Shown one piece after another: positions 1 to 45,875 of a stretch of DNA of 45,875 bases. The notes beneath the pieces are model-generated. The model was given only the letters and a program-made list of their open reading frames with translations. It was not told the origin of the DNA and did not search any database. The stretch is from Candidatus Limnocylindria bacterium. GTDB taxonomy: Bacteria; Chloroflexota; Limnocylindria; P2-11E. The first letter of the stretch is position 1, and each line of letters begins with the position of its first letter. The stretch lies in contig DATDEH010000015.1 in the NCBI GenBank assembly GCA_036523395.1, forward strand, positions 1 to 45,875, read 5' to 3'. A program made the position numbers and the translations under genes.

Positions 1-80
1 CCGACCGAGGGCCCCCGCGCGCGAGGGGTCCCCGTCCCGACGAGGGACGGGGTTTCGCGCGAAGAGAGGGTTTCGGTCGG
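1..80. repeat. Nested long hairpin at window edge
   Basis: Three nested inverted repeats lie in 80 bases. The outer arms are 1-8 and 73-80 (CCGACCGA/TCGGTCGG), the middle arms 18-24 and 55-61 (CGCGCGA/TCGCGCG), and the inner arms 30-38 and 44-52 (CCCCGTCCC/GGGACGGGG) around a five-base loop. A further small hairpin with CTTCG/CGAAG arms lies near 98-109. The structure may be a terminator of an upstream gene, although only a short T run follows, or a palindromic repeat. The frame of the next gene is open through it, so its coding status is uncertain. Confidence 0.55.
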
Positions 81-141
81 CCCCGCGTCGGGGGAGCCTT
101 CGAGCGAAGCCCCGCCTCTTCGCCTGGCTCTCGGTTATGCA

Positions 142-1005
142 TTGGCCTTCACCGCTGCGTCGTGTTTCGGCGTTGGCGGCATCATCGCGAAGGCGGCGTT
201 CAACGCGGGCGTCCCGCCGTCGTTATTGGCCGAGTGGCGCATCTTGTTTGGTTTTCTCGTCTATGCAGCGATCTTCGTGGTGATCCGTCCTTCGGCATTC
301 CGAGTTCGACGAGCCGATGCGCCGCTCTTCGCCTTGTTCGGCGTCGTTGGCCTCGCTGGAGTCCAGTGGTCCTACTACGAGTCGATCCAACGGCTGCCGG
401 TCGGGGTCGCGGTGGTCATCCAGTACACAGCGCCGGTCCTGTTGCTCATCTGGGCGCGGCTGCGCGGACGCACGGTCGGAAGCCGTCTGTGGCTCGCGGC
501 AGCGCTCGCTCTCGTCGGCTGCTTCTTCGCCGCCGGCGCGTACGACGCCACGCTCTTCCAACTGAACACCGCGGGCGTCGCGCTCTCGGTGCTGTCCGCG
601 TTCATCTTCGCTCTGTACTTCTCGCTCGCCGAGCGGATCCTCAAGCGCTATGACACGCCGACGCTCCTGATCTATGGATTCGGGTTCGCGCTTCTTGCCT
701 GGGCGGCGTTCCGACCGCTGTGGACGCTCCCGTGGACCACGACGCCACCAGAGATCTACGGGCTGCTCGCAGGCGTGATCGTCATCGCGACGGTCATTCC
801 ATTCGGCCTCACGCTCGCCGCCGTGAAGCTGATCCCCGCGGCCCGCGTCGGCCTGACCGCCACGATCGAGCCGGTCATCGCGGCGATCGCGGCGTTCCTC
901 GTGCTCGGCGAGCAGCTCGCGTTGCCGCAGATCGCCGGTGGCGCGATCGTGATCGCCGCCATTCTCATCGCGCAGAGTCTTCGTCCGACTGTGGATAGCG
1001 TCTAG
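142..1005 (+). CDS. EamA/DMT-family membrane permease
   Basis: This is a drug/metabolite-transporter superfamily protein of about 287 residues with two EamA repeats, roughly residues 1-128 and 143-280, and about ten hydrophobic helices. The second repeat ends with the typical pattern of a glycine/proline-poor helix preceded by an E-P-V-I-A-A-I segment and the L-G-E-Q motif. Such proteins export or import small metabolites across the inner membrane; the substrate cannot be inferred. The TTG at 142 is the only canonical start in this frame, but it cuts into the first helix. Residues encoded just upstream (L-R-L-A-L-G-Y-A) look like a normal N-terminus, and the frame stays open to base 1. The real start may therefore be non-canonical or outside the window. 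Confidence 0.8.
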   Translation: MAFTAASCFGVGGIIAKAAFNAGVPPSLLAEWRILFGFLVYAAIFVVIRPSAFRVRRADAPLFALFGVVGLAGVQWSYYESIQRLPVGVAVVIQYTAPVLLLIWARLRGRTVGSRLWLAAALALVGCFFAAGAYDATLFQLNTAGVALSVLSAFIFALYFSLAERILKRYDTPTLLIYGFGFALLAWAAFRPLWTLPWTTTPPEIYGLLAGVIVIATVIPFGLTLAAVKLIPAARVGLTATIEPVIAAIAAFLVLGEQLALPQIAGGAIVIAAILIAQSLRPTVDSV

Positions 1006-1051
1006 GCCTGGTAAGAGAGACGGTCTCTGGCCGAATGAAAGGGCGTCGACG

Positions 1052-1435
1052 GTGAAGGACATAAGCACGGGTCGCGCGTGGGTGCCATCCCAGCTCACCA
1101 TTTCCGGCGCAGTCGTCGCGTCGATTCTTGTAATGCGCCTTCCGGACGGAATCGCCGTGCGCTTCACGGAATGCCAAGGCCGATCGCCTGGAGTGCGGGA
1201 GTGGATGCGTCGGTGGTTTGAGGATCGTCGAGCGAAGTACGAGCGCGAGAAGGCGGGCGAGTTGGCGGTGCCGACAGCGGTGGTCACACTGAGTGTGCAG
1301 CGCGCGAAGTCTGGAGGTGAGTACGCCATTGTGGAAGCGTTCTCAGCAACCTCCGAAGCCACTTCGATCCCTGATGATTGGCCGGACGTCCCATACGCCG
1401 AGTTGGTTGCGCGAGCGGTCGCATTTCTGAGCTGA
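1052..1435 (+). CDS. Hypothetical protein, 127 aa
   Basis: I do not recognise a family. The 127-residue product starts at GTG 1052, preceded by AAAGGG about eight bases upstream. It has no signal peptide or membrane segment. It looks like a small mixed alpha/beta protein: a beta-rich start, a charged helix near residues 50-70 (W-F-E-D-R-R-A-K-Y-E-R-E), more strands, and a final helix. It sits between the EamA gene and rsmI on the same strand with short gaps, so it could be co-transcribed with either. The long antisense frame here has a low-complexity arginine/glutamate-rich translation and is a shadow. Confidence 0.55.
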   Translation: MKDISTGRAWVPSQLTISGAVVASILVMRLPDGIAVRFTECQGRSPGVREWMRRWFEDRRAKYEREKAGELAVPTAVVTLSVQRAKSGGEYAIVEAFSATSEATSIPDDWPDVPYAELVARAVAFLS

Positions 1436-1469
1436 GCCAGAATCACGCCAGGCGAGAGAATCTCCACTG

Positions 1470-2165
1470 ATGGGCAAGCTGTATCTCGTCGCGACGCCGA
1501 TCGGTAATCTCGAGGACGTCTCGCAGCGCGCGCTGCGCATCCTGCAGGAAGCGCACATGGTCGCGTGTGAGGACACGCGACACACGCAGATCCTGCTGCG
1601 CAAGCACGAGATCCGCGCGAAGCACCTGACTGCGTACACGGAGTTCAACCACAAGCGACAGGTCGCGGTGCTCGTCGGGCAGCTTGATCGCGGCTGGGAC
1701 ATCGCGCTCGTCTCCGACGCCGGCACTCCCGCACTCTCCGACCCGGGAGAGCAGCTCGTGCGCGCGGCGATCGCGGCAGGCCACGAAGTCGTTGCGATAC
1801 CCGGCCCGGCGGCGGCGATCGCGGCGCTCGTCGCGTCCGGCCTCCCCACACGCGAGTTCACGTTCGTCGGCTTCGTCGAGAAGAAGAGCGGGCCACGTCG
1901 TCGCCTCCTCGAGCGCCTCATCGCCGAGGGCCGCACCGTGGTGCTGTACGAGAGCCCGTACCGCGTTGCCGATCTTCTCGCGGACCTCGCGGCGGTCGCG
2001 CCGACCGCGTCGGTGGTTGTCGCGCGCGAGCTCACGAAGATCCACGAGGAGCTTGTGCGCGGCACGGCGACGGCGCTCGCGGCGCGGTTCGCGGAGAAGG
2101 CCGCCAAGGGTGAGGTGACCATCGTCTTCGCGGCCAATGTGCCCGCGGATCGGCCCACCGGCTAG
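1470..2165 (+). CDS. rsmI: 16S rRNA (cytidine1402-2'-O)-methyltransferase RsmI
   Basis: RsmI methylates the ribose of C1402 in the decoding centre of 16S rRNA using S-adenosylmethionine. The N-terminus L-Y-L-V-A-T-P-I-G-N-L-E-D and the following C-E-D-T-R-H-T segment are signature motifs of the family. The S-D-A-G-T-P-x-L-S-D-P-G motif near residues 82-95 and the I-P-G-P-A-A motif near 110-116 belong to the tetrapyrrole-methylase fold. The protein has 231 residues against about 280 in E. coli, so it lacks the small C-terminal region. In many bacteria rsmI lies beside metG and tatD; here those two genes begin about 18.9 kb downstream on the same strand. Confidence 0.93.
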   Translation: MGKLYLVATPIGNLEDVSQRALRILQEAHMVACEDTRHTQILLRKHEIRAKHLTAYTEFNHKRQVAVLVGQLDRGWDIALVSDAGTPALSDPGEQLVRAAIAAGHEVVAIPGPAAAIAALVASGLPTREFTFVGFVEKKSGPRRRLLERLIAEGRTVVLYESPYRVADLLADLAAVAPTASVVVARELTKIHEELVRGTATALAARFAEKAAKGEVTIVFAANVPADRPTG

Positions 2166-2209
2166 GCGAGCAGACGTCTGATCTGACCTTCGATCGGCGA
2201 TACGCTTAC

Positions 2210-2761
2210 GTGATGCGACCCCTTCGGTATTCCATCAACGTCACGCTGGACGGGTGCTGCGATCATCGTGAAGGCTTCGCGGACGAAGACTTACATCGTC
2301 ACGCGGTGGAAAACCTAGAACAGGCCGATGCTCTCCTCTTTGGCCGGGTGACGTACGAAATGATGGAGGCAGCGTTTCGGTCGCCGGCGCGGACGGGAAC
2401 GAGGCCCGATTGGATGGAACCCTTCGCCCGGACGATCGACGCGGCAAAGAAGTACGTCGTGTCGAGCACCCTGGACCGGGTCGATTGGAACGCGGAGCTC
2501 GTGCGCGGGGATCTGGGGAAGGCCGTTCAACAGCTGAAACGGGAGTCGGGTAAGGGACTGCTCGTGGGAGGCGTGAAGCTCCCGCTGGCGTTGGCGGAGC
2601 TGGGCTTGATCGACGAGTACGAGTTCGTGGTGCATCCCAGGCTGGCGGGTCACGGGCCGACGTTGTTCGCGGGGCTATCGGAGCGTATCGACCTGAATCT
2701 CGTGAGCCGGCTGGAGTTCAGATCGGGGGCGGTGGCGCTGCGGTATGAGCCCAGAAGGTAG
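2210..2761 (+). CDS. RibD C-terminal/dihydrofolate reductase-like protein
   Basis: This is a 183-residue protein of the RibD_C (YyaP/YwjB-like) family, which adopts the dihydrofolate reductase fold and probably uses NADPH. Family signatures are visible in order: the Y-S-I-N-V-T-L-D-G strand near the N-terminus, L-L-F-G-R-V-T-Y-E-M-M near residues 41-52, Y-V-V-S-S-T-L near 82-88, and the L-L-V-G-G-V-K-L-P-L-A-L segment near 116-127. The substrate is unknown. Such stand-alone proteins are widespread and are often annotated only as dihydrofolate reductase family. Start codons GTG 2210 and ATG 2213 are adjacent and either could be used. Confidence 0.85.
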   Translation: MMRPLRYSINVTLDGCCDHREGFADEDLHRHAVENLEQADALLFGRVTYEMMEAAFRSPARTGTRPDWMEPFARTIDAAKKYVVSSTLDRVDWNAELVRGDLGKAVQQLKRESGKGLLVGGVKLPLALAELGLIDEYEFVVHPRLAGHGPTLFAGLSERIDLNLVSRLEFRSGAVALRYEPRR

Positions 2762-2815
2762 CCATCGGGCGTGTCTTCTAGACTCCGCGCGACAGACGAC
2801 GTGGGGGAGGACGCA

Positions 2816-4456
2816 ATGAAGCTCGGACTGCACACGATCTTGCTCCGTGCGACTTCGACGATGCTCGTCGCAGCGCTCGCGGTCTCGGCTTGCACGAGCA
2901 CGACGACGCCACCCGGAGCATCGACCGCTCCGTCTGCGGCGGCGGCCGGGCCGGTGTCCGGCGGGACCGTGACGATCCCGATCGGCGCGGACCCGACGCT
3001 GAACCCCTGGAGTCCGAACGCCTTCGTGGAGTCGCTCTTCATCAACCGCGCGATCTTCGAGGGACTCACAAAGCCGGGCAAGGACCTTGCGCCGGCGGCG
3101 GACCTCGCCCAAAGCTGGACAGTCGCGCCGGATGGCCTGAGCTGGACGTTCAAGCTCCGCAGCGGCGTGAAGTGGAGCGACGGCAAACCCTTCACGGCCG
3201 ACGACGTCGCGTTCACATTCAACGACATCGTTCTCAAGCCAGACCTCGGCGCGCAGAACAGGGCCAGCTATGCGGCGGTCAAGAGCGTCACGGTCGTCGA
3301 TCCGACCACCGTGCGCTTCGATCTGACGCGGAAGTTCGCGGCCCTGGCGTCGTTCCTCGCCTACAACGCGGGCATCCTGCCCAAGCACGTGCTCTCCGCG
3401 AACCCGCTCACGACCACGACATTCAACAAGGGGATCCCGGTCAGCACCGGGCCGTTCAAGGTCGAGAAGTACACCTCCGGCCAGAGCGTCTCCCTGGTGC
3501 CCAACGAGAACTACTTCGGTCCGAAGCCGTTCCTCGACAAGGTCGTCTTCACCGTCGTGGCGGATCCGAACACACAGGTCGCGCAGGCGCTCTCCGGTGA
3601 CCTGCAGATCATGATCTTGGACAACAAGGCGGCGGTGGACCGCATGAAGAGCGCGGCTGGCCTTGTCGTCGTGGCGCGTCCGCTCGTGCAGTACTACTGG
3701 CTCTCGCTCAACCAGACCGACAGCCGCTTCACCGACGTGCGCGTCCGTCAGGCGTTCGTTCACGCGATCGACCGCCAGGCGATCATCAAGTCGGTCGAGC
3801 TCGGGTACGGCTCGATCGCGAACAGTCCGATCACGCCGGCCCTCGCCGCGTACTACGACCCTTCGCTCGCGTCGAAGTACCCGTACGACCCGGCGAAAGC
3901 GACCGAGCTGCTCAAGGCGGCCGGGTGGACGCCAGGCGCGAACGGCGTGCTTCAGAAGGATGGCAAGCCGTTCCAGTTCACGATGGATGTTGGACAGCGC
4001 GGCGTTCTCGAGCCGGTCAACGCGCTCATCCAGCAGGACCTGAAGAAGGTCGGCGTCGTCGTCGACCTGAACACGATGGAGTGGAACTCCTACATCCAGA
4101 AAGACGTGGTGCGTCGTGAATACACGGCCACGGTGAACTGGTGGACCTACCCAAGCGACCCGGACGTCTTCCCCTACTACCACTCCAGCGCGGCGGGCAA
4201 GGGCTTCAACATTCCGGGCTACCAGGACCCGAAGCTAGATGACCTGCTCGTGCAGGGCCAGAGTGCCAGCGACCTCGAGTCGCGCAAGGCGGTCTACAAG
4301 CAGCTCCAGCAGTACACCTCCGAGGTGCTGCCATACCTGTTCCTCTGGTACCCGCAGGAGATCGACGTGCTGAGCTCGTCGCTCAAGGGCGTGCCGGAGC
4401 TCGGCCTGCGTGACGCCATGCACTACATCGGCGAATGGTGGTTGGCCAAGAAGTGA
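2816..4456 (+). CDS. Family 5 peptide/nickel ABC substrate-binding lipoprotein
   Basis: This is the extracytoplasmic binding component of an oligopeptide/dipeptide-type importer. I chose ATG 2816, 546 residues, because a strong GGGGGAGGA ribosome-binding site lies just upstream and the product then begins with a clean lipoprotein signal. That signal is a basic start, a hydrophobic stretch, and the lipobox A-V-S-A-C with Cys26, followed by a Ser/Thr/Pro/Ala linker. Family 5 features include the early D-P-x-L-N-P-W pattern, the W-T-F-K-L-R-S-G-V-K-W-S-D-G motif near residues 108-121, and the V-R-Q-A-F-V-H-A-I-D-R segment. Two permease genes and a dipeptidase follow, which supports peptide uptake. 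No ATPase gene accompanies it. Confidence 0.92.
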   Translation: MKLGLHTILLRATSTMLVAALAVSACTSTTTPPGASTAPSAAAAGPVSGGTVTIPIGADPTLNPWSPNAFVESLFINRAIFEGLTKPGKDLAPAADLAQSWTVAPDGLSWTFKLRSGVKWSDGKPFTADDVAFTFNDIVLKPDLGAQNRASYAAVKSVTVVDPTTVRFDLTRKFAALASFLAYNAGILPKHVLSANPLTTTTFNKGIPVSTGPFKVEKYTSGQSVSLVPNENYFGPKPFLDKVVFTVVADPNTQVAQALSGDLQIMILDNKAAVDRMKSAAGLVVVARPLVQYYWLSLNQTDSRFTDVRVRQAFVHAIDRQAIIKSVELGYGSIANSPITPALAAYYDPSLASKYPYDPAKATELLKAAGWTPGANGVLQKDGKPFQFTMDVGQRGVLEPVNALIQQDLKKVGVVVDLNTMEWNSYIQKDVVRREYTATVNWWTYPSDPDVFPYYHSSAAGKGFNIPGYQDPKLDDLLVQGQSASDLESRKAVYKQLQQYTSEVLPYLFLWYPQEIDVLSSSLKGVPELGLRDAMHYIGEWWLAKK

Positions 4457-5450
4457 CCTTCGCCTGTCGGCTCCGGCTTTCCGGAGCGGCCTGGCCGCTC
4501 CGGCAGTAGCCCGCTTCCTTTTCCAGCGCGTCGCGTTGGGGGCGCTCGTGATCGTTTTCGCGAGCGCCCTCACCTTCTTCTTCGTCAACCTCGCGCCCGG
4601 CGGTCCGGCCTCGGTCATGCGATTCGACGTCACGGCCGAGCAGCGCGAGGCACTGATAAAGCGCATGGGCCTCGACAAGCCCGTCACGCAGCGATACGTC
4701 GAATGGGTCACCGGGGCGGCGCGTGGCGACTTCGGCACGTCGCTCCTGACGGACGAGCCCGTCACCCAGCGCATCGGCGAGAGACTTCCGAACACTCTCA
4801 TGCTCGCGGGCGCCGCGTTCGTGCTGTCGGTGCTGCTCGGTATCCCGATCGGTCTGATCCAGGCATTGCGCCGCGGGAGCCCGCTCGATCATGTGCTGAG
4901 CTTTCTCAGCGCGGTCGGACTCGCTGTGCCGGTGTTCTGGCTGGGCATCGTGCTGATCCTCATCTTCTCCGTGTCGCTCCACGTGCTGCCATCTGCCGGA
5001 GTGACCGGGATCACGACGGACACGTTGTTCGACCGCGCGCAGCACCTCGTCCTTCCCGCGGTGGTGCTGGCCTCGACGGTGCTTCCCACCATCGTCCGTT
5101 ACATGCGTTCGGCGGCGATCGAGGTCCTGCACGAGGACTACATCCGTACCGCCGAGTCGAAGGGTCTGGGGCCGCGCCTCGTCGTCACGCGCCACGTCCT
5201 GCGGAACGCATTGGTCCCGGTGGTCAGCGCGCTGGGGGCGCTCGTGCCGCGTCTTCTGGGTGGCGCGGTCGTCACGGAGGCGGTGTTCAGCTGGCCGGGC
5301 CTCGGCCGGCTCGCACTCGAGGCGGCTCAGGGCCGGGACTATCCGCTCATCACCGGCCTCACGGTGGTCGCCGCCGCCATCGCGGTCGGGACGACGCTGC
5401 TCGTCGATGTCGCGTACACGCGCATCGATCCACGGGTGCGAGTCGCATGA
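4410..5450 (+). CDS. DppB-type ABC permease (start uncertain)
   Basis: This is the first inner-membrane subunit of the peptide-type importer, with six helices. The permease loop motif E-A-A/E-S-K-G-L-G-P-R, followed by H-V-L-R-N-A-L-V-P, lies in the second half. The start cannot be fixed. ATG 4410 overlaps the binding-protein gene and would translate through the intercistronic hairpin. CTG 4491 and TTG 4536 are alternatives, and the last of these removes the basic N-terminus normally preceding helix 1. Conserved homology begins around R-F-L-F-Q-R-V at about 4512. Its stop overlaps the next start as ATGA at 5447-5450, indicating translational coupling. Confidence 0.85.
   Translation: MTPCTTSANGGWPRSDLRLSAPAFRSGLAAPAVARFLFQRVALGALVIVFASALTFFFVNLAPGGPASVMRFDVTAEQREALIKRMGLDKPVTQRYVEWVTGAARGDFGTSLLTDEPVTQRIGERLPNTLMLAGAAFVLSVLLGIPIGLIQALRRGSPLDHVLSFLSAVGLAVPVFWLGIVLILIFSVSLHVLPSAGVTGITTDTLFDRAQHLVLPAVVLASTVLPTIVRYMRSAAIEVLHEDYIRTAESKGLGPRLVVTRHVLRNALVPVVSALGALVPRLLGGAVVTEAVFSWPGLGRLALEAAQGRDYPLITGLTVVAAAIAVGTTLLVDVAYTRIDPRVRVA
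4470..4503 (+). promoter_or_regulatory. Intercistronic alternative hairpins
   Basis: Just after the binding-protein stop at 4456, segment 4481-4487 (CCGGAGC) can pair with 4470-4476 (GCTCCGG, loop CTTT). It can instead form part of a perfect 11-bp hairpin, CCGGAGCGGCC at 4481-4491 pairing with GGCCGCTCCGG at 4493-4503. The two structures exclude each other. Placed between binding protein and permease, they could protect the upstream message or reduce permease expression, as intercistronic repeats do in other binding-protein operons. The function is inferred. Confidence 0.6.
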
Positions 5451-6250
5451 CGCGTCTCGGTGCCGCGGCCCTCGCGGTGCTCGCCGCGATATCCCTGCTC
5501 GCGATCGCCGGCCCGTTGCTGTGGACGATCCCTCCGGAGGCGACCAATCCGGCGCTGAACCTGGCCGGCCCGAGCGCCGCGCACCCGCTCGGAACCGACG
5601 AGCTCGGGCGCGACGTCCTGAGTCGGCTGCTGCACGGGACCCGCGTCACGCTGCTCGTGGGCGTTGCCGCGATGCTCGCCGCGCTGTCGATCGGCGTGTT
5701 CGTCGGTGCGATCGCGGGTTTCAGGGGCGGCTGGACCGACGCAGTCCTCATGCGTTTCACCGACGGGATGCTCGCGGTGCCGGCGTTCTTCTTCATCCTC
5801 GTCGTGGTCACCGTGCTCGGACCCGGTATCGCGACACTGGTCTTCGTCATCGGCGCGCTCTCGTGGATGCCGGTCGCACGCGTCGTGTATGGGGAGACGC
5901 TGCGCTGGAAGACCGCCGAGTTCGTCGTTGCCGCGATGTCGCTTGGCGTGCCGGCGCCGCGTCTGCTCGCTCGCCATATCCTTCCGCAGGCTATCCCGTC
6001 GCTCGTCGTCTCGGCCACTCTCGGCGTAGCGTTCGCGATCCTCACCGAGTCCGCGCTCAGCTATCTGAGCTTCGGCGTACAGTCGCCATTGCCATCACTG
6101 GGCAACATGCTGCAGAAGGCGCAGATCTACGTGTTCACGGCCCCGGTGCTCGCCATCTATCCCGGCCTCGTGATCACCGCGGTCGTGCTCGCGTTCAACT
6201 TTCTCGGCGATGGTCTGCGCGACGCGCTCGATCCGCGTCGTCGTCGTTAA
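5447..6250 (+). CDS. DppC-type ABC permease
   Basis: This is the second permease of the peptide-type importer, 267 residues, starting at ATG 5447 inside the ATGA overlap. The N-terminal helix is followed by the H-P-L-G-T-D-E-L-G-R-D-V-L-S-R-L motif near residues 47-62, which is diagnostic for DppC/OppC. The core has five further helices, and the coupling loop M-S-L-G-V-P-A-P-R-L-L-A-R-H-I-L-P is near residues 164-180. The gene forms an operon with the binding protein, DppB-type permease and, 31 bases downstream, the M19 dipeptidase. Neither a DppD nor a DppF ATPase is nearby, so the transporter must borrow ATPases encoded elsewhere. Confidence 0.92.
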   Translation: MTRLGAAALAVLAAISLLAIAGPLLWTIPPEATNPALNLAGPSAAHPLGTDELGRDVLSRLLHGTRVTLLVGVAAMLAALSIGVFVGAIAGFRGGWTDAVLMRFTDGMLAVPAFFFILVVVTVLGPGIATLVFVIGALSWMPVARVVYGETLRWKTAEFVVAAMSLGVPAPRLLARHILPQAIPSLVVSATLGVAFAILTESALSYLSFGVQSPLPSLGNMLQKAQIYVFTAPVLAIYPGLVITAVVLAFNFLGDGLRDALDPRRRR

Positions 6251-6281
6251 TATCGGCGCCTAGGCGCAGGGGAGGACAGAC

Positions 6282-7502
6282 ATGAAGACAGCCGATATCG
6301 GCAAGCGCACGAAGTACTCCGGCTACTCGAGCTTCCAGTACCTCGAGGGCGGCACTGACTACCGCGAGTTCGAGCTCGCGAAAGAGCTCGACCGCGTTCC
6401 GTCGCGCAAGGTCGAGGTCAGCGGCGCGCAGGAGCAGCGTGTCCAGCGCCTCCTCGACGAGAACCTCGCGGTCTCGCTGCACGATCACTGCTTCGTTGTC
6501 CCCGCGGACTTCGACGATCTCGCGGAGTACCGCCGCCAGGGCCGCGATGTCACGGGCTACGCCGGGATGGCGCAGTCCGGCCTCGACGCGGTGTTCGACT
6601 GCCTCATGGACGGTACCGCGACGATCACGTCGAAGGCGGGCTGGAAGTGGGACGACATCATCTACGACCTCGGCATGCGCCTCTCAGACATCGCGCATCA
6701 GGACTTCATCGTCCGCGGCGAAACGCTCGAAGACATCCGCCAGGCCAAGGCGAACGGTCAGATCGCGTTCATCGCGTCGCTCGAGGCCGCGACGGCGATC
6801 GAGAACGAAGTCGACCGCCTCGACATCCTCTACGGCCTGGGCATACGGTCATCGGGCATCGCGTACAGCGAGGCGAACACGCTGGGCAGCGGCTTGAAGG
6901 AAGCGCGCGACGGCGGCCTCACCGAATTCGGTCGCCAGGCGGTCCGGCGCATGAACAAGCTCGGGATCGCCATCGACATCTCACACTCTGGCGACCAGAC
7001 GTGCCTGGACACGATCGAAGTCAGCGAGAAGCCGATCTTCATCACGCACGCCGGCGCGCGCGGGCTGTGGAACACGAAGCGGATGAAGCCGGATGAGGTC
7101 CTGAAGGCCATGGCCGCGAAGGGCGGCGTCATCGGTATCGAGGCCGCTCCGCACACAACGTTGACCAAGGCACACCCGAAGCATTCCATCGAGAGCTTCA
7201 TGGAGCACTTCGAGTACTGCGCCGACCTCGTCGGGATCGACCATGTCGCGTTCGGTCCCGACACTCTGTTCGGCGACCACGTCGGGCTGCACCACTACTT
7301 CGCGAAGCAGCTCTCGATCAAGTCAGCGCACGGCGCGCAGGCCTTCGAGGAGGTCGAGTACGTCGACGGGATCGAGAACCCGGCGGAGGCGTTCCCGAAC
7401 ATCGTTCGCTGGCTCGTGAAGCACGATTACTCGGACGGCGACATCACCAAGGCCATCGGAGGGAACGTGATGCGCGTGCTCGAGGAGGCGTGGTTCCGGT
7501 AA
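6282..7502 (+). CDS. M19 (renal/membrane dipeptidase-like) peptidase
   Basis: This is a 406-residue amidohydrolase-fold dipeptidase, expected to use two zinc ions to cleave dipeptides with little residue specificity, including ones carrying D-residues. The early S-L-H-D-H-C motif provides the H-x-D/H zinc pair, here with the first residues H-D-H. E168-like Glu occurs in the A-S-L-E-A-A-T segment. D-I-S-H-S-G and I-T-H-A-G-A-R supply the later histidines, and G-I-D-H-V-A-F-G-P-D the last conserved Asp region. No signal peptide is visible, so it probably acts in the cytoplasm on imported peptides. A strong AGGGGAGGA ribosome-binding site precedes ATG 6282. Twelve-base perfect palindromes lie at 6256-6267 and 6291-6302. 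Confidence 0.9.
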   Translation: MKTADIGKRTKYSGYSSFQYLEGGTDYREFELAKELDRVPSRKVEVSGAQEQRVQRLLDENLAVSLHDHCFVVPADFDDLAEYRRQGRDVTGYAGMAQSGLDAVFDCLMDGTATITSKAGWKWDDIIYDLGMRLSDIAHQDFIVRGETLEDIRQAKANGQIAFIASLEAATAIENEVDRLDILYGLGIRSSGIAYSEANTLGSGLKEARDGGLTEFGRQAVRRMNKLGIAIDISHSGDQTCLDTIEVSEKPIFITHAGARGLWNTKRMKPDEVLKAMAAKGGVIGIEAAPHTTLTKAHPKHSIESFMEHFEYCADLVGIDHVAFGPDTLFGDHVGLHHYFAKQLSIKSAHGAQAFEEVEYVDGIENPAEAFPNIVRWLVKHDYSDGDITKAIGGNVMRVLEEAWFR

Positions 7503-7548
7503 CTCCAAGCCCGCGTATCCTCCGACGGGCGAAGGGGGAGCCGGTCCA

Positions 7549-8256
7549 TTGAAGCGCGACTACCGCAAATGGAACAGTCCCGCGCTGGGACGCGACATGG
7601 ACCTGCTCGTTTTTGGGGAGGGCGGCACCCCGGTGCTCGTCTTCCCGACGTCGATGGGCCGCTTCTTCCAGTGGGAGGACTTCGGGATGATCGCCCACAT
7701 GGCGCCGCGGATCGACGCCGGCTGGCTGCAGCTTTGGTGTGTCGACAGCGTGGATTCGGAGTCCTTCTACGACAAGAAGAAGTCACCGCAGGAGCGCGCT
7801 CAGCGGCATCTCGAGTACGAGCGCTACATCGTGGATGAGGTCCTGCCGATGATCCGCGCGGAGAATCCGGTCGACTTCCTCATCGTGGTTGGCGCGTCGT
7901 TCGGTGCGTTCCACGCGCTCGCGCTCGCGACACGCCGCCCAGGTCTGGCGCGCAAGGCGATCGGGCTCTCCGGCGCGTACGACGCGGCCCGTTGGCTGGG
8001 TGGCTCGCGTGAGGGCGAGGCGTACTACGTGAACCCGCTGACCTTCCTCCCCAACCTTAACGACGAGCGCTACCTCGAGCCGCTGCGGGCGACGGAGATC
8101 GTCATCGCCACCGGTCGCGACGACGCGAACGCGGACGAGTCGCGCCGCATGGCCAAGCTCCTTCAGGACAAGGGCGTTCCAGCGAGCCTGCATGTCTGGG
8201 ACGGCTGGTCGCACGACTGGCCGTATTGGAAAGAGATGGTGGACGTGTTCCTGTGA
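7549..8256 (+). CDS. Alpha/beta-hydrolase esterase-like protein
   Basis: This is a 235-residue alpha/beta hydrolase related to the esterase D/PHB-depolymerase-like group. The nucleophile elbow is G-A-S-F-G near residues 121-125. The likely acid is an Asp in G-R-D-D-A-N-A-D-E-S near 187-196, and the base is the His in W-S-H-D-W near 223-227. No signal peptide is present, so it is cytoplasmic. The start TTG 7549 follows an AAGGGGGAG site. Its stop overlaps the next start as GTGA at 8253-8256, making it the first gene of a coupled ligase cluster. It may trim or release an ester or amide from the cluster product; that role is inference. Confidence 0.82.
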   Translation: MKRDYRKWNSPALGRDMDLLVFGEGGTPVLVFPTSMGRFFQWEDFGMIAHMAPRIDAGWLQLWCVDSVDSESFYDKKKSPQERAQRHLEYERYIVDEVLPMIRAENPVDFLIVVGASFGAFHALALATRRPGLARKAIGLSGAYDAARWLGGSREGEAYYVNPLTFLPNLNDERYLEPLRATEIVIATGRDDANADESRRMAKLLQDKGVPASLHVWDGWSHDWPYWKEMVDVFL

Positions 8257-9215
8257 GCAAGATCGTCGGACTTCTGGTCGGGCGCGAGAACACCTTCCCC
8301 GGACCGTTCATCGAGACAGTGAACCGCAAGGGCGCGGCCCACGGTGTCACCGCGGAGCTCGCGCTCCTCGGTGGCACGCGCGAGCTCGAGCTGCCGCGCT
8401 ACCGCGTCATCGTCGACCGCATCAGTCACGAAGTGCCCTACTACCGCGCGCATCTCAAGAGCGCCGCGCTCATGGGCACCGTCGTCGTGAACGACCCGTT
8501 CTGGTGGGAGGCGGACGAGAAGTTCTTCGAGTGCACCCTCGCGCGGATGCTCGGCGTTGCCGTTCCGAAGACCGTCGTGCTGCCGAACAAGTCGTACATC
8601 TCCGACATCACCGAGCAGTCACTTCGGAACCTCAAGTACCCACTCGACTGGGACGACATCCTGTCGTACGTCGGCCTGCCCGCGATCCTCAAGCCCAACA
8701 CCGGGGGCGGCTGGAAGGACGTGTATCGCGTCGATTCCAAACAGGATCTGCTCTGGGCGTACGACCAGTCGGGGGGCCTGCCTCCAGGACAGCGCCCCAA
8801 GACGATGATCCTGCAGGAGTTCATCAAGTGGGAGGACTACGTCCGGTGCATCTGCATCGGACGCAGGGACATCCTTCCCATCCGCTACGACCCGACGGCT
8901 CCGTTCGCGGACCGGTACGTCGTGAACCGCCCGGTCGACGGCGAGCTGCGCGACCGCGCCGTGCATGACGCCCGCGCGCTCGTGGATGCCCTCGGCTATG
9001 ACATGGACACGGTCGAGTTCGCGGTCCGCGACGGGATCCTCTACGCGATCGACTTCCTCAACCCCGCGCCGGACTTTGACTCGTTCTCCATCAAGGAGGA
9101 CAACTTCAACTGGGTGCTCGAGAAGATGAGCGATCTCGTCATCTCGTACGCGACCGATGCGGCGACGCCGCCCTGGAAGGGCGACCATCGCTGGTGGAAG
9201 CACGTCAGGTCGTGA
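8253..9215 (+). CDS. ATP-grasp carboxylate-amine ligase
   Basis: This is a 320-residue ATP-grasp enzyme, a family that activates a carboxylate as an acyl phosphate and joins it to an amine or thiol. A lysine in A-I-L-K-P-N-T-G-G-G-W-K-D-V, near residues 145-158, fits the nucleotide-binding strand and glycine-rich loop. I-L-Q-E-F-I near 188 is the hinge strand. The metal-binding end is V-E-F-A-V-R-D-G followed by I-D-F-L-N-P-A-P-D near 252-273, with Glu, Asp and Asn in the usual places. The GTG start at 8253 overlaps the esterase stop, and its own stop overlaps the next gene as GTGA. The substrate is unknown; RimK and glutathione synthetase are distant relatives. Confidence 0.87.
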   Translation: MSKIVGLLVGRENTFPGPFIETVNRKGAAHGVTAELALLGGTRELELPRYRVIVDRISHEVPYYRAHLKSAALMGTVVVNDPFWWEADEKFFECTLARMLGVAVPKTVVLPNKSYISDITEQSLRNLKYPLDWDDILSYVGLPAILKPNTGGGWKDVYRVDSKQDLLWAYDQSGGLPPGQRPKTMILQEFIKWEDYVRCICIGRRDILPIRYDPTAPFADRYVVNRPVDGELRDRAVHDARALVDALGYDMDTVEFAVRDGILYAIDFLNPAPDFDSFSIKEDNFNWVLEKMSDLVISYATDAATPPWKGDHRWWKHVRS

Positions 9216-10546
9216 TCAAAGAGCCCGCCTTCGTCGTGGCGTGGAACGCGCTGCTCGCGGATCCGGCGACGGCGGCGGCGTGCGCGGAGGCCCTCTCGCA
9301 GGGCCAGCGCGAAGGCGGCGCGATGTGGGGCGAGCGGCCCCTGTGCGTTTCACTTCGGCCGAACCTGATCACCAAGCGCCAGCACTCAGCGAACGCGACG
9401 GCATCCGAGGCGCTGTACGGCGCGCTCGGTCGCCTGGAGCGCGCGCTCCTTCGTGAGGATGATCTTCGCCTCGAGCTGGACCTCTCGCCCGAGGAGGACC
9501 GCCTCGCGCTCGCCGACCCGGGCTTCACGGCCGCGTCCCCCTCATCACGGCTCGACGGCTTCGTCTCTGACGGAGTGATCCGCTACGTCGAGTACAACGC
9601 CGAGTCCCCGGCCGGCATGGCCTACAACGATGTGCTCGTGGGCATCTTCGAACGACTTCCGGCGATGAAGGCGTTCCGCAAGCGCTATCGCGCGCGTCCG
9701 ATCCGCGCGGCGAGCAAGCAGCTGACCGCGATGAAGCGCGCGCACGGACGAAAGGTCGGCACCATCGCGATCGTCGACTGGACGGGCCTCCCGACGCTCA
9801 CCGAGTTCCAGATGTTCCAGCGCGCGTTCACGGATAGCGGCGTGAGGACGATCATCTGCGCGCCGGAGGACCTCACGTACCGCGGCGGGCGCCTGCGCGC
9901 GAAGGGAACGCCGATCGACGTCGTCTACCGCCGCGTGCTCCTTTCGGAGCTGCTCGCGAAGCCCGAGGTCGCGCGACCGCTACTCCTGGCATATCTCGCC
10001 GGCGACGTGACCGTCGTGAACAGCCTGCGGGCGAAGCTCCTCCACAAGAAGATGAGCCTCGCGCTCCTCTCGGACGACCGCTACGCGCGGCTGTACACGC
10101 CGGCGCAGCGGCGTGCCATAGCGAAACACGTGCCGTGGACGCGCAAGGTGCGCGAGGGTCACACAACGTATGGCGGAAAGGTCATCGATCTCACCGAGTT
10201 CGTGGTGCGCAATCGCGAGCGTCTCGTGCTGAAGCCGAACGACGAGTACGGCGGCAAGGGCGTCGTGCTCGGCTGGACCGTCGATCGCCACGAATGGGAG
10301 CAGACGCTGCTCGGCGCGCTCACGTCGTCGTTCGTCGTGCAGGAGAAGGTCGCCGTGCCACGCGAGCCGTTCCCGGTCGTCCTCGACCGCGTGCACTTCC
10401 TCGACCTCAGTGTCGACTGCGATCCGTATCTCTTCTGGGGTCGCGTCGGCGGGGTGCTCACTCGCCTCTCCTCGAGCGCGCTGCTGAACGTCACCGCCGG
10501 AGCGGGCAGCGTCGTGCCGACCTACCTCGTCGAAGGCGCCGCATGA
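9212..10546 (+). CDS. Circularly permuted ATP-grasp ligase
   Basis: This protein has about 444 residues if GTG 9212 in the GTGA overlap is used; GTG 9194 would add six residues. It resembles circularly permuted ATP-grasp proteins related to glutathionylspermidine synthetase. The acidic metal motif V-E-Y-N-A-E-S-P-A-G comes early, near residues 126-135. The ATP-binding strand and flexible loop L-V-L-K-P-N-D-E-Y-G-G-K-G-V come late, near 343-356, which is the permuted order. The late Q-E-K-V-A-V-P matches the hinge. It probably forms a second amide bond in the same pathway as its neighbours. It ends in an ATGA overlap with the GCS2-family gene. Confidence 0.83.
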   Translation: MIKEPAFVVAWNALLADPATAAACAEALSQGQREGGAMWGERPLCVSLRPNLITKRQHSANATASEALYGALGRLERALLREDDLRLELDLSPEEDRLALADPGFTAASPSSRLDGFVSDGVIRYVEYNAESPAGMAYNDVLVGIFERLPAMKAFRKRYRARPIRAASKQLTAMKRAHGRKVGTIAIVDWTGLPTLTEFQMFQRAFTDSGVRTIICAPEDLTYRGGRLRAKGTPIDVVYRRVLLSELLAKPEVARPLLLAYLAGDVTVVNSLRAKLLHKKMSLALLSDDRYARLYTPAQRRAIAKHVPWTRKVREGHTTYGGKVIDLTEFVVRNRERLVLKPNDEYGGKGVVLGWTVDRHEWEQTLLGALTSSFVVQEKVAVPREPFPVVLDRVHFLDLSVDCDPYLFWGRVGGVLTRLSSSALLNVTAGAGSVVPTYLVEGAA

Positions 10547-11667
10547 AGATCACCGACGTCCCGCGCCTCACGATCGGCATCGAAGAAGAGTTCCAGATCG
10601 TCGACGCGCAGGGTCAGCTGAAGAGCCACATCGAGACGCTCCTCACGGCGGCGGGTGGTCGCTACGGCGATCAGATCAAGCGTGAGATGATGCAGTCGGT
10701 CGTCGAAGCCGGCACGAAGATCTGCGCCGACATCAGCGAGGCACGTGACGAGATCGCCACGCTTCGCGGAACGCTCGCCGCGCTCCTGAAGCCTGCGGGC
10801 CTGCGGATCGCGTCCGCCGGCACGCACCCGTTCTCGCACTGGCAGGACCAGGAGGTCACCGAGCACGAGCGGTACAAGATCCTCGAAGAGGAGCTGCAGG
10901 ACGTCATCCGCGAGCTGCTCATCTTCGGATTGCACGTGCACGTCGGGATCCCCGACCGCGAGCAGCGCATCGAGGTCATGAACGAAGCGCGCTACTTCCT
11001 GCCGCACCTGCTCGCGATCTCGACCTCGAGCCCGTTCTGGCTGACGCGCATCACGGGTCTCAAGTCGTACCGCCAGATCATCTGGCAGCGCTTCCCGCGG
11101 ACCGGCATCCCGCCGGAGTTCAGCTCGTACGACGAGTACGAGAACTTCGTCGAGCTGCTGGTGAAGACGAAGTGCATCGACGACGGCCGGAAGATCTGGT
11201 GGGACCTCCGGCCGCACGCGACCTTCCCGACGATCGAGTTCCGCGTCTGCGATGCCGCGACGCGCGTTGAGGAGACGCTCTGCCTCGCCGCTCTGGTCCA
11301 GGCGATCTGCGCGAAGCTTCTCGTGCTGCGTGCGCGGAACCAGGGCTTCCGCCGCTATGCGCCGGCCCTGATCCAGGAGAACAAGTGGCGCGCGGTGCGC
11401 GGCGGGATGGACGCGAAGCTCATCGACTTCGGCAAGCAGATCGAGGTGCCGATGCGCGACCTCGCCGTCGAGCTGCTCGAGTTCGTCGACGACGTGGTCG
11501 ACGCCCTCGGCTCGCGCCGCGAGGTCGAGTACCTGCAGACGATCATCCGGGAGGGGACCAGCGCAGACCGGCAGCTGCGAGCCTTTGCCGCGACCGGCCA
11601 CCTGCACTATGTCGTCGACCACATCGCCGAGGAGACGATCGCGGGCGTGCCTGTCCTCACCGTATGA
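10543..11667 (+). CDS. GCS2-family glutamate-cysteine ligase-like (YbdK-type)
   Basis: This is a 374-residue carboxylate-amine ligase of the GCS2/YbdK family, glutamine-synthetase fold. Characterised members join glutamate to cysteine or other amines through the side-chain carboxylate. The N-terminal I-G-I-E-E-E-F-Q-I-V-D near residues 11-21 is the hallmark metal-binding strand. G-L-H-V-H-V-G-I-P-D near 127-136 supplies the conserved histidines, and E-F-R-V-C-D-A-A-T near 228-236 is the late substrate strand. ATG 10543 overlaps the preceding stop. It is the third amide-bond-forming enzyme of this operon. Whether cysteine is the acceptor cannot be read from sequence. Confidence 0.88.
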   Translation: MKITDVPRLTIGIEEEFQIVDAQGQLKSHIETLLTAAGGRYGDQIKREMMQSVVEAGTKICADISEARDEIATLRGTLAALLKPAGLRIASAGTHPFSHWQDQEVTEHERYKILEEELQDVIRELLIFGLHVHVGIPDREQRIEVMNEARYFLPHLLAISTSSPFWLTRITGLKSYRQIIWQRFPRTGIPPEFSSYDEYENFVELLVKTKCIDDGRKIWWDLRPHATFPTIEFRVCDAATRVEETLCLAALVQAICAKLLVLRARNQGFRRYAPALIQENKWRAVRGGMDAKLIDFGKQIEVPMRDLAVELLEFVDDVVDALGSRREVEYLQTIIREGTSADRQLRAFAATGHLHYVVDHIAEETIAGVPVLTV

Positions 11668-11680
11668 CCGCCCCCGCCGT

Positions 11681-12496
11681 ATGACGAAGACCGTCACGCA
11701 GGCGGTCGAGGAGCTCGTCCGCGCGACGGTGCATCTCTCGGACGAGGACATGGGCCGCGAGTGGAAGTGGGGGGACTACGACGACGAGGGCTTGCGCTTT
11801 GCCCTGCTCCTGACGCACCACGAGCTGCGGGACCTCGGCGTTCGGCTCGCCGCTCGCCAGCGACCGCATTCGCAGGCGCAGCGGATCCTTACGCAGTATC
11901 ACCAGACCTACCGCGACCTCACCGGTGTCCTCGCCGGCGTCCGCAACGAGGATCTCGACCGCGCCCCCGCCGAAGGTGAATGGCCGCTGCGGGAGACGCT
12001 CGACCACATGCTCGGGGCGGAGTACGGCTTCCTCGGCGTGAATCGACTCGCGATAGAGCGGCATCGCGCGGGCTTTGCGACGGAGCCATCCGAGTCGGAG
12101 TTCAAGGAGTTCCGCAAGGCGTACGCCCCGCCGAAGGACGCCGTGACCGGCCCGATCGAATCGATCCGCAATGCCTTCTTCGAGATCCACCGGCGCGTCC
12201 TGCGTGAGCTCGGCGACGTGACCGACGCCGAACTTGAGAAGCGCGCGACGTTCTGGGAGGACGAGCCGATGCCGATCCGCTTCCGGCTGCATCGGTTCGA
12301 GGAGCACCTCCGCCAGCACACGATCCAGCTCGACAAGACGCTCGCCGTGATCCGTCCGCCGACCGAGGCGCACCGCCTGGTGCGCAACATCTACAACGCG
12401 CTGGCCGATGTCGAGATGGCGGACGCGCCCGCGGAGGATCTGCGCTCGGCCGCGGCGAACGTCATTTCCGAGCGCGCCGCCGCGATCGTGGCGTGA
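11681..12496 (+). CDS. DinB-superfamily four-helix protein
   Basis: This is a 271-residue all-helical protein of the DinB/YfiT-like superfamily, whose members often bind a metal through three histidines. Some of them are bacillithiol- or mycothiol-dependent S-transferases. Candidate ligands are His in L-R-E-T-L-D-H-M-L-G near residues 98-107 and the H-x3-H pair in R-F-E-E-H-L-R-Q-H-T near 204-213. The N-terminal half has another helix with T-H-H-E-L-R-D. ATG 11681 is 13 bases after the ligase stop, so it belongs to the same transcription unit. A role as a transferase for a thiol made by the ligases is an attractive but unproven inference. Confidence 0.8.
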   Translation: MTKTVTQAVEELVRATVHLSDEDMGREWKWGDYDDEGLRFALLLTHHELRDLGVRLAARQRPHSQAQRILTQYHQTYRDLTGVLAGVRNEDLDRAPAEGEWPLRETLDHMLGAEYGFLGVNRLAIERHRAGFATEPSESEFKEFRKAYAPPKDAVTGPIESIRNAFFEIHRRVLRELGDVTDAELEKRATFWEDEPMPIRFRLHRFEEHLRQHTIQLDKTLAVIRPPTEAHRLVRNIYNALADVEMADAPAEDLRSAAANVISERAAAIVA

Positions 12497-12513
12497 TGCC
12501 CTCAACCCCGGCC

Positions 12514-12546
12514 GCCTTCGGGGCTGGACCGACCAGCACCGAAGGC
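12514..12546. terminator. Bidirectional hairpin between convergent genes
   Basis: A hairpin between the DinB stop and the 3' end of the minus-strand cupin gene has outer arms GCCTTCGG (12514-12521) and CCGAAGGC (12539-12546). After one mismatch, inner arms GCTGG (12523-12527) and CCAGC (12533-12537) close a five-base loop. It works on both strands and lacks a long T run, as is common in high-GC genomes. Confidence 0.7.
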
Positions 12547-12568
12547 AGACCAGGGCAGAGGCGGGAGA

Positions 12569-13300
12569 TCAGCTCGCTGGTGTCAGTGTGAACATCAGGT
12601 AATGGCCGCCGGCCGGGCCGGCGGTCAGCACGAGGCTCGCGCCGGGTAGGGAATAGGCGCCCTGGCCCGCGGAGACGGTACCGGTCATGGCCGCGTCGCC
12701 ACTCACGGTGAGACTTCCGTCGAGTACGAACAGCACGCGGAGTGACGGTCCCGATTGCCGGTCGACGCCTGTTGCGGCGAGGCGGCTGTCGGTAAGCGTC
12801 TCGGTGTAGGAACCCGCGGCGATCTGCGTCAGATCGCCCGTCGTGTAGAGCTCCTTCTGTCCGGGCACGATGATCGCGAGGGGGCGCGACGCTGCCGGAC
12901 GCAGGCCGATGAACCACCAATCGTTGGCGGACGTGCCAGGGTTGACGTGCCCGTGCATGACGGCGGCACCGATGAAGGCGGCTTTGCCGGGCTGGACCAT
13001 CACGGATGCTGCGCCGTCGACGTCCATCTGGTGTGTGCCCTGGACGGTGTAAACGAAGCCGGCGATGTGCTGATGCTTGATCGATCCGCCGGCCGCCTGG
13101 GGCAGATCCACGTAGTTGACGAACAGCGCGCCCGCGGGGATCGAATCGAGTTTGCCGGATGCGAGGATCGTGGCTGTTGCGCTCGGCGGTGCCGCCGTCG
13201 CGACGGCCGGCGCGCTCGTCGGCGCCGGCGCCGCCGCGCCTCCACACGCCGCTGCGACGAACAGGACCGTCGCGACGATGGGAACGATGCGTCGGAACAC
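12569..13300 (-). CDS. Cupin-like lipoprotein
   Basis: This is a 243-residue lipoprotein. The GTG start at 13300 follows an AGGAGG site. The signal ends in the lipobox V-A-A-A-C (Cys19), then an Ala/Pro/Thr linker. The exported domain looks like a cupin, with I-K-H-Q-H-I-A-G-F-V-Y-T-V-Q-G near residues 74-88 and M-H-G-H-V-N-P near 116-122, which give a set of histidines able to bind a metal. A second beta half contains Y-T-E-T-L-T-D-S-R-L and a strand-rich C-terminus. It is clearly homologous to the C-terminal part of the gene at 14928. It lies downstream of the cyclase-CRP gene on the same strand, separated by 115 bases holding a CRP-like palindrome. The ligand is unknown. Confidence 0.8.
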   Translation of the reverse strand: MFRRIVPIVATVLFVAAACGGAAAPAPTSAPAVATAAPPSATATILASGKLDSIPAGALFVNYVDLPQAAGGSIKHQHIAGFVYTVQGTHQMDVDGAASVMVQPGKAAFIGAAVMHGHVNPGTSANDWWFIGLRPAASRPLAIIVPGQKELYTTGDLTQIAAGSYTETLTDSRLAATGVDRQSGPSLRVLFVLDGSLTVSGDAAMTGTVSAGQGAYSLPGASLVLTAGPAGGHYLMFTLTPAS

Positions 13301-13405
13301 TTGAAAAACCTCCTCTACCGACTCTGCGGTCGGGTCCCGCTGTGCGAGACCGATGGCAGATTCGGTCGGTCAGGAGGAGCTCGCTATGACCCCTGTCATT
13401 CGCGG

Positions 13406-13425
13406 GCTGTGATGTTCAGCACAGC
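13406..13425. promoter_or_regulatory. CRP-like palindrome
   Basis: The 20-base element has perfect arms GCTGTG (13406-13411) and CACAGC (13420-13425). Inside it, TGTGA-N6-GCACA at 13408-13423 differs by one base from the classic CRP half-site pair TGTGA-N6-TCACA. It overlaps the stop codon of the cyclase-CRP gene and lies about 105 bases before the cupin lipoprotein start. It is a plausible target of the adjacent regulator; a chance match cannot be excluded. Confidence 0.45.
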
Positions 13426-14918
13426 GCGCGCAGAGCCTCCGCGTCGAGGACGGTGATGGTGCCCCGGTCCATCGCGAGCGCGCCCATCCTGACGAACTGA
13501 CCGAGGGCGCGGTTCACGTTCTCGCGGCTGGAGCCGACCATCGCGGCGAGGTCGCCCTGGGGCACCCGGACGGCGATCCGGACACCGCCGTCGACCTTCT
13601 GACCGTGCTTGTCCGCGAGCTCGAGAAGCTTGTGAGCGAGCCGGCCGGGCAGGTCCAGAAAGGCGATCTCGGCCAGCTCTTCGTCACCGCGCCGGACGCG
13701 ATCGCTGAGCCTTGCGAGGAGCCGTAGCGCGAGGTCAGCGTCTTTTCGCACCACGGCGCGAAGGTCGTCCCTCCCGAGCGCGACGCAGGTCGTCGCTTCC
13801 ACAGCGATCGCGTCGGCCGTGCGGACTCCGCTGGCCTCGATCGCGTCGAGCTCGCCCAGCGTTTCGCCCGGACCGAAGAGACCAAGGACGAACTCGCGTC
13901 CGTGTCGCGAAGTGCGGGAAACGCGCACCAGACCGCTTTCGATGACGAACATGGAGTCTGCCGGCTCACTCTCTCGCGTGAGATAGGTTCCCGCAGGGAA
14001 AGACCGGCGCCGCACGCGCGGTCCCAGCCCATCGGACACTTTTGGCGCGAGGCCCGCGAACAGCGGCGTGCGCAGCAGTACAGCCATCGGCTCGACGCCG
14101 CTGCTGACCAGTGCGGCGTCGAAGGCCAGCCGATAGGTCTGGACTGGAGCGCTTCGCCCAGCCAGCGTCACGATGTCGCCGCTTAGGAACGAGAACTCCG
14201 TGGCAGCCGCGCGAGTCGCCGCGTCGACGATGGCTTCGCCTGCATCGGCACGCGCAGTCAAACGGGCCGCGGTGTTGGTGATCTCGCCGACAGCGGTGAA
14301 GTCTTTGAAGCCACCGCCGCCGACGTTGCCGCAGAATTCCTCGCCCGTGGAGATCCCGACACCGATCTCCAGCCATGGGCCCCCAGACGCCCGGTAGCCG
14401 ACGGCTTCGATGAGCGCGGCTGCGGCGGCGACCGCTTTGCGCGGATAGTCGCCGCCGCTCAGCCCTGGAACGAATAGGCCCATCACGTGGTCGCCAGCGA
14501 CCTGGCCGAGGACGGCTTCATGCTGCAGAAGGACGCGCGAGGCGATGTCATAGAACCGTTTCAGACGTACTGGGACCACGTCTCGCGGCACCGATTCCGT
14601 CAGGCTCGTATACCCGCGGACGTCAGCGAACAGGATGCTGAGCGGGACGATCGCGCCGCCTTCGGGTGCCCACTCGAGGCAGCGCGCGCAAACGTGGGGT
14701 GTCTTCTGTGATGGGCGATAACCGAGGAGACGGAACGGTAGGGTGACCGGTCCGCCGTACGGAGCGTTGCAGAACTTGCAGCGCGGCCGCCCCGGGAAGA
14801 GCGCGAACAATCTTCGTGCGAGCCGTGGTCCGAGAGTCGTCGATCCGTCGCCGCGGAGGATCGCGGACCAGTGCGCGTCCATCTCGGGGTGGTTGCCAGT
14901 TGACTCAGACACTGCCAC
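13416..14918 (-). CDS. Class III nucleotide cyclase fused to CRP-type regulator
   Basis: The 500-residue protein has four parts. Residues 47-80 carry two C-x2-C pairs resembling a zinc ribbon. Residues 92-265 are a class III adenylate/guanylate cyclase domain with metal aspartates Asp99 (F-A-D-V-R-G-Y-T) and Asp143 (G-D-H-V-M). They also carry Asp206, Asn215 and Arg219. Residues 283-400 are a cyclic-nucleotide-binding domain; Glu356 and Arg366 have the ten-residue spacing of CRP Glu72 and Arg82. Residues 420-500 are a Crp-type helix-turn-helix (G-D-L-A-A-M-V-G-S-S-R-E-N-V-N-R-A-L). The usual substrate-specifying lysine is Gln139, and the usual Asp of the G-D-x-x-N motif is Glu212, so specificity may differ. 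The start could be GTG 14918 or ATG 14882. The divergent neighbour begins within 46 bases. Confidence 0.88.
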   Translation of the reverse strand: MAVSESTGNHPEMDAHWSAILRGDGSTTLGPRLARRLFALFPGRPRCKFCNAPYGGPVTLPFRLLGYRPSQKTPHVCARCLEWAPEGGAIVPLSILFADVRGYTSLTESVPRDVVPVRLKRFYDIASRVLLQHEAVLGQVAGDHVMGLFVPGLSGGDYPRKAVAAAAALIEAVGYRASGGPWLEIGVGISTGEEFCGNVGGGGFKDFTAVGEITNTAARLTARADAGEAIVDAATRAAATEFSFLSGDIVTLAGRSAPVQTYRLAFDAALVSSGVEPMAVLLRTPLFAGLAPKVSDGLGPRVRRRSFPAGTYLTRESEPADSMFVIESGLVRVSRTSRHGREFVLGLFGPGETLGELDAIEASGVRTADAIAVEATTCVALGRDDLRAVVRKDADLALRLLARLSDRVRRGDEELAEIAFLDLPGRLAHKLLELADKHGQKVDGGVRIAVRVPQGDLAAMVGSSRENVNRALGQFVRMGALAMDRGTITVLDAEALRALC

Positions 14919-14927
14919 TTTGGGGCG

Positions 14928-16211
14928 ATGGTATCGGCGAACATGCGGCGCCTCTTCGTTGGAGCGGCCGCTGTCGCGGCGAATCTCGGGTGGCTTCAGC
15001 TGGCTCCGGCGTTCGGTCTTCCGGTCACGGCACCCGCGGGGATATTGGACCGCGCACTCGGTGCGGATCGCGAGGCTGGTCCCGCGGGCTGGGCGCTGCT
15101 GCTAGTGGGTCAGGCCGTATTCGCTGCCCTCGCGTTCCTCGTCATCCTGCCTCGAAGGCGGGTGTGGCTGGCGTCGTTCGCGTTCGTCGTTGGCGCGTGG
15201 TTCGTCTCCGGAGCTGTCCTGATGCCTGTTATCGGGCTCATCCAAGGCGCCGCGCCAGCCGGCACCGCAGCCGCTATGCAGGCGAACTTCTTCATGCTGA
15301 ACCTTGGCCTGGGGGCTGCCGCTGAGGCACTGGTTGGATGGCTGCTGTTCGGTGGTGTGATCGCAGCCGGCGCGACGCTCAACGTCACCCCGAGGGCTTT
15401 CGCGCTTGCGGCCGGCGCCGCGGCGGTCGCCGCCGTCATCGCGTTCGCGGCGCCGGCGCTCGGTGCGCAAGCAGGTTCGGGCCGGCTCGTCGAGGGCCGT
15501 ATCGAAGCGCTGCCGCCGGCACCCGTCTTCATCAGCGTGCTTGAGCTCCCGCAGCCGGCTGGTGATGCGCTCATTCCGCATCCCCCACACATCGCCGGCT
15601 TCGTGGTCGACGTTTGGGGGACAGCGACGATGGTGATCGCCGGAGCGAATGTGGACGTTGCTCCAGGTGGAGCGGTCTTCTTGCCGAACCAACAGCCCCA
15701 CGACCACGAGAATCGCGCGGCGGCTCCACTCGCGATCGCTTTGGCCGCCGCGATGGTCGGCATGACGGTCGGAGTCGTCTTGCTGCAGGGTCGTGCGCCC
15801 GCCGTCGCGTTGATGGCGGCGCTGCTGGTCGCGGGCACTGTGGCGACGATCAATCCGTTGATGAACCACTGGTACTTCATTGGTGTTCGCTCGGCCACCC
15901 AGCGTGGCGGCCCGATGCCCGTACCGGCGGGGCACCGGACATACGAGTCCGAGAACCTGACTGGCCTTGCGAGCGGGCCCTATCTGGAGCAGCTCACGCA
16001 TCGCCGGCTTGGCGCCGGCGAATCCGTTCGCGTTGTCGGCCCCGCGGCGGTCGTCGTGCTCGACGGCCAAGTCTTGATCGCCAACGATGTACGAACGTTA
16101 CGTCTGTCCGCGCAGTCCGGGACCACGATCGCGGGCGGTACGGAAGCGACAGCTCGGGTCGAGTCAGGAAGCGCGCGAGTCTTGATCGTCCAGCTGCTAC
16201 CCGCCCGTTAA
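14928..16211 (+). CDS. Membrane protein with an interrupted cupin domain
   Basis: This is a 427-residue protein with roughly five N-terminal hydrophobic segments (about 10-30, 53-74, 80-105, 120-148, 157-180) and a C-terminal cupin-like domain from residue 198. The domain resembles the lipoprotein at 12569: both have an E/D-L-P-Q-x-A-G strand, an H-I-A-G-F-V strand, a histidine-rich turn (here H-D-H at 258-260), a W-Y/W-F-I-G-x-R strand, and a Y-x-E-x-L-T-x-x-R-L helix. Here residues 264-312, a long hydrophobic stretch able to cross the membrane twice, are inserted between the histidine turn and the W-Y-F-I-G strand. ATG 14928 or ATG 14943 may start it. The function is unknown; divergence from the cyclase-CRP gene suggests a shared signalling role. 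Confidence 0.75.
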   Translation: MVSANMRRLFVGAAAVAANLGWLQLAPAFGLPVTAPAGILDRALGADREAGPAGWALLLVGQAVFAALAFLVILPRRRVWLASFAFVVGAWFVSGAVLMPVIGLIQGAAPAGTAAAMQANFFMLNLGLGAAAEALVGWLLFGGVIAAGATLNVTPRAFALAAGAAAVAAVIAFAAPALGAQAGSGRLVEGRIEALPPAPVFISVLELPQPAGDALIPHPPHIAGFVVDVWGTATMVIAGANVDVAPGGAVFLPNQQPHDHENRAAAPLAIALAAAMVGMTVGVVLLQGRAPAVALMAALLVAGTVATINPLMNHWYFIGVRSATQRGGPMPVPAGHRTYESENLTGLASGPYLEQLTHRRLGAGESVRVVGPAAVVVLDGQVLIANDVRTLRLSAQSGTTIAGGTEATARVESGSARVLIVQLLPAR

Positions 16212-16287
16212 GTCGACCGCGCTAGCGTCTGCGATCCCGACCGTTTCCATCGCGAGGAAGTCAGGCTCTTGCACCGTCCTCCGCTGG

Positions 16288-17736
16288 CTATGGCCCCTCG
16301 CCCCGACCGAGGTCGAGCGCAACGGCCGTCACGACGTCGCCGGCCTGCTGCAGCCGCGGCGTCTCGATGAGCGCGATCGTGTCGCGAGGTGTGTGGAGGA
16401 CGTAGTCGCTCCACAGGATCAATGACGACGGGACGCCGCGCTTCGCGAACGTCGTCTGGTCACTGCCCCCGCCGCGCATCGACTGGAACGGCACGCCGAG
16501 CGTCCGAGCCGCCGCGCGGATCCGGTCGACGAGCGCGGGGCTCTCATCGGATGCCTCGAGCGTGTTGCCGCAGCACCCGATGACGTCAAGGTTCAGATAC
16601 GCGACCAGACTCTCGACCCGTCCCGGAGACGCGGCCATGCGAGCGGCGTAGGCCTCGGATCCGAGCAAGCCCTCTTCCTCGCCGGCCCACGCGACGAAGA
16701 CGATGGAACGCTTGAGCTCGGCCCGTCTCGCTGTGAGCGCGCGTGCGACCTCGATCGTGACCGCGGGCCCGGACGCGTTGTCATTCGCGGCGGCGAAGAC
16801 CGTGCCGTCGGGATCGGTGCCGACGCCGTCGAGGTGGCCGCCAATGAGGACGGCGCGTTTCGCGAGGTCCGGTTCGTTCCCGCGCAGCAGACCGACGACG
16901 TTGATGCCCTCAACATCGCGCACCGCCGTCAATGGGAGCGACATGCGCACGGTCACGCCGGTCTCGAACGCCGGCGACGGCGCGGTCGGGTTCGATCGTC
17001 GCGCGCGGACGCTGCTCTGCACCTGCGCGACGGTCCGCGCCGCGGGCGCGAGAAGCTCGTTGGCGACCCCCTCCGTGATCACGAGCACCGGGAGCGTTGG
17101 CGTGGAGAAGCGTGGGATGAACGAATAGCGGATCGAGGTGTCGCCGACGACCAGGACGCCGACCGCGCCCTCCGCGAAGGCGCTCTCGACGACGCCGCTC
17201 GCCGTCGGGCCGGTCACGAGCGCGATGCGCCCGCGAGTCGTCACGCCGGCGTAGTCATCCTGGCCGCCGCCCTTCGCGCCGCCTCCGACCACGACGACCT
17301 GTGCCTCCACGGCTCCGTCGCCGGAGCGACCGCCGACGCTCTCGGTGAAGTCGATGCGGTGCTTCCACGACCTCTCGTCCGCCCCGGTTCGCGTCAGGGT
17401 CGGCGTCGCGCTGAGATCGACGATCGGCATCGAGAAGCGCTGGAAGTACGTACCGCCGTCGCCCAGCGGCTCGAGGCCGATCGCCTTGAACTGGTCGGCG
17501 ACGTACCGCGCCGCTTCCAGGTAGCCCGCCGACCCGCTGTAGCGGCCGCCGCGTGCCGGATCGGCGAGGTACGCGATGTGCTCGCGCGCCCGCGGTCCGT
17601 CGAAGACACCGGCGCCGGCGACGACGATCGCGGTTGACGGCGATACGGTAGATGAGACGCGCGGCGTCGGCGACGCGATGACCGGCGTCGGTCCGCACGA
17701 CGCGACGATGAGTGCGGCGAATAGGAGCCGCCTCAA
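16288..17736 (-). CDS. M28-family metallopeptidase lipoprotein
   Basis: This is a 482-residue exported zinc aminopeptidase-like protein. The TTG start at 17736 overlaps the preceding stop as TTGA. A short signal ends in the lipobox I-V-A-S-C (Cys14). A protease-associated-like region near residues 150-240 precedes the M28 catalytic part. Likely zinc ligands are His in I-G-G-H-L-D-G (about 297), Asp in A-N-D-N-A-S-G (about 317), the Glu pair in A-G-E-E-E-G-L-L-G-S (about 352), Asp in N-L-D-V-I-G, and His in L-H-T-P-R-D-T (about 446). It is a paralogue of the peptidase half of the adjacent fusion gene. Together they probably release amino acids or small peptides outside the cell for the coupled permeases. 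Confidence 0.88.
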   Translation of the reverse strand: MRRLLFAALIVASCGPTPVIASPTPRVSSTVSPSTAIVVAGAGVFDGPRAREHIAYLADPARGGRYSGSAGYLEAARYVADQFKAIGLEPLGDGGTYFQRFSMPIVDLSATPTLTRTGADERSWKHRIDFTESVGGRSGDGAVEAQVVVVGGGAKGGGQDDYAGVTTRGRIALVTGPTASGVVESAFAEGAVGVLVVGDTSIRYSFIPRFSTPTLPVLVITEGVANELLAPAARTVAQVQSSVRARRSNPTAPSPAFETGVTVRMSLPLTAVRDVEGINVVGLLRGNEPDLAKRAVLIGGHLDGVGTDPDGTVFAAANDNASGPAVTIEVARALTARRAELKRSIVFVAWAGEEEGLLGSEAYAARMAASPGRVESLVAYLNLDVIGCCGNTLEASDESPALVDRIRAAARTLGVPFQSMRGGGSDQTTFAKRGVPSSLILWSDYVLHTPRDTIALIETPRLQQAGDVVTAVALDLGRGEGP

Positions 17737-20105
17737 CCGGTCGCCGCCATCTCGAGCACCGACTGCAACACGACCTCGCCCGACGCGCGGAGGCGCGCGG
17801 GATCGACGGTCGTTGGCGTATCGCCGACGGTGTGGAACGGGCCGACCTCCGTGCCTGTGATCATCACCGCGGGCACCCGCCGGCGCAGGAATGTGAAGTG
17901 ATCGCTGCCCCCGATGCCCGATGGGTACTCGAGGTCGTAGCCGAGGCGGTCGGCCGCGGAACGCAGGCGCTGGTGCAGCTCGAAGCTCTCGTCGGACGCC
18001 GCGAGACCGCCGCAGCATCCGTCCATGTCGAGATTGATGAAGGCCACGATGTTCTCGGCGCGCCACGGTTGCGTGACGGCGTTGGCGAGGAACGCGTCCG
18101 AGCCGAGGAGTCCCTCCTCCTCGCCCGCGAAGGCCACGAAGATGACGGAGTTCTTCAGCATCGCCTTGTTCGCGGCGAGCACCCGCGCGATCTCGATCGT
18201 GACCGCCGGACCCGACGCGTTGTCGTTCGCGGCCTGGAACACCCTCCCGTCCGGGTCGGTCCCGACGCCGTCGAGGTGTCCGCCTATGACCATGAATTTC
18301 TTCGAGCGCTCGGGATCGGTCCCGCGCAGCATGCCCACCACGTTCGCCGTGCGCACCGGCTCGGGCTGCCGGAGCGAGACCTCGATGCGAACGCGCGTCG
18401 GCGTATCGAACGAGAGTGGCTGAGGTGTGCTGCGGACCAGGCTGGGCCGTTGATCCGCGCGGCGGCGTCGCTCCTGGAGCGCGCTGCGCAGGTCGGCGAT
18501 GCGCTTTCCCGACGGCGCGATGAGCTCGTCGGCCACCGTTTCGGTCACGGTGATGACCGGGATGACGTCCTTCTCGAAGAACGCCGAGTACGACGGCCGG
18601 ATGATGCCGAGCTCGGGTGCTGCGACGAATATCACGGCTTTGGCGCCGGAGCGGATCGCCGCGTCGATCGGATCGCCCTGTGTCGGTCCGGCGATCAGGA
18701 CGATGTTCCCCTCGGGGTGCGTTCCCTGGTAGTCGCTGTAATCCTGGGTCCGGATCCCACCACCGACGTACACGACGTTCCCCTCGGCCGTGCCGCTGCC
18801 AGCGCGGCCACCGACGCGCTCGCTGAAGTCGGCGCGCGGCGCGTAGATCCTCGGATCGTCGCCGGTGCGTTCGAACACCGGCATCGCGCTCAGCCTGACG
18901 ATGTTCGTTCCCCAGTTCTGGAGGTACGTGCCGTCGCTTCCGATGGGCTCGAGGCCGATCGACTTGAACTGCTCCGCGACATACCGCGCGGAGTCGTTGT
19001 AACCGGCGGACCCGGTGTACCGTCCCGCGCGCGCCGGGTCGGCCAGCCAGTCGACATGCGCGCGCGCCTTGGCCGAGTCGAACTCGCGCGCGATCGGGAC
19101 ATAGCTGCCCGCCGGTCCGACGTAGGGGCTCGCGAGGCGGAGGGCGACGAAGATCGCCACGACCGCGAATCCGGTACGCAGCGACAGGAGCTTGCCAAGC
19201 GCGACCGGTGCGCGCTCGAAGAACGTCCGCAGACCGTGCCCCATCAGGTTGAAGCCGAGGATCGCGCTCGCGAACGCGGTCGCGGGAACGAGCGCGATCC
19301 ACTGCGCGCGGTAGATCTCGAACTTCCCCTGCGCCAGAATTGCGCCCCACTCCGTCGTCGCGAAGATGAACTCGGTCCCGCCCCCGCGACCGGTGACATC
19401 GGTCGACACGTTCTGCCCGCCGCCCACGACGATGCCGAGAAAGCCGAGCTCGCCGAGCACGAGGAGGATCGCGCTCGCTTCGAGCGCCGCGGCCACCGCG
19501 AGCATCGGAAGCAGATTCGGAAGCACGTGGCGCGCGAACACAGCGAACTCCGAGAGGCCGAGCGATCGGGCGGCCTCGAGGAACGGACGCCCGCGCAGTG
19601 CGACGACGGCGGAGCGCGTCGCGCGGCCGAAGCCCCACCAGCCGGTGATCGCCAGCGCCGCGGCGAAGGCACTGACGCCCGAGCGGATGTCGAGGGCGAA
19701 GATCCAGAGCATCGCGAAGAGGACCGTCGGGAACGCGCCGAACGCGTCGATGAGCGCGGACACGCCGCGGTCGAGCGACGAGCCGGCGAACCAGCCCGCG
19801 AGCGCGCCGAGCGTCGTCCCAACGACGAGGCGCACCGCGAGCACGACGAACGCGATCGTGAGCGTCGCGCGCGCGCCGTACATGACGCCCGCCCACAGGT
19901 CGCGGCCGTTGCGATCGGAGCCGAGCGGGTAGCCGTACGTTCCTGGGTCGTACGGCGCGAGGACCGAGCGCGGACCGTCGATGATCAGCGTCGTGCTCTT
20001 GAGCGGATCGACGTTCGTGAGGAGCGGCGCCGCGAGTCCGAGGAAGATCCAGCCGCCGATGATCGCCGCGCCGATGATGAGCTGCCACGTGAGCGCGCGG
20101 CGCAT
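17733..20105 (-). CDS. DppC-type ABC permease fused to M28 zinc peptidase
   Basis: A single open frame of 790 residues joins two proteins. Residues 1-300 are a DppC/OppC-type permease: an N-terminal helix at 8-28, Y-P-L-G-S-D-R-N-G-R-D-L at 59-70, and the coupling loop S-L-G-L-S-E-F-A-V-F-A-R-H-V-L-P at 181-196. Residues 311-327 form an extra hydrophobic helix. Residues 343-790 are a protease-associated region and an M28 peptidase with apparently complete zinc ligands: His610, Asp628, Glu662/663, Asp693 and His757. The extra helix would place the peptidase on the outer face. ATG 20105 overlaps the DppB-type stop, and the stop overlaps the start of the M28 lipoprotein gene. No frame break is visible. 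Confidence 0.87.
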   Translation of the reverse strand: MRRALTWQLIIGAAIIGGWIFLGLAAPLLTNVDPLKSTTLIIDGPRSVLAPYDPGTYGYPLGSDRNGRDLWAGVMYGARATLTIAFVVLAVRLVVGTTLGALAGWFAGSSLDRGVSALIDAFGAFPTVLFAMLWIFALDIRSGVSAFAAALAITGWWGFGRATRSAVVALRGRPFLEAARSLGLSEFAVFARHVLPNLLPMLAVAAALEASAILLVLGELGFLGIVVGGGQNVSTDVTGRGGGTEFIFATTEWGAILAQGKFEIYRAQWIALVPATAFASAILGFNLMGHGLRTFFERAPVALGKLLSLRTGFAVVAIFVALRLASPYVGPAGSYVPIAREFDSAKARAHVDWLADPARAGRYTGSAGYNDSARYVAEQFKSIGLEPIGSDGTYLQNWGTNIVRLSAMPVFERTGDDPRIYAPRADFSERVGGRAGSGTAEGNVVYVGGGIRTQDYSDYQGTHPEGNIVLIAGPTQGDPIDAAIRSGAKAVIFVAAPELGIIRPSYSAFFEKDVIPVITVTETVADELIAPSGKRIADLRSALQERRRRADQRPSLVRSTPQPLSFDTPTRVRIEVSLRQPEPVRTANVVGMLRGTDPERSKKFMVIGGHLDGVGTDPDGRVFQAANDNASGPAVTIEIARVLAANKAMLKNSVIFVAFAGEEEGLLGSDAFLANAVTQPWRAENIVAFINLDMDGCCGGLAASDESFELHQRLRSAADRLGYDLEYPSGIGGSDHFTFLRRRVPAVMITGTEVGPFHTVGDTPTTVDPARLRASGEVVLQSVLEMAATG

Positions 20106-21028
20106 CAGGACGCCGCTCCGGTGGACGCATGCACCAGACGCGCCGCGGCCGCGTCGAGCGCGAACCGGGTCACCGCGATCGTCACCACGAGAGCACCGAG
20201 CAGCGTGCCGGCGGTCGCGGCATCGAATCGCTGGATCGCCTGCAGCAGCGAGAAGCCAAGCCCCGGCCACGAGAAGAACACTTCGACGACCGGCAGCGTC
20301 GAGAGTCCGATCGAAAGCGCGGCGGCGATCGCGCCGAGGATCGGCACGAGCGCGTTGCGCAGCGCATGGCGACCGATGACGACGCGCTCGAGGAGGCCCT
20401 TTGACCGTGCGGTGCGCACATGGTCCGCGCCGAGTTCTTCGTCGACGGCGACGAACGCGAAGTTCGCGATCTGGGCGAACGGGCGCGCGGCGAGGACGAA
20501 CGTCGGAAGGATGAGATGGTCGTCGACGCCGAAACCGAAGCTCGGCCAGAGGCGGATGTTGTAACGGCGCACCATCTCGGCCGACAACAGGATGAGGAGG
20601 ATCGCGAGGAGGAACGACGGCGTCGAGATCACCGCGGTCATGCTGCCGACGAGCACCGCCCGCAGCCGCGTGCTGCGGGTGGCTGCGGCGACCACACCGA
20701 CGGTGACGCCGAACACCGTGGCCAGCGTCACCGCGAGGCCGACGAGCAGCATGCTCTTGGGGTACGCGTCGAGCAGCACCTCGCCCATCGAGCGCCGCCG
20801 TCCACCGAGGATCGATGTCGACGTGGCCTCGCCGAGCGAGCCCTGGAAGAGGCTCGCGAAGTAGTCCTGTGTCCCTTCCCAAGCTTGCTGGAGGATGTCG
20901 GCGATGGGCGCGTGATCGAAGCGGGAGCGTGCCGCGACGAGGGCGATCTGCGCGAGCACGACGATGAGAACGAAGGTGAAGATGACGAGCAGGACGCGCG
21001 TGAGGATCGCGACGGCAGCGCGACTCAA
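20105..21028 (-). CDS. DppB-type ABC permease
   Basis: This is a peptide-type permease of about 307 residues and the partner of the permease-peptidase fusion. It has an N-terminal helix, then a long extracytoplasmic region, then the helical core. The coupling loop T-A-R-S-K-G-L-L-E-R-V-V-I-G-R-H-A-L-R-N-A-L-V-P and the later F-F-S-W-P-G-L-G motif are typical of DppB. TTG 21028 is the best start: it overlaps the stop of a possible seven-codon leader as TTGA, and homology begins just after it. The start remains uncertain. Its stop shares a base with the ATG of the fusion gene (TGATG). No binding protein or ATPase gene lies in this operon. Confidence 0.85.
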   Translation of the reverse strand: MSRAAVAILTRVLLVIFTFVLIVVLAQIALVAARSRFDHAPIADILQQAWEGTQDYFASLFQGSLGEATSTSILGGRRRSMGEVLLDAYPKSMLLVGLAVTLATVFGVTVGVVAAATRSTRLRAVLVGSMTAVISTPSFLLAILLILLSAEMVRRYNIRLWPSFGFGVDDHLILPTFVLAARPFAQIANFAFVAVDEELGADHVRTARSKGLLERVVIGRHALRNALVPILGAIAAALSIGLSTLPVVEVFFSWPGLGFSLLQAIQRFDAATAGTLLGALVVTIAVTRFALDAAAARLVHASTGAAS

Positions 21029-21048
21029 CGGAGGTCGACAAGGGGCAT
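21025..21048 (-). other. Possible seven-codon leader ORF (M-P-L-V-D-L-R)
   Basis: On the minus strand ATG 21048 opens a seven-codon frame whose TGA stop overlaps the TTG start of the DppB-type gene. It lies inside the 9-bp-arm palindrome. The overlap style matches other coupled genes here, but so short a frame could arise by chance. Confidence 0.25.
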
Positions 21049-21062
21049 GTCGACCTAGAATA
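21032..21062 (+). promoter_or_regulatory. Candidate metG promoter with overlapping palindrome
   Basis: A sigma-70-like promoter reads toward metG: -35 TCGACA at 21035-21040, a 16-base spacer, and -10 TAGAAT at 21057-21062. It ends about 14 bases before ATG 21077, so the leader would be very short. The perfect inverted repeat AGGTCGACA (21032-21040)/TGTCGACCT (21048-21056) covers the -35 and spacer and reaches within four bases of the divergent permease start. A protein bound there could affect both directions; this is inference. Confidence 0.5.
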
Positions 21063-21076
21063 CCGAGCAAATTCCG

Positions 21077-22618
21077 ATGAAGTTCTATGTCACGACCGCC
21101 ATTGCCTACGTCAACGACCGGCCCGGACTCCATCACGGTTACGAGTTCACGGGGGCGGACGCGCTTGCTCGCTTTCACCGCCAGCGCGGCGACGAGGTGT
21201 TCTTCCTCACCGGTACCGATGAGAACGCGACGCGCAACGAGCAGGCGGCCAAGGAGCAAGGAATACCGACCAGACAGCTCGTCGACAAATATGCCGCCCA
21301 ATTCCAGCAGATGGCTGATCTTTGGAACATCTCCTACGACCGCTTTATCCGCACGACGGACGCCGACCACGTCGCGGGTGTCCAGGAGTTCGTGCGCCGC
21401 TGGATCGCGAACGACGACGTGTATCTCACCACCTACGAGGGCTGGTACTGCACCGGGTGCGAAGCGTTCTACGAGGAGAGCGATCTCATCAACGGGCAGT
21501 GTCCGATCCACCCAACGCGGCAGATCCAGCGTCTCAAAGAGGAGAACTACTTCTTCCGTCTGAGCAAGTACGAGCAGCGCCTCAAGGACCTGTACCGCGA
21601 GCATCCCGAGTTCTGCGTGCCCGAGATACGTCGCAACGAGGTCCTCGGCTGGCTGGACCGAGGGCTACGCGACATCAGCGTGTCGCGGCGGAATCTCACC
21701 TGGGGGATCCCGTTCCCCGACAAGCCTGGCCACACGGTGTATGTCTGGTTCGACGCGCTCATCAACTACGTGACCGGCGTCGGCTTCGGGGCCGACGAGA
21801 CCACGTTCAAGAAGTGGTGGCCGGCCGACCTGCATGTCATCGGCCTGGACATCACACGCTTTCACTGCATCTTCTGGCCAGCCATGCTGATGTCGGCCGG
21901 CATCGAGTTACCGCGGCAGGTCTACGCGCACGGCTTCTTGCACTACGCGGGTGAAGGCAGACTTTCGCGTTCGAGCGGCAACATGATCGATCCCATCGCC
22001 GCCGCGAACGAGTGGGGGAGTGATGCGCTTCGATACCTACTCCTGCGCGAGGCGCCGTTCGCGAAGGATTCGCCGATCTCCCCGGAGATCCTCGACCTTC
22101 GCTTCAACGCCGATCTCGCGAACGGGCTCGGCAACCTGGTCTCCCGCGCCACGAAGATGGTCGAGCTGTACTCCGACGGCCGGGTGCCAACGCCAGGGAA
22201 GGGCGGTCCCTCAGAGAAGGCGCTGCGCGAGACTGCCGAGCGCGCGCTCGAGACGCACGATGTATCGGCCGCGCGGCTCGACTTCTCCGATGCCCTCGCC
22301 GCGATCTTCAGCGTCGTCGAAGAGGCGAACAAGCATTTCCAGCGCACCCAGCCGTGGCAGGCGGTGAAGGACCCAGCCCGGAAGGACGAGGTCGACGCGG
22401 CTCTTTACGCCGGCCTCGAGGCGGTCCGCCTTGTCGCGTACCTCCTGTTCCCGTACATGCCGACGATCAGCCCGCGCATCGCCGAGGTGCTCGACGTCGA
22501 ATCGCCGGCGTCTGCGAAATGGGAGGCCGTCGCGCGTTGGGGCCTGCTGCAGCCGGGGAAGCAGATCCGCTCCGCGCCGTCGCTTTTCCCAAGGCTCGAG
22601 CGAGCGAAGACGGCCTGA
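21077..22618 (+). CDS. metG: Methionyl-tRNA synthetase (divergent motifs)
   Basis: This is a 513-residue class I synthetase that should charge tRNA-Met in the cytoplasm. The order of parts is normal: catalytic Rossmann fold, a single zinc knuckle C-T-G-C with C-P-I-H at about residues 120-142, the W-F-D-A-L-I-N-Y motif near 223-230, and the helical anticodon domain from about 350. There is no C-terminal tRNA-binding extension. The two signatures are unusual. The HIGH region reads R-P-G-L-H-H-G-Y instead of the common P-H-I-G-H, and the KMSKS region reads R-L-S-R-S-S-G-N. tatD follows ten bases after the stop, as in many genomes, which favours a housekeeping role. Confidence 0.88.
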   Translation: MKFYVTTAIAYVNDRPGLHHGYEFTGADALARFHRQRGDEVFFLTGTDENATRNEQAAKEQGIPTRQLVDKYAAQFQQMADLWNISYDRFIRTTDADHVAGVQEFVRRWIANDDVYLTTYEGWYCTGCEAFYEESDLINGQCPIHPTRQIQRLKEENYFFRLSKYEQRLKDLYREHPEFCVPEIRRNEVLGWLDRGLRDISVSRRNLTWGIPFPDKPGHTVYVWFDALINYVTGVGFGADETTFKKWWPADLHVIGLDITRFHCIFWPAMLMSAGIELPRQVYAHGFLHYAGEGRLSRSSGNMIDPIAAANEWGSDALRYLLLREAPFAKDSPISPEILDLRFNADLANGLGNLVSRATKMVELYSDGRVPTPGKGGPSEKALRETAERALETHDVSAARLDFSDALAAIFSVVEEANKHFQRTQPWQAVKDPARKDEVDAALYAGLEAVRLVAYLLFPYMPTISPRIAEVLDVESPASAKWEAVARWGLLQPGKQIRSAPSLFPRLERAKTA

Positions 22619-22628
22619 CGCGCCGCGC

Positions 22629-23390
22629 GTGATCGACGCACACGCGCACCTCGACGACCGCCGCTTCATTGACGATCTCGACGACGTGCTTGCGCGCGCG
22701 TCGGCGGCGGGGATCGAGCGCGTGCTCTCGTGCGCCGAGGATCTCGCGTCCAGTGAACGGAACGTCCTCATCGCGCGTCGACACCCGTCGGTGCGTATCG
22801 CGGTCGGTGTTCATCCGCACCGGTCGGAGTCGTGGAACTCCGACGTGCTCGGAATGATCGACCGCCTCGCGCGCGACAAGCACGTCGTCGCGATCGGCGA
22901 GATAGGGATCGATCTCTCCGGCCGCAGTGCGCCGCGCGAGGCGCAGGAGATCGCGTTCCTCGCGCAGCTCTCGCTCGCGAACGTTCTCGGGTTGCCGGTC
23001 GTCGTCCATGTGCGCGACGCGGGTCAGCTGACGCGCGAGCTCGTCGATCGGGCCGGTGCTGCGCGCGGCATGGTGCACTGCTTCAGCGAGGGACCGGAGG
23101 AGATCGACGAGTGGATGCGACGCGGCTTCTTCGTCTCGTTCGCCGGCACCGTGACGTATCCGAAGAACGACGCGCTGCGGCGCGCCACCGCCCGTGCGTC
23201 CGGGGACCGGATCCTGGTCGAGACCGATGCGCCGTATCTGACGCCACAGGCGCGCCGCGGCGAGCGGAATGAGCCTGCTTTCGTCCTTGAAACCCTGGCC
23301 GCGGTGGCCGCCGCTCGGGGCCGGGACCCCGCCGAGCTTGGCCTCCAGTGCACCGAAAACGCCCAGAAACTCTTCGGAGACCGCTTCTAG
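22629..23390 (+). CDS. tatD: TatD-family metal-dependent hydrolase
   Basis: This is a 253-residue TatD/YcfH-type amidohydrolase-fold DNase. GTG 22629 starts the product exactly at the family N-terminus. The first metal pair is H-A-H in I-D-A-H-A-H-L-D. Further conserved pieces are G-V-H-P-H near residues 61-65, the Glu of I-G-E-I-G-I-D near 88-94, V-V-V-H-V-R-D near 123-129, M-V-H-C-F-S near 147-152, and E-T-D-A-P-Y near 197-202. The Leu-Asp-Tyr often found after I-G-E is replaced by I-D-L-S. It is placed directly behind metG. TatD enzymes act in DNA repair or quality control; the exact substrate is not inferable. Confidence 0.9.
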   Translation: MIDAHAHLDDRRFIDDLDDVLARASAAGIERVLSCAEDLASSERNVLIARRHPSVRIAVGVHPHRSESWNSDVLGMIDRLARDKHVVAIGEIGIDLSGRSAPREAQEIAFLAQLSLANVLGLPVVVHVRDAGQLTRELVDRAGAARGMVHCFSEGPEEIDEWMRRGFFVSFAGTVTYPKNDALRRATARASGDRILVETDAPYLTPQARRGERNEPAFVLETLAAVAAARGRDPAELGLQCTENAQKLFGDRF

Positions 23391-23451
23391 GGAACACAAC
23401 CGAGCCAGCCGTCGTATCAACCAGCAGCACCTTGAAAGGCTGGTGAGGGAC

Positions 23452-24369
23452 ATGCGGCGCTCACTGCGCGTCCTCGGGCTTCTCGCGTTCGTCCTCGTGC
23501 TCGCAGCGGCCTGCTCGCAGGCGGCTGCCCCGACAGCATCCGGGCCTGAGTTCAGGAACATCGGCGGCAACCTCGGCGACGGCGCCGCGGCAGTCCCGGC
23601 GCCCCCGAAGGGCGCTCCCGGCAGCATCGCGGCGTTCGACGCGACGACCACGACGCAGAACGGCATCCCGACGCTCGTCACGAGCCCCAACCGGAATCTC
23701 ATCCTGACCGCGAATGTCTCGATGAAGACGCAGGATCCGTGGGCGACCGCCGACAAGGCGCGCGCCATCGCGAGCGGACTCGGCGGCGACATCCTCGCCA
23801 TGAGCCAGACCGGCCAGGGCGACAACCGCAGCGCGCTCATCACCGTGCGTGTTCCATCGGACCGCTTCGATGAAGCGCTCCGCCAGCTGAAGCTCCTCGA
23901 CGGCGAGGTCCTGACGTCGAACGTCGACGCGAAGGACGTCACCGACCAGTTCACCGACCTGCAGGCGCGACTCGTCGCGAAGCAGGCCGAGGAACAGCGT
24001 TACCTCCAGCTCTTCCCGCAGGCGAAGACGGTCGATGAGACGCTCAAGATCGACGCGGCGCTCGGCAACGTGCGCACGCAGATCGAGCAGCTGCAGGGTC
24101 AGCTCAACCTCATCAAGAACCGGACCGAGTTCTCGACGATCACCATGTCGATCGCGCCGATCGTGACCGTGCCCCCGACGACGGGTGGCGCGTGGGACCC
24201 GTCGGTCACCTTCGCGAAGGCGATCGCCGCCCTCTCCGTGTTCTTCCGCTTCGCCGCCGACCTTGCGATCTGGGTCCTCGTGTTCGGCTGGCTCCCGCTC
24301 ATCGGCCTCGCGCTCGCGTTCGCCGCGATGCGCATGCGCCGTCCCAGCGCAGCCTCTCCTACGGCCTAG
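23452..24369 (+). CDS. DUF4349-like lipoprotein with C-terminal membrane helix
   Basis: This is a 305-residue protein starting at ATG 23452 (GTG 23443 is also in frame). It has a lipoprotein signal ending L-A-A-A-C (Cys21) and an Ala/Pro-rich linker. The DUF4349 region, about residues 78-235, has the family pattern: an opening strand (R-N-L-I-L-T-A-N-V-S-M), the V-R-V-P-S-D-R-F-D-E-A-L strand/helix, the D-V-T-D-Q-F-T-D-L-Q-A-R-L helix, and a coiled-coil-like stretch ending F-S-T-I-T-M. Two hydrophobic segments near 250-290 follow. Anchoring at both ends suggests an envelope protein. The function of the family is not known to me. Confidence 0.85.
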   Translation: MRRSLRVLGLLAFVLVLAAACSQAAAPTASGPEFRNIGGNLGDGAAAVPAPPKGAPGSIAAFDATTTTQNGIPTLVTSPNRNLILTANVSMKTQDPWATADKARAIASGLGGDILAMSQTGQGDNRSALITVRVPSDRFDEALRQLKLLDGEVLTSNVDAKDVTDQFTDLQARLVAKQAEEQRYLQLFPQAKTVDETLKIDAALGNVRTQIEQLQGQLNLIKNRTEFSTITMSIAPIVTVPPTTGGAWDPSVTFAKAIAALSVFFRFAADLAIWVLVFGWLPLIGLALAFAAMRMRRPSAASPTA

Positions 24370-24386
24370 CGCTCCCTCCCCGACGC

Positions 24387-24424
24387 GGCGGTGGCCCTAC
24401 CCCTCAGCGGGTGGGGCCGCCGCC
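24387..24424. terminator. 16-bp GC-rich hairpin
   Basis: Arms at 24387-24402 and 24409-24424 pair over 16 positions with two G-T wobbles around the loop CTCAGC. It lies 17 bases after the stop of the DUF4349-like gene and 20 bases before the GNAT start. It probably terminates or attenuates the upstream message; no long T run follows. Confidence 0.7.
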
Positions 24425-24444
24425 ATCTCCTAAACTCGCCGTCG

Positions 24445-24885
24445 ATGGCTGACGTGCGCATCCGTCCGGTGAACGAGCTCGACATCGAGGCGATCTGCCG
24501 CATCGACGAGCGCATCACCGGCACGTACCGCCCCGATATGTGGGAAGACCGCGTCGTCTACTTCATCCGCCGCGACCCGGACTCATCGCAGGTCGCCGAG
24601 GTGGATGGCAAGGTCGTCGGCTTCATGCTCGGCGAGGTCCGCGGCGGCGAGTTCGGAATGGAAGAGCCGACCGGCTGGCTCGAGTTCTTCGGCGTCGATC
24701 CCTCGGCGCGCGAGCGCGGGATCGGACGCGGGCTCACCGACGCCCTGCTCGCCGGTTTCAAGAGGCGCGGCGCGCATGTCGCGCGCACGATGGTACGGAC
24801 GCAGGACGCCGACATCGCTCGTTTCGTGGCGGCGATGGGCTTCACGCCCGCGCCGGTCAGCGCCCTGGAGAAGCGGCTCGGGTAA
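24445..24885 (+). CDS. GNAT-family N-acetyltransferase
   Basis: This is a 146-residue acetyl-CoA-dependent acetyltransferase. ATG 24445 gives a product beginning directly at the first beta strand (V-R-I-R-P-V-N-E-L-D). The central strand V-V-G-F-M-L-G-E is followed by the acetyl-CoA pyrophosphate-binding motif, here V-D-P-S-A-R-E-R-G-I-G-R-G-L near residues 80-93. The closing segment F-V-A-A-M-G-F-T-P is the usual motif near the C-terminus. The substrate, whether an amine on a protein or a small molecule, cannot be told. It lies between a strong hairpin and the BoxB-like gene, which starts 11 bases after its stop, so the two may be co-transcribed. Confidence 0.87.
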   Translation: MADVRIRPVNELDIEAICRIDERITGTYRPDMWEDRVVYFIRRDPDSSQVAEVDGKVVGFMLGEVRGGEFGMEEPTGWLEFFGVDPSARERGIGRGLTDALLAGFKRRGAHVARTMVRTQDADIARFVAAMGFTPAPVSALEKRLG

Positions 24886-24895
24886 CCTAGACCTC

Positions 24896-26197
24896 GTGAG
24901 CGATCAGATCCACATGCTGCCGAAGGCGTATCACGAGGCTGTTGAGCATTGGCAGCGGCACAACTTCCCTGAATTCCCGGAGCTCAGCAAGCGCTGGCAG
25001 CAGTACTTCCCCAAGGACGAGGAGTTCTGCCTATGTGCGCGGATCGAGCAGGGCATGCCGGGCGAGATCCAGGTCGGCGACAAGAAGGGGCAACCCAAGG
25101 CGGCCGTCCCGAGTGAGCTCGACAAGGAAGCGGCGGAGCAGCTCCTCATGATCGTTCGCGCGCAGGCGTCGACCGAGTTCGGCTCGATCCAGCAGCACCA
25201 CGGCACCTTCGAGCGTGCCAACGACCCGCACGATCAGACCTGGGTCCTGCGCGTCATGGCCGAGGAGCTCCGCCACGGCTACCAGATGATCCACCTGCTC
25301 ACGTCGGCTGACTGGTCGTCGGTGACCGACACGAAGCCGCAGGACATGGTCGAAGAGATCCTGTCGATGCAGACCGGTTCGCACGTACTCGCCGCGTTCA
25401 ACCTTGAGTACGACAGCTTCGGCGACAGCATCGTCTTCGCCGCGTTCATCGACCGGGTCGGCAAATACCAGCTCACGATGCAGAAGGTGAACGCCTACGC
25501 GCCGATGGCCGCGTCGATGCCGCCGATGCTGCGAGAAGAAGCCTTCCATCTCGCCGCGGGCGTCATCCCGATGCGCCGCTGGATGGAGGCCGCCGCGAGC
25601 GATCGCAACGCGACGATGGATGTCTCGACGATCCAGAAGATGGTCGCGAAGTGGTACGGCAGGGGTCTAGAGATGTTCGGCGACGAGCGAGGCGGGCAGA
25701 CGAATGTGAAGCTCGGCCTCAAGGACATGGCCAATCGTCAGGCGCAGGATCTCTACATCGAAGAGTGCACGAAGATGCTCGACGATCTGAACATCCGCTT
25801 CGTCCGCGCCCGGCTCGCGCACCTGTCGCGCGAGCAAGCCGATTCGGCCTATGAGCGCGTCAAGGCAGGCGACACGGTCGAGGCGGTCTCGCGCGACGAC
25901 CTGCTGCGGCTGCCCGATCGCCGCTTCTTCCGACGTCGTGGCGAGCCGGCCTTCCAGCTGGTCGGGTTCGACGGCGAGGAGTTCACCGACGTCGAGGCGT
26001 ACATCGCGCACGTGCTGAAGCACCTTCCCGAGGCGTACCGCGCGTCGATCGACGTCAAGCACTGGATCGAGATGCAGCGCAAGGTCAGCAGTGGCGAGCT
26101 GGAGTTGAAGAAGGCGATCTCGTCGATGCCGCGTCTTGCCCGCTCCGGCGGCGCGTGCCCGTGCTCGAAATCGGTGCGCTGGGTGATGGACTCGTAG
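24896..26197 (+). CDS. BoxB/PaaA-type di-iron oxygenase component
   Basis: This is a 433-residue ferritin-fold di-iron protein related to the benzoyl-CoA 2,3-epoxidase subunit BoxB. Likely iron ligands are Glu94, Glu124 with His127 (E-L-R-H), Asp186 (F-I-D-R-V-G-K-Y-Q-L), and Glu215 with His218 (E-A-F-H). Their spacing closely matches the BoxB ligand set as I recall it, including the unusual Asp. The expected reaction is O2-dependent epoxidation of an aromatic CoA ester using electrons from a reductase such as BoxA, which is not in this window. The GTG start at 24896 is 11 bases after the GNAT stop. Its last 43 bases overlap the next gene. Confidence 0.8.
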   Translation: MSDQIHMLPKAYHEAVEHWQRHNFPEFPELSKRWQQYFPKDEEFCLCARIEQGMPGEIQVGDKKGQPKAAVPSELDKEAAEQLLMIVRAQASTEFGSIQQHHGTFERANDPHDQTWVLRVMAEELRHGYQMIHLLTSADWSSVTDTKPQDMVEEILSMQTGSHVLAAFNLEYDSFGDSIVFAAFIDRVGKYQLTMQKVNAYAPMAASMPPMLREEAFHLAAGVIPMRRWMEAAASDRNATMDVSTIQKMVAKWYGRGLEMFGDERGGQTNVKLGLKDMANRQAQDLYIEECTKMLDDLNIRFVRARLAHLSREQADSAYERVKAGDTVEAVSRDDLLRLPDRRFFRRRGEPAFQLVGFDGEEFTDVEAYIAHVLKHLPEAYRASIDVKHWIEMQRKVSSGELELKKAISSMPRLARSGGACPCSKSVRWVMDS

Positions 26198-27066
26198 AGA
26201 CCGGTCTGGGCGTCGACTCGCGTCTTGGCCTGTCTCCGTCGCAGCTTCGCGATCTTGCGCCCGAGGCGAGCGCTCTCGGTTACCAGAGCCTCTGGACCAA
26301 CGCGAACGTCGACTACGACCCGATCGCGATGTGCGTCGCATGGCACGAGCGATCGGGCCTCGCGACGGGCGTGTCCGTTGTCCCCATCGCGCGCAACCCC
26401 GCGCCGGTGCTCGCGCTCGCCGCGCGCACCGCGCACGAGATCACCGGGAACAAGTTCATCCTCGGCGTGGGCTCGGGCAGCGTGACCGAGCGGCCGATCC
26501 GCGCGGTGCGCGCGTATATCGACGAGCTCCGGAGGACGGCCAAGGATGTGCCGACCTACATCGGCGCACTCGGGCCGCAGATGCTCGCGCTGGCCGGCCG
26601 CCACGCCGACGGTGCGGCGCTCAACTGGTGCACGCCCGGGCAGGTCGCGTGGAGCCGCGAGCGGGTCGGACCTCGCGCGAAGCTGGTCGAGTACATACGC
26701 ATGTGCGTCGACGACGACATCGCGGCGGCGCGCCTCGCGCTCGCGAAACAGATCCTCGCGTATGCGCTCATGGTGCGACCGAGTGGGGCGCGCGGTTATC
26801 GCGCGCATTTCGAGCGCATGGGCTTCGGCCGCCAGCTCGATGAGCTCGAGCGCCGGCAGGCGGCGGGCGCCTCTGAAGACGACCTCGCGCGCGCGGTGCC
26901 CGACGAGGTCCTGAATGCGATCGGGTACGCCGGTCCCGCTTCGGGAGCGGCCGCCGCGTTCAAGACGCTGAGCCAGGGCCTCGACGTCGCGATCGTCCGG
27001 GTGCTGGTCGCCCGGTCCGGGAGTGTCGACGGGGTCCGCGCGGTGATGCGAGCGGCGCTGGCCTAG
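26155..27066 (+). CDS. Luciferase-like monooxygenase (F420/FMN)
   Basis: This is a 303-residue TIM-barrel protein of the bacterial luciferase-like family, which uses F420 or reduced FMN. N-terminal strand L-E-I-G-A-L-G-D-G, the helix L-A-P-E-A-S-A-L-G-Y-Q-S-L-W-T, the long strand V-S-V-V-P-I-A-R-N-P, and F-I-L-G-V-G-S-G-S near residues 98-106 follow the family order. GTG 26155 overlaps the BoxB-like gene by 43 bases; GTG 26161 would shorten the overlap. Coupling to the di-iron gene suggests a role in the same pathway, perhaps a redox step. The cofactor cannot be decided by eye. Its stop overlaps that of the convergent MFS gene in CTAG at 27063-27066. Confidence 0.85.
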   Translation: MPVLEIGALGDGLVETGLGVDSRLGLSPSQLRDLAPEASALGYQSLWTNANVDYDPIAMCVAWHERSGLATGVSVVPIARNPAPVLALAARTAHEITGNKFILGVGSGSVTERPIRAVRAYIDELRRTAKDVPTYIGALGPQMLALAGRHADGAALNWCTPGQVAWSRERVGPRAKLVEYIRMCVDDDIAAARLALAKQILAYALMVRPSGARGYRAHFERMGFGRQLDELERRQAAGASEDDLARAVPDEVLNAIGYAGPASGAAAAFKTLSQGLDVAIVRVLVARSGSVDGVRAVMRAALA

Positions 27067-28316
27067 GACGCGGCCGCGTCCGTCGGTCCTTCGAGGACCG
27101 GTGTCGGATCCCGGAAGCTTCGCACCTCATCGTTGCGCGCGTTCACGCCGACGATCACAGCGGCGATCACCACCGCGCCCGCGGTCGCCGCGATCTGCGG
27201 TCCGAACGCCTCCACCGTGATGCCGGTCTGCAGCTGCGACGTCTGCGCCATCCCGCGGCCGACCAGCAGGAACGCCGACAACGTCCGTCCTCGATACGCC
27301 TCATCCGCCTGAAGCTGGAAGATGCTGTTGCGCATCGTCGCCCACCAGGTATCGGCGAAGCCGACGAGCGCGAGCGTGGCAGCCGAGAGCTCGAACGAGC
27401 GCGACCACGCGAAGAGCGCGAACGCCACGACGTAGGCGTAGCCCGACAGCATCATCGATCGACCCTTGCGCTCGATGTCGCCGCTCATCACCAGACCGCC
27501 CGTTCCGACGAGGGCGCCGGCACCGAGAGAGCTGAGCAGGAAGCCGAGCCCCCCGGGACCTGCGTGCAGCACGTCCTTCGCGACGATCGTCACGAGCGCG
27601 GTGTTGGCGCCAAAGAGGCTGTGCGCGGACTCGAGGAGCAGCAGGTTGGCGAGGATCGGCTTGCCCAGCGTGTAGCGCGCGCCGTCGATCGTCTCCGCCA
27701 CGAGTGACCCTCGTACTCGATCGACGATCGGGGGCTTGCTGATGAGCAGGAGCGCACCGATGATCGCGAGGAAGCTGACGGCATTGATGAAGTACGGGAG
27801 CGCCGGTCCGGTCGCCACGATGAGGATCCCGGCCAGGCTGGGCCCGATGAGCCGGGCGATGCGGAACACCGCGGCGTTCAGGGTGATCGCGTTCTGCATC
27901 TGCGACCTGGGGACCATCGTCGTGTACATCGCGCGGCGCGCCGGTGCATCGAAGGTCTGGAGCGTCCCGTTGATCGCGCTCGCCAGATAGATGTGCCACA
28001 CCTCCACCTGCCCCGTCGCGACCACGAGACCAAGTCCGAAGGAGGTCAGGGCCGAGCCGCTCTGCGTGATGAGAAGCAGGCGGCGACGATCGACGCGGTC
28101 AGCGATCGCCCCGGCGAGGAGCCCGAATGCGAAGGTCGGGATCGCGCGCATCGCGCCGCCGATCCCGAGAAGCACGGGCGACCCGGTGATCTCGTAGAGC
28201 AGCCACGTCGTGAGCGTTTGCTCCATCCAGCTGCCGCACTGAGAGACCGTGAGGCCGGTGAAATAGAGCGCGAAGTCGCGATGACGGAGTGGGGCGAGGC
28301 CGGGAGCGAAGCGCAT
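27063..28316 (-). CDS. MFS transporter (EntS-like/MFS_3)
   Basis: This is a 417-residue major facilitator with about 11-12 helices. It resembles the MFS_3/EntS-like exporters, marked by the N-terminal L-R-H-R-D-F-A-L-Y-F-T-G motif. The loop G-A-I-A-D-R-V-D-R-R-R-L-L after helix 2 matches the MFS motif A, and D-A-P-A-R-R-A-M appears after helix 4. It probably exports a small organic molecule, possibly an aromatic intermediate or a siderophore-like compound; the substrate is unknown. It is convergent to the luciferase-like gene and divergent from the molybdenum hydroxylase operon, whose first gene overlaps its 5' end if GTG 28289 is used. Confidence 0.87.
   Translation of the reverse strand: MRFAPGLAPLRHRDFALYFTGLTVSQCGSWMEQTLTTWLLYEITGSPVLLGIGGAMRAIPTFAFGLLAGAIADRVDRRRLLLITQSGSALTSFGLGLVVATGQVEVWHIYLASAINGTLQTFDAPARRAMYTTMVPRSQMQNAITLNAAVFRIARLIGPSLAGILIVATGPALPYFINAVSFLAIIGALLLISKPPIVDRVRGSLVAETIDGARYTLGKPILANLLLLESAHSLFGANTALVTIVAKDVLHAGPGGLGFLLSSLGAGALVGTGGLVMSGDIERKGRSMMLSGYAYVVAFALFAWSRSFELSAATLALVGFADTWWATMRNSIFQLQADEAYRGRTLSAFLLVGRGMAQTSQLQTGITVEAFGPQIAATAGAVVIAAVIVGVNARNDEVRSFRDPTPVLEGPTDAAAS
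27066..27100. terminator. Palindromes over convergent stop codons
   Basis: A perfect 16-base palindrome GGACGCGGCCGCGTCC occupies 27066-27081. It is followed by a 7-bp hairpin, CGGTCCT/AGGACCG with a TCG loop, at 27084-27100. They lie at the convergent ends of the luciferase-like and MFS genes, within the latter's last codons, and may terminate transcription from either side. Confidence 0.5.
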
Positions 28317-28804
28317 CTGCGCGTCCTATATTCGTTTTTCTGAGCACGCACCGTCTTCGCTTCACACTGAACGGTTCACCGCAGTCGCCCGAGGTCCGTG
28401 CGGATCGGCGGCTCATCGACGTGCTGCGCGTCGACCTCGCATTGACCGGGACCAAAGAGGGCTGCTCCATCGGCGTGTGCGGCGCGTGCAGCGTGCTCGT
28501 TGACGGAGAGCTGCTTTCGGCCTGCCTGCTGCCCGCGGTCTACGTCGACGGCCGTGCCGTGACGACGGTGGAGGGCCTCGCGAACGGAGAAACGCTTTCG
28601 CCGCTGCAGGACGCGTTCATCCGCGACGGCGGCTTCCAGTGCGGCATCTGTACGCCGGGCCAGCTCATCGCGGCGACCGCGCTTCTCGCCGAGCACCCGC
28701 GGCCCACCGACGACCAGATCCGCGAATGGATGATGGGCAACCTCTGCCGCTGCACCGGTTATCACGGCATCACCCGGGCGATCAAGACCGCGGCGGCGGC
28801 GTGA
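28289..28804 (+). CDS. Molybdenum hydroxylase [2Fe-2S] subunit (CoxS-like)
   Basis: This is the small electron-transfer subunit of a xanthine-dehydrogenase-family enzyme. The plant-ferredoxin-type cluster motif C-S-I-G-V-C-G-A-C-S-V-L-V-D-G then a further Cys, and the helical C-terminal cluster motif C-G-I-C-T-P-G plus C-R-C-T-G-Y, are all present. The start is uncertain. GTG 28289 gives 171 residues but overlaps the divergent MFS gene. CTG 28340 would start at the conserved core just after a TATATT-like -10 sequence near 28327. The stop overlaps the FAD-subunit start as GTGA. Electrons pass from the molybdenum centre through this subunit to FAD. Confidence 0.9.
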   Translation: MGRGRERSASARPIFVFLSTHRLRFTLNGSPQSPEVRADRRLIDVLRVDLALTGTKEGCSIGVCGACSVLVDGELLSACLLPAVYVDGRAVTTVEGLANGETLSPLQDAFIRDGGFQCGICTPGQLIAATALLAEHPRPTDDQIREWMMGNLCRCTGYHGITRAIKTAAAA

Positions 28805-29658
28805 CGTACGACTACCACGAGCCCGAGTCGGTGCCCGAGGCGCTCGACCTGCTCGCCCGGCACGGCGACGACGCTCATCTCGTCGCAGGTGCGACGGCGT
28901 TCACGCTGCTGTGGCGTCAGGGCCTGCTGCGACCCGGGCACGTCATCGGTCTTCGCGGCATCGCGGCGCTCGGCGGTATCACCGCCTCGGGCGGCGGTCT
29001 TGTGATCGGCGCGACGGTGACCCATCGCACGATCGAGCGGTCGCAGGACGTCGCCCGCTACTGTCCAGCCATCACGCGAACGTTCGCGTCGGTGGCGACG
29101 GTGCGCGTGCGCAATCAGGCGACGATCGGCGGCAATCTCGCGCACGCCGATCCGGCGCAGGATCCGCCGCCGATGCTCATCGCCCTCAGCGCAGAGGTCG
29201 TTGTGGCATCGAAGACGGGTGAGCGTGCCGTTCCGGTCGAGGACCTCTTCGTCGACGTCTTCACGACGTCGCTTCGTCCCGGCGAGATCATCACCGCCGT
29301 TCGGTTCCCCGCGCTGGCCGCGGGAACGCGCGCGACGTATCTGAAGTTCCTGCCGCGGACGGCGGACGATTACGCGACTGTTTCAGTGGCCGCGGCGATG
29401 CGGCTTGCGGACGACGGCACGGTGGCGGACGTTCGCGTCGCGCTCGGCGCGGCGGGACCCACGCCGAGACGCGCCCGCTCTGTGGAGGACGCCCTTCGCG
29501 GGGCCAGGCCCGATCAAGAACGGATCGCCGATGCGGCCGCGCGCGTCGACCGTGACATCGAGCCATTCGACGACGTGCGCGGCTCCGCCGCTTACAAGCG
29601 TGAGATGGCGCGCCTCTGGACCGAACGCGCGCTCACGTCACTGGTGGCGGCGCCATGA
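28801..29658 (+). CDS. Molybdenum hydroxylase FAD subunit (CoxM-like)
   Basis: This is a 285-residue FAD-binding subunit of a xanthine-dehydrogenase/CO-dehydrogenase-family enzyme. The N-terminal Y-H-E-P-E-S-V-P-E-A-L-D-L-L segment is typical. The first FAD loop, commonly A-G-G-x-S/T, reads V-A-G-A-T-A-F near residues 29-35, and the second FAD motif T-I-G-G-N-L-A-H-A-D-P is near 108-118. A C-terminal CODH-type domain follows. GTG 28801 overlaps the small-subunit stop, and the stop overlaps the next start as ATGA, so expression is coupled. It passes electrons to an acceptor, perhaps quinone or NAD, that is not identifiable here. Confidence 0.91.
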   Translation: MTYDYHEPESVPEALDLLARHGDDAHLVAGATAFTLLWRQGLLRPGHVIGLRGIAALGGITASGGGLVIGATVTHRTIERSQDVARYCPAITRTFASVATVRVRNQATIGGNLAHADPAQDPPPMLIALSAEVVVASKTGERAVPVEDLFVDVFTTSLRPGEIITAVRFPALAAGTRATYLKFLPRTADDYATVSVAAAMRLADDGTVADVRVALGAAGPTPRRARSVEDALRGARPDQERIADAAARVDRDIEPFDDVRGSAAYKREMARLWTERALTSLVAAP

Positions 29659-30098
29659 AGCTGGCGCACACCGCGCTCGTTCACGCACCACGTGCGACGG
29701 TGTGGAAGCTCGTGACCGATATCCCGGCCGCGGCGCGGTGCGTGCCCGGCGTCGCCGCGGTCACGCCCTCCGGCGCCGGCAAGTACAAGGGGTCGCTGCT
29801 GGTCCAGCTCGGTCCCGTTCGGCTCGTGCTCGACGGCGACATCGCACTCACGTCGACCGACGAGGCCGCGGGCAAAGCATCGCTCCGCGCCGACGCGAAG
29901 GACACGCGCCTCGGCGGCACGGTCCGCGCGACGATGGAGCTCGCGCTCGCCGACAAGGGCGCGGACACCGAGCTGCGCATCACGAGCGACGTGCAGATCG
30001 CCGGGCGCATCGGAGAGTTCGGGCAGCCGGTCATCCAGCGCAAGGCCGATCAGCTGATGACCCAGTTCGCCGACTGCCTCGCGCGCACGCTCGCGTGA
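29655..30098 (+). CDS. CoxG/SRPBCC-family accessory protein
   Basis: This is a 147-residue protein of the CO dehydrogenase subunit G family, an SRPBCC/START-like fold. The opening H-T-A-L-V-H-A-P-R-A-T-V-W-K-L, the D-I-P-A-A-A-R-C-V-P-G-V helix and the later G-R-I-G-E-F-G-Q-P-V-I segment are family traits. Full-length CoxG proteins often carry a C-terminal membrane anchor; this one ends after the fold and has none. In studied systems CoxG aids assembly, membrane attachment or electron transfer. The gene is inserted between the FAD and molybdenum subunit genes, with a start/stop overlap on each side. Confidence 0.87.
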   Translation: MKLAHTALVHAPRATVWKLVTDIPAAARCVPGVAAVTPSGAGKYKGSLLVQLGPVRLVLDGDIALTSTDEAAGKASLRADAKDTRLGGTVRATMELALADKGADTELRITSDVQIAGRIGEFGQPVIQRKADQLMTQFADCLARTLA

Positions 30099-32260
30099 GG
30101 CTCGCGAAGACCGCGGCGCCCGACATCTTCGGAACGCCGGAGTGGCGGGTCGAGGGTCGCGACAAGGTCACCGGCGCGGCGAAGTACGCGGCGGACATCA
30201 CGAGACCGGGAATGCTCCACGCCGCGTTCGTCGGAAGCACCTACCCGCACGCGCGTGTCGTGTCGGTCGACGTCGAGGCCGCGGGCAAGGTCTCGGGCGT
30301 GCGCGCGGTGATCACCGGCGCGGACGTGCGCCCCGCCCGATTCGGTCGGCGTCTACAGGACTGGCCGGTCCTCGCCTGGGACCGCGTGCGCTTCATCGGC
30401 GATCGCGTCGCGGCGGTCGCCGCGGATTCGCTCGAGGCCGCGGAGCAAGCGGCTGCCCTGATCGAGGTCGGGTACGAGGAGCTGCCGGCGGTCTTCGATA
30501 CGGAGGCGGCGCTCGCGGCCGACGCGCCGGTCCTGCACCCGGACGCGGCCGAGTACAAGTACTTCGGCGGTGCGCGGCCCCAGCGCCCACACCCGAACGC
30601 GCAGGGACACGTCGTGCATGAACACGGCGACGTCGCGACCGGGTTCCAAAACGCCGCGGCCGTCTTCGAGCACGAGTTCAACGTTCCGCGCATCCATCCC
30701 GCGTACATCGAGCCCCACGCGAGCCTGGTCTGGATCGAAGGCGAGACCGTTCACGTCGTCACGACGAACAAGGCTCCGTTCTCGCTGCGCGATCAGATGG
30801 CCGTCACGATCGGGGTACCCGCGGAGCGCATCGTCGTCGACACGCCACATGTCGGCGGTGACTTTGGTGGAAAGGGCCTGTCGCTCGACGAGTTCGCGCT
30901 GTATTTCCTGGCGCGCGCGACGGGCCGGCCGGTGCGTTCGGTGCTCCGGTACACGGACGAGCTTCAGCTCTCGAACACGCGGCACGCAGCGCGCATCCGG
31001 CTCCGCACCGGAGTCGATCGCGACGGCCGCATCACCGCACATCAAGCCCGCGTCGTGTTCGACGGCGGTGCGTACGCGGCCGGGAAGCCGGTCGCCGGCG
31101 TGCTCCCCGGCGGCCCGACGCTGACCCTCGCGGGCTACCACGTACCTGCCGCGCGCGTCGAGGCGGTCGCGGTGTACACGAACACGCTGCCCGCGGGTCA
31201 TGCGCGCGCGCCGAGCCAGCCCCAGCACACCTTCGCCGCCGAGTCGCACCTCGACCTCATCGCGAGGGCGATGGAGATCGACCCGGTCGAGCTTCGAGCC
31301 CGCAACGCGATCCGTGCCGGCGAGACCGACGTGGAGGGCGCGGTATGGCACGACTCGCAGGCGCCGCGCGTCCTAGCGATGCTTCGCGCGTCGTCGCAAT
31401 GGGGCGGCACGGTCGCGAAGGATCACGGACGCGGCGTGGCTTTTTCGGCGCGGCACGTCGGTCGCGGTAAGACCTCGCTGACGGTGACGCTGCGCGGCGA
31501 CGCAACGGTCGAGGTCCTCACCGGCGTGGCGGACCAGGGCGGCGGCGCGCACACCATGATCCAGCGCGTCGTGACACGCGAGCTCGGTATCGATGCGACA
31601 CGTGTCCGCGTATCGCAGGGCGACACGGGCCATGCGAACGTCGACCCCGGCGTCGGTGGCAGCCGAGTGACCCCGGTCGCGGGCAACGCCGCGCTCGACG
31701 GAGCCCGCAAGCTGAAAGCGCGTCTCGCCGAGCTCGGCCTGACGCTCGAGCAAGCCGCCCAGACCGCGGCGCCCCTCGTTGTGACGGGGGAGGGCGAGCA
31801 GAACGAGCACCTCTACGGGGTGTACGCGTATTCGATCGAGGTCTCGGTCGATCGTCGGACGGGCTGCTTCCGCATCGTCGACGCGGTGCTCGTCGCGGAC
31901 GTCGGCACCGTGATCAACCCGGTCGCGGTGCGCGGACAGCTCGAGGGCGGGTTCGTCTTCGGCCTGGGTCAAGCCGTGATGGAGGAGCTGCGCCTCGAGG
32001 ACGGTCGTGTGACGACGACGAATCTCGGCGACTACAAGATCCCCACCATCGCCGACGCACCGCCGCTGCGCCTCGTGCTCATCACCGACGCGCCTGGACC
32101 AGGGCCGTTCGGCGCGAAATCCGTGGGCGAGCTTGCTAACCCGGCCGTGGGCGCGGCCATCGCGAACGCCATCGACGCCGCGGTCGGAGCGCGAGTGATG
32201 TCGCTGCCGATCACGGCCGAGAAGGTGCGTACGGCCCTCAGCACAGCGGAGCGTCGCTAG
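30095..32260 (+). CDS. Molybdenum hydroxylase large subunit (CoxL/XdhB-like)
   Basis: This is a 721-residue molybdopterin-binding catalytic subunit. It starts at GTG 30095 in the GTGA overlap; upstream codons in the same frame are a shadow. E-W-R-V-E-G-R-D-K-V-T-G-A-A-K-Y-A opens the protein. H-V-G-G-D-F-G-G-K-G near residue 250 and G-A-K-S-V-G-E near 675, with the likely catalytic Glu, are Mo-site motifs. The loop that reads A-Y-R-C-S-F-R in true CO dehydrogenase and A-Y-R-G-A-G-R in form II relatives is A-R-A-P-S-Q-P-Q here, near residue 370. The substrate is therefore probably an aromatic, heterocyclic or aldehyde compound rather than CO. No XdhC-type maturation gene is present. Confidence 0.89.
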   Translation: MRLAKTAAPDIFGTPEWRVEGRDKVTGAAKYAADITRPGMLHAAFVGSTYPHARVVSVDVEAAGKVSGVRAVITGADVRPARFGRRLQDWPVLAWDRVRFIGDRVAAVAADSLEAAEQAAALIEVGYEELPAVFDTEAALAADAPVLHPDAAEYKYFGGARPQRPHPNAQGHVVHEHGDVATGFQNAAAVFEHEFNVPRIHPAYIEPHASLVWIEGETVHVVTTNKAPFSLRDQMAVTIGVPAERIVVDTPHVGGDFGGKGLSLDEFALYFLARATGRPVRSVLRYTDELQLSNTRHAARIRLRTGVDRDGRITAHQARVVFDGGAYAAGKPVAGVLPGGPTLTLAGYHVPAARVEAVAVYTNTLPAGHARAPSQPQHTFAAESHLDLIARAMEIDPVELRARNAIRAGETDVEGAVWHDSQAPRVLAMLRASSQWGGTVAKDHGRGVAFSARHVGRGKTSLTVTLRGDATVEVLTGVADQGGGAHTMIQRVVTRELGIDATRVRVSQGDTGHANVDPGVGGSRVTPVAGNAALDGARKLKARLAELGLTLEQAAQTAAPLVVTGEGEQNEHLYGVYAYSIEVSVDRRTGCFRIVDAVLVADVGTVINPVAVRGQLEGGFVFGLGQAVMEELRLEDGRVTTTNLGDYKIPTIADAPPLRLVLITDAPGPGPFGAKSVGELANPAVGAAIANAIDAAVGARVMSLPITAEKVRTALSTAERR

Positions 32261-32289
32261 TATTCGCGCGACCTTAGCGGGGAGGCGTC

Positions 32290-33012
32290 ATGTCGCAGTT
32301 CAACGACAAAGTCACGCCCAAAGATTTCGTGAAGATGGCGCCCGAGTACAAGGATCTTCTCATCCGCCTGCTCACGATCCAGGCGGACTGCGAGATCGGC
32401 GGACCGCACATCTACGTCGATCACTGGACGCTGCGCGCGCCGACCGTCGACGACCAGTGGCGCGTCGCGCGCATCGCATCCGAGGAGATCGACCACTGCC
32501 GCAAGATCCTGCGGCTGCTCAACCTCGTCGACGTCGACCGCTCCGACATCCTCGAACGGCCGCGCAGCAAGCGTGAGGTCGACGCCTTCAAGGAGGACAT
32601 GCCGACCTGGGCCGACTTCGCCGCGTTCGGCTTTCTCATCGACAAGGTGGGTGAGTACCAGCTCGAGGAGATGGTCGGCTCGACGTTCGCGCCGATCGAC
32701 GACACGCTCCCCGTGATCCTCCGTGAGGAGAAGGGCCACGTCGCTTACGGCGAGCAGCAGCTGGAAAAGCTCGTGAAGTCCGGCGCCGACGGAAAGGCGC
32801 AAGCACAGGCGGCCATCGACAAATGGTTCATCGTCGGACTGGACATGTTCGGCAAGTCCGGCTCCTCCCGCACCGAGCGCTACCTCGAATGGGGCCTGAA
32901 GCGCCGCACCAACGAGGAGGCGCGAAGGCAGTACCTCGCGGAGATGGAGCCGAAGATCGCCGCGCTCGGGCTCGTCGTGCCGGATCGTCTGCTGGGCAGG
33001 AAGTACCTCTAG
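32290..33012 (+). CDS. PaaA/BoxB-like small di-iron protein
   Basis: This is a 240-residue ferritin-fold protein of the phenylacetate-catabolism (PaaA/PaaC) family. The predicted di-iron ligands are Glu35 (C-E-I-G-G-P-H), Glu66 with His69 (E-I-D-H), Asp118 (L-I-D-K-V-G-E-Y-Q-L) and Glu147 with His150 (E-K-G-H). The D-x-V-G-x-Y-Q-L segment is shared with the BoxB-like protein at 24896, so they are distant paralogues. A GGGGAGG site precedes ATG 32290. It sits 29 bases after the molybdenum subunit and 13 bases before the ligase gene, suggesting that it oxygenates a CoA ester made by that ligase. The PaaB, PaaC and PaaE partners are absent. Confidence 0.82.
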   Translation: MSQFNDKVTPKDFVKMAPEYKDLLIRLLTIQADCEIGGPHIYVDHWTLRAPTVDDQWRVARIASEEIDHCRKILRLLNLVDVDRSDILERPRSKREVDAFKEDMPTWADFAAFGFLIDKVGEYQLEEMVGSTFAPIDDTLPVILREEKGHVAYGEQQLEKLVKSGADGKAQAQAAIDKWFIVGLDMFGKSGSSRTERYLEWGLKRRTNEEARRQYLAEMEPKIAALGLVVPDRLLGRKYL

Positions 33013-33025
33013 CGGACTTCAGCGC

Positions 33026-34564
33026 GTGACGGACTTCTTCAATCTTTCAACGATCCTGCTCGACGAGCATCTCGACGCGGGTCGCGGCGACCGTCCGGCG
33101 CTTCGCTACGAAGGCGCGACGTTCAGCTACCGTGACATCTCGCGCCTGGTCGCGCGCGCCGGCAACGCGCTGCGCACGCTCGGTGTCGAGATCGAGGAGC
33201 GGGTCGCGCTGTTGCTGCCGGATTCACCGGAGTTCGTCGCGACGTTCCTTGGCGCGATCCGCATCGGTGCCGTGCCGGTGACCATCTCGACCCACCTCAC
33301 GGGCGAGGACTACGCCGAGCTGCTCGCCGATTGCAGAGCGCGCGTGCTCGTCGCGCACGCGATCGTGATGCCGCGCGTCGCGCCGATCCGCCGCGGGCTG
33401 AAGCATCTGCGGCGCGTCGTCATCGCCGGCGGGGATCAAGGCGACGACGTCGGGTTCGACGAGATCACGCGCGCGCAGCCCTACGAGCTCGCGCCCGAAG
33501 CGACGACCGCCGATGACATGGCGTTCTGGCAGTACTCGAGCGGGACCACGGGCCGTCCGAAGGCGGTGGTGCACTTGCACGGGCCATCCGTCGCGCCCGC
33601 TGACTTGCACGGCACTCTCGTCGTGGAGATGCGGCCGGAGGACCGCGTGCTCAGCGTGGCGAAGCTGTTCTTCTCGTACGGCCTCGGCGCGTCGCTGCTC
33701 ATACCATTCCGGCACGGCGCCTCGTCGATCCTTCTCCCGGGCCGGCCCGAGCCGCACCTGGTGTTCGACACGATCGCGCGAGAGCGGCCGACCCTCCTCT
33801 ATTCGGTGCCGACGTCTTACGCCGCGCTCCTCGCAGTCTCCGAGAGCCCACGTCGCGACATGTCGTCGCTGCGCCGCTGCATTTCTGCGGGTGAGTCGCT
33901 TCCCGCCCCGATGTTCGAGCGCTGGCGCGCGCGTTTCGGTCTCGAGATCCTGGACGGCATCGGGTCGACCGAGATCGGCTACATCGCGATCTCGAACTTC
34001 CCCGGTCGTGTGCGTCCCGGCACGTCGGGCCAGGTCATTCCGGGATACGAGGCGCGCGTGCAGCGCGCGGACGGCGAGCGGGCCGCGGTGGACGAGGTGG
34101 GCGACCTGCTGGTGCGCGGTCCGTCGACCGCGGCGTTCTACTGGCGCCGTCGCGCCGCGACCAAGCACACCTTCCGCGGCGAGTGGGTGTTCACCGGAGA
34201 CCGCTACTCGGTCGATGCCGACGGCTACTACACGAACCACGGTCGCTCGGACGATCTCCTCCGCGTGAGCGGCCACTGGGTCTCACCGCTCGAGGTCGAG
34301 TCGGTCCTGCTCCGGCATGCAGCGGTGCGCGAATGCGCGGTGGTCGCCCGGGCCGATGGCGACGGCCTCATCAAGCCGTGCGCGTACGTCGTCTGCGCCG
34401 ATGGGGCGACCGGCGCGGCCGCGCTCGCGGACGAGCTCAAGTCGTTCGTGAAGGATTCGCTCGCGCCGTACAAGTACCCGCGCTGGGTCGAGTTCATCCC
34501 CGAGCTGCCGAAGACGTCGACCGGCAAGATCCAGCGTTTCAAGCTGCGGCATACCGCGTCCTAG
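33026..34564 (+). CDS. Benzoate-CoA ligase-like acyl-CoA synthetase
   Basis: This is a 512-residue adenylate-forming enzyme that activates a carboxylic acid with ATP and then CoA. The phosphate loop Y-S-S-G-T-T-G-R-P-K-A-V-V-H near residues 169-182, F-F-S-Y-G-L-G near 215-221 (a benzoate-CoA ligase hallmark), the A5 region G-I-G-S-T-E-I-G-Y near 312-320, D-R-Y-S-V-D near 392-397, and the C-terminal P-K-T-S-T-G-K-I-Q-R-F with the catalytic Lys are all present. The start is GTG 33026. With two di-iron oxygenases nearby it probably makes an aryl-CoA substrate for aerobic epoxidation. The exact acid, benzoate or a substituted relative, is not known. Confidence 0.88.
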   Translation: MTDFFNLSTILLDEHLDAGRGDRPALRYEGATFSYRDISRLVARAGNALRTLGVEIEERVALLLPDSPEFVATFLGAIRIGAVPVTISTHLTGEDYAELLADCRARVLVAHAIVMPRVAPIRRGLKHLRRVVIAGGDQGDDVGFDEITRAQPYELAPEATTADDMAFWQYSSGTTGRPKAVVHLHGPSVAPADLHGTLVVEMRPEDRVLSVAKLFFSYGLGASLLIPFRHGASSILLPGRPEPHLVFDTIARERPTLLYSVPTSYAALLAVSESPRRDMSSLRRCISAGESLPAPMFERWRARFGLEILDGIGSTEIGYIAISNFPGRVRPGTSGQVIPGYEARVQRADGERAAVDEVGDLLVRGPSTAAFYWRRRAATKHTFRGEWVFTGDRYSVDADGYYTNHGRSDDLLRVSGHWVSPLEVESVLLRHAAVRECAVVARADGDGLIKPCAYVVCADGATGAAALADELKSFVKDSLAPYKYPRWVEFIPELPKTSTGKIQRFKLRHTAS

Positions 34565-34574
34565 ATCCATCTGT

Positions 34575-34588
34575 AGCGAGTATTCGCT
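34575..34588. terminator. Short hairpin between convergent genes
   Basis: AGCGA (34575-34579) and TCGCT (34584-34588) form a five-base stem with loop GTAT in the 24 bases between the convergent ligase and ThDP-enzyme genes. It may be a weak bidirectional terminator. Confidence 0.3.
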
Positions 34589-36340
34589 CTAGCGGAAGCG
34601 CGAGGACTGCCGGCGCCGGACGATCGTGTCGACGAGCGCCGGCAACCTTTTCTCTTTCACGTACGCGAGCGCGCGCCTGATCGCCGGGCCGGCCTCATCG
34701 GGATCCGCGATCGGGCCCTCCGCGTGCCAGCCGAAGCTCTTCGCGAGCATCGCGAAGTCCGGCGCCGGATCGTCGAGCTCCTGACCGACACGCGCGTTCT
34801 CCACCGGCGTTCCGCGGTGGCGCGCGACGCGGATCTGATGCTCGAAGTCGTTGTAGTACGCGCGGTTGTTGTACATGACCACCAGCAGCGGGATGCGGCT
34901 GTTCGCCGCGGTCCAGAGCGCGCCCGGGTCGTACATGAGATCGCCGTCGGGCTGGATGTCGATGACGATCGTGTCGGTGCCGCGATACGCGAGCCCGACA
35001 CCGAGCGAGACGCCGATCTGCGTCGCGGTCCCGAACGAGCGACCCGGGTGCCGCTTCGGCGAATCGACATCCCAGAGGCGCAGCGTCCAGTCCTCGAGCG
35101 TGTTCGCGGTCAGCACCCAGTCCTCGCCCTTGATGACGTTCCAGATCTCCGAAGCGAGGCGCGCCGCCGTCAGCGGGGACGCATCCCAATCCGACTTCGC
35201 GTCGCGTTGCCACTTCTCGCTGAGCGCGTCATGCGCGGCGCCGATCTCCTTTCGCCGGGCCGCGCGGTCTCCCGCGCCCGCCTGCGGGCGAACGAGCGAG
35301 CGCAGTGCGGGCAGCGCGAGTCGGGTGTCCGCGACGACCGAAAGCGTCACCGGCTGGAAGTCGCCGAGATCCTCGGCCCACTTGCTCTGCCGCAGCTCGG
35401 AGAGCCCGATGTCCACGATCGGTGTGCCGACCGGAACGCGCGAGCGCTTCGCCCGGTCGGCGCTGTCACGGTCGAGCTCGCTGAGCGCTCGGTGGAGGTC
35501 ACCGACGTCGAGCGCGATCACGAGATCGGCGTCCTTGAGTGCGTCGCCGCCCGACAGGTTGAGCGGATGCCGGTTCGGGATGTTCACGCGGCCGTGCAGG
35601 TCGATGACCGCCGCCGCGATCTCCTCCGCGAGGCCGACGAGCTCGGGCACCGCTTCAGGATGCCGGCCGGTGAACTCGGTCACGATGACCGGCCGCTTCG
35701 CGCGTGCGATGAGCTCCGCGACCCTCGCGAGCGCCGCCGGGTCGGCCTGCACCGGCGTCGGGCGCGCCGCGCCGGCCACCTCGTCGATCGCGACCGCGTG
35801 ATCCAGCGGATCCTCCTGGAGCCCAGCGTCGTAGCAGAGGTAGACCGGACCGGCGGGCTCGGTCGTGGCGATCCGATACGCCCGCGCGAACGAATTCGGG
35901 AAGTCGTCCACGGTCGCGGGCTGGTCGTCCCACTTCGTGAAGTTGCGGACCGCCTCGGCCTGCACCTGCGCGGTGTGGATCCAGTCGATCGCCGGCCGGC
36001 GCCGGTGCCGATCGACCGGGCCCGTCGCGCCGAGCAGCATGAGCGGAACACGATCGAGGTGGGCGTAGTACACGCCCATCGTCGAGTGCAGCAGGCCTAC
36101 GACGTCATGGACGATCGCCCCCATCGGCCGTCCGGTCGTCTTCGCGTATCCGTGCGCGACGTTGACCGCGACCTTCTCGTGCGTGCACAGGATGATCTCG
36201 GGCTTGCCCTCGCCGTAGTTGACGAGCGAGTCGTGCAGTCCGCGGTACGTGGCGCCCGGGTTGAGCGCGACGTACTCGATGCCGAAGGCCTGCAGGAGAT
36301 CGACGATGACGTCCGAGCCGAAGCGGGGCGAGCGCGTCAT
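34589..36340 (-). CDS. Thiamine-diphosphate-dependent enzyme (ALS/BFD-like)
   Basis: This is a 583-residue ThDP enzyme of the acetolactate synthase/benzoylformate decarboxylase/oxalyl-CoA decarboxylase group. The N-terminal domain holds the cofactor-activating Glu in T-H-E-K-V-A-V-N-V-A-H-G-Y-A-K. The central domain spans about residues 195-340. The C-terminal pyrophosphate domain has the D-G-D-L-M-Y-D-P-G-A-L-W-T-A-A-N-S-R-I motif near 472-490, ending in M-Y-N-N-R, which carries the usual G-D-G/N-N metal site. The gene follows the NMT1-type binding protein by 25 bases. It may decarboxylate an aromatic 2-oxo acid in the surrounding catabolic set; the substrate is inferred only by context. Confidence 0.85.
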   Translation of the reverse strand: MTRSPRFGSDVIVDLLQAFGIEYVALNPGATYRGLHDSLVNYGEGKPEIILCTHEKVAVNVAHGYAKTTGRPMGAIVHDVVGLLHSTMGVYYAHLDRVPLMLLGATGPVDRHRRRPAIDWIHTAQVQAEAVRNFTKWDDQPATVDDFPNSFARAYRIATTEPAGPVYLCYDAGLQEDPLDHAVAIDEVAGAARPTPVQADPAALARVAELIARAKRPVIVTEFTGRHPEAVPELVGLAEEIAAAVIDLHGRVNIPNRHPLNLSGGDALKDADLVIALDVGDLHRALSELDRDSADRAKRSRVPVGTPIVDIGLSELRQSKWAEDLGDFQPVTLSVVADTRLALPALRSLVRPQAGAGDRAARRKEIGAAHDALSEKWQRDAKSDWDASPLTAARLASEIWNVIKGEDWVLTANTLEDWTLRLWDVDSPKRHPGRSFGTATQIGVSLGVGLAYRGTDTIVIDIQPDGDLMYDPGALWTAANSRIPLLVVMYNNRAYYNDFEHQIRVARHRGTPVENARVGQELDDPAPDFAMLAKSFGWHAEGPIADPDEAGPAIRRALAYVKEKRLPALVDTIVRRRQSSRFR

Positions 36341-36365
36341 GGCGCCCGCCCCGCCCTCGTCGAGG

Positions 36366-37418
36366 CTATTTGCCGACGCCGCGCTTCTCGGCGTCCGCGA
36401 CGTACTTGTCCTCGATCACCTTGGTGACATCGAGGTCCTTCACCTTCGCGTTCGTCGCTACGAGCGTGTCTCGCGTTGAGTTGAACGACGCGACGGTCGG
36501 ATGCGGGTACGAGGGGAAGATCGTTCCGACGTAGAAGTCGTACGTCTGCGAGAGCGCCGCGGAGTCCTCGGCCTTCGTCGTGTCGAGCTTCAGCAGCTTC
36601 GCGAGGACCGGGATGGTCCTCGCCTTGTCCTTCTTCGCGATACCGATCGCCTCGATCTCCGCGTCGACATACGACTGCACGGCCCGCGGGTTCTTCTCGG
36701 CCCACGATTTCAGCACGATGGTGCAGTTGTCGGTGGCGGGTATCTTCTCAGCGCCGAGGTCGTAGATGACCTTGAAGCCGGAGGCAAGCAGCTTGACCGT
36801 GTCTGGTGGATGGCCCGGGCCGGCGTAGGCGGCCCCGCCGATCATGCCGGTCGCAAGATTCGCCGTCGATCCGAACGCCTGAATGGTCACGTCCTTTGCC
36901 GGGTCGAGGCCGAGCCGCTTCAGCGATTCCACCGCCGCGACGTAGGCAGAGCCGCCCACGGTCGCGACGCCGACGGTCTTGCCCTTGAGGTCGGCGGGCG
37001 TCTTGTAGTCGGCCTTCGCGAGGAACTGCCACGGCGTCACCGGGACGAAGAGCGCGACGACCTGCATGTCGGATCCGCCGACGAATCCGCTCATCGCCTC
37101 CGTCCCGCCGAAGTTGCCGACCTGCGTCTGGTTGGAGACGAGCGCGGCCGCGGACGGCGAGCCACCGTCGATGAGGCTCAGCTCGACGTCAAGACCACGC
37201 TTCTCGAAGAGGCCGAGCTCCTTTGCCATGAACGGCGCAAGGTTGGCGGGAGTGACATTGCCGTATGACGACTTGATCTTGATCGGCGTTGGTGATGCGG
37301 TCGGTGCGACCGATGCGGCGACGGTCGGCGCCGAGCTCGCCGCGGGAGTGCTGCCTCCGCACGCGCCCGCGATGAACAGCGCGGTGATCCCAAGAGCCAG
37401 GACACGGCGGACGCGCAT
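36366..37418 (-). CDS. NMT1/SsuA-type ABC substrate-binding lipoprotein
   Basis: This is a 350-residue binding lipoprotein. The signal ends I-A-G-A-C (Cys20) and is followed by a Ser/Ala/Thr/Pro linker. The NMT1/TauA-like domain has F-M-A-K-E-L-G-L-F-E-K-R-G-L-D-V-E-L near residues 63-80, L-K-G-K-T-V-G-V-A near 144-152, and alternating Rossmann lobes. Related proteins bind sulfonates, nitrate, pyrimidine precursors or aromatic acids. ATG 37418 follows GGAGG at 37425-37429. No permease is adjacent; the matching-type ATPase and permease lie at 43249-44937. The 19-bp palindrome about 50 bases upstream is nearly repeated before that unit, which supports a shared transporter. Confidence 0.88.
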   Translation of the reverse strand: MRVRRVLALGITALFIAGACGGSTPAASSAPTVAASVAPTASPTPIKIKSSYGNVTPANLAPFMAKELGLFEKRGLDVELSLIDGGSPSAAALVSNQTQVGNFGGTEAMSGFVGGSDMQVVALFVPVTPWQFLAKADYKTPADLKGKTVGVATVGGSAYVAAVESLKRLGLDPAKDVTIQAFGSTANLATGMIGGAAYAGPGHPPDTVKLLASGFKVIYDLGAEKIPATDNCTIVLKSWAEKNPRAVQSYVDAEIEAIGIAKKDKARTIPVLAKLLKLDTTKAEDSAALSQTYDFYVGTIFPSYPHPTVASFNSTRDTLVATNAKVKDLDVTKVIEDKYVADAEKRGVGK

Positions 37419-37464
37419 CCCACACCTCCGAGGTTGCCGGTCTGCCCCACAGGCGACCGGAGCG

Positions 37465-37483
37465 CGAATGGTTATACCATTCG
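37465..37483. promoter_or_regulatory. 19-bp palindromic operator, copy 1
   Basis: This is a perfect palindrome, CGAATGGT-TAT-ACCATTCG. Its core TGGT-TAT-ACCA fits the T-N-G-T-N3-A-C-N-A pattern of FadR-subfamily GntR operators. It lies 47 bases before the NMT1-type gene start and just past the small ORF stop. On the minus strand it contains a TATAAC -10-like hexamer. A 16-of-19 match occurs at 43196-43214. No GntR gene is visible in the window. Confidence 0.6.
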
Positions 37484-37491
37484 GCGCGCGC

Positions 37492-37722
37492 TTAGGCGGC
37501 GCGCCCCTCGAACATGGTCCCGAGTTCGGTCAGCCGTGTCCGCGTCGCTCGTAGGAGCGCGCCGTCGAGGTAGGACGGCTGCAGACCGGACGCCCAGTAG
37601 AGGACCGCACGATGATTCGCCTGTTCCGACTCACGCCGTGTACGGAGAGTGACGTCACGGCCGATGCCGCGGAACTCCAGCCACGACTGCCAGATGCCGT
37701 CGATGCGCTCGCTCGCATACAC
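37492..37722 (-). CDS. Small hypothetical protein after UbiD
   Basis: This is a 76-residue frame starting at GTG 37722, 18 bases after the UbiD stop and on the same strand. I recognise no family. It is soluble-looking, with tryptophans and charged helices (I-D-G-I-W-Q-S-W-L-E-F-R-G, then R-R-E-S-E-Q-A-N-H-R-A-V-L-Y-W) and no cysteine, so it does not resemble the small D subunit of hydroxyarylic acid decarboxylases. The Shine-Dalgarno candidate AGAGGA is somewhat distant. It could be a UbiD accessory protein or a remnant of a longer gene; coding status is moderately supported. Confidence 0.5.
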   Translation of the reverse strand: MYASERIDGIWQSWLEFRGIGRDVTLRTRRESEQANHRAVLYWASGLQPSYLDGALLRATRTRLTELGTMFEGRAA

Positions 37723-37740
37723 GGAGGCCGCCGCGGTCCT

Positions 37741-39222
37741 CTAACGCGCGCGGCCCTCCGGCTTCTCTCCCTTGCCCACCAGCCAGCCCCAGCGGTCGAG
37801 GGCCTTCTGCTTCGTCGCCGGCGTCGGAAGCTGCGACCGCGGGAACTTGTCGCGCCACTCCCACGGCCGCGTCGCGTCGATCACGGCGCGTGACGAGAAG
37901 CCCTTCTTGTCGGGGTGGATCCGCGGATCGAGCGGACCGCTCCACGCGCGGGGAATGATGTCGATCGATTCTGCGGGCTCGGAGCGCGTGCACATCGCCC
38001 AGAGCACCTGCTCCAGGTCCATGACGTCGATGTCGTCATCCACGACGATCACGTAGCGGCCGAGGTAGGCGCCGGTGTGCACGCTCGCAGCGGCGTGACC
38101 GACCTGGCGCGCGTGCCCCGCGTAGCGCTGATTGATCGAGACCGCGTTGAAGAGCCGAGAGCCGCCCACCTCATGGCACCACACGCCGACGATGCCCGGA
38201 ATGCTCGCGGCCTCGAGGTCGCCGCGAAGCCGAGCCGATCGCATGAACGCGCGATAGAACGACTGCTCGTCCGGCGGCACGTTCGGCGGCGACGCGAGGA
38301 TGATCGGATCGTTGCGGTGGTAGATGGCGTGCACGCGGAGCACCGGCTCCTCGCGTTCTCCCGAGGCGTAGTAGCCGGTCCACTCACCGAAGGGTCCCTC
38401 GACGGCCTTGTCGTTCGCGTCGGCGAAGCCTTCCATCACGATCTCGGCGTCGGCCGGGATCGGCAGGCCGGTGACCGGGCCCTTCACGACGCGGTATGGC
38501 GCGCCGCGAACTCCGCCGGCCCAGTCGTATTCGGTGATTCCGTACGGGATCTCGGTGCACGCCGCGAGGAACAGCAGCGGGTCGCCGCCCGGTACGAACG
38601 CGACCGGCATCTTCTCGCCCCGCGCGAACCACTTGTCACGGTGCTGGCGCCCGTGCTTGCCGGGTGAGATGTAGAAGCCGAGCCGCGTCTTGTCGTGGAC
38701 CATCACGCGGTACGTGCCGAGGTTGACCCAGTGCTCGTCCGGATCGATCGTGATGTCGAAGCTGCCCGTGCCGAGGTAGCGGCCGCCGTCGAACTCGTGC
38801 CACTTCGGCGCCGGGAAGACCGTGCAGTCGATCTGATCGCCGCGCAGGACGTTCTCGAACACGGGGCCGTCCTTCACGACCTCGGCGGCGATCGTCGGGA
38901 TGCCCTTGCGCACACGCTCCTGCCACTGCTTCACGAGCTCATGTGGCGACGCATCGATCGGGAGGCCGAGCGTGATCGCGATGCGCGCGAACGAGCCGAG
39001 GCCGTTCGACAGCACGCGGAAGCCTTTCCTGTAGCCGGCGATCTCGTCGAAGAGCGTCGCCTTCGACGGGCGCGTCCGGCCGAGGAGCTCGGTCGCCATT
39101 CCGATGTCCTCTTCGGTGTTCGCGCCGGTGACGACCTGCAGCTCGCCGATCTCCTCGACCCTCTTCAGCCAGTCGCGAAGATCGGTCGGGGTCTTGGTCT
39201 CCGTGCTGATCGTGGTGGCCAT
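37741..39222 (-). CDS. UbiD-family prenylated-FMN decarboxylase
   Basis: This is a 493-residue UbiD-type enzyme, which removes or adds a carboxyl group on aromatic or alpha,beta-unsaturated acids using prenylated FMN. I chose ATG 39222 because TAGGAGG precedes it. Motifs include the G-S-F-D-I-T-I-D-P-D segment near residues 152-161, E-I-P-Y-G-I-T-E-Y-D-W-A-G-G near 225-238, E-G-P-F-G-E-W-T-G-Y-Y near 272-282 with an active-site Glu, and the late V-D-D-D-I-D-V-M-D-L-E-Q-V-L-W-A strand. It is the fourth gene of the Fbp-type transporter operon, 11 bases after the ATPase. The imported solute may thus be its aromatic acid substrate. No UbiX gene is in the window. Confidence 0.92.
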   Translation of the reverse strand: MATTISTETKTPTDLRDWLKRVEEIGELQVVTGANTEEDIGMATELLGRTRPSKATLFDEIAGYRKGFRVLSNGLGSFARIAITLGLPIDASPHELVKQWQERVRKGIPTIAAEVVKDGPVFENVLRGDQIDCTVFPAPKWHEFDGGRYLGTGSFDITIDPDEHWVNLGTYRVMVHDKTRLGFYISPGKHGRQHRDKWFARGEKMPVAFVPGGDPLLFLAACTEIPYGITEYDWAGGVRGAPYRVVKGPVTGLPIPADAEIVMEGFADANDKAVEGPFGEWTGYYASGEREEPVLRVHAIYHRNDPIILASPPNVPPDEQSFYRAFMRSARLRGDLEAASIPGIVGVWCHEVGGSRLFNAVSINQRYAGHARQVGHAAASVHTGAYLGRYVIVVDDDIDVMDLEQVLWAMCTRSEPAESIDIIPRAWSGPLDPRIHPDKKGFSSRAVIDATRPWEWRDKFPRSQLPTPATKQKALDRWGWLVGKGEKPEGRAR

Positions 39223-39233
39223 TTGGCTGCCTC

Positions 39234-40349
39234 CTACGTGTCGTCGTCCTCGAATGTACGCGCCAGGGCACGTGGTCTCCAACCGTCATCGGGGATCGCC
39301 GCGCAGTGTTCGACCGGGAACTCCACCCACACCTTCTGATCGCGGCGGAGCTGTGTCGTTGGATGCGCGCGTGCGCGGACGAGCAGGTCGCCGATCTCCA
39401 CGACGCAGTCGAGTCGATCGCCGAGGAACGCGGCGACGCGCAGCGTGCCCGCGAACTCGTTCGTCAGACCGGCCGCCTGGGGGCGCACAACGATGTTCTC
39501 CGGGCGCAGGACGAGCAGGCCTTTTTCGCCTGGCGCGAGGCCGTCGATCGTGCACGTGACGACGCCGCCCAGCGCGCGGATCCCTCCGGCGGTTATCTCG
39601 CCCGGCAGGAACGTGGCCTCGCCCACGAAGTCCGCGACGAACCCCGACGCCGGCGCTCGATAGAGATCGCGCGGCGCGCCCTCCTGCACGATCTTGCCGG
39701 CCTGCATCACCGCGATGCGATGGGAGAGGAACAGCGCCTCGCCCTGATCGTGCGTCACGTAGATCGTCGTGATCCCGAGACGTCGTTGGAGCTGGCGCAG
39801 TTCGATCCGCATGCGCTCGCGCAGCTTGGCGTCGAGATTCGACAGCGGCTCGTCGAGCAGCAGCACCTTCGGGCGGCGCACGAGCGCGCGCGCGAGCGCG
39901 AGGCGCTGCTGCTGGCCGCCGGAGAGCTGCGGCGCCGGGCGCTCCTCGAGGCCCTCGAGGCCGACGAGCGCGAGCGCGTCTTCGACCATCCGTGTCGTCT
40001 CGGCCCTCGACGGCGGGTGCTCGCTGACGCGCAGTGGGAACGCGACGTTCTCGAACACCGTCATGTGCGGCCAGATCGCGTACGACTGGAACACCATGCC
40101 GATGTCGCGCGCGTAGGTCGGCACGAAGTGACCGGGACCGGAGAGCACCGCATCGTCGAGACGGATCGTGCCGGCCTCCGGACGCTCGAGGCCCGCGACA
40201 CAGCGCAGGGTCGTCGTCTTGCCGCACCCGGAGGGACCGAGCAGTGTGAAGAACCGCCCTTCCTCGACGTTGAAGGAGATGTCCTCCACGGCGCGGACGT
40301 CACCGCGGTCGGTCACGAACGTCTTGCGGAGCCCTTCGACCTGCAACAC
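39234..40349 (-). CDS. Fbp/Pot-type ABC transporter ATPase
   Basis: This is a 371-residue import ATPase. GTG 40349 begins the normal N-terminus [10 protein letters not shown]; upstream codons in this frame are antisense-like shadow. The Walker A motif is G-P-S-G-C-G-K-T-T near residues 38-46. The Q-loop lies in M-V-F-Q-S-Y-A, the signature is L-S-G-G-Q-Q-Q-R, the Walker B motif is [12 protein letters not shown], and the switch His is in V-T-H-D-Q. A C-terminal TOBE-like beta domain from about residue 240 matches CUT/Fbp/polyamine-type importers. It powers the two-domain permease encoded immediately upstream. Energised uptake of an anion such as iron chelate or a carboxylate is possible; the UbiD context favours the latter. 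Confidence 0.92.
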
Positions 40350-40351
40350 GG

Positions 40352-42070
40352 CTAAGCCTCGCGGATGGTGCGGCCGCCGAGCCGCTGCAGGACCGTCACC
40401 AGGATCACGAGGATCACGATGAGGAAGATCGAGAGCGCGGCGATGCTCGTGTAGTTGCCGGAGTCCCGGAGGTCGAAGATGCGAACAGCGAGAACGACGC
40501 TCTGGGTCGAGTACAGCAGCACGCTGCTCCCGAGCTCGCGCAGCGACACGATGAAGATGTAGATCCACGTGCCGACGAGCGCCGGCCGCAGGAGCGGCAA
40601 CAGGACGAGCCGGAAGGTGGGCCACCAGCGGGCACCCGCCGCCGCCGCGGCCTCCTCGAGCTCGCGGTGCACCTGGATGAGCGCGGCGCTGTTGCCGCGG
40701 ATCCCGTACGGCAGATACCGCGTGATGTACGCGACCAGGAGGATCCACAGCGTCCCGTAGATGCGGAGCGGGATGGTGAAGTACACCCAGATCAGGCTGA
40801 TGCCGAGGACGATGCCGGGGATCGTGATCGGCACGAACGCGAGGAAGTCGAGCAAGCCGCGACCCGGGATCCGCGTGCGGATCGTGACCCAGGCGATCAC
40901 CGCGGTGAGCGCGACGACGATGGTCGCGGCGCCGACACCCAGCAGCAGGCTGTTGAACACAGCGGTGCGTGTAAGGTCGTCGCTCAGGATGAACGCGTAG
41001 TTCGAAAGAGTGAGCTCGCGCAGCGACTCGATTGACGGCACCGAGTACACGCGCACGAAGCTGGCGTAGAGCAACACGAGGAACGGCAGCACGATCGCCA
41101 GGACCGCGTACAGGCCCAGCCCGGCGAGCGCGACGTAGCGGAAGCGCCCGAGCTCGAGGCGCCGCGGCCGATATGCCTTGCCCGTGACCGTTGTGTACCG
41201 CTCGATGCGTCGCGTCGTCCGGCGATGAAGCACGAGGCCGACGACGGAGATCGCGAGCAGCACCAGACCATACGCCGCCGCGAGCCCGAAGCTCGGCGGG
41301 TAGAGCTTCAGCGAAAGGTAGATGCGGGACGTGTAGACGAAGATGCGGCCGGGGATCCCGATGATCGCCGGCACCTCGAACCCCTCGAGCGCGCGCACGA
41401 AGAGGATGAGCAGTACGGAGGCCACGCTGGGGAGGAGCAACGGCAGCGTCACGCGACTGAATGTCCTCCAAGCATTCGCGCGGCTCGCGGCCGCCGCCTC
41501 CTCGAGGCTCGGATCCATCGCGCGGAAGGCGGCGCTCATCAGGATGAACGCGAGCGGCGCGGTGTGCAGACCCTCGATCCACATCATCCCGGGGAGGCTG
41601 TAGACCGAGAGCGTGAAGCCGAAGAGCGCCTTGAGCGGCGCGTTGATCCATCCGATCTCGGGGCTCAGCAGGAACAGCCAGGCGATGGTGTGCACGATCC
41701 CAGGGACGATGAGGGGTACGAGCGCGATGCCGTACCAGAGGCTGCGCGCGGGGACGTTGGTGCGCTCCACCGCCCATGCGACGCCCGTCCCGATCGCGAA
41801 GGCGAGCGCGGAAGCTCCACCCGCATACATCAGCGAATTCGCGAGGAGCTCGAGCGAGGCCTGATCGGTGAGGACGCGCTCCAGATACCGCGTCGTGAAC
41901 TGGAAATCGAGCGCGCTCCCGGAAGCGGACACCGCGCCGAGCACCAGCATCGCAAGCGGGACGACCGTGAGATAGGCGAGGAGCAGGGCGGCGATGCCTA
42001 CGATCGCGACGTCGGCGCGCCACGCCGGGAGATGGATCCCGGCGCGGCGCGCGGCGGTCGTGGTCGCCAT
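40352..42070 (-). CDS. Fused two-domain ABC permease (FbpB-type)
   Basis: This is a 572-residue membrane protein with about twelve helices, made of two homologous binding-protein-dependent permease domains (about residues 50-280 and 330-560). Each has an E-A-A-like coupling loop: L-E-E-A-A-A-A-S-R-A-N-A-W-R-T-F near residue 180 and L-E-E-A-A-A-A-A-G-A-R-W-W-P-T-F near 480. Such fused permeases occur in Fbp/Sfu iron and related 2-aminoethylphosphonate or spermidine-like importers. ATG 42070 is 16 bases after the binding-protein stop. The stop at 40352 is directly next to the ATPase start. Confidence 0.92.
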   Translation of the reverse strand: MATTTAARRAGIHLPAWRADVAIVGIAALLLAYLTVVPLAMLVLGAVSASGSALDFQFTTRYLERVLTDQASLELLANSLMYAGGASALAFAIGTGVAWAVERTNVPARSLWYGIALVPLIVPGIVHTIAWLFLLSPEIGWINAPLKALFGFTLSVYSLPGMMWIEGLHTAPLAFILMSAAFRAMDPSLEEAAAASRANAWRTFSRVTLPLLLPSVASVLLILFVRALEGFEVPAIIGIPGRIFVYTSRIYLSLKLYPPSFGLAAAYGLVLLAISVVGLVLHRRTTRRIERYTTVTGKAYRPRRLELGRFRYVALAGLGLYAVLAIVLPFLVLLYASFVRVYSVPSIESLRELTLSNYAFILSDDLTRTAVFNSLLLGVGAATIVVALTAVIAWVTIRTRIPGRGLLDFLAFVPITIPGIVLGISLIWVYFTIPLRIYGTLWILLVAYITRYLPYGIRGNSAALIQVHRELEEAAAAAGARWWPTFRLVLLPLLRPALVGTWIYIFIVSLRELGSSVLLYSTQSVVLAVRIFDLRDSGNYTSIAALSIFLIVILVILVTVLQRLGGRTIREA

Positions 42071-42086
42071 CAGTCCGTCGTCGTGA

Positions 42087-43172
42087 TCACTTGACGCCGA
42101 GCGTGCTGTTCCAGAACGCCTGGTCCTTGTCGAAGTCGGCACGCAGCGCGAGGCTCACGTAGAAGATCGGCGCGAAGTTGTTCAGGTCCGGGTACTTCGG
42201 CGGGACCTTCGGGTTCGCCGGCACGCGGCCGGTCGACTGGATCGCCTTCTGCCCGTCGATGGATGTCATCCACTCCATGAGCAGCTTGGCCGCGTTCGGG
42301 TGCGGCGGCTTGTTCGCAAGGGCGATGCCCTGCACGTCCGTGATGATCGGGTTCGTCTGGCCCCAGGTGATGGGCTTGTTCTCTTCGTTCTTCAGCTGGG
42401 CGAGCCGATGCCCGTTCGAGGAGAGCGTCGCCGCGAATTCGCCCGCGGCCAGCAGGTTCGCCATGTCGGTGTGGCCGCTGCGCAGCGACGGCTTGTTCGC
42501 CGCGATGCACTTGAGAACGGCCTGCGCCTCAGTGTCGCCGAGGATCTTGCGCATCGCGGAGTAGACGACGACGTCGCCCTGCTCGACCGCGATCTTGCCC
42601 GACAGCGCCGGGTTGCAGAGATCCTTCCAGGTCTTGATCGTGACGCCGGCCGGCAGCTTCGTCGTGTTGATGCCCGGGATGTCGTTGTTGAGCCGCGCGG
42701 CGATGAAGGCGCCGCTCGCGTCCTTCACCTCGGCGGGGTAGTCGCCCGCGGACGCGACGATGTACTTCTGGGTGTAGCCCTGCTCGATGATGTAGCCGAC
42801 CTCGAAGAGGTTCGACTCCACCAGATCGAACAGGTCCTGCCCCGCTTTCTTTTCCGTCACGACCTTGGTCGTCAGCACCTCACCCGAGGCGCGCGTGTGC
42901 ACGACCTTGACGCCGGGGAACTTCTCCTCGAACTTCGGGAAGACCTTCTTGCCGTCGTCGGCGTTCATGGAGGAGTAGATCTGGACTTCCTTCTCGGCCT
43001 TCGCGAGCTCGTAGAGCCGAGCCATGACGGTGTCCGGCGAGTCGCTCGTCGTCGGCTTGGCCGACGCGCTCGCCGCGACCGTCGGGCTCGCCTGCGTGCT
43101 CGGCGTGGTCCCGCCGCAGGCCGCGAACATGAGTCCAAAGATCGCTAGCGCCGCCGCGAGCTTGCGTTCCAC
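42087..43172 (-). CDS. Family 1 ABC substrate-binding lipoprotein
   Basis: This is a 361-residue extracellular binding protein of the family 1/AfuA-FbpA-like group. GTG 43172 is chosen because GGGAGG precedes it with good spacing and it begins a lipoprotein signal M-E-R-K-L ending M-F-A-A-C (Cys19). The mature protein starts after a Ser/Thr/Ala linker with Y-S-S-M-N-A-D-D-G-K-K-V-F-P-K-F-E near residues 66-82. The mid region carries V-E-Q-G-D-V-V-V-Y-S-A near 196-206, and the end P-K-Y-P-D-L-N-N. It heads an operon with a fused permease, ATPase and UbiD. The solute is unknown. Its upstream region contains copy 2 of the palindromic operator. Confidence 0.9.
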   Translation of the reverse strand: MERKLAAALAIFGLMFAACGGTTPSTQASPTVAASASAKPTTSDSPDTVMARLYELAKAEKEVQIYSSMNADDGKKVFPKFEEKFPGVKVVHTRASGEVLTTKVVTEKKAGQDLFDLVESNLFEVGYIIEQGYTQKYIVASAGDYPAEVKDASGAFIAARLNNDIPGINTTKLPAGVTIKTWKDLCNPALSGKIAVEQGDVVVYSAMRKILGDTEAQAVLKCIAANKPSLRSGHTDMANLLAAGEFAATLSSNGHRLAQLKNEENKPITWGQTNPIITDVQGIALANKPPHPNAAKLLMEWMTSIDGQKAIQSTGRVPANPKVPPKYPDLNNFAPIFYVSLALRADFDKDQAFWNSTLGVK

Positions 43173-43195
43173 CTCTCGCACCTCCCAGAGGGCAT

Positions 43196-43214
43196 CGAAT
43201 GTTAATACCATTGG
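43196..43214. promoter_or_regulatory. 19-bp operator, copy 2 (divergent)
   Basis: CGAATG-TTAAT-ACCATT followed by GG matches copy 1 at 37465 in 16 of 19 bases, with identical outer half-sites and spacing. It lies in the 76-base divergent gap between the binding-protein gene (start 43172) and the ATPase gene (start 43249), so it can control both directions. The minus strand has a TATTAA -10-like sequence inside it. Confidence 0.6.
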
Positions 43215-43248
43215 ACCAAAGGCGACTCGAGGCCCACACTTCAGACGG

Positions 43249-44037
43249 ATGAAGCTCCAGGCGCGGGACGTCATCATCCACCATCGCCGCCAGCGCTACG
43301 GCGACATGCTCCTCGCGGTCGACGGCGCGACGATGGACATCGGCGAGGGCGAGTTCGTCGCGATCGTCGGACCCTCCGGCTGCGGCAAGACGACGTTCCT
43401 CAATGCCGTCGATGGGCTGCTCCCGATAACGTCAGGCACCCTGACTCTCAACGGGAGGCAGATCGACCGTCCCGGGCACGACCGCGGCATGGTCTTCCAG
43501 CAGCCGAGCCTCCTTCCGTGGCGCACGGTCATGGGGAATGTCATGTACGGGGTCGAGCTTCTGGGCCTGCCGAAGGAAGACGCACGTGCGATCGCCAAAC
43601 GGTTCGTCGAGATGGTCGGTCTTGAAGGCTTCGCCGAGTCCTATCCGCTCGAGCTCAGCGGTGGTATGCAGCAGCGCGTGAACCTCGCGCGCGCGCTTGC
43701 CGTCGATCCCGAGATCCTCCTTCTCGACGAGCCTTTCGCCGCGCTCGATGCGCAGACGCGCGAGACGATGCAGCACGAGCTGCTGCGCATCTGGAACCAG
43801 ACGCGCAAGACCGCGGTCTTCATCACGCACGACATCGTCGAAGCCGTGTACCTGGCCGACCGCGTCATCGTGTTCACCGCGCGACCGGGACGAGTGAAGG
43901 AGATCCTGAGGGTCGACATCCCGCGCCCGCGCGACCTGCGCGTGAAGCGCGATCCGCATTTCGTAGAGATCGAGACGCGCATCTGGGAGAGCATCCGGGA
44001 GGAGGCGGCCCGCGACACGCTGGCCGCGACCGCATAG
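43249..44037 (+). CDS. SsuB/TauB-type ABC transporter ATPase
   Basis: This is a 262-residue ATPase of the nitrate/sulfonate/taurine importer class. ATG 43249 fits the family N-terminus K-L-Q-A-R-D-V. The Walker A motif is G-P-S-G-C-G-K-T-T near residues 43-51. The Q-loop is M-V-F-Q-Q-P-S-L-L-P-W-R, diagnostic of this class. The signature is L-S-G-G-M-Q-Q-R, the Walker B motif is I-L-L-L-D-E-P-F-A-A-L-D, and the switch is T-H-D-I-V-E-A. The permease gene begins immediately after its stop. There is no adjacent binding protein; the NMT1-type lipoprotein at 36366 is the probable partner because of class and shared operator. Confidence 0.93.
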   Translation: MKLQARDVIIHHRRQRYGDMLLAVDGATMDIGEGEFVAIVGPSGCGKTTFLNAVDGLLPITSGTLTLNGRQIDRPGHDRGMVFQQPSLLPWRTVMGNVMYGVELLGLPKEDARAIAKRFVEMVGLEGFAESYPLELSGGMQQRVNLARALAVDPEILLLDEPFAALDAQTRETMQHELLRIWNQTRKTAVFITHDIVEAVYLADRVIVFTARPGRVKEILRVDIPRPRDLRVKRDPHFVEIETRIWESIREEAARDTLAATA

Positions 44038-44937
44038 ATGGCGGAGCGCGTCGAGGAACCCATCAAGTACGACACCCTCCAGAACTATCCGACCGAGCAG
44101 GTAGGGACCGGGGTCTTCCCGACGCGCGTTCCCCACGAGTCGCCGCTGCGGACCACGCCGCTCCCGCCTCAGAACTGGTTCCAGAAGCACGAAGCACTGA
44201 TCATCGGGACGGCCGCGGTCGTCGTCTTCTTCGCCGTCTGGCAGGCTGTCGGGTCGGCGCGGATCGTGTCGCGGCTCTTCCTGCCCGCGCCGACAGATGT
44301 CATCGAAGCTTTCACCGAGCTCGTGAAGGACGGCGAGCTCGCGCAGGACCTCGGGTACTCCGGCGCGGAATTCGGTATCGGCTACGTACTCGCCGCCGTC
44401 GTCGCGATCCCGCTCGGCCTTCTCCTCGGCTGGTATCCGCGGTTCCGGTACGCGCTCGATCCGTTCGTCACGTTCCTCTATGCCACACCACGCATCGTGC
44501 TCTTGCCGCTGTTCATCATCTGGTTCGGGATCGGCATGGAGTCGAAGATCGCGGTGATCTTCCTCGGCGCGTTCTTCGCGATCCTCATCAACACCACTGC
44601 GGGCGTGCGCAACCTCGATGCGCATCTCATCAAGGTCGCGCGCTCGCTCGGCGCGGGGGATCTCGTCATCTTCAAGACGATCGCTTTGCCGGGATCGGTC
44701 CCCTTCATCCTCACCGGCCTGCGCCTCGGCATCGGTCACGCTCTGATCGGTGTCGTCGTCGGCGAGCTCGTGGCTGCGCAGCACGGGATCGGACGGATGA
44801 TGGCGATCGCCGGCGCGACGTTCCAGAGCTCGAAGGTCTTCGCCGGCCTCTTCTTCATCGCGGCCGCGGGCATGCTGCTCACCTACGCGCTGCAGCGGCT
44901 CGAGCGTCACTTCGACGCGTGGCGCCCGCAGCGCTGA
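44038..44937 (+). CDS. SsuC/TauC-type ABC permease
   Basis: This is a 299-residue inner-membrane permease with a long, hydrophilic N-terminal tail (about residues 1-52), then six helices. F-L-P-A-P-T-D-V-I-E-A-F near residues 81-92 is a class hallmark. The coupling loop is V-A-R-S-L-G-A-G-D-L-V-I-F-K-T-I-A-L-P-G-S near 200-220, and V-V-V-G-E-L-V-A-A-Q-H-G-I-G lies near 239-252. ATG 44038 directly follows the ATPase stop, giving tight coupling. The unit continues with a flavin-reductase-like gene and an aldolase-family gene. The substrate is inferred to be an organic anion linked to the aromatic island. Confidence 0.92.
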   Translation: MAERVEEPIKYDTLQNYPTEQVGTGVFPTRVPHESPLRTTPLPPQNWFQKHEALIIGTAAVVVFFAVWQAVGSARIVSRLFLPAPTDVIEAFTELVKDGELAQDLGYSGAEFGIGYVLAAVVAIPLGLLLGWYPRFRYALDPFVTFLYATPRIVLLPLFIIWFGIGMESKIAVIFLGAFFAILINTTAGVRNLDAHLIKVARSLGAGDLVIFKTIALPGSVPFILTGLRLGIGHALIGVVVGELVAAQHGIGRMMAIAGATFQSSKVFAGLFFIAAAGMLLTYALQRLERHFDAWRPQR

Positions 44938-44944
44938 GCGCGCC

Positions 44945-45490
44945 GTGACCGCTGACCTGAAGAGTGATGCCTACGCCATCGCGCGGCACGTTCTGTCGCG
45001 GATCGCCCACCCGGTCGCGATCATCGGCGCGGCGCACGAGGGCGAGCGCTCCTGCGCGACGGGCACGACGATGTATGTCTCGCTATCGCCGGCGATGGTC
45101 GCGGTCGCCGAGCATCACGGCTCGCGAACGACGCGGCTCATCCGCGACAGCGGCCAGTTCAGCGTGTCGCTGCTCCACGACTCGCAGCAGGATCTCGCCG
45201 CCGCAGCGGGGAAGCCGGCAGCCGGCCCGGACAAGTTCGCCGCGCTTCGCATCCCGGTGGTCGAGCCGCCCGAGGGACTGCTCGCACCCGCGGTCGCGGG
45301 CAGCATCGCGATCCTGTGGTGCCGCGTAGCGCGTTCGGTCGAGACCGGTGACCATCTGCTCTTCGTCGGCGAGGTCGTCGCGCATCACATCGACGAGCGC
45401 AAGGTGGATCCCCTGCTGCGCTACCGACGACGCTACATGCGCAGCGGTCACTGGACGAGCGAGGAGTCACCGGAGGGCTACCCGACCTGA
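44945..45490 (+). CDS. Flavin reductase-like domain protein
   Basis: This is a 181-residue split-barrel FMN-binding protein of the flavin-reductase-like family. The opening helix/strand L-S-R-I-A-H-P-V-A-I-I-G-A and a substrate loop with G-T-T-M-Y-V-S-L-S-P-A-M-V-A-V follow the family order. The later F-S-V-S-L-L-H-D-S-Q segment and the strand V-E-T-G-D-H-L-L-F-V-G-E-V are typical too. GTG 44945 starts the product eight bases after the permease stop. Such proteins supply reduced flavin to monooxygenases or act as oxidoreductases themselves. A link to the luciferase-like enzyme at 26155 is possible but not shown by proximity. Confidence 0.86.
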   Translation: MTADLKSDAYAIARHVLSRIAHPVAIIGAAHEGERSCATGTTMYVSLSPAMVAVAEHHGSRTTRLIRDSGQFSVSLLHDSQQDLAAAAGKPAAGPDKFAALRIPVVEPPEGLLAPAVAGSIAILWCRVARSVETGDHLLFVGEVVAHHIDERKVDPLLRYRRRYMRSGHWTSEESPEGYPT

Positions 45491-45875
45491 GCGCCGATCG
45501 GGCCGATCTCCGCACGCTCGTCGCGACCGCCGCGCGAGCGCTCGCCGTCGCAGGCCTCTTCGACATGCATGGCCACATCTCGGTGCGTGACGGCGACACC
45601 ATCTACATCAACGACCGCGGCTCGAGTCGCATCGCGACCCGGCCGGATCAGGTCGCCGCGGTGCGGCTCGCTGACGGCCGGCCCATCGGCGACCGCGAGC
45701 CGCCGTCGGAAACGCCGCTGCATCTCGCGATCTATCGCGCGCGCCGTGACGCGGGCAGCGTCGCGCATTTCCATCCACGCGCCGCCACCGCGCTCGCGGT
45801 CGCGGGCCGGCCGCTCATCGTCGCCTCAAATGCAGGCGCGTGGTTCGGCGGCACCGTCCCGGTGTACGACGATCC
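45487..45875 (+). CDS. Class II aldolase/adducin-family protein (partial)
   Basis: The 5' end of a gene that runs off the window. The frame encodes L-F-D-M-H-G-H-I-S-V-R near residues 25-35, the position where relatives read G-N-x-S-x-R. A Glu in P-S-E-T-P-L-H near 78-84 and the zinc-binding H-F-H-P near 97-100 are conserved. Members cleave or epimerise sugar phosphates such as fuculose-1-phosphate, or act on related hydroxy acids. No ATG, GTG or TTG lies at the right place. A CTG at 45487 overlapping the flavin-reductase stop (CTGA) is the best candidate, so the start is uncertain and the 3' end is missing. Confidence 0.82.
   Translation, partial: MSADRADLRTLVATAARALAVAGLFDMHGHISVRDGDTIYINDRGSSRIATRPDQVAAVRLADGRPIGDREPPSETPLHLAIYRARRDAGSVAHFHPRAATALAVAGRPLIVASNAGAWFGGTVPVYDD

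Follow-up and report, generated by a model that had tools for sequence, protein, structure and literature searches.

We identified a single gene that joins a Cys4 class III cyclase to a complete CRP-type regulator in the 45,875-nucleotide stretch of soil-bacterium DNA analyzed here (the window). We hold with moderate confidence that its product is a CRP-type regulator whose input module comes from a former Cys4 class III cyclase, one that would still bind nucleotide and would be losing catalysis. Because four of the five fusions found have lost an essential residue of the cyclase half, the combined protein probably acts as a switch that senses nucleotide and not as a circuit that feeds itself.

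Architecture of the fusion protein

The reading frame starts at a GTG at position 14918 and encodes 500 amino acids on the minus strand (Table 1). From the N to the C terminus, the protein carries a Cys4 element, a class III cyclase domain, a cyclic-nucleotide-binding (CNB) domain, and a Crp helix-turn-helix (HTH). This is the order proposed in the initial annotation, all parts of which were recovered, the Cys4 element by its residues and the others by Pfam. Guanylate_cyc matched at 28.2 bits (cutoff, 21.9), cNMP_binding at an E value of 1.3e-21, and HTH_Crp_2 at an E value of 4.7e-18. In an alignment of the five fusions with four unfused cyclases, PF00211 matched all nine members (E ≤ 0.01), and PF00027 and PF13545 matched five. 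A cNMP_binding domain followed by a Crp HTH is the arrangement of the CRP/FNR family, and the class III cyclase fold was recognized both by PF00211 (above the cutoff in the window protein) and by Foldseek (3r5g and 2w01). An AF2 model of residues 1 to 280, built from 34 sequences, had a mean pLDDT of 78.9 and showed the class III fold; its best Foldseek matches were CyaB (3r5g) and Cya2 (2w01, titled guanylyl cyclase Cya2), at E values of about 1e-15. The full-length AF2 model, built from 4 near-identical sequences, had a mean pLDDT of 35.3 and was set aside.

The two C-x2-C pairs pointed out earlier (Cys47/50 and Cys77/80) were invariant in all 24 relatives compared (5 fused and 19 unfused). 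No named Pfam family matched this element in a scan of the window protein, and the AF2 blocks at residues 41 to 90 had a pLDDT of about 66 to 79; it is probably a zinc ribbon, with zinc as the predicted ligand. In the C-terminal half, the CRP-like Glu356/Arg366 pair of the initial annotation lies, as proposed, within a G-E-L...R-T-A stretch that aligns with CRP proteins, and R465, E466, and R470 of the HTH were unchanged across the five fusions.

Table 1. Features of the fusion gene and its neighbors in the window
Feature	Position	Strand	Remarks
Cyclase-CNB-HTH fusion gene	13416..14918	-	Full-length orthologues L016, L017, L018, L020
Cys4 element C47-x2-C50 ... C77-x2-C80, probable zinc ribbon	14679..14780	-	
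Class III cyclase domain, residues 93-264	14127..14642	-	PF00211; AF2/Foldseek
D99, presumed first metal Asp	14622..14624	-	Codon GAC in window; His/His/Gln in three orthologues
Q139, presumed substrate-specifying Lys position	14502..14504	-	Gln in 5/5 fusions and the 6 nearest unfused cyclases
D143, presumed second metal Asp	14490..14492	-	Invariant
N215 and R219, presumed transition-state residues	14262..14276	-	R219 is Gly in L020
Cyclic-nucleotide-binding domain, residues 304-392, with E356 and R366	13743..14009	-	PF00027
Crp-type winged HTH, residues 425-499, recognition helix SRENVNRAL	13422..13646	-	PF13545
Candidate -10 box of fusion gene, TACCAT	14928..14933	-	Conserved TAC(C/G)AT, five loci aligned
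Membrane protein with cupin domain, divergent	14928..16211; start probably 14943	+	
Lipoprotein-like cupin, downstream; distant relative of membrane cupin	12569..13300	-	PF07883

The cyclase active site

We take D99 and D143 to be the metal-binding residues of class III cyclases and N215/R219 to be the transition-state pair; Gln139 presumably replaces the Lys that specifies the substrate, and Thr208 occupies the Asp/Thr position. In the alignment, the window protein keeps all four of D99, D143, N215, and R219. The two metal Asp residues expected of an active cyclase are thus present, D99 being missing in three of the four orthologues, and so is the transition-state Asn and Arg pair, R219 being missing in one of the four. 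With all catalytic residues kept, the window copy may be active. The combination of Gln139 and Thr208 differs from the Lys with Asp or Thr of canonical adenylyl cyclases, and Gln139 also differs from the Glu aligned with it in Cya2 (2w01), as regards canonical guanylyl cyclases. The Mycobacterium tuberculosis cyclase Rv0386 has a Gln (Gln57) at the Lys position.

All six of the nearest unfused cyclases (L024 to L028 and L040) have Gln at position 139, so the change from Lys predates the fusion and, as a clade-wide trait older than the fusion, is no mark of decay in the window protein. The initial annotation was right that the Lys is replaced by Gln. Glu212, which it noted in place of the Asp of a G-D-x-x-N motif, is not a catalytic residue and was rejected as a sign of decay: solved structures have Arg (CyaB, 3r5g) or Ala (Cya2, 2w01) in this column, so E212 is uninformative on activity. 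The window's own genome (G000, 3.0 Mb) yielded 19 Guanylate_cyc matches, a rich cyclase complement.

Catalytic residues are lost in most fusions under continued selection

D99, D143, N215, and R219 were complete in one of the five fusions (the window copy) versus all 19 unfused Cys4 cyclases, a subset of all hits made up of the loci of the best matches only (Fisher P = 4.7e-4, with shared ancestry ignored). The unfused set comprised 6 Gln-type cyclases and 13 with Lys or, once, Arg. Left out of the count were the duplicates L013, L014, L015, L019, L029, and L033 (identical in DNA to L016, L017, L018, L024, L022, and L023, respectively), all cyclases without the Cys4 element, and the partial sequences L021 and L055, which were also catalytically complete. 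Asp99 was replaced by His in L016 and L017 and by Gln in L018, which in addition has Gln instead of the CNB Arg366, and Arg219 was replaced by Gly in L020. On the tree, these losses require at least two events; three of the four lie in one family and may reflect a single event, L016 and L017 sharing His99. The 19 unfused cyclases share 37 invariant columns, and the fusions depart from 8 of these, D99 and R219 included, so the catalytic residues are no longer protected yet are not singled out. Lack of cyclase activity together with degenerate sites in all close homologues had been named at the outset as what would argue against a role in synthesis; degenerate sites were found in four of the five fusions, which lack Asp99 or Arg219, and the window copy is complete.

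Despite the catalytic losses, the cyclase domain is under strong purifying selection. Its dN/dS ratios were 0.09 to 0.17 over 10 fusion pairs, and they are rough because dS was near or above 1 in many of them. The dN of the cyclase domain was lower than that of the CNB domain in 8 of the 10 pairs, in most pairs no other part of the protein was as conserved as the Cys4/cyclase region, and D143, T208, N215, Q139, and the four Cys residues were invariant in all five fusions. Neither decay nor catalysis fits this pattern of conservation as well as a role in binding or allostery does.

Distribution and origin of the fusion

Searches for this architecture, as the initial annotation had suggested, returned single-ORF fusions in five Chloroflexota genomes, that of the window included. 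The four other full-length orthologues (80 to 67% identity) all come from other Chloroflexota genomes, those at 80, 79, and 75% identity from the Chloroflexi MAGs UBA4730, CF_86, and CF_38 (G026, G004, and G010 of the whole-genome set) and the fourth, at 67%, from G113, a genome of another class whose contig may be misbinned. Since four other assemblies carry the fusion end to end, it is no assembly accident. Whole-genome screening covered the Chloroflexota. Genomes with a full-length fusion numbered 4 among the 28 screened in the family (a fifth match, in G013, being an unfused cyclase), 4 among 177 in the class, 1 among 110 in the class of G113, and 4 among 400 in the phylum sample; these samples overlap, and the total is five fusion genomes. 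Three genomes of the window's own genus had no match at E ≤ 1e-60. This absence, together with the patchy distribution, makes module loss or horizontal transfer likely.

The fused clade was monophyletic in both halves (support of 100/100 for the cyclase and 100/99 for the CRP). The cyclase half was sister to the six unfused Gln-type cyclases, in a clade of 11 supported at 100/99, and the CRP half grouped with CRPs from the class of G113. These trees and the gene neighborhoods argue for one fusion event in which a Gln-type cyclase, already divergent from a membrane-cupin gene, was joined to a CRP. A same-strand class III cyclase gene directly adjoined 7 of the 24 unfused CRPs of the fusion's CRP group, upstream of the CRP in L043 and L051 and downstream in L048, L052, L053, L054, and L057; these neighborhoods look like two synteny types rather than seven independent cases. 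Within 1.5 kb, a cyclase was found at 10 of 31 CRP loci, among them L027 and L069, which had been selected on account of a cyclase. In G420 (L074), one gene intervenes between the cyclase and a CRP gene about 0.9 kb away; the cyclase contig of G541 (L076) also encodes a CRP and a CNB-only protein.

Candidate fusions outside this clade were rejected. Among 501 plasmid-collection records, just that of Nonomuraea gerenzanensis (L069) matched 80% or more of the query length, and there a stop codon splits a 724-amino-acid cyclase ORF from a 230-amino-acid CRP ORF. At this locus (2399 to 5266), the cyclase has Gln and Asn at the substrate-specifying positions, and the CRP gene follows in frame after the stop. 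Long open frames around the CRPs of L041, L042, L047, L048, L061, and L063 encoded a cyclase domain in none of the six cases (Pfam); in L042 (1480 to 3261, minus strand), a single open frame spans the end of a Lyase_1 domain into the CRP. Neither the full fusion nor its CRP half had a relative in viral contigs. Among the 600 pattern matches listed from IMG/VR contigs (L083 to L162), 581 encode relatives of class III cyclases, which may be viral genes or misassigned bacterial DNA.

The CRP half and its ligand site

Residues 280 to 496 matched M. tuberculosis CRP (3d0s) at an E value of 1.8e-36. Like CRP/FNR regulators such as M. tuberculosis CRP and Escherichia coli CAP, the fusion has a CNB domain and a Crp HTH, and it differs from them in the cyclase placed in front and in not keeping the CAP Thr127/Ser128 pair. 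The phosphate-site Glu and Arg of cAMP-responsive CRPs are present in the window protein (E356/R366), R366 being Gln in L018. CAP Thr127/Ser128 contact cAMP (excerpts of PMC10127613). By an alignment to CAP made by eye, these two positions are Gly-Asp in the window protein and Lys-Asp or Lys-Glu in the orthologues.

A divergent membrane cupin as conserved neighbor

A gene for a membrane protein with a cupin domain lies divergent to the fusion gene. Its start is probably the ATG at 14943, the only one kept in all five loci, which places the two start codons 24 bp apart in the window. The membrane cupin adjoined all four other fusions (62 to 77% identity) and was recognizable, on the opposite strand, at five of the six nearest unfused cyclases (L024, L025, L026, L027, and L040); the 12 loci with the remaining 13 Cys4 cyclases showed none in their flanks, which extended to about 1.5 kb at most. 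It thus appears to be an undescribed conserved partner that accompanies Gln-type Cys4 cyclases whether or not they are joined to a CRP. Relatives of the membrane cupin in L013 to L015, L070 to L074, and L076 were also seen, and its cupin domain is seemingly interrupted by a hydrophobic stretch. The lipoprotein-like cupin downstream of the fusion gene was conserved only in L015/L018 (80%). In its place, L013, L014, and L070 have a conserved secreted protein of 160 to 170 amino acids (6622 to 7134, 6619 to 7131, and 8458 to 8940, respectively); that of L013, the one of the three scanned, had no Pfam match. Genes were called with a simple predictor, and those at 16834 to 20882 are doubtful and were excluded.

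The divergent arrangement makes the shared divergent region the fusion's likely target. The candidate -10 box stands nine bases before the GTG of the fusion gene, a promoter role that its conservation would be consistent with. A TGTGA-N6-TCACA operator was not found between the divergent genes (best match, 7 of 10 positions), and a palindrome scan of the divergent region revealed no palindrome common to the five loci.

A model for the fusion and its alternatives

We propose that a cyclase of the Gln-type clade, divergent from the membrane-cupin gene, was fused once to a CRP. Strong selection has since preserved the fold of the cyclase and its presumed nucleotide pocket (G142-D143, T208, N215, and Q139), whereas catalysis became dispensable and disappeared two or more times among the sister lineages. 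Through a linker of 15 residues, the CNB/HTH dimer would respond to whether NTP and/or cyclic nucleotide occupies the cyclase-like dimer, and it would control the divergent membrane-cupin promoter; the window copy would either still work as a cyclase or have escaped erosion so far. Counting against a reading of erosion are the absence of any catalytic loss in the window copy itself and the small number of fusions known, five. The proteins might also be transition intermediates with two sensors in series, the pseudo-cyclase reading NTP and the CNB domain reading cyclic nucleotide, so that the promoter would read the ratio of substrate to product; this we advance only tentatively. If it is true, the window copy (complete) and its sisters (one residue lost) would represent an enzyme-to-sensor transition under way.

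The initial annotation had favored a self-contained circuit, and there is still a minority chance, low but not negligible, that the window protein is active as a cyclase and that the nucleotide it makes binds to its own CNB domain and drives the HTH, its degenerate sisters having lost synthesis secondarily and using nucleotide made by other cyclases. D99, D143, N215, and R219 are all present in the window protein, a Gln in place of the Lys is compatible with activity, as Rv0386 is active and reportedly binds its substrate in a different mode (excerpts of PMC3466318), and the CRPs nearest the fusion's CRP half adjoin cyclase genes at the 7 of 24 loci described above. However, four of the five fusions, versus none of the 19 unfused cyclases, lack a residue that normal cyclases need (Asp99 or Arg219), the positions of CAP Thr127/Ser128 are Gly or Lys and Asp or Glu in the fusions, and one fusion (L018) also lacks the phosphate-site Arg of the CNB domain. 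A private nucleotide source is, moreover, not needed, because the protein's own genome has 19 Guanylate_cyc matches. The circuit is thus weakened but may still apply to the window copy, and the hedge offered with it, that the cyclase may be a sensor only, is the better half of that interpretation, with four fusions catalytically incomplete and the window copy complete.

Two further accounts were considered. We think it improbable that the cyclase and Cys4 region is a dimerization scaffold or docking surface (e.g., for the membrane cupin) that binds no nucleotide: sister lineages do without catalysis, most pairs show their strongest conservation over the Cys4/cyclase region, and the cupin neighbor is kept with and without the CRP half, but the invariance of D143, T208, N215, and Q139 in all five fusions is not required of a bare scaffold. 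In mammalian adenylyl cyclases, C2 complements C1 in the active site (the C1/C2 division), and a fusion without D99 could likewise lend N215/R219 to the Asp pair of another cyclase, activity then needing the partner. The D99-less fusions do keep N215 and R219, L020 (without R219) keeps both Asp residues, and G026 and G010 have another Cys4-type cyclase match. Yet no Gln-type unfused cyclase was found in the fusion genomes at E ≤ 1e-40, the other matches having scores far lower than those of the Gln type, and G113 has no second cyclase at that threshold; such half-sites are therefore, in our estimate, very improbable.

Relation to known systems and significance

The closest precedent for such a fusion is found in the Mclx cyclase-LuxR fusions of mycobacteria. 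As described in excerpts of PMC4452763 and PMC3466318, the M. tuberculosis proteins (Rv0386, Rv1358, and Rv2488c) consist of a cyclase homology domain, an AAA domain, and a LuxR HTH; Mclx1 is complete and active, and Mclx2 and Mclx3 lack metal or transition-state residues and have been proposed to be allosteric ATP/cAMP binders (also PMC3938503). Rv0386 is an active cyclase with a different substrate-binding mode (PMC3466318, in part) and a guanylyl side activity of 20% (PMC4452763, in part). Both families thus have a class III cyclase and a DNA-binding domain in one polypeptide, with one member complete and others residue deficient. In contrast to Mclx, the fusion described here has a complete CRP, an N-terminal Cys4 element, and no AAA domain, and it comes from a different phylum and apparently had an independent origin; Pfam and NCBIfam scans of the window protein found neither an AAA/NB-ARC domain nor a LuxR HTH. 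The family appears to be a separate cyclase-CRP fusion with the same drift as Mclx. A title and abstract search of the open-access literature found no paper on a cyclase-CNB-Crp HTH polypeptide, which is weak evidence of absence.

Stand-alone Cys4 cyclases have the same Cys4-cyclase order without the CRP half (Chloroflexota L022 to L040; in an "adenylate/guanylate cyclase domain-containing protein" of Sinorhizobium meliloti pSymA, the match starts at the first Cys), and unlike most fusions, all 19 compared from Chloroflexota were catalytically complete. Adjacent cyclase and CRP genes (L043, L051, and L052; L069) are genetically linked as in the fusion but remain two genes. Clr, a CRP-family receptor that reads both cAMP and cGMP (excerpts of PMC10127613), belongs to the CRP family like the fusion's CRP half but is encoded by a gene separate from the cyclase.

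The family would represent a class III cyclase in midtransition, fused to the receptor family that reads its product. Enzymes turned sensors are well known among c-di-GMP domains. The natural series of one complete copy and four with a catalytic loss makes the need for catalysis directly testable, and it carries the caution that a cyclase domain alone is no proof of cyclic-nucleotide synthesis. The family also points to the membrane cupin as a putative conserved partner.

Follow-up and report, generated by a model that had tools for sequence, protein, structure and literature searches.

According to the textbook view, type I ABC importers need a binding protein that delivers the substrate and switches on the ATPase. 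This need has been directly shown for DppBCDF, a translocator that has no activity unless DppA is present (PMC12136057). In the E. coli complex, the scoop motif located between TM1 and TM2 of DppB enters the DppA cleft, and residues E41 and R42 contact DppA (PMC12136057). In GlnPQ, the extracytoplasmic receptor domains are tethered to the translocator (PMC8025302).

The system that we found in the window (the whole stretch of 45,875 nucleotides analyzed here) resembles the DppBCDF-DppA and OppBCDF-OppA importers (E. coli, 8z1v and 8z21; M. tuberculosis, 8wd9 and 8j5q), since its permeases B and C match theirs in sequence and the EAA loops are kept. It differs from them by the extra helix and the M28-fold tail borne by C and by a long TM5-TM6 loop, and it has neither a DppB-type scoop nor an adjoining binding protein or ATPase. 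As in GlnPQ and OpuA, an extracytoplasmic domain would be tethered to the translocator, and both the topology and the lost binding-protein contacts suggest that the M28 tail binds the substrate and itself docks on the pore. However, GlnPQ and OpuA carry standard binding-protein folds, whereas here the Opp/Dpp C permease carries, beyond an extra helix, an M28 peptidase fold. The PA-domain M28 aminopeptidases (2ek8, YwaD/BSAP 6hc6, PaAP 8ac9) have the same fold, and the window protein has the full zinc ligands and base, but these aminopeptidases are free secreted enzymes while the window M28 domain is joined to a permease. The transferrin receptor ectodomain is a membrane-anchored, catalytically dead M28-fold receptor and ranks among the best structural matches of the dead class II domain described below; unlike the fused tails, it lies outside any transporter and binds a protein.

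Importer-fused receptors, peptidase-fold receptors and Opp/Dpp permeases are all known already; what would be new is their combination, together with a scoop-less Opp/Dpp branch. Our literature search, which left subscription journals mostly outside, returned no paper on this architecture or on such a branch. With an Opp/Dpp branch that has an M28 fold in place of an adjoining binding protein or gripping element, one could test directly how little of a receptor an importer needs. Moreover, active sites that range from intact to dead would offer a ready record of an enzyme becoming a receptor, in bacteria that have not been cultured and are known chiefly through metagenome assemblies.

The fused permease-peptidase gene and its operon

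The preliminary description of this locus had proposed that a single 790-residue frame contains a full DppC-type permease, an extra hydrophobic helix at residues 311-327 and an outward-facing M28 peptidase with all expected zinc ligands. The frame is present on the minus strand, within a three-gene operon formed by permease B, the permease C-M28 fusion and an M28 lipoprotein:

20105..21028, minus strand: partner permease B, TTG start inferred, 4-base overlap (ATGA) with the fusion gene, no PGDP...GLDxP scoop segment
17733..20105, minus strand: fused C permease-M28 gene, ATG at 20105, TGA end at 17733, 790 aa (OppC/DppC-type permease ~1-298, extra helix ~306-330, PA and M28 peptidase region ~340-790)
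19212..20105, minus strand: permease C domain, residues 1-298, with the cytoplasmic EAA coupling motif FLEAARSLGL at residues 175-184
19353..19454, minus strand: enlarged outward TM5-TM6 loop, GELG(218) to EWG(252), 34 residues versus 13 in ordinary C permeases
19116..19190, minus strand: extra transmembrane helix 7, residues ~306-330, positive N-side flank
17736..18344, minus strand: M28 catalytic domain, residues ~588-790, with H610, D628, E662 (base), E663, D693 and H758
16288..17736, minus strand: M28 peptidase lipoprotein, signal peptide and VASC lipobox present, start codon TTG within a four-base overlap (TTGA) with the stop of the fusion

Both domains were found in this one frame far above their Pfam cut-offs: BPD_transp_1 matches residues 96-297 with 62.7 bits (cut-off 26.4) and Peptidase_M28 matches residues 588-782 with 123.1 bits (cut-off 21.3). 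The solved OppC 8z21 matches the permease domain with an E value of 8e-23; none of the curated OppC/DppC/NikC equivalog cut-offs was reached, the best score being that of NCBIfam Opp2C (144.6 bits versus 300). The sixth permease helix peaks at residues 270-288, and the announced extra helix was recovered beyond it as a hydrophobic stretch at about 301-330. The zinc ligands were also borne out, as H610, D628, E663, D693 and H758 could all be located along with the general base E662.

DppC has six helices, with a cytoplasmic EAA loop between TM4 and TM5 (PMC12136057). Given this topology and the EAA motif at residues 175-184, positioned from the sequence and from the DppC topology of the same paper, the fusion chain would be cytoplasmic past TM6, so that helix 7 would bring the tail outside the cell, which favors the outward orientation first proposed for the peptidase. 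The flanks of helix 7 have a net charge of +2 on the N side and are neutral or negative on the C side, and the signal peptide and lipobox of the adjoining M28 paralog agree with an extracellular workplace for this peptidase family. We infer that the M28 domain would be seated over the pore mouth. An AlphaFold model of the whole fusion, built from four sequences, had a pLDDT of 34 and was left unused.

The M28 lipoprotein is 49% identical to the fused M28 domain and has an intact active site, and the order B, fusion and M28 lipoprotein is also found in genomes G002 and G003. Upstream of the operon, a gene at 21077 is read in the opposite direction; by eye, it resembles methionyl-tRNA synthetase. 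All ABC signatures of the window lie more than 18 kb from the operon. The window also contains an SBP_bac_5-like gene (3095-4201), 13 kb from the fusion and accompanied by ordinary permeases of its own.

A separate branch of Opp/Dpp permeases

In a tree of 37 C permeases, 24 tailed sequences and one untailed sequence split from 12 ordinary ones with a support of 100/100, in a sampling that was not neutral, as the ordinary rows came mainly from the window genome (G000) and the tailed rows were picked by similarity to the query. Loop length is an independent mark that agrees with the tree: the outward-facing TM5-TM6 loop, from (G/A)ELG to EWG, has 25-42 residues in the extended C permeases and 13 in the ordinary ones. 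Judged by these two sequence characters, the extended C permeases are a distinct branch of Opp/Dpp permeases. The untailed member (L116 6280-8081, genome G393) has the long loop of the branch, and its state is either a loss or ancestral.

The partner B permeases were compared with DppB, in which the scoop segment reads PGDP...GERG...GLDKP. An alignment of DppB with an ordinary B permease encoded in the window (4500-5447) runs across the segment; the fusion's partner aligns only downstream of it. By motif count, PGDP...GLDxP is found in 12 of 12 ordinary B permeases versus 0 of 41 extended ones, the latter made up of two sets of 21 and 20, with one truncated frame among the 20 (L180) that carries little weight. 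SBP_bac_5-like genes adjoin 11 ordinary loci. Beside the extended loci we found none in the examined flanks, several of which lie near contig ends, so that a distant neighbor could be missed in some; nor did the fetched flanks of these loci contain an oligo_HPY match or an ABC signature. From this gene content, the branch appears to have lost its separate binding protein. As for the ATPases, the window genome encodes 15 SBP_bac_5 proteins and only four oligo_HPY ATPases, hence shared ATPases are probably usual in this organism; its two OppD/OppF-type pairs, at C39 and C96, are candidate partners of the fusion.

Tail classes, catalytic residues and a candidate receptor

Profile searching with the fusion across Chloroflexota genomes brought up full-length relatives in further families of this phylum, and the idea that the fusion is restricted to the window's genus was rejected on these wider matches. 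A first scan by peptide patterns, a method limited to close relatives, had given only three of them. In another Chloroflexota lineage, searched around genome G346, 41 of 199 genomes gave matches that span the junction (from model position 1-2 to at least 585 out of 592). Twenty of these stretches were read, and all 20 encode an M28-like tail on an extended C permease, about half of them with permease B in the same polypeptide of ~1,000-1,500 residues. Homologues are thus far from being always split into two genes; they are fused, often with permease B included.

Single polypeptides of ~1,180-1,500 residues consisting of B, C and an M28-like tail were seen in L114 (7006-10644), L178, L181-L187, L189 and L191. 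In L153 (876-10112, G186 C121), one permease B is followed by three tandem C-M28-like fusions, all without the catalytic Glu. A neighbor of ~1,600 aa with two M28 domains recurs (L113 1979-6778, L176 1205-6169, L177 and L179); one M28 copy is intact and the other is often degraded, and the L113 protein also matches Peptidase_MA_2.

Tails that diverge further fall into several classes, in all of which the EAA coupling motif is readable. Class II tails (PA and dead M28) occur in seven genomes, including the window genome itself at C87. They have no Pfam M28 match, and a sequence search found no solved relatives, but hhalign against an M28 profile set gave a probability of 98.8%. AlphaFold predicted a PA and M28 fold with a pLDDT of 84, from an input alignment that included true M28 sequences and so favored that fold; the best PDB fold match of this model is the aminopeptidase 2ek8, with the transferrin receptor among the next matches. 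Class III tails, found in three genomes, reached a probability of only 7% against M28 by hhalign and are likely M28-derived on a motif-level alignment. Two genomes have class IV tails, which match no Pfam family, on extended C permeases (L065 3477-5474 and L066 5141-7081). In the single-contig genome G181, an extended C permease (L115 8798-11044) bears a PQQ-type propeller replacing M28, and its gene overlaps an amidohydrolase gene.

When we compared the catalytic residues, we found all six catalytic and zinc residues in 5 of 32 fused M28-like domains versus 20 of 24 unfused relatives; calls were made from a multiple alignment in which single positions are uncertain in the most divergent rows. 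The five complete fused domains are those of the window protein and its three intact relatives in the same family (the four f1 proteins, see below) and that of G186 C12. The general-base Glu is kept in 12 of 32 fused domains versus 21 of 24 unfused ones, which leaves 20 of the 32 without a base; G346 C77 is an example of a relative with a dead domain. That motifs have been lost is evident on inspection, with GGE or GGD in place of GEE in some rows, and the M28 tree requires three changes between the fused and unfused states. On these alignments, the unvarying element would be an M28-fold domain tethered to a transporter that lacks a binding protein, and proteolysis would be optional.

Because the tether, the long outward loop and the absence of the scoop are constant while catalysis varies, we placed first the reading, towards which we lean slightly, that a tethered M28-fold receptor replaces the binding protein, trimming peptides in the window version and being non-catalytic in most relatives. 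After the six-helix C permease, the seventh helix would take the chain outside and set the M28-fold domain over the pore mouth, where it would capture peptides by the N-terminus and hand them to the pore with the aid of the enlarged TM5-TM6 loop. In the window version, the intact zinc site would probably also trim peptides, together with the M28 lipoprotein of the operon, so that this domain would probably have aminopeptidase activity in addition to its receptor role; most relatives have lost this site, and their domain would be a pure receptor. ATPases would be supplied from elsewhere in the genome and coupled via the preserved EAA loops. We infer the receptor role, the direction of import, the peptide substrate and the shared ATPase alike. 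Whether the whole forms a lineage-wide Chloroflexota type I ABC branch, in which an attached and mostly dead M28-fold ectodomain replaced the binding protein and a peptidase turned into a specificity subunit, seems to us evenly poised. Several observations speak against the receptor reading: with 15 SBP_bac_5 proteins encoded in the window genome, a binding protein could come from elsewhere, the extended operons have no ATPase gene, the G181 tail is a propeller, and two other classes are not recognizably M28 by Pfam. For the propeller and the non-Pfam-M28 tails, a receptor role could be proposed by analogy only.

The preliminary description had instead envisaged a transporter with peptide digestion at its own pore mouth. 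According to this explanation, which we consider unlikely though deserving of some weight, the M28 domain acts chiefly as an enzyme, freeing amino acids or short peptides at the pore, and binding is done by something else. The invariant catalytic residues of the four f1 proteins, the M28 lipoprotein encoded next to the window fusion and the ~1,600-aa two-M28 protein beside the fusion in several relatives would all fit, and the idea may hold for the window protein, whose active site is intact. It is at odds with the family as a whole, in which 27 of the 32 fused domains lack at least one catalytic or zinc residue, yet the system persists with its fused layout and long loop and with the scoop still lost, and no catalytic residues are left in the class II and III tails.

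Remaining alternatives and the integrity of the fused frame

The lack of a binding protein and of the scoop motif, as well as outer domains so variable as to include a propeller and the secreted peptidases that adjoin them, could also be expected of a transmembrane signaling or mechanical device in which ATP hydrolysis moves the outer domain (cf. FtsEX, MacB) and so regulates it or partner enzymes, with no import. This appears improbable to us, since both the B and C subunits are kept and their fold, with its EAA loops, belongs to the type I importers and not to the type VII group of FtsX and MacB. We find it still harder to believe that this is an ordinary peptide importer which borrows one of the genome's many binding proteins and has the tail as an accessory: parts are probably shared in a genome with 15 SBP_bac_5 proteins and four oligo_HPY ATPases, but the C loop differs and none of the 41 extended B permeases has the scoop segment with which a borrowed protein would be gripped as in DppB.

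Intact fusions are also found in G002 (88%), G003 (66%) and G012 (63%, another genus), all from the same family as the window genome, and in these four f1 fusions (n=4, window included) all six catalytic and zinc residues are invariant. Between the window genome and G002, the whole frame aligns with no gap and has a dN/dS of 0.12 (permease, 0.045; linker and helix 7, residues 296-345, 0.23; tail, 0.16-0.18). Such ratios are those of a genuine, continuously translated fusion under purifying selection. An assembly error or chance read-through joining two genes might be suspected in a MAG of 128 contigs, but it is ruled out for practical purposes by the intact fusions of the other three genomes, with an identical junction in all four and a dN/dS well below 1 across it, a layout that recurs in many families and a different outer domain fused in the one-contig genome G181. 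In the fragmented MAG G004, the fusion (81-88%) changes frame around residues 166-170 and repeats a stretch around 349-377, possibly through faulty assembly.

Elsewhere in the window, a protein encoded at 13416-14918 on the minus strand combines nucleotide-cyclase, cyclic-nucleotide-binding and Crp-type DNA-binding domains and is possibly a regulator that makes its own signal. Its gene is flanked by those of two cupin-like proteins, at 12569-13300 (minus strand) and 14928-16211 (plus strand), of which one is lipoprotein-like and the other has membrane helices.
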